DNA of 19,978 nucleotides from Rodentolepis nana (taxonomy: Eukaryota; Platyhelminthes; Cestoda; Cyclophyllidea; Hymenolepididae), in the NCBI GenBank assembly GCA_900617975.1, contig UZAE01012484.1:1-19978 (forward strand), read 5' to 3'. This document shows, in pieces, positions 1 to 19,978 of the stretch. The notes beneath the pieces are model-generated. The model worked only from the letters and a program-made list of their open reading frames with translations, ran no database searches and was not told the DNA's origin. The stretch's first letter is position 1, and each line of letters starts with the position of its first letter. Position numbers and translations under genes: made by a program.

Positions 1-49
1 GGGCTAATGATACCTATCATAACGCCTGCCATTTGAAATACATAAATTT
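1..49 (+). mobile_element. Element S (SINE-like) copy A, 3' tail only, cut by window edge
   Basis: The first bases are the conserved 3' tail of element S in sense orientation: GGGCTAATGATA, then a stem-loop (7-20), then CCTGCCATTTGAAA and a short A+T tail. The head and body lie outside the window, so length and TSD cannot be judged. The match to the tails of the other copies is close to base-for-base. Confidence 0.85.
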
Positions 50-1136
50 CCAGCGTTTAGTTCAGCCCAATCAATCACGATTATCGCTCTCAGACTCGCC
101 TTCGAGTAAAAGAGGGTATCTCTCCATTGAAAAGAATAACGTATATTCCCATTTACCTCTTTTACATGAACGCTTAATCACTGTAAATCGACTTCTTCTC
201 CTCATCTAATGCCAAATTTGAAGGCAAAGACGGATCCTTGCTACTGAAAATCGATGCTTATCTAAAAGCGGAAAAAAATGAGAATTTATTGCAGATTACA
301 AATTTACGAGGATTAATGTGTGCACAGCCACTGAGTTGCTCTTCCTTTGATTTTCGAAAAATGTATTCTGATTTATTTCTGGTGATGTTGCTTTCTGATT
401 TAGTCTTAAGCCTATCTCATTCGTATTTTAAGAACTGACGATTTCTTGCATTATGTTTGTTAAAATCATTCAGACAAAGTCAGTTAATTCAATATTTATT
501 GATAATTTTTGTTTGAACTTGCAAGCTCAAAGGCCTTGGGTGTTTTGTTTTGCAATATCTCAGATATTTGTAAAATTTTTGCATAAATGTATTTACTTTC
601 AATGTCATCCGATAATATTAAGTCTAAAATGTAAAAAATATCCAGCATAAAATTTTATCAAAATGTAATAGTACAAATCAAAAATAAGGTTCAAATTTGC
701 AGTATTCTCATAAAATGGGTTTAAATAAACTCTAGAATGAAGCAGTTGGCATATTAATTTGCATATTCTTGAATACTTTACAGGCCACTCATAATACTAC
801 ATATCCATACAATTTTCGTTTTGATTTTATCTTCATTTATAAATTATTTTTTTGCTTTTTGCATGCATGAGAACTTAGACGATCATTCTTTAAGCACTAT
901 ACTTAAAGTAGTCTGAATATATTTGAAAACAGCACATTATGAATGGATGACTGATGACTGATTTTATTTTAATGAAAGCATAAGCTATTCTTTTCTATGG
1001 GACCAAACATAAGCGAATGTTTCTGAAATGATTCCTCTTCCTTGAAACAGCAATTTTAATCGTTAATCAAAATGGAAATCTATATCCATGCTTTCTCTTG
1101 CTGAAATGAAACATTTTAGTTCTGAAGTCATTATTT
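50..1136. other. A+T-rich DNA, nothing recognised
   Basis: Short open frames (238-438, opening with a non-ATG codon, and 453-650) have low-complexity, A+T-driven composition and no motif. I see no repeat shared with the rest of the window and no RNA gene. Confidence 0.6.
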
Positions 1137-1150
1137 ATCTCGATGAATAT

Positions 1151-1477
1151 TTATTTATTTATATCAAATGGCAGACGTTTTGATAGTTATCATTAGCCCA
1201 TTAGTTGACTTCAGACTTCACAGAGAGGAGGAGAAACATCACAGTGAAAAAAATTCGGGCGAGGGAGGGACAGAAGAGTGTTTCAAAGATGTAAAAGAGA
1301 CAGACACAAAGGTAGAAAAAAGGTGAGGCGAGTACTGTTGAAGTGATCGGATTTGACATACAGTGAGGTGATGGTAGTTTGAAGTGAGAAGTCAACTGCC
1401 GGTTAATAGACTTGTGTGCTGTATGAGTATACGTTACCCAGGGTGCACCATGTGGAGGTAAGTCTATCCCACACCAC
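1151..1477 (-). mobile_element. Element S copy B, essentially full length, 14-bp TSD
   Basis: Read on the minus strand, this copy runs from the head (ATAGACTTACCTCCACATGG near 1470-1445) through a pyrimidine-rich body to the tail and a (TAAA)n run at 1151-1165. It is flanked by an exact 14-bp direct repeat, ATCTCGATGAATAT, at 1137-1150 and 1478-1491. That fixes both ends and shows insertion by a retrotransposition-type mechanism with the A-rich end as the 3' end. Its CCACGTGG core has become CCATGTGG on the plus strand. A 92-codon open frame on the minus strand here has no protein-like features and is incidental. Confidence 0.92.
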
Positions 1478-1491
1478 ATCTCGATGAATAT

Positions 1492-2830
1492 AGAGAATTT
1501 CGCAAAATTTATTGAAAGTCGTAAAAATAATTATTTTCACAGACAGGAAAATTATGTATTTTAATGACTTAAATTTGCTTTAGCTATTAATAATCGTTTT
1601 GTCCTGGGAATTCCCTCTGGCAATTTTCTTTACCACGTTATCATGATTTTCCTTCCACTCGTCATTGCAAAATTGAGTATTACAGTTGAAAGAAATATGT
1701 TTCAAAAAAATGACCTATTTTGACAGCAATTTAGAACTTCAGTAATAATATAGTATTTGCTCAAACCGCTTTCAGATGTTTTATGTTTGTTATCAAGAAC
1801 ATACAATCTTCACTCTGCTGAATGTTGAGGCCTACATTAACGTGAATGTTATTTATATTGCCACACCTATAATTTAATGTATATGCACATTGGCAACGGA
1901 GATAAAATTGTTTTTTTTCCACTTCATTTCACATCAAATTGCCATCTTTACCTATTGAATGATTGTATACTACTATTTTATTGGTTGTAATCAGTAATAT
2001 CTCACGAATTCGCTTTATTTTGAAGCCTACCCCATTCAACCTTAAGTTATCTAGGAATCATAATATATTTTCTAATTTTCTTTCAAATGAAAATCATTTT
2101 ATTTTAATTTTATTCATTTCCACGTGGAAATTAAGAAAAATTTGAGATTGGGAAATTATTAAAAATTATAAATTGCTGTATAAAGTATTGCTATAAATAT
2201 TGTAATTTTTTATGGTAATGAAGAATATTTAAATATAACGTGGTAGAAGGGTAGTATACCACCAAATTATTTGACGTTTCCAAATAAATATCTCTTTCTG
2301 TCGAGCCTATTTATTGAGATAAGAGGCTTCAAGCCGATGACATTGATTAGATTGTCTGGCACGCGTGTCTATAGTCCGTTTTCATTTCATGTAAATATTT
2401 CCTATTTATCGTTCTAATGATGAAAAGTCTAAATTACTTGTGTAACCTTATTTTGTACAATAATATCAAATTATTTTGTTGTAATTTATTACTACACACT
2501 CTATCTTATACATTAGTGCATTGGAGCTCATATTAGCACAAAACGTTTTTAAAATTTCCCGACAAATAAAATGACCATATACGTTGGAATTGCAATAATT
2601 TCAGACGACGCGAAATCCATGCGTAAACTTCTGAGTCTTTTGAAGGAAGTGAGTGGACTGGAACCTTGTTAAAAATTAATCGTTTATTTTTCTCTAATGC
2701 ATTTGCAGTTGTAAATTCTTGTTTTATTTGAATTCAGCCTACAAGCGTAGCATTAGTCATGGCTAAAAAGCCCCACATGGAAATCCAGTGAAGATTTTGA
2801 ATTCTGCATTATGCAAGCCTGAGACAATTT
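1492..2830. other. A+T-rich DNA, nothing recognised
   Basis: No open frame with protein-like composition, no element S match and no clear inverted repeat. The segment around 2300-2390 is slightly less A+T-rich but shows no identifiable feature. Confidence 0.6.
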
Positions 2831-2845
2831 AAATAAATGATTATT

Positions 2846-3447
2846 TATATCAAATGGCAGGCTTTATAATATTTATCACTAGCCCTTTAATTGACTTCAG
2901 GCTTCACAGGATGGAAGGAACATCAAAGTGAAAAAGGTCGAGAGGGAGGGGGAACAGGAGAATGTTTTAAAGATATAAAGGAGGTAGGCACAAAGGTAGA
3001 TGAAAGGTGAGGTGAGTACTGTGGAAGTGGTCGAATATAGACAAAGGTGAGGTGAGTACTGTAAAAATAGTCGAATATGATATAGAGTGGGGTGATGGTA
3101 GTTTGAAGTCAGAAGTCAACTGCCGATCAATAGACTTTTTGCAAGTCAGAAGTCAACTGCCGATCAATAGACTTTTTTGTCTTTGAAGTCAGAAGTCAAC
3201 TACCGTACAGTGGGGTCATGGTAGTTTGAAGTGAGAAGTCAACTGTCGTTAATAGACGGGATCATGGTAGTTTGAAGTCAACTGCCAGGTAATTGACGGG
3301 GTAGTTTGAAGTGAGAAGTCAACTGCCAGTTAATATAATTTTTTGTGAAGTGAGAAGTCAACTGTCGGTTAATAGACTTTTTTGCCGTATGAGTATACGT
3401 TGCCCAAGGTGCACCACGTGGAGGTAGGTCTATCGCACACCCAAGTA
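2846..3447 (-). mobile_element. Element S copy C, internally expanded to ~600 bp
   Basis: The copy has a normal tail at its left end and a normal head at its right end, but its length is nearly double the usual ~320 bp. The extra length is tandem repetition in the body (3101-3384, listed separately) plus a second copy of the GGTGAGGTGAGTACTGT segment (3006-3022 and 3046-3062). Flanking direct repeats AAATAAATGATTATT (2831-2845) and AAATACATGATTATT (3448-3462) match at 14 of 15 positions. The whole expanded structure therefore lies inside one insertion event. Confidence 0.9.
3101..3384 (-). repeat. Minisatellite-like tandem array inside element S copy C
   Basis: On the plus strand the motif AGAAGTCAACTGCC followed by AATAGACTTTTTTG, normally present once per element, recurs about seven times at spacings of roughly 37-43 bp. 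Occurrences of AGTCAACT start near 3114, 3151, 3194, 3237, 3276, 3317 and 3356. Units are imperfect, and two include a copy of the neighbouring GGGGTCATGGTAGTTTGAAG segment. This points to several rounds of slippage, unequal exchange or template switching. Confidence 0.85.
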
Positions 3448-3462
3448 AAATACATGATTATT

Positions 3463-3799
3463 ATCCAGAGTCTTGATAATAGTAATACCTACTTAAAAAA
3501 ATTCCTCTTATAGTAGCGACAGATTCATTTTAACTTTTAAACAGATATCTGCCACAACTTGGCAAAAGTAAAAGAAAAAACCCTTATTTCCTTCTAAAAA
3601 CTCTTTAATTTACAAGCGTTTGCTGACATATTTAGTGACTAAGGTATCGATTTTAATAACCAATAAAGTGAATTTTTAAAGTTTGTCAAAATCATTAAGT
3701 GGATAATATGTTATTTGACATATTAATTCAGAGCTTTCTTGAATCTTCGAAATATATATTTACATTATTCCATTTCATGAACTTTATTTCTTTTGCCAA
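3463..3799. other. A+T-rich DNA between copy C and the RNase H relic
   Basis: If the relic at 3800 were part of a longer LINE, reverse transcriptase motifs would be expected here on the plus strand. None is seen, so the relic is truncated at its 5' side or its upstream part has decayed beyond recognition. Confidence 0.55.
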
Positions 3800-4385
3800 T
3801 TGACAATCAATGTCAACTATCCTGTAAATCAATGGCTCCAAGTTTTCACTGATGGGTCATATGTAGAAAACCAAGCAAACTTTGGTGCAGGAGCTTACTC
3901 TGAACTATTCTCTCTCGAAGCAGCAGCGGGGCACAATAGATCCACATTAAAAGAAAAAATAGGGGCCATTATGATAGCATTAGGCCAATTATCTTGCCTG
4001 GATACGAAATTCACCAAAGCGGTGATACTTTCGGGCTCATAGTCAGCAATAAATTCAATTGGAAACAGAGAGCCACCGAAAACAGTCGATATATACGAAT
4101 TTTTAAAACTCTATCAGTTGCTGAGAGAAAAAACAAAACAGTACTTTTGCACTGGTTCAATGGAAATAATAAATATACCTTTGTGGTAAAAGGCACTGAT
4201 AAATTGAAACTGGAAGCCTTACATTAACCATTTATTTCAAAAATTGCAAGTGTACTACGTTTCGATGCCACAATTGTTGCAATACACAAAGCTTTCAAAT
4301 GTTAGATATCTGCGGATATATAAGTAGAAAAGTTAAATACATTGGCACTTTAGGATTGAAAACAGGATGCTAATTAGATCATATT
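3800..4385 (+). pseudogene. Degenerate LINE RNase H domain fragment (frameshift and stop)
   Basis: The first frame (3800-4039) opens with a non-ATG codon and reads WLQVFTDGSYVENQANFGAG. TDGS is the first catalytic aspartate motif of the RNase H domain found in I-superfamily LINE polyproteins. Further on come ELFSLEAAAG and KFTKAVILSGS, where LINEs usually have AVILSDS, so the catalytic Asp appears to be Gly. A TAG follows at 4040-4042. The same frame then continues as LKLYQLLREK to about 4130. A one-base loss in the A-run at 4125-4131 shifts the reading to NKTVLLHWFNGNNKYTFVVK, ending near 4227. A weaker match, LGLKTGC then stop then LDHI (4348-4385), resembles the LRTGHDCLAKHL segment of the LINE at 8551-9154, so the fragment may reach that far. 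No reverse transcriptase is visible upstream and no TSD was found. This is an old, non-functional relic; the RNase H identity is secure and the downstream end is uncertain. Confidence 0.8.
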
Positions 4386-6034
4386 TTAAAGTTTCTATTA
4401 ATTATATAATTTCTGGATTTACAGTTTACAATTTGATGAATAATATCTAATAAATTTGTAATCTTTAGTTTAAATTTCAGTAATGAACTATGCTATAATT
4501 TTGAGCATTATGATATTTTAATATGAATTACATAATTTCACATTAAAAAATGAACTCAACTCTACTTGCGTTCGATGTCTGTTCACATCATCCGAAGTAA
4601 TAATCAGAAGATTCATATAAATTAACGTATTACGCCATAAAACAGCACTTTCGATCTTGCGTTTTGTATAGTAAGATAGTTTTAGTGCTTCCTTTACTAT
4701 GAAAATGTTGTATGTAAAGAATAACGCCAAAATTTTTCTACCCCAAGTCGAATTTATTAAACTTCTTGTCTTTAAAATAAACGCACGATCATAAGTCTTC
4801 ATTTCAAACTTTACATACAAATTGATGGGCGTTTTTTTCTTGGTAAATTGAAATTAGTCATCCTTTGTTTCCAGAGGCGCTTGATAGCATGGCATCACTT
4901 ACCTTTCATTCACTTTGCTTCTCGTTGTTTGACAAGTGCCTCAAAATAAGATTTTGTTTACCAAATAGCTTAGGATATTGGGTATTTATCCTCTCTTTTC
5001 GCCTTCAGTCATCTGGCATTCCTTCATTAAATGGGGATTAAAGACGATGGCATTAATGTTTTGATGATCATTCTGAGATATTTGCTGAATAACACAATTT
5101 TGCCACCAAAAACTTTTTCCGTATACTAAGTAATTGAGACCTCTTCACTTGGAAAGAAGATGTGTAAAAAATAGAAAATTGAAGACAATTATAACACGCC
5201 CAAATTTACCTTTTTATTAATTTTTCCATAACCATTTAAAAAGGTACGTAAATGAATTTAATGATCTCGCTAAAAAATAAACTGATTGTGTTTATCAAAT
5301 CAATTTATGCTCTACTAATTCTTAAAATCTAGCGTTTACATATATAGTTCCAAATGAAAGGAAGTTGAGTCCAATATTAAGCATTGTGACCTGATAAATA
5401 AAAATATTGATAACTTAAAAATCGAAGTATTATCACACGCTTCGCTACTCATGTTATACCTAATACGTACCAAACAGATCAATTTGATTTCTAGTTGATA
5501 AGCAGTAATTAAATTGAATGACGTTGAATCACAGATGAATAGTCAGATATCGATATTTTGAACGAAAAGTATTGATGAGCTGTCGTCATGTTATTAGTGT
5601 ATGTTAAAAATAATGTATAACTAAGGTCATATTTCTGTATAATTGGAAATGAAAGTCAATAAGATGATTTATAATTGATTTAATACATTGCTTATCGTTG
5701 AAAATATATTCACTTCAGGCGATGCCATTAACGTACTTCAAATTAAACAAGTTCCATTAACTAATGGCATGATTATTTATTTAAGAAATATTTCCCAGTC
5801 ATTATTTCCCGAAAAACTAGTGAAATTAAAACTGCTGGGTCAATAGAGAGTGAAAATAATAAATATTGGAAAATAATTCGATATAAAAGTTATTACACTA
5901 ACGTGTATCAATAAATTGAGCCATATGCCACGTATCGAAGACACTTTTTAATGCGTTATGAATTTTATTGCATTGTCTGCAATATTTACCCATCGTCTGT
6001 AAATGAAGTTAAATAGTATATGGCAAAAATATTT
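4386..6034. other. A+T-rich DNA, nothing recognised
   Basis: Long stretch without element S. A 100-codon minus-strand open frame (4518-4820) has no recognisable domain or exon-like codon use, and I treat it as chance. Confidence 0.6.
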
Positions 6035-6048
6035 GTGACTTAACTATT

Positions 6049-6560
6049 TATTTATTTCAAATGGCAGGCGTTTTGATATTTATCATCAGCCATTTAGCTG
6101 ACTTCGGGCTTCACGGAGGGAAGGTTCATCAAAGTAGCCGAAAGTCGAGGGGTGGGGAACAGAAGAGCGATTCACAGATGTAAAAGAAGCAGACAGACAC
6201 AAAGGTAGAGAAAAAGGTAAGGTGAGTACTATGAAAGTAGTCGAATATGACAACCAGAGGGGTCGTGGCAGTTTGAAGTGAGAAGTCAAATGCCGGTTAA
6301 TAGACATTTTGCCGTTAACTGCCAGTTAATAGACTTTTTGCCGTATGAATATAACGAAAGCCGAGTGATAGACTTTTTTGCCGTAAGAAAATACGCTGCC
6401 CAGGGTGCACCACGTGGAGGTAAGTCTATCGCACACAAACTTCCGGTTAATAGACTTTTTACCGTATGAGTATACGTTTCCCAGGGTGCACCACGTGGAG
6501 GTAAGTCTATCGCACACCCACCAGGGTGCACCACGTGGAGGTAAGTCTATCGCACACCCC
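6049..6560 (-). mobile_element. Element S copy D with three head modules, 14-bp TSD
   Basis: Tail and body are on the left, and at the right (5') end the head module occurs three times. An exact 14-bp repeat, GTGACTTAACTATT, flanks the whole 512-bp structure (6035-6048 and 6561-6574), so it is bounded as one insertion. This copy belongs to the subgroup with AGCCATTTAGCTGACTT and TATTTC next to the tail, shared with copy K. Two overlapping open frames of 60-80 codons arise only from the repeated heads and are not protein-like. Confidence 0.92.
6400..6557 (-). repeat. Triplicated 37-bp head module of element S
   Basis: The plus-strand module CCAGGGTGCACCACGTGGAG plus GTAAGTCTATCGCACAC occurs at 6400-6436, 6481-6517 and 6521-6557. 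The three copies appear identical by eye. The first two are separated by a further piece of element (GGTTAATAGACTTTTT and TATGAGTATACG); the last two are only 3 bp apart. Identity among the units, against 10-20 percent divergence between copies elsewhere, suggests recent duplication or gene-conversion-like copying. Confidence 0.9.
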
Positions 6561-6574
6561 GTGACTTAACTATT

Positions 6575-8537
6575 AATTAGAATTATTATATCCTTCTTAA
6601 AGGTGCTTTAAAACGTATACAAGATACCTATATCCAACCATTTTTGGACCCAATTTGGGTTAACTTAAATAACATCATTATAAATAGCCAGCAAACAGAA
6701 AATAAATTTCCTCAAGAATAAGATCTAAAGCATTGGAAATAGAATTAGCACCCTGCAAGATATTTTAAGTAGGCCTATTATAAGGGTAATTAGAATGAAG
6801 GCGAATATAAATCTCTCAAATTTTAGTGTTGGTATTGCTAAATATAGGAATATGAATAGTTTGAAGAAGGGCTAATATTAAAAATAAAAAAGTTACAATG
6901 GGCAAGCAGGAAGATAAAATGTAGAAATGCGTTATAAAACAGAAGTCAATTTGTTTGAGATGGTGATGAGTGCCCAGTTTTGTGTTAAGTTCAAAGAAAT
7001 TTGACGTAGAAAAAGATTAACGGATGGCAAATGTAATAATTAACGAAGAACTTACGAACCCACAGTTAAAATTAAGTTTTAAATGAGTATGTGTTATAAG
7101 GGTTTTAATGAATAGTAATAAAAGTATCCATAAGGATAAAATTTGCTATTTAGCAGGAGTTTAGAACATTTCTAAGTTGCCTAAAAATATTCCAAGCTAA
7201 AAGAGACTGTCAAATCTAACTCTCCATAACACTTATCTTAAAAGCGCACTATTAAAACAAAACTAAATCTTGCTTATTGTTTCAATGAGCTGCTTTTAGG
7301 AATTAATGAAAAAATGCTGATTAAAATCTTCATTTTTTCATTTGCATGGGAAAAAAATAGAAAAAATTTTCATTTACCAATTAAAAATTTATTTATTTAT
7401 AATGCCTATATTGTTAACAACAGTCCTCGTCTACGAGAGCAGTTAGCTACCGCGGAATACGAAATCGATTTTGTACTGATTGAAATGATTGAATAAACTA
7501 CCCCGTTTTGGATCTTTCGAGCGCTCTCTCGAATCTTGCGATCTTAGAGGTTATTTCCATCGTCCAAGCCAATTCGGTGCTATATTTATTCAGTATTTAA
7601 CAATGAACTAAGAAAAACTGAATTAATTTTGTGCAAAAATCATTCTCGAAGAAGCCATTCCTTTTATTACCCAAATGCTCAACTATATGTTGCTTATTGA
7701 ATAAAATATGGGATATATTAAATATTATTGATAAATTATCGCCGAAAAATAATTTCTCATTTTTCATTTACTATCTTTAATATTGAGTTAATCATCCAAC
7801 GAATCCATATATATTTTAAAGTAAATTTAAGTTCTTTACCGGAAGAAGATTAAGCTCCTTCGAGAGACGATTGCCAAATGAATTATGCTTTTGGTGCCTT
7901 GCTAGAGGAAAAACTCTCTAATTAAATTCTTTCCAAACCGCATATGACCACGTCATGGATTATGGAGCAAAACAGCCAAATCCAGATACTCTTCCGGCGC
8001 CATGTCTTATTGCGGCAGATTTATGTCCCCACCACATGCGAGGATATGCGAAAACGTTTTCCTGAAGTTATGACTTCCGGCAAATTTAGAAGAGCCTTAT
8101 TAATTAAAACAACACTAAAATAAAATTTATATGCCAAACTTACAAATTTTTTCCTAACATTTTCTATTAGCTTCAAATTGAATATAAAATTGAATATTTT
8201 TTTACTAAATCTATGAGAATTTCGGAAGGTGTTCAAAGGAGAATAATAATTTTTTTTTAAAATTAAAAAACAGTTTGCCTCATCTCGTTAGCGAATAGTA
8301 TTTTGTTCCTATCAAATTGAAACCTTATTGACTCTAATTTGCTGGTATATTTCAAACTAAAAAAATCCCAATTGACAGCCGAAATAACGTATTAAACTCT
8401 TAATTTCTAAAATTTATTAAGCAAGTTAAATAAAAAATTGACCAATAAGTATAGAAATAATGAACAGTTCTCAGTTCTTCGGCAAAGATTTTTTCGAAGG
8501 AACTATATGAAGAAGATGGAGCTGTTCTGTACGTTAA
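6575..8537. other. A+T-rich DNA with two less A+T-rich patches
   Basis: Mostly featureless. Around 7500-7560 and 7840-8060 the base composition becomes noticeably more balanced (for example TCGAGCGCTCTCTCGAATCT and CTTCCGGCGCCATG). These could be unrecognised exons, regulatory DNA or old repeats. No continuous frame or splice-bounded reading convinced me. Confidence 0.5.
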
Positions 8538-8550
8538 CGCATCAAACATT

Positions 8551-9154
8551 TATTTATTTATTTCAAATGGCAGGTTTTATGATATTTATCATTAGCCCTT
8601 AACTTTTGACTTCAGCTTCCCCCATGGGTGGGGGGTACATATATAGCAGTTAATTAATAGCAGTTCATTAGCAGTCTTCTTGCTTCCCAGTATCTCTGGC
8701 TTTCCGTCGTTGTCTTTAGGGCTGGACACCGAATCAGGTGGGCCTTCTCCATTTCCTCCTGTAGGTTACATAGTGGGCATGTGGATTGAGTGTATACTCC
8801 CAATCTGTGAAGGTGTTTTGCCAAGCAATCGTGCCCGGTACGTAGTCTAAACTCAGCAACGGCTTCAATTCTTGGCCAGTCGGCTATGTCGGAGAATGCC
8901 ACTGTCCAATGTTTCTCCTTTGTTTGAGCTTTAATTTCGTTGCACCTTGAGGTATGGAATTCTCTCCTGATTAAGGCCTTCATTGTGTGGAAAGACATCG
9001 GCCGGTCCATGCATTGCAAAATCGTTGTCCCCTTCTTAGCATGTGTGTCAGCAAGTTCATTGCCTTTAACGCCACAGTGACCAGGAATCAATTGTAGGAC
9101 CACTGTTTTGTTTTTCTCTCTCAGCAGCTGATAGAGTTTTCTACATTCCTTTAT
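8551..9154 (-). mobile_element. 5'-truncated LINE (RNase H-bearing, I-superfamily type), 13-bp TSD
   Basis: A 604-bp 3' fragment of a non-LTR retrotransposon. From its 5' side it contains the end of an ORF2-type polyprotein (RNase H plus a Cys/His tail), a short 3' UTR with a C-rich/G-rich inverted repeat (8618-8636), and a tail ending in AAATAAATAAATAAAT. An exact repeat, CGCATCAAACATT, flanks it at 8538-8550 and 9155-9167. The last ~65 bp (8551-8619) match the 3' tail of element S, including GGGCTAATGATA and CCTGCCATTTGAAATAAATA. The presence of RNase H downstream of the expected RT is typical of I-superfamily clades; the exact clade cannot be named from this fragment. Confidence 0.93.
8654..9154 (-). 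pseudogene. C-terminal LINE ORF2 fragment: RNase H end and CPLC...H..C segment
   Basis: The open frame runs from an ATG at 9166 to TAA at 8654-8656 (170 codons). Its first four codons (M-F-D-A, 9155-9166) are target-site DNA, so LINE-derived protein starts at residue 5. Residues 11-45 include KLYQLLREKNKTVVLQLIPG and HCGVKGNELADTHAKKG, the last RNase H block, with the conserved His and the GNELAD Asp. Residues about 108-125 read EFRLRTGHDCLAKHLHRL. Residues about 132-153 read CPLCNLQEEMEKAHLIRCPA, a probable zinc-binding CCHC-type segment common at the C terminus of RNase H-bearing LINE polyproteins. The endonuclease, reverse transcriptase and the N-terminal part of RNase H are missing because the insertion is 5'-truncated. 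The frame has no internal stop, which suggests a fairly young insertion. It could not encode an active enzyme, and I see no promoter for it. Confidence 0.9.
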
Positions 9155-9167
9155 CGCATCAAACATT

Positions 9168-9541
9168 CAGACCTATAATTAAAATGTTTCTTTTAAACCG
9201 AATGACCCAAAATATATCGCCAATATTAAACGAACGACATTTATTACATATTACGAGTTATACAATGCATTTACTAAATCTTTCTTAATTATAACTCAAA
9301 AATTAAGTTTGAACTTTCTTAAACAAATTTCTGCACATTCAGGCTTTTCTTGTGACAACGCAATGCCCAATTACTTTTACGGACAGTTTTTAGTCACATG
9401 AAACATATTAATGGAACTGTTTTTCCTAATTTGTGTCGAGAATAGTCAAAAACGCATCAATAAATGACTTTTCACGGAAATCGCATGCAATTCTACTATT
9501 CATTGATATACATATTTCTGATACATGATATTTAATAAAAT
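9168..9541. other. A+T-rich DNA between the LINE and copy O
   Basis: Nothing recognised on either strand. Confidence 0.6.
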
Positions 9542-9596
9542 GGGATGTGCAGTAGACTTACCTCCATGTGGTGCAACCTGGGCAACGTATAATCAT
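9542..9596 (+). mobile_element. Element S copy O, head only, ends at the N
   Basis: In sense orientation this is GGGATGTGCAGTAGACTTAC, then CTCCATGTGGTGCAACCTGG and GCAACGTATAATCAT, matching the first ~55 bp of element S. The match stops exactly at the ambiguous base at 9597 and unrelated A+T-rich sequence follows. No TSD could be paired. Every other truncated copy whose 5' end can be seen has lost its 5' end, so a copy that keeps only the 5' end is exceptional and is best explained by an assembly gap. Confidence 0.82.
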
Positions 9597-9597
9597 N
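9597..9597. other. Single ambiguous base (N), probable assembly join
   Basis: This is the only non-ACGT base in the window. It lies at the abrupt end of element S copy O, inside sequence that should continue ACGGCAAAAAAGTC. Assemblers and gap-closing tools often stall in dispersed repeats, so the N may stand for a gap of unknown length rather than one undetermined base. Confidence 0.7.
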
Positions 9598-10096
9598 GAT
9601 TAGATATTTTATCAACTAATTTTTTGTGAACGTAATAGTGAGATGCCAGTTCATTCAAATTACCGAGTTTCTGCATTATGGACATTAGTTGGGCTTAGTT
9701 CTGACTTCATTTAAAACTCATCTTCACGAAATAGGCCTTTATTAAATTCTAACAGCACTTAAGCCATATGGATATAGGAGCAACTTTTAGTTTAATAACG
9801 TTTTAGATTTTTTAATGCTTATTCTTCCATTATCGAACTTAATAGTATTTTGTGGGTATTAACTGACATTTTTATGAAAATAAAGGCTTTAGAAGTTTGT
9901 CTGTTTGTCCTTAACCAAAATCGTAATGTTTATGATTCGTGATAATGTGGTAAAATTAGTTTGCGCATACCTTCCCAGACTTATTAAGAGAAGTGTTCAA
10001 AACGATTGACTGAAGCAAGCATTAAGAGAAATTGTCATTTCACAGCATCAGTGTGAAGTGATCTCTATATCAATGGATATGCATTGATGGGTAACA
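9598..10096. other. A+T-rich DNA after the N
   Basis: No continuation of copy O is seen here and nothing else is recognised. Confidence 0.6.
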
Positions 10097-10109
10097 ATAT
10101 TGTAATTAT

Positions 10110-10430
10110 GGGTTGTGCGATAGACTTACCTCCACGTGGTGCACCCTGGGCAATGTATACTCATACGGCAAAAAAGTCTATTATTCGGCAGTTGACTTAT
10201 GACTTCAAACTACCATGACCCCACTGTACGTCATTTTCGACCACTTTCACAGTACTCATTTTAACTTTTTCTCTACCATTGTATCTGTCTCTTTTACATC
10301 TTTAAACCACTTTTCCGTTCCTCCCTATCGACTTTTTTCACTTTGCTGTTCCTCCTCCCCTCTATGAAGCCCGTAGTCAACTTAAGGGCTAATGATACCT
10401 ATCAAAACGCCTACCATTTGACATAAATAA
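10110..10430 (+). mobile_element. Element S copy F, full length, plus orientation
   Basis: A complete 321-bp copy readable directly on the plus strand, useful as a reference for the family. The head is GGTTGTGCGATAGACTTACC, followed by an intact CCACGTGG and AAAAAAGTCTATT. The body is C+T-rich with CTGTCTCTTTTACATC, and the tail is GGGCTAATGATACCTATC ending in CATAAATAAAT. Flanking repeats ATATTGTAATTAT (10097-10109) and ATATTTTAATTAT (10431-10443) match at 12 of 13 positions. Confidence 0.9.
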
Positions 10431-10443
10431 ATATTTTAATTAT

Positions 10444-11450
10444 CGGATCTGGATGATATTCACTTTGGGTATTTCGCCACTTGCACATAAAGAAGACAGC
10501 ATCGCATGATTTTATCACAACTTTTTAGCCATATATTATGCGATCGATAATTAATCCCTGATACAGAGAGAATGAAGATCTCCGCTGAATCTTTCATAGT
10601 ATCAATACCTAATCCATAGAAATGCTTAGTTGAAATCGGACACACTTCTTTTGATATTGGTTTTTTGTTGGTAGAAATAAGTATGTTTGGTTAAAAGCCT
10701 ACATCGTAAAAAAAGGATAATTTAATTGTTAGTGAATGCAATGATTAATCATAAACATAAGATGTGAATTTCATTTTATTTCAACGAAATTGTAACATAA
10801 CCCAGGCTAATACAACTTGTTTCCAATTCTTGTTTTTAAGCAGGCAAATCAGAGTAAATTAAAATTGCATATTTAAAATAATTCCACATCATCATACATG
10901 AATGGAATTTTAAGACAGACACGTGAATGTCTTCACAGATTGTGATCTCTTCGTATCAGGAAACGCTATATTTAATTGTTACTAAATAATATTTGTTTAG
11001 ATGGCACTAAAAATTAATTTTTTATGTTTATTTAATTTTATTCCTGTTATTTTTTAAAAAACATGGGCTCAAGAGCGCGAGAAGAAGTTTTTCGAATAAA
11101 CGAATTCCAATTAGTGGTACCGAATGACAAGCATTCAAATTCATCAAAATTACGATTTTTAATTCTATGCGCCATTCCTATACGCATTGCATGCAATGCG
11201 ATAATTTGTCATTTTTATTTTTAAATGCGGTCAATGGTCTGTACCGCTGGGCACAACACGCATTTCTTAAAATAGATAATGATATTTAAAGACCAATCTT
11301 ATTATATCAGTTTCCTCAAGTGTTTTTTTTAACATTTTATTGAGATAATCAAGGCAAACTGTTTCATATTATGTTTAACAAGATAACCGTTAAAATTAAG
11401 ATTTTACTACTGTGCCGATAGCATATGCACTTTTTTAACTCCTTTTATTG
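10444..11450. other. A+T-rich DNA containing only the 18-bp palindrome
   Basis: No protein-like open frame and no dispersed repeat. The palindrome at 11183-11200 is the only notable structure. Confidence 0.6.
11183..11200. repeat. Perfect 18-bp palindrome
   Basis: CGCATTGCATGCAATGCG reads identically on both strands. It stands in otherwise A+T-rich, unrecognised DNA and does not belong to element S. It could be a dimer binding site or a cruciform-forming sequence, or it could be chance; no role can be assigned. Confidence 0.6.
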
Positions 11451-11463
11451 ATATTTACAATGT

Positions 11464-11577
11464 ATTTATTTATTTATATCGAATGGCAGGCGTTTTGATA
11501 GTTATCATTAGCCCTTTAGTTGACTTCAGGTTTCACAGAGGGGAAGGAACATCAAAGTGAAAAAAGGGTAGATTAGC
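11464..11577 (-). mobile_element. Element S copy G, severely 5'-truncated
   Basis: Only the tail and the first ~60 bp of adjacent body are present (TTATTTATATCGAATGGCAG through CATCAAAGTGAAAAAAGGG on the plus strand). The repeats ATATTTACAATGT (11451-11463) and ATGTTTACAATGT (11578-11590) match at 12 of 13 positions. The truncation therefore happened at insertion and not by later deletion. Confidence 0.87.
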
Positions 11578-11590
11578 ATGTTTACAATGT

Positions 11591-12356
11591 GAAAATATAC
11601 ATATTAGCACCGACTGAAAACAGGAGAAGAGTGGCCATGTATAAAGCATTACAAAATGCAGATTAAGTTTTGGCTTAATAAACGATTGGTATTAACTGAA
11701 ATATTTCTTGACCTAAGCAATGATAAACAAAATTAATTCTTTCAATCAGTTTAGAATTATGATACTAATTAGGCAATAATAAAGCCAAGTAAAGTAATGA
11801 GCATATAGTTAGTACCAAATCGATGAACAAATTACAATTTACAATTTGAAATTTTTTTGCTTAAAAGATATTTGAAGTGATTGAAATTCATTTTTTTCAA
11901 ATTCACGAAATTGGCCAAAGTCGACTTTCATTACTCTAAAATGGCAGTGCCAATTACGAATTATTTATACTCGTGCGGATTTAGGATTCCCTTAACTCTT
12001 TCATTTTAAACTATTAGTCAATTTATCATGAAATGGAAGGAATATTAATGAGCTCATCTGCTACTAAGTGAAATTTAAAAGTAAATTTTTTCCCAAGACA
12101 AAGAATCTGATCTTTTTGACTAACTGTAATTAAACTTTTTGATGTAGTAGGTGCTCCAAATAATCCCTTTATGATTTTTTTAATCAAATCTTAGCAGTGC
12201 ATGACTACTGGGAAGGTGAAAATATCGAGGTGTTTAAACAAATATTTCTGTATTTAATCATACTTATTTGAAAAGAACAATCACCATACACATATTGAAG
12301 AGCTCAGATAGTGAGATATATATCAGTGATATTAGGAGTGATTCTGTGAAGGTAAA
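11591..12356. other. A+T-rich DNA, nothing recognised
   Basis: Leads into block X1 of the segmental duplication. I see no counterpart of this part in the second unit. Confidence 0.55.
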
Positions 12357-12409
12357 CAATCGTTAACTGCTTAGTATTTAATCAAATTTTGATTTCATCT
12401 TTACTAAAT
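12357..12409 (+). repeat. Segmental duplication, block X1
   Basis: This 53-bp block, from CAATCGTTAACTGC to CTTTACTAAAT, aligns without gaps to 13058-13110 at about 45 of 53 positions by eye. It lies just left of element S copy H. With Y1/Y2 it forms a collinear pair, indicating an old tandem duplication. Confidence 0.7.
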
Positions 12410-12439
12410 TGATACCTGGTTGCATAATAAATAAAATAT

Positions 12440-12760
12440 TTCTTTATATCAAATGGTAGGCGATTTGATGGTAATCATTAGCCCTTTAGTTGACTTCAGG
12501 CTTCACTGAGGGAAGGAACATTAAAGTGAAAAAAGTTGATAGGGAGGAGGGAAGAGAAGAATGTTTCAAAGATGTAAAAGAGACAGACACAAAGGTAGAG
12601 TAAAAAAGAGGTGAGAACTGTGGAAACCGTTGAGGATGACATATAGTGGAGTGATTTTAATTTGAAGTGGGAAGTCAACTGCCGGTTAATAGACTTTTTT
12701 ACCGTATGAGAATACGTTACTCAGGGTGCACCACATGGAGGTAAGTCTATCGCACACCCC
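12440..12760 (-). mobile_element. Element S copy H, full length, 13-bp TSD
   Basis: A 321-bp copy between exact repeats ATAAATAAAATAT (12427-12439 and 12761-12773). Head, body and tail are all present. The plus-strand CCACGTGG core is CCACATGG here. It sits between blocks X1 and Y1 of the segmental duplication and has no counterpart in the second unit, so it probably inserted after the duplication or was lost from the other unit. Confidence 0.9.
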
Positions 12761-12790
12761 ATAAATAAAATATACTTTTTGTTTTACTGC

Positions 12791-12909
12791 GTGAATGAGA
12801 ATATTATAGATCCTGACAAATCTACAAACTCATTTATTGCCCTCTCAATTCTGGCGTTTGCACTCATATTAACGAATAAGCTTTCTTCAAAATTTTATTT
12901 TTATCAAAT
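12791..12909 (+). repeat. Segmental duplication, block Y1
   Basis: This block aligns to 13585-13704 over about 119 bp with roughly four bases in five identical, including GAATATTATAGAT, CTGACAAATCTA and TTTGCACTCATATT. The similarity runs into the tail end of an element S copy at the same point in both units. A short open frame (12779-13039) crosses the region but shows no conserved protein features. Confidence 0.75.
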
Positions 12910-13056
12910 TGCTGTTGTTTTAATAGGTATCACCATGCACGTGTTTATTCATTTATTCCAAATGGTGGGCTTTATGATACATATCATTAACCCTTTAGCT
13001 GACTTCGGGCTTCACAGAGGAGAGGAACGTTTAAGTTAGAAAAATTCGAGAGAGAA
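12893..13056 (-). mobile_element. Element S copy I, degraded and truncated, with a doubled tail
   Basis: A weak tail remnant (12893-12932, TTTTTATCAAATTG to AATAGGTATCACC) is followed by a better one beginning at about 12943 (TTTATTCATTTATTCCAAAT, then GATACATATCATTAACCC). The element breaks off at about 13056 inside the body (AAAATTCGAGAGAGAAG) and joins block X2 directly. The first remnant occupies the same position relative to Y1 as copy J does relative to Y2. The second may be a nested insertion or a local duplication. No clean TSD is visible. Confidence 0.72.
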
Positions 13057-13057
13057 G

Positions 13058-13110
13058 CAATCGTTATCTAACCAGTATTTTATCAAATTTTGATTTTATC
13101 TTCACTAAAT
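13058..13110 (+). repeat. Segmental duplication, block X2
   Basis: Second copy of block X, beginning directly at the broken end of element S copy I. The junction near 13056-13058, where a truncated element meets the start of X, is what a tandem duplication breakpoint would look like. Confidence 0.7.
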
Positions 13111-13584
13111 ATTAATATATTCTTGGCAGCAAATGAGTATATTTTAGGATCAGGATTTCATTTTCCACATATGAATTTTTTTAGTGTTATCATATTTATT
13201 GCTAAACTCTCGTTTGAATTTTTTGCCAAATGTATGACAATATTAACTGAAAGGAGAATAGAGCTGAAGTTTATTAAATCCATAAATAGATCAGTGTTTC
13301 AGAAATCCAAAGAACTTACCTAAATTTTTTGTTATAATTTATCCATGGTATGCATATCCCTGGACGTATCTTATCAAGTGTGCCAACCCAAATGCCAATT
13401 TCAACCTTAATTAAATTGCAATTTAAATATGCTGTAGTTGTCTCCAAATTAGTTGACCAAGCTGAACATTGATGGGTTGAGATTTTTCTCCCAAAATGTC
13501 AGTTACTGTCCATGCATAATGATCATTCGTATTAATGTCTAGATTTTGGGTACTTAATTGGATAATAAGCAAAAAATATCCAGT
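13111..13584. other. Spacer between duplication blocks X2 and Y2
   Basis: About 475 bp with no clear counterpart between X1 and Y1. A 77-codon open frame (13090-13323) and a minus-strand frame (13423-13638) have no recognisable motif. The stretch could be an unrecognised insertion or ancestral sequence deleted from the first unit. Confidence 0.5.
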
Positions 13585-13704
13585 GCGGATGGGAATATTA
13601 TAGATTCTGACAAATCTAAATGTGCATTTATTGCCCATTCAATTCTGACGCTTGCACTCATATTTACAAACAAGCATTCTTCTAAAGTTTCATTTATATC
13701 AAAT
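13585..13704 (+). repeat. Segmental duplication, block Y2
   Basis: Second copy of block Y, running into element S copy J. X2 and Y2 are ~475 bp apart. X1 and Y1 are only ~60 bp apart once copy H is removed, so one unit has lost, or the other gained, about 400 bp between the blocks. Confidence 0.75.
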
Positions 13705-14009
13705 GGATGACGCTTTGATAGTTATCATTAGCCCTTTAGCTGACTTCGGATTTCTCAGAGGGTGAGGAACATCAAATTGAGAAAAATTCGAGAGAGGAGC
13801 AGAAGAGTGATTCAAAGAAGTAAAAGAGACAGACAGACACAAAGATAGAAAAAAGGTAAGCTGAGTACTGTGAAAGGGTTCGAACATGGCATACAGTGGG
13901 TGATAGTGGCTTGAAGTCAGAAGTCAAATACCGATTGATAGATTTTTTTGCCTTTTGAGTATACGTTGCTCAGGGTGCACCTCGCGGAGATAAGTCTATC
14001 GCACACCCC
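13689..14009 (-). mobile_element. Element S copy J, full length, older
   Basis: Complete from the tail (TCATTTATATCAAATGG on the plus strand) to the head (AAGTCTATCGCACACCCC). Flanking sequences GCATTCTTCTAAAGT (13674-13688) and GCAATCTTACAAAGT (14010-14024) match at 12 of 15 positions, a decayed TSD consistent with greater age. In sense orientation it contains GTTCGAACCC (near 13876-13885), resembling a pol III B box; other copies have a poorer ATTCGACCAC at this place. Confidence 0.87.
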
Positions 14010-14024
14010 GCAATCTTACAAAGT

Positions 14025-14968
14025 GTATAATGCATAATTTAAAGATAGGTAATCTGGTCTAATTCGGTTAAATTCCGTAAACAGACACATAAGGAACAAG
14101 GAGTGGGATTATTAATACTAAACCATGATAAGAAAAGCAAAAATGAAATATTTAGCTCAATTAATTAACAGATGCTTGCAAATGCAAACTACTGAGGTAA
14201 AGATGGAATATATCAACGATAGATTGATGATATTTCTAAAATTATAATTTACTGAACAAGCGTAATAAATTATAAGTAAGGCAGTTATTTTCTCAGACAT
14301 TGGCTATTTTATCGTGGGACAAATTATGATTAATTCTATTTTTACCGCTATTGAATATTAAATTAAAATCTCATAGACGTTATAAATAATAATTAATTAC
14401 CATAATACGGAAATAAGTACTAGCTATTCAAAACCTGGTTAAGATTGGTTTCAATAAGTTACAACTAATTTTACACTCGAAAAGGTGTTTATTTTTAACT
14501 TCTCTTCTGCTTTTAGTTAAAATTGTCTCTACCCAGGCTCAAAGAAGTGGAAAAGAGAGATTTATTGCTAAAATTACGCTTTTTTATTAACAAAATAAAG
14601 TAAATAACGTAGGCTTGAGATAAGTTGTAAATGGGTGGCGATAAACAATTCTCTTGATTTGAATTAAAATTTTTATCGAAGGCAAAGCAGAATTTCATTA
14701 GCACTGACATCCATATACATGTTTTCTATTAATTGCTGCAAAAACAGTCACCAATTTAGTTAATAATGCCTTATTTGATAACAATGATTTTTAATAAGTT
14801 ACGCGATAAATTAATTCACTGGGTGCCAAATAACTTAGTAGATTAAAGTTTAATAGAAATGGGAAGCACAGAGGGAAGACTTAGTGAAATGATAAATAAC
14901 AACAATTAAACAGTTAAGAATTGATTAGACTAGGAAAATACCGTCACATGTGTTGATGGTAACTAGAC
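14025..14968. other. A+T-rich DNA, nothing recognised
   Basis: No element S match, no recognised repeat and no protein-like open frame. Confidence 0.6.
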
Positions 14969-14979
14969 GACGGCAATAT

Positions 14980-15198
14980 TTATTTATTTATTTCAAATGG
15001 CAGGCGTTTTGATAGTTATCATTAGCCATTTAGCTGACTTTGAGGAGGAACATCAAAGTGACAAAAAGTCGATAGGGGGGAACAGAATAATGGTTCACAA
15101 ACAAAAGACAGAGAAAAGGTAAGATGAGTACTGCGAAATTGGTTGAATATGGCATACAGTGGGATAGTTTGAAGTCAGAAGTCAACTGCCGGTTATCA
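14980..15198 (-). mobile_element. Element S copy K, 5'-truncated, 11-bp TSD
   Basis: Tail and body are present but the whole head (about 85 bp) is missing. The element stops after AACTGCCGGTTATCA. The repeats GACGGCAATAT (14969-14979) and GACGGTAATAT (15199-15209) match at 10 of 11 positions, so the missing head reflects incomplete reverse transcription. It shares AGCCATTTAGCTGACTT with copy D. Confidence 0.88.
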
Positions 15199-15209
15199 GA
15201 CGGTAATAT

Positions 15210-15838
15210 CGAGAATTGAATAAGGATATATCATTGTGGCATTTGTCAAGTGGCAAGTTATGAATATGACGAATAAAATTGCTGGTTAAAATGGATTCGG
15301 AAAATATAGAAGTCTTGTAGCCTCTGTATTGAAGCGTTAATATGTAATATTTAAATCCAAGATTCCTATTTGATGGATTTTTCATTTCATCTGTCAATTA
15401 GTCACTCGAAAAGTGGCAGTAGGGCTTGAAAAGTGGCATACTAAACGTGCTCTATTTTCTAACAATAAAACAAATTCATTTTTTGATAAAACTGATTTGT
15501 ATGTAATGGATTAAACAGCTTGATGGATGAAGAAACATATTTGTGGTGTGCGTGCACAACGTGATATACACTGCGTATGCAATTCTGAATAGAAAGCTTT
15601 ATTTATGATAATAACATCAGGTACTCTACTTTATCCACATAATTGGCAAATCCCTTTTCATATTGAATTTTCAGCTTCCCTTTTAATGGAAATTATATTC
15701 CTAATATATATTAATGAAGCTTCTTAAAAAGCCGCTTTTTAATCAACATCACATTTAGTGTGAAGTTAGATCCAATTTTATTGAAGTTACACTTGCTTGT
15801 TCTTATTTATTAAGATCTCCTCAAAATTCATTTACACT
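15210..15838. other. A+T-rich DNA, nothing recognised
   Basis: Lies between copy K and the candidate LTR. A 71-codon minus-strand frame near its left end is unremarkable. Confidence 0.55.
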
Positions 15839-16181
15839 TGTGGGACACATTATCGCTGTGTGCGTCATCGTATGCCTGGATGTCTGCTCGCCAGGATTGG
15901 GAGGTGCGGCCGTACAACTCTGTGTGCAGCGACCGTACAAACAGTGACCAATCATCAACCTCTGTTTAACCTAATCAGCCACCCTGATCATGAGTAGCTC
16001 CCTGTGTGTACACACTTGATCCACAATATACGTCCTGAACATACGTGCTCCGTGCTGCACGTCTGTTTCCTTTATAGCTGGGCTATAGCTTAGCTGGTTC
16101 TGGGAGTCTAGCTAGATGTAGGAGGATCTGACATAGAGATTTCTGAGTCAGTCATGCTTTAATAAAGTAGCAATCCGATAC
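15839..16181 (+). mobile_element. Candidate solo LTR
   Basis: This block of about 343 bp is clearly richer in G+C than its surroundings (for example GGAGGTGCGGCCGTACAACT) and begins TGTGGGACAC. Near its right end an AATAAA polyadenylation signal (16161-16166) lies about 15 bp before the boundary, and a TTTATAG TATA-like motif lies upstream (16071-16077). A 5-bp direct repeat, ACACT, occurs at 15834-15838 and 16182-16186. This is the general layout of an LTR left after recombination. Against it, the inferred end is TAC and not the usual CA, shifting the boundary gives other short repeats, and there is no second LTR or internal coding region to confirm it. A 66-codon open frame across the left part has no recognisable domain. 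An alternative is part of a host regulatory region or exon. Confidence 0.4.
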
Positions 16182-16186
16182 ACACT

Positions 16187-16673
16187 TTGCCTAATATCAG
16201 GCAATGAAATTCTTTATAAGTATAACAACGAAATCAAAATTATTTGATTTTCCTTGGCCTTTATTTAGCATTCGGTTCTTTGACGACGGAATTTCGTTCA
16301 TTTTGCTTTAGGAAACTTCAATGTGCTTTCCTTTTATCAAGCCGTACTGCAAGGATCTTGTTATTATTTTAAAGATGTAAAATAAAGCAAAAAAAGATTC
16401 AGAAAAATTAGAACAAGAAAGAGAGTTTCAGCTTTATTCGCAAAACAATGGTTGTCTTTAATTGATGTCTATTTGTTGTGACATCGAATGCATAATGAAC
16501 ACGTTAATTCAGATTTGATTGGATTAGATGACTTAGTTATTCCAGGTATAAAAAGATACCAAAATCAATGACTGGAAGCCTATCAACCTGCCTGATTTGA
16601 GATACTCGCTGCATGGCTATTTTTCATTCATCTACCTTATAACCTCAAGAACAGCAGTGGAACAGAAATATAA
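16187..16673. other. A+T-rich DNA, nothing recognised
   Basis: Base composition returns to background immediately after the candidate LTR. No LTR-retrotransposon internal sequence (primer binding site, gag or pol) is seen here, which is why a solo LTR and not an intact element is proposed. Confidence 0.55.
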
Positions 16674-16686
16674 TATTTAAAAGGTG

Positions 16687-16992
16687 GGATGCGCGCTAGA
16701 CTTACTTTCACGTAGTGCACCCTGGGCAACGTATACTCATATGGCAAAAAAAAGTCTATTAACCTGCAGTTGACTTCTAACTTTAAATTACCATCACCCC
16801 ACTATTTGTCATTCGATCAATTCACAGTACTCGCCTTACCCTACTCTCTGCCTTTGTGTCTTTTACACCTTGGAAACACTCTTCTGTTCTTCCCCACCTC
16901 TCGAATTCTCTTCACTTTGATGTTCCTTTCCCCTCTGTGAAACCTGAAGTCAATTAATGATAACTATCAAAACGCCTGTCATTTGCAAACAG
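16687..16992 (+). mobile_element. Element S copy L, near full length, plus orientation, 13-bp TSD
   Basis: Sense orientation, starting GGATGCGCGCTAGACTTAC and ending in a shortened tail (AATGATAACTATCAAAACGC, CTGTCATTTGCAAACAG) without the usual TAAA run. The exact repeat TATTTAAAAGGTG flanks it at 16674-16686 and 16993-17005. A few bases between body and tail (the AGGGCT segment) are deleted. Confidence 0.9.
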
Positions 16993-17005
16993 TATTTAAA
17001 AGGTG

Positions 17006-18644
17006 CAAATTTTGAAGAACTGTCCTTTTCCACTCACTTCTAAATTTTCTTGGAAATACCCAATATAGTTTTATTAATGCCGTATTTTAACATACCTCTT
17101 TGTTCTTGAAAATTGTTGTCTTATTAAATGTAGCGCCTACTAAAAGCTAATGCAAGCTAAATTAATTTCTCGATAGACTGGAAAGTTTTAACTCGAAATG
17201 CGCATCAATACCATCGTCTCTGTTCCCTTCTTTAAACATTTTTATACCTGTATAGATCAAACTACTGAGAAATAAAAAACAAATCAGTAAACAAAAGTTC
17301 AACCCGATTTAAGAAATAGTCTGAATCGTGATGAATTAAAATCAAATAGAAATATTAAATATGTAAGACCTAACTTTGTGCATTGAATACTAAATGTTTA
17401 TATTAGTTTTTTTCTCAAAACTGAGCTCAACTTTTTAATACACGTTTTAAGCACAAATTCACCTCATATTTCATAAAACTGTTTAACTCGTCCTGAAAAC
17501 TCTTTATTTTGTTAGATACCGCGTTTGAATTGGCCTATGGAAAACACGCGTGAAATTTTCCTTGCTAAACTTCGCGCTGAGTAAGCAAACATGTAATAAA
17601 ATTATAGTAAAAGGGATTCTTGCCATTTTAATTTTATAAAAAATTTAAAAAGAGTATATATCCCCTCCCAGGAACCTATTTGCTCTGAATCATCAGCTTA
17701 AGTGGGATTAAATCAAATCTTTATGAATTTTTAACCTACGCGGCAGTTAGTTCAAAGCCTTATAAATCCGACATTTTCGCACTTGAGCACAAATAGCATT
17801 TGATTCCGCTGTATTTTTGTTAGTTAAGCACTAAAAGGATTGTAAGTATACAAAGAAATGTATTTATCATCTAGATAAAATTGGGGTGTTCTATGAGTAC
17901 TCTGAACCATTGTGAGAACGTGGTTAGGATTTAAAACTCTCCTAATCGATGGACATATTTAAAGGGAATACAGTATTAATTTTATTTGCCATTAGTCATT
18001 AAGACATAATTGTAATTAATCTAGTGTATTTAAGAAAAAATACAGAAATTAAAGGATTCGAACAGAATTGTGCTGCTATAAGTTAAGAAAATGAAAACGG
18101 ACTCCATTTCATGAAGACTTTAAGCAACACCTTGCTAAATAAGTCAAAATTCAAGGCCTTTATCTAAAAACATTCTAACCCTGGATGATCTTTTTCTCAT
18201 TGACTGATTTCGTCAAAAATTATTTTGCTGTGAATAAGTCTCTACAACTCATATCCATTGATCAGTTCTCAACAGAATTCATTCAGATATACACCCCAGT
18301 GATAATGTAGCGTATGCCAAAGGTTTCATTTAATTACGATTATAAAAGTAAAATAATCCCCTCCATGACAATTAGTGATTAAGTTGTCTAGTTTTTAAAA
18401 TAAGGCCTAACGAACCGTTTTGTTATTTATTAAACCATTTTTTCTCGTAAATATAATATGCGGTTGGAATTCAATTGAGAAGTGCTTGGCCCTTAAATCC
18501 AAATATGCATCACATCTGTTTTTATAATGGAAAAGCCTTTTTTCTCATTTTTATGCAATAACCTGGCATTTTACAAATAATTAGAACTAACATTAATATA
18601 AATTGTAGTATATTATTAAGGTTAATGATTGTAAGTTTTTTAAA
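17006..18644. other. A+T-rich DNA, nothing recognised
   Basis: Over 1.6 kb with no element S copy, no open frame of note and no obvious repeat on either strand. Confidence 0.6.
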
Positions 18645-18656
18645 TAAGGATAATAT

Positions 18657-18960
18657 TTTATTTATTTATATCAAATGGCAGGTGTTTTGATAGTAATCAT
18701 TAGTCCTTTAGTTGACATCAGGCTTCACAGAGAGGAAGGAACATCAAAGTGAAAGAAGTTGAGAGAGGGGGAACAGAGGAGTGTTTCCAAGATGTAAAGG
18801 AGACAGACATAAAGGTAGAAAAAGGTGAGATGAGTACTGTGAAAGTAGTCCAATATGACATAGAGTGTGGTCATGGTAGTTTGAAGTCAGAAGTCAACTG
18901 CCAGTTAATAGACTTTTTGCCGTATGAGTATACGTTGACCTGGGTGCACTAAGTGGGGGT
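18657..18960 (-). mobile_element. Element S copy M, head shortened by ~17 bp, TSD present
   Basis: Tail, body and most of the head are present, but the terminal GTCTATCGCACACCCC (plus strand) is missing after GTGGGGG. The repeats TAAGGATAATAT (18645-18656) and TAAGGACAATAT (18961-18972) match at 11 of 12 positions, marking a slightly 5'-truncated insertion. A 67-codon open frame (18749-18952) lies entirely inside the element and is not evidence of a protein. Confidence 0.88.
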
Positions 18961-18972
18961 AAGGACAATATA

Positions 18973-19745
18973 GACGATTGAAAATATGCTTAGTTGTTTA
19001 AAATGAAGTAATGAGGTTTACAACACAAATTACAAACAACTAGAATGTGATGATATGCTTTGCTGTTTTCGTCATTTACATGCATTGCCGTTATCTGACA
19101 TAAAATGCATCTTCAAAATCATGCAAATATATGCTCCTAGAAAATTTTGTAAATATCAGGCACTTAAACAAAAGTTTGTCCAATTAATTTTAATGATATA
19201 TGATTATAATAGATTTCTAATCTGTTATATGTTTTAGAAAATTAGCTATAGTTCAAGAAGAAATACCTTACTCTCCCGAAACTATGACATTTTTTCCATA
19301 AATGCATATCTACTTATTACTTGTTGTTCCTTAGTTCCGGAACCCTGTTCAACTTTCAATTTTTATTTTTTTAATTAATATTATATTTCTCTTTGTCATT
19401 TTTGTATCATTGGGTAGTTTGTACTGTCAAAGTCATTAAATTATTATCATGTATTCGTGTAATCAGAAATTGTTATTCCGAATTTAATCATGTTTAGATG
19501 ATTTTTGTCATGATTCCTCCATCTTAATTTTAAAATGTAAAAGTTTTGCTTGAAATGAACAATCTTTTCCTAATGTTAAGACTTCGCCTAAATGTCAATA
19601 CTCAAATTATTTCGCGAAATTCTTGTTCAATCCATGGGTTTTGTGCCATTCTTTGATTGTGTGATCCGATGTAATAACGCAAAGATCGGAGTTTGATTAT
19701 GCATCTCTCATAATGAAACGCAATTCCACTAACTTCTAGGAAACA
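18973..19745. other. A+T-rich DNA, nothing recognised
   Basis: A 60-codon open frame (19055-19237) has no recognisable features. Nothing else is identified. Confidence 0.6.
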
Positions 19746-19978
19746 TTATTTATTTATTTATTTCAAATGGCAGGTGTTATGATAGGTATCATTAGCCCTT
19801 TAGTTGACTTCGGGCTTCACGGAAAGGAAGGGGAACACCAAAGTGGTAAAAAATCGAGGGGAGGGACAGAATAATGATTCACAGACGTAAAAGAGACAGA
19901 CAGACACAAAGGTAGAAAAAGGTGAGGTGAGTACTGTGAAATAGTCGAATATGAAATGCGATGGGGTCTTGGTAGTTT
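19746..19978 (-). mobile_element. Element S copy N, cut by window edge
   Basis: Starts with a TTTATTTATTTATTTC tail on the plus strand, followed by the conserved tail with an extended stem-loop (19779-19792) and the body up to GGGGTCTTGGTAGTTT. The head lies beyond the window, so no TSD can be paired. Confidence 0.88.

Follow-up and report, generated by a model that had tools for sequence, protein, structure and literature searches.

The stretch of Rodentolepis nana DNA analysed here (the window, 19,978 nt) lies on contig C2682 of the 107-Mb assembly G000. At positions 8551-9154, on the minus strand, it carries a 5'-truncated copy of a LINE with the end of the RNase H ORF, the 3' UTR, a tail (8551-8619, minus strand) common to this LINE and to a short element, here called S, and AAATA repeats. 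The copy is flanked by an exact 13-nt target duplication, CGCATCAAACATT, found at 8538-8550 on its 3' side and at 9155-9167 on its truncated 5' side, compared to at most 9 nt in 132 mismatched pairs; the piece is thus a single 5'-truncated insertion. Matches to its ORF elsewhere accordingly begin at residue 3 or later, mostly at residue 4 or 5, the first residues of this ORF belonging to the flank. The S consensus aligned with positions 8619-8563 of the minus strand (84% over 58 nt), and the AAATA repeats continue to 8551. A second piece of this LINE, from within its RNase H (73% over 79 aa), lies at 3743-4042 on the plus strand; alignment of the S consensus to the window gave no tail match alongside it.

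Element S recurs along the window on both strands. Full-length copies were found at 10110-10421 (plus), 12449-12760 (minus, with a 13-nt target duplication ending at G1), 13699-14009 (minus) and 16686-16985 (plus, with a 13-nt target duplication), together with a nearly full-length copy at 1164-1477 (minus, with a 14-nt target duplication) and one lacking the first 15 nt at 18671-18963 (minus). The copies at 12959-13052, 14993-15201 and 11479-11565 (all minus) are 5'-truncated, the last being a tail end; the copy at 19763-19978 (minus) is cut by the window end and an S tail stands at the window start (1-36, plus). Repeated head and body segments are present in the copy at 2850-3443 (minus), and the copy at 6057-6560 (minus), which includes S body and tail, is a multi-headed mosaic. 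An isolated 5' fragment of the S/LINE head lies at 9542-9596 (plus). The initial annotation had described a tail match between the LINE and S, which was borne out by the alignment of the LINE 3' consensus with S 247-311 (score 77, compared to at most 25 in 500 shuffles). Its extension to the S copies of the window holds for the 13 copies or pieces that reach the tail and leaves aside the fragment at 9542-9596, which is head only. The accompanying statement that the rest of the two elements is unrelated is true only of the 5'-truncated copy in the window: family-wide, the first 97 nt or so are common as well, the S head aligning to the LINE head with a score of 125, where 500 shuffles reached no more than 25.

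The tail belongs to the RNase H-bearing LINE family itself. It forms the 3' end of all 30 fetched copies of this LINE, which are the best of 150 scored RNase H matches (3078 candidates) and include the window copy as L009; the middle part of the tail is missing in one of them (L014). LINE 3' ends without the tail, which the annotation had named as refuting its reading, were not found among these 30 copies. A 106-nt stretch spanning the 3' UTR and the tail, used as a query for which 40 first-look candidates of 2207 were scored, recovered itself and 39 other genome places at 91-96%, with one shorter match at 85%. The LINE exhibits the features of a non-LTR retrotransposon, namely an APE endonuclease, a reverse transcriptase (RT), an RNase H scoring 23 and 22.4 bits, just below the Pfam cut-off of 25.8, and target duplications. 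Among the best 120 of 876 matches to the RT of copy L012, R. nana proteins are the closest (60-95% identity), followed by Hymenolepis microstoma (65-78%) and then by spiders (about 43-60%). The R. nana protein P0015 has no identical counterpart in G000, the best matches being 64% at full length and 97% in part. COX1, translated with the flatworm mitochondrial code, comes nearest to tapeworms, mostly cyclophyllideans, among the named records, with at most 91% identity in a 90%-clustered database.

The S consensus, built from 26 of the 29 copies with a tail (three longer than 420 nt were omitted), measures 311 nt, and the copies are 83-98% identical to this consensus (median 92%). S consists of a LINE head of about 97 nt, a middle of about 150 nt and a LINE tail of about 65 nt: the alignment pairs S 1-97 with LINE 1-96 and S 247-311 with the end of the LINE, and the middle (96-250) gave no match above shuffles, on either strand, in six incomplete LINE interiors. 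In known tail-sharing SINE/LINE pairs, the common 3' tail serves for recognition by the LINE RT and the SINE head derives from tRNA, 5S or 7SL RNA with pol III boxes. S differs from these in that its 5' end too is common to the LINE and that no pol III head was detected: neither the window nor five S loci yielded a tRNA gene, the S consensus contains no exact-consensus match to a pol III A or B box, and the Rfam 5S and 7SL models matched nowhere in the window with E of 1 or less. By these tests, S therefore falls outside the canonical SINEs. A 5S rRNA match of 101.5 bits was observed at positions 341-459 (minus strand) of locus L008, where it adjoins an S copy with repeated heads. We counted 16 S-body clusters in 116 kb of loci that were chosen for the LINE, are non-random and in part overlap; plain scaling to 107 Mb gives, crudely, about fifteen thousand copies, that is, an order of ten thousand.

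Element S opens with a predicted HDV-like ribozyme. The Rfam scan of the window returned five S heads for RF02682 (32.8-42.3 bits, best E 5.8e-5) and two for RF00094, and no head in the window reaches the cut-off of either model (44 and 50 bits, respectively). The best match, at 3372-3441 (minus; 42.3 bits), falls in the copy with repeated segments; the match at 10112-10181 (36.2 bits) lies in the full-length copy at 10110-10421, and that at 12689-12758 (minus; 32.8 bits) belongs to the copy at 12449-12760, in which the presumed catalytic C is lost. Genome-wide, where 61 places of 25,212 loose candidates were scored, RF02682 gave 59 matches, 37 of them above the curated cut-off of 44 bits, with a top score of 54.5 bits; the same model had no match in 14 control genomes, and the exact head pattern had none in viral contigs. 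The 30 best RF02682 loci all continue into S sequence, two of them (L046 and L058) via repeated head pieces, and a tail lies within reach in 29 of the 30 fetched S loci, the exception being L062.

We found also that the LINE opens with the same predicted HDV-like ribozyme. The ribozyme sequence is present in all 29 fetched LINE 5' ends, of which 20 and 7 came from an N-terminal query (150 scored matches, 900 candidates) and the others are C4530 and C4382 (L021). Twenty-seven begin at the first nucleotide (GGGG), and in L090 and L099 some 10 nt are missing at the start. In C4530 the endonuclease ORF has its first Met 32 nt downstream of the ribozyme. Flanks upstream of the GGGG vary between copies; in L079 (C2848) and L081 (C2421) an inverted tail piece stands directly before the first G of the LINE head, perhaps by insertion beside an older copy or by inversion. 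The S and LINE consensus sequences are 93% identical in the ribozyme and 90% in the tail. The four LINE heads scanned scored 29-41 bits, under both Rfam cut-offs. Nucleotide 41 of the core is A (GAC) in 26 of 27 LINE heads and mostly G (GGC) in S, so that S seems to come closer to the Rfam HDV models than the LINE heads do. LINE copies of about 2 kb, among them C4530:1347-3550, C4382 (L021) and C2522 (L010), keep the ribozyme, the start of the endonuclease, the RNase H end and the tail; the RT is mostly absent in C4530 and C4382 and partly in C2522, and such RT-deficient copies are possibly mid-sized non-autonomous forms.

The fold was examined in an alignment of 45 heads (26 S and 19 LINE), the 72-nt rows among 65, the 20 rows of other lengths being omitted. 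In the HDV double-pseudoknot fold (P1, P2, P3, P1.1 and P4), 93.2% of the cells were paired, compared to 28-49% when the fold was slid along the alignment. Apart from nt 41, the core hardly varies between S and LINE, and nt 60, the C after P4 that we take to be the catalytic C, is C in at least 90% of the 45 heads; it is lost in the LINE copies L087 and L093 and in the S copy at 12689-12760 of the window. Covariation was no better than in shuffles, with one pair showing two-sided change, the 45 sequences being too alike. The top-scoring S copies, L039 and L040, fit RF02682 in a P1 register that lies 2 nt inside the element end. This register, which starts from G3, was tried and rejected: its P1 cells were paired in 72.5% of cases compared to 93.7% for the G1 register, which is preferred on this ground. 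A descriptor of the fold was loosened twice, the middle version matching 14 of the 45 heads and the final one 19 (10 of 26 S and 9 of 19 LINE, 18 of them beginning at G1), and Markov sequence gave no match with any version (16 million strand-bases for the final one). The remaining 26 heads fail the final descriptor, and no window head matches its first or once-loosened version, which indicates that many copies have decayed. The tail had no covariation support, RNAalifold returned no tail hairpin, and in single-sequence folding two LINE tails had z values of -1.97 and -1.83 and the one S tail a value of +0.42, so that we make no structural claim for the tail.

Target duplications mark the ends of both elements. 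For the LINE, we used 13 copies in which the head and the RNase H end follow each other correctly on a single contig and of which many carry internal deletions; both ends were found in 12, the head of the thirteenth (C4337) being truncated. Exact duplications of 10-17 nt were present in 10 of these 12 copies, each ending just before the first G; C2323 had only 7 nt and the flank of C4111 was too short. Mismatched pairs (132) gave at most 10 nt, which equals the shortest real duplication (C3871). For S, duplications of at least 8 nt were found in 17 of 29 copies compared to 53 of 812 mismatched pairs, and those of at least 11 nt in 16 of 29 compared to none of 812. The offset is 0 or -1 for eleven of these 17, and the remaining six lie 1-5 nt off; the duplication of L048 is a TA repeat, and for L054 and L059 the tail employed was probably that of another copy. 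Of 11 S copies in the window, taken without regard to their ribozyme score, four show duplications of 13-14 nt with an offset of 0 or -1; in the other seven they measure only 5-10 nt. HDV ribozymes cleave just before the first nucleotide of P1, and RF00094 sets the start of P1 at the same G where the insertions begin.

Several S copies contain more than one head. In the window mosaic at 6057-6560, an S-head fragment (6521-6560), an S head (6438-6519), a LINE-type head (6353-6436) and further partial heads (6275-6353), all on the minus strand, lie within one 14-nt target duplication (plus-strand GTGACTTAACTATT, 6035-6048), whose 5' side (6561-6574) ends at head nucleotide 1. The LINE-type head is LINE-like from at least nt 46 to nt 87, with TTTTCT in the P4 loop followed by ATCACTCGGC, and its 5' part is S-like. 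The mosaic in locus L037 is built differently but likewise includes a LINE-type head; read by eye, its duplication matches at 12 of 13 positions, and the exact-match test gave only 6 nt. Repeated units inside one 14-nt duplication were found in L046. L040 and L058 also carry repeated units, around which no duplication was found, the units of L040 joining about nt 60 to nt 21-24, and L008 has repeated units with no tail in reach. Jumps of the RT from one template to another would account for these copies simply; recombination between DNA copies in a parent element may have produced them instead.

On this sequence evidence, S is very probably a non-autonomous retroelement that is driven by the RNase H-bearing LINE and carries both of its cis-signals. 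The tail being the LINE family's own, this family is the natural driver of S. The initial annotation had also named this LINE as the driver, and the family-own tail (30 of 30 copies) and the mosaic S/LINE copies speak for that part of the proposal; its picture of S as an ordinary tail-borrowing SINE is not supported, as no tRNA or pol III head was found and the LINE 5' end with its HDV-like ribozyme is common too. RNA of S and of the LINE would be transcribed, probably by read-through from flanking promoters, and the 5' ribozyme would cut the transcript just before the first G, the position at which the elements are seen to end. Every RNA would then begin at element nucleotide 1, whatever the insertion site. 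The LINE endonuclease-reverse transcriptase would recognise the tail of about 65 nt with its AAATA repeats and copy the RNA onto a nicked target, a step in keeping with the family-wide tail and the target duplications observed. On reaching the 5' end, or when stalled in the folded ribozyme, the enzyme may sometimes jump to another S or LINE RNA, and such template jumps would yield the multi-headed copies.

That a single LINE copy acquired an S tail by nested insertion or an assembly accident has practically no chance of being right: all 30 LINE copies end in the tail, 39 genome places match at 91-96% and the window LINE copy sits within a single target duplication, which refutes this explanation. 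The 5' motif could instead be a relic that no longer cuts and perhaps acts as a promoter or translation element, head and tail being conserved only through descent from recent master copies. The low Rfam scores of the LINE, the lack of covariation and the 26 of 45 heads failing the descriptor would agree with a relic, but the insertions have their 5' ends exactly at the predicted cleavage G and the core is nearly invariant except at nt 41, and we regard this reading as unlikely.

The origin of S, on which alone the following alternative departs from the LINE-driven reading, is less settled. S could have arisen from an older LINE subfamily purely by internal deletion, as a SIDE, in which case the middle would be diverged LINE sequence or derive from a variant that was lost or not fetched. 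Both ends of S are common to the LINE, internally deleted LINE copies exist (C4530, with most of the RT gone) and Drosophila SIDEs are thought to arise in this way (PMC3414825); against it, S 96-250 has no match above shuffles in six incomplete LINE interiors, even though identity to the LINE reaches 93% and 90% at the two ends. A deletion origin is a real possibility that we place somewhat short of even chances. We also put forward, tentatively, that S might be a chimeric, ribozyme-released SINE in which an unrelated RNA of about 150 nt was joined to the self-cleaving LINE head and the LINE tail used for recognition; head and tail alone would then suffice to make an RNA mobile in an animal, reaching an order of ten thousand copies with no pol III promoter, and the multi-headed copies would reflect stalling of the RT within the folded ribozyme (around nt 22) and its jumps between RNAs of S and of the LINE.

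The proper comparison for S, as a LINE-driven element, is with ribozyme-headed non-autonomous elements such as NARTc, RIME and SIDE: its 5' ribozyme end and its 3' end, both common with the LINE, are traits of the SIDE/NARTc type. In the trypanosomatid L1Tc/NARTc and ingi/RIME/SIDER groups, the HDV-like ribozyme is Pr77, and SIDER2 has two tandem heads (PMC4035085). As in L1Tc/NARTc, a LINE with APE endonuclease, RT, RNase H and a 5' HDV-like ribozyme is accompanied by short non-autonomous partners having the same 5' ribozyme and LINE ends (PMC4035085). The present elements differ in their tapeworm host and in the S middle, unmatched in the LINE pieces compared; a promoter role is claimed for trypanosomatid Pr77 and not for the S heads, and, unlike in SIDER2, the heads of S recur in an irregular pattern, in some copies with LINE-type heads among them. 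The Drosophila R2 and R2/R1 SIDEs, which belong to the rDNA-specific R2 and R1, likewise combine a ribozyme head with a LINE 3' end and are mobilised in trans; template jumping is discussed for them, and SIDEs of non-LTR elements are called rare (PMC3414825); S differs from them in being dispersed and abundant, with variable flanking sites and an extra middle. HDV-like ribozymes also occur at the 5' junctions of R4, Dong, Baggins1, L1Tc and RTE, with the cut placed, as predicted here, at the element 5' end; in the sections of that report drawn on here, no non-autonomous partner comparable to the S/LINE pair is described (PMC3774820). The schistosome hammerhead-ribozyme repeats are a further case of flatworm repeats connected with self-cleaving RNA, with another ribozyme class and an apparently satellite-like organisation (PMC8490949).

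In the papers drawn on here, HDV-ribozyme-headed short elements are described for trypanosomatids and, rarely, for Drosophila rDNA (PMC4035085, PMC3414825). The literature searched, with most subscription journals outside its scope, yielded no report of an HDV-like ribozyme in flatworms or cestodes, and relative to that literature only, a dispersed and abundant ribozyme-headed short element in an animal would be new. The H. microstoma genome paper gives transposable elements as about 23% of the assembly, LINEs as 1% and 14.8% of the repetitive sequence as unclassified, and the word ribozyme is absent from its main text.

SINEs are usually defined by their pol III head. The S/LINE pair would suggest that self-cleavage can stand in for the promoter-defined 5' end of a SINE. 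The cut site and the dependence on the tail are testable predictions, and the pair may help to classify tapeworm repeats.
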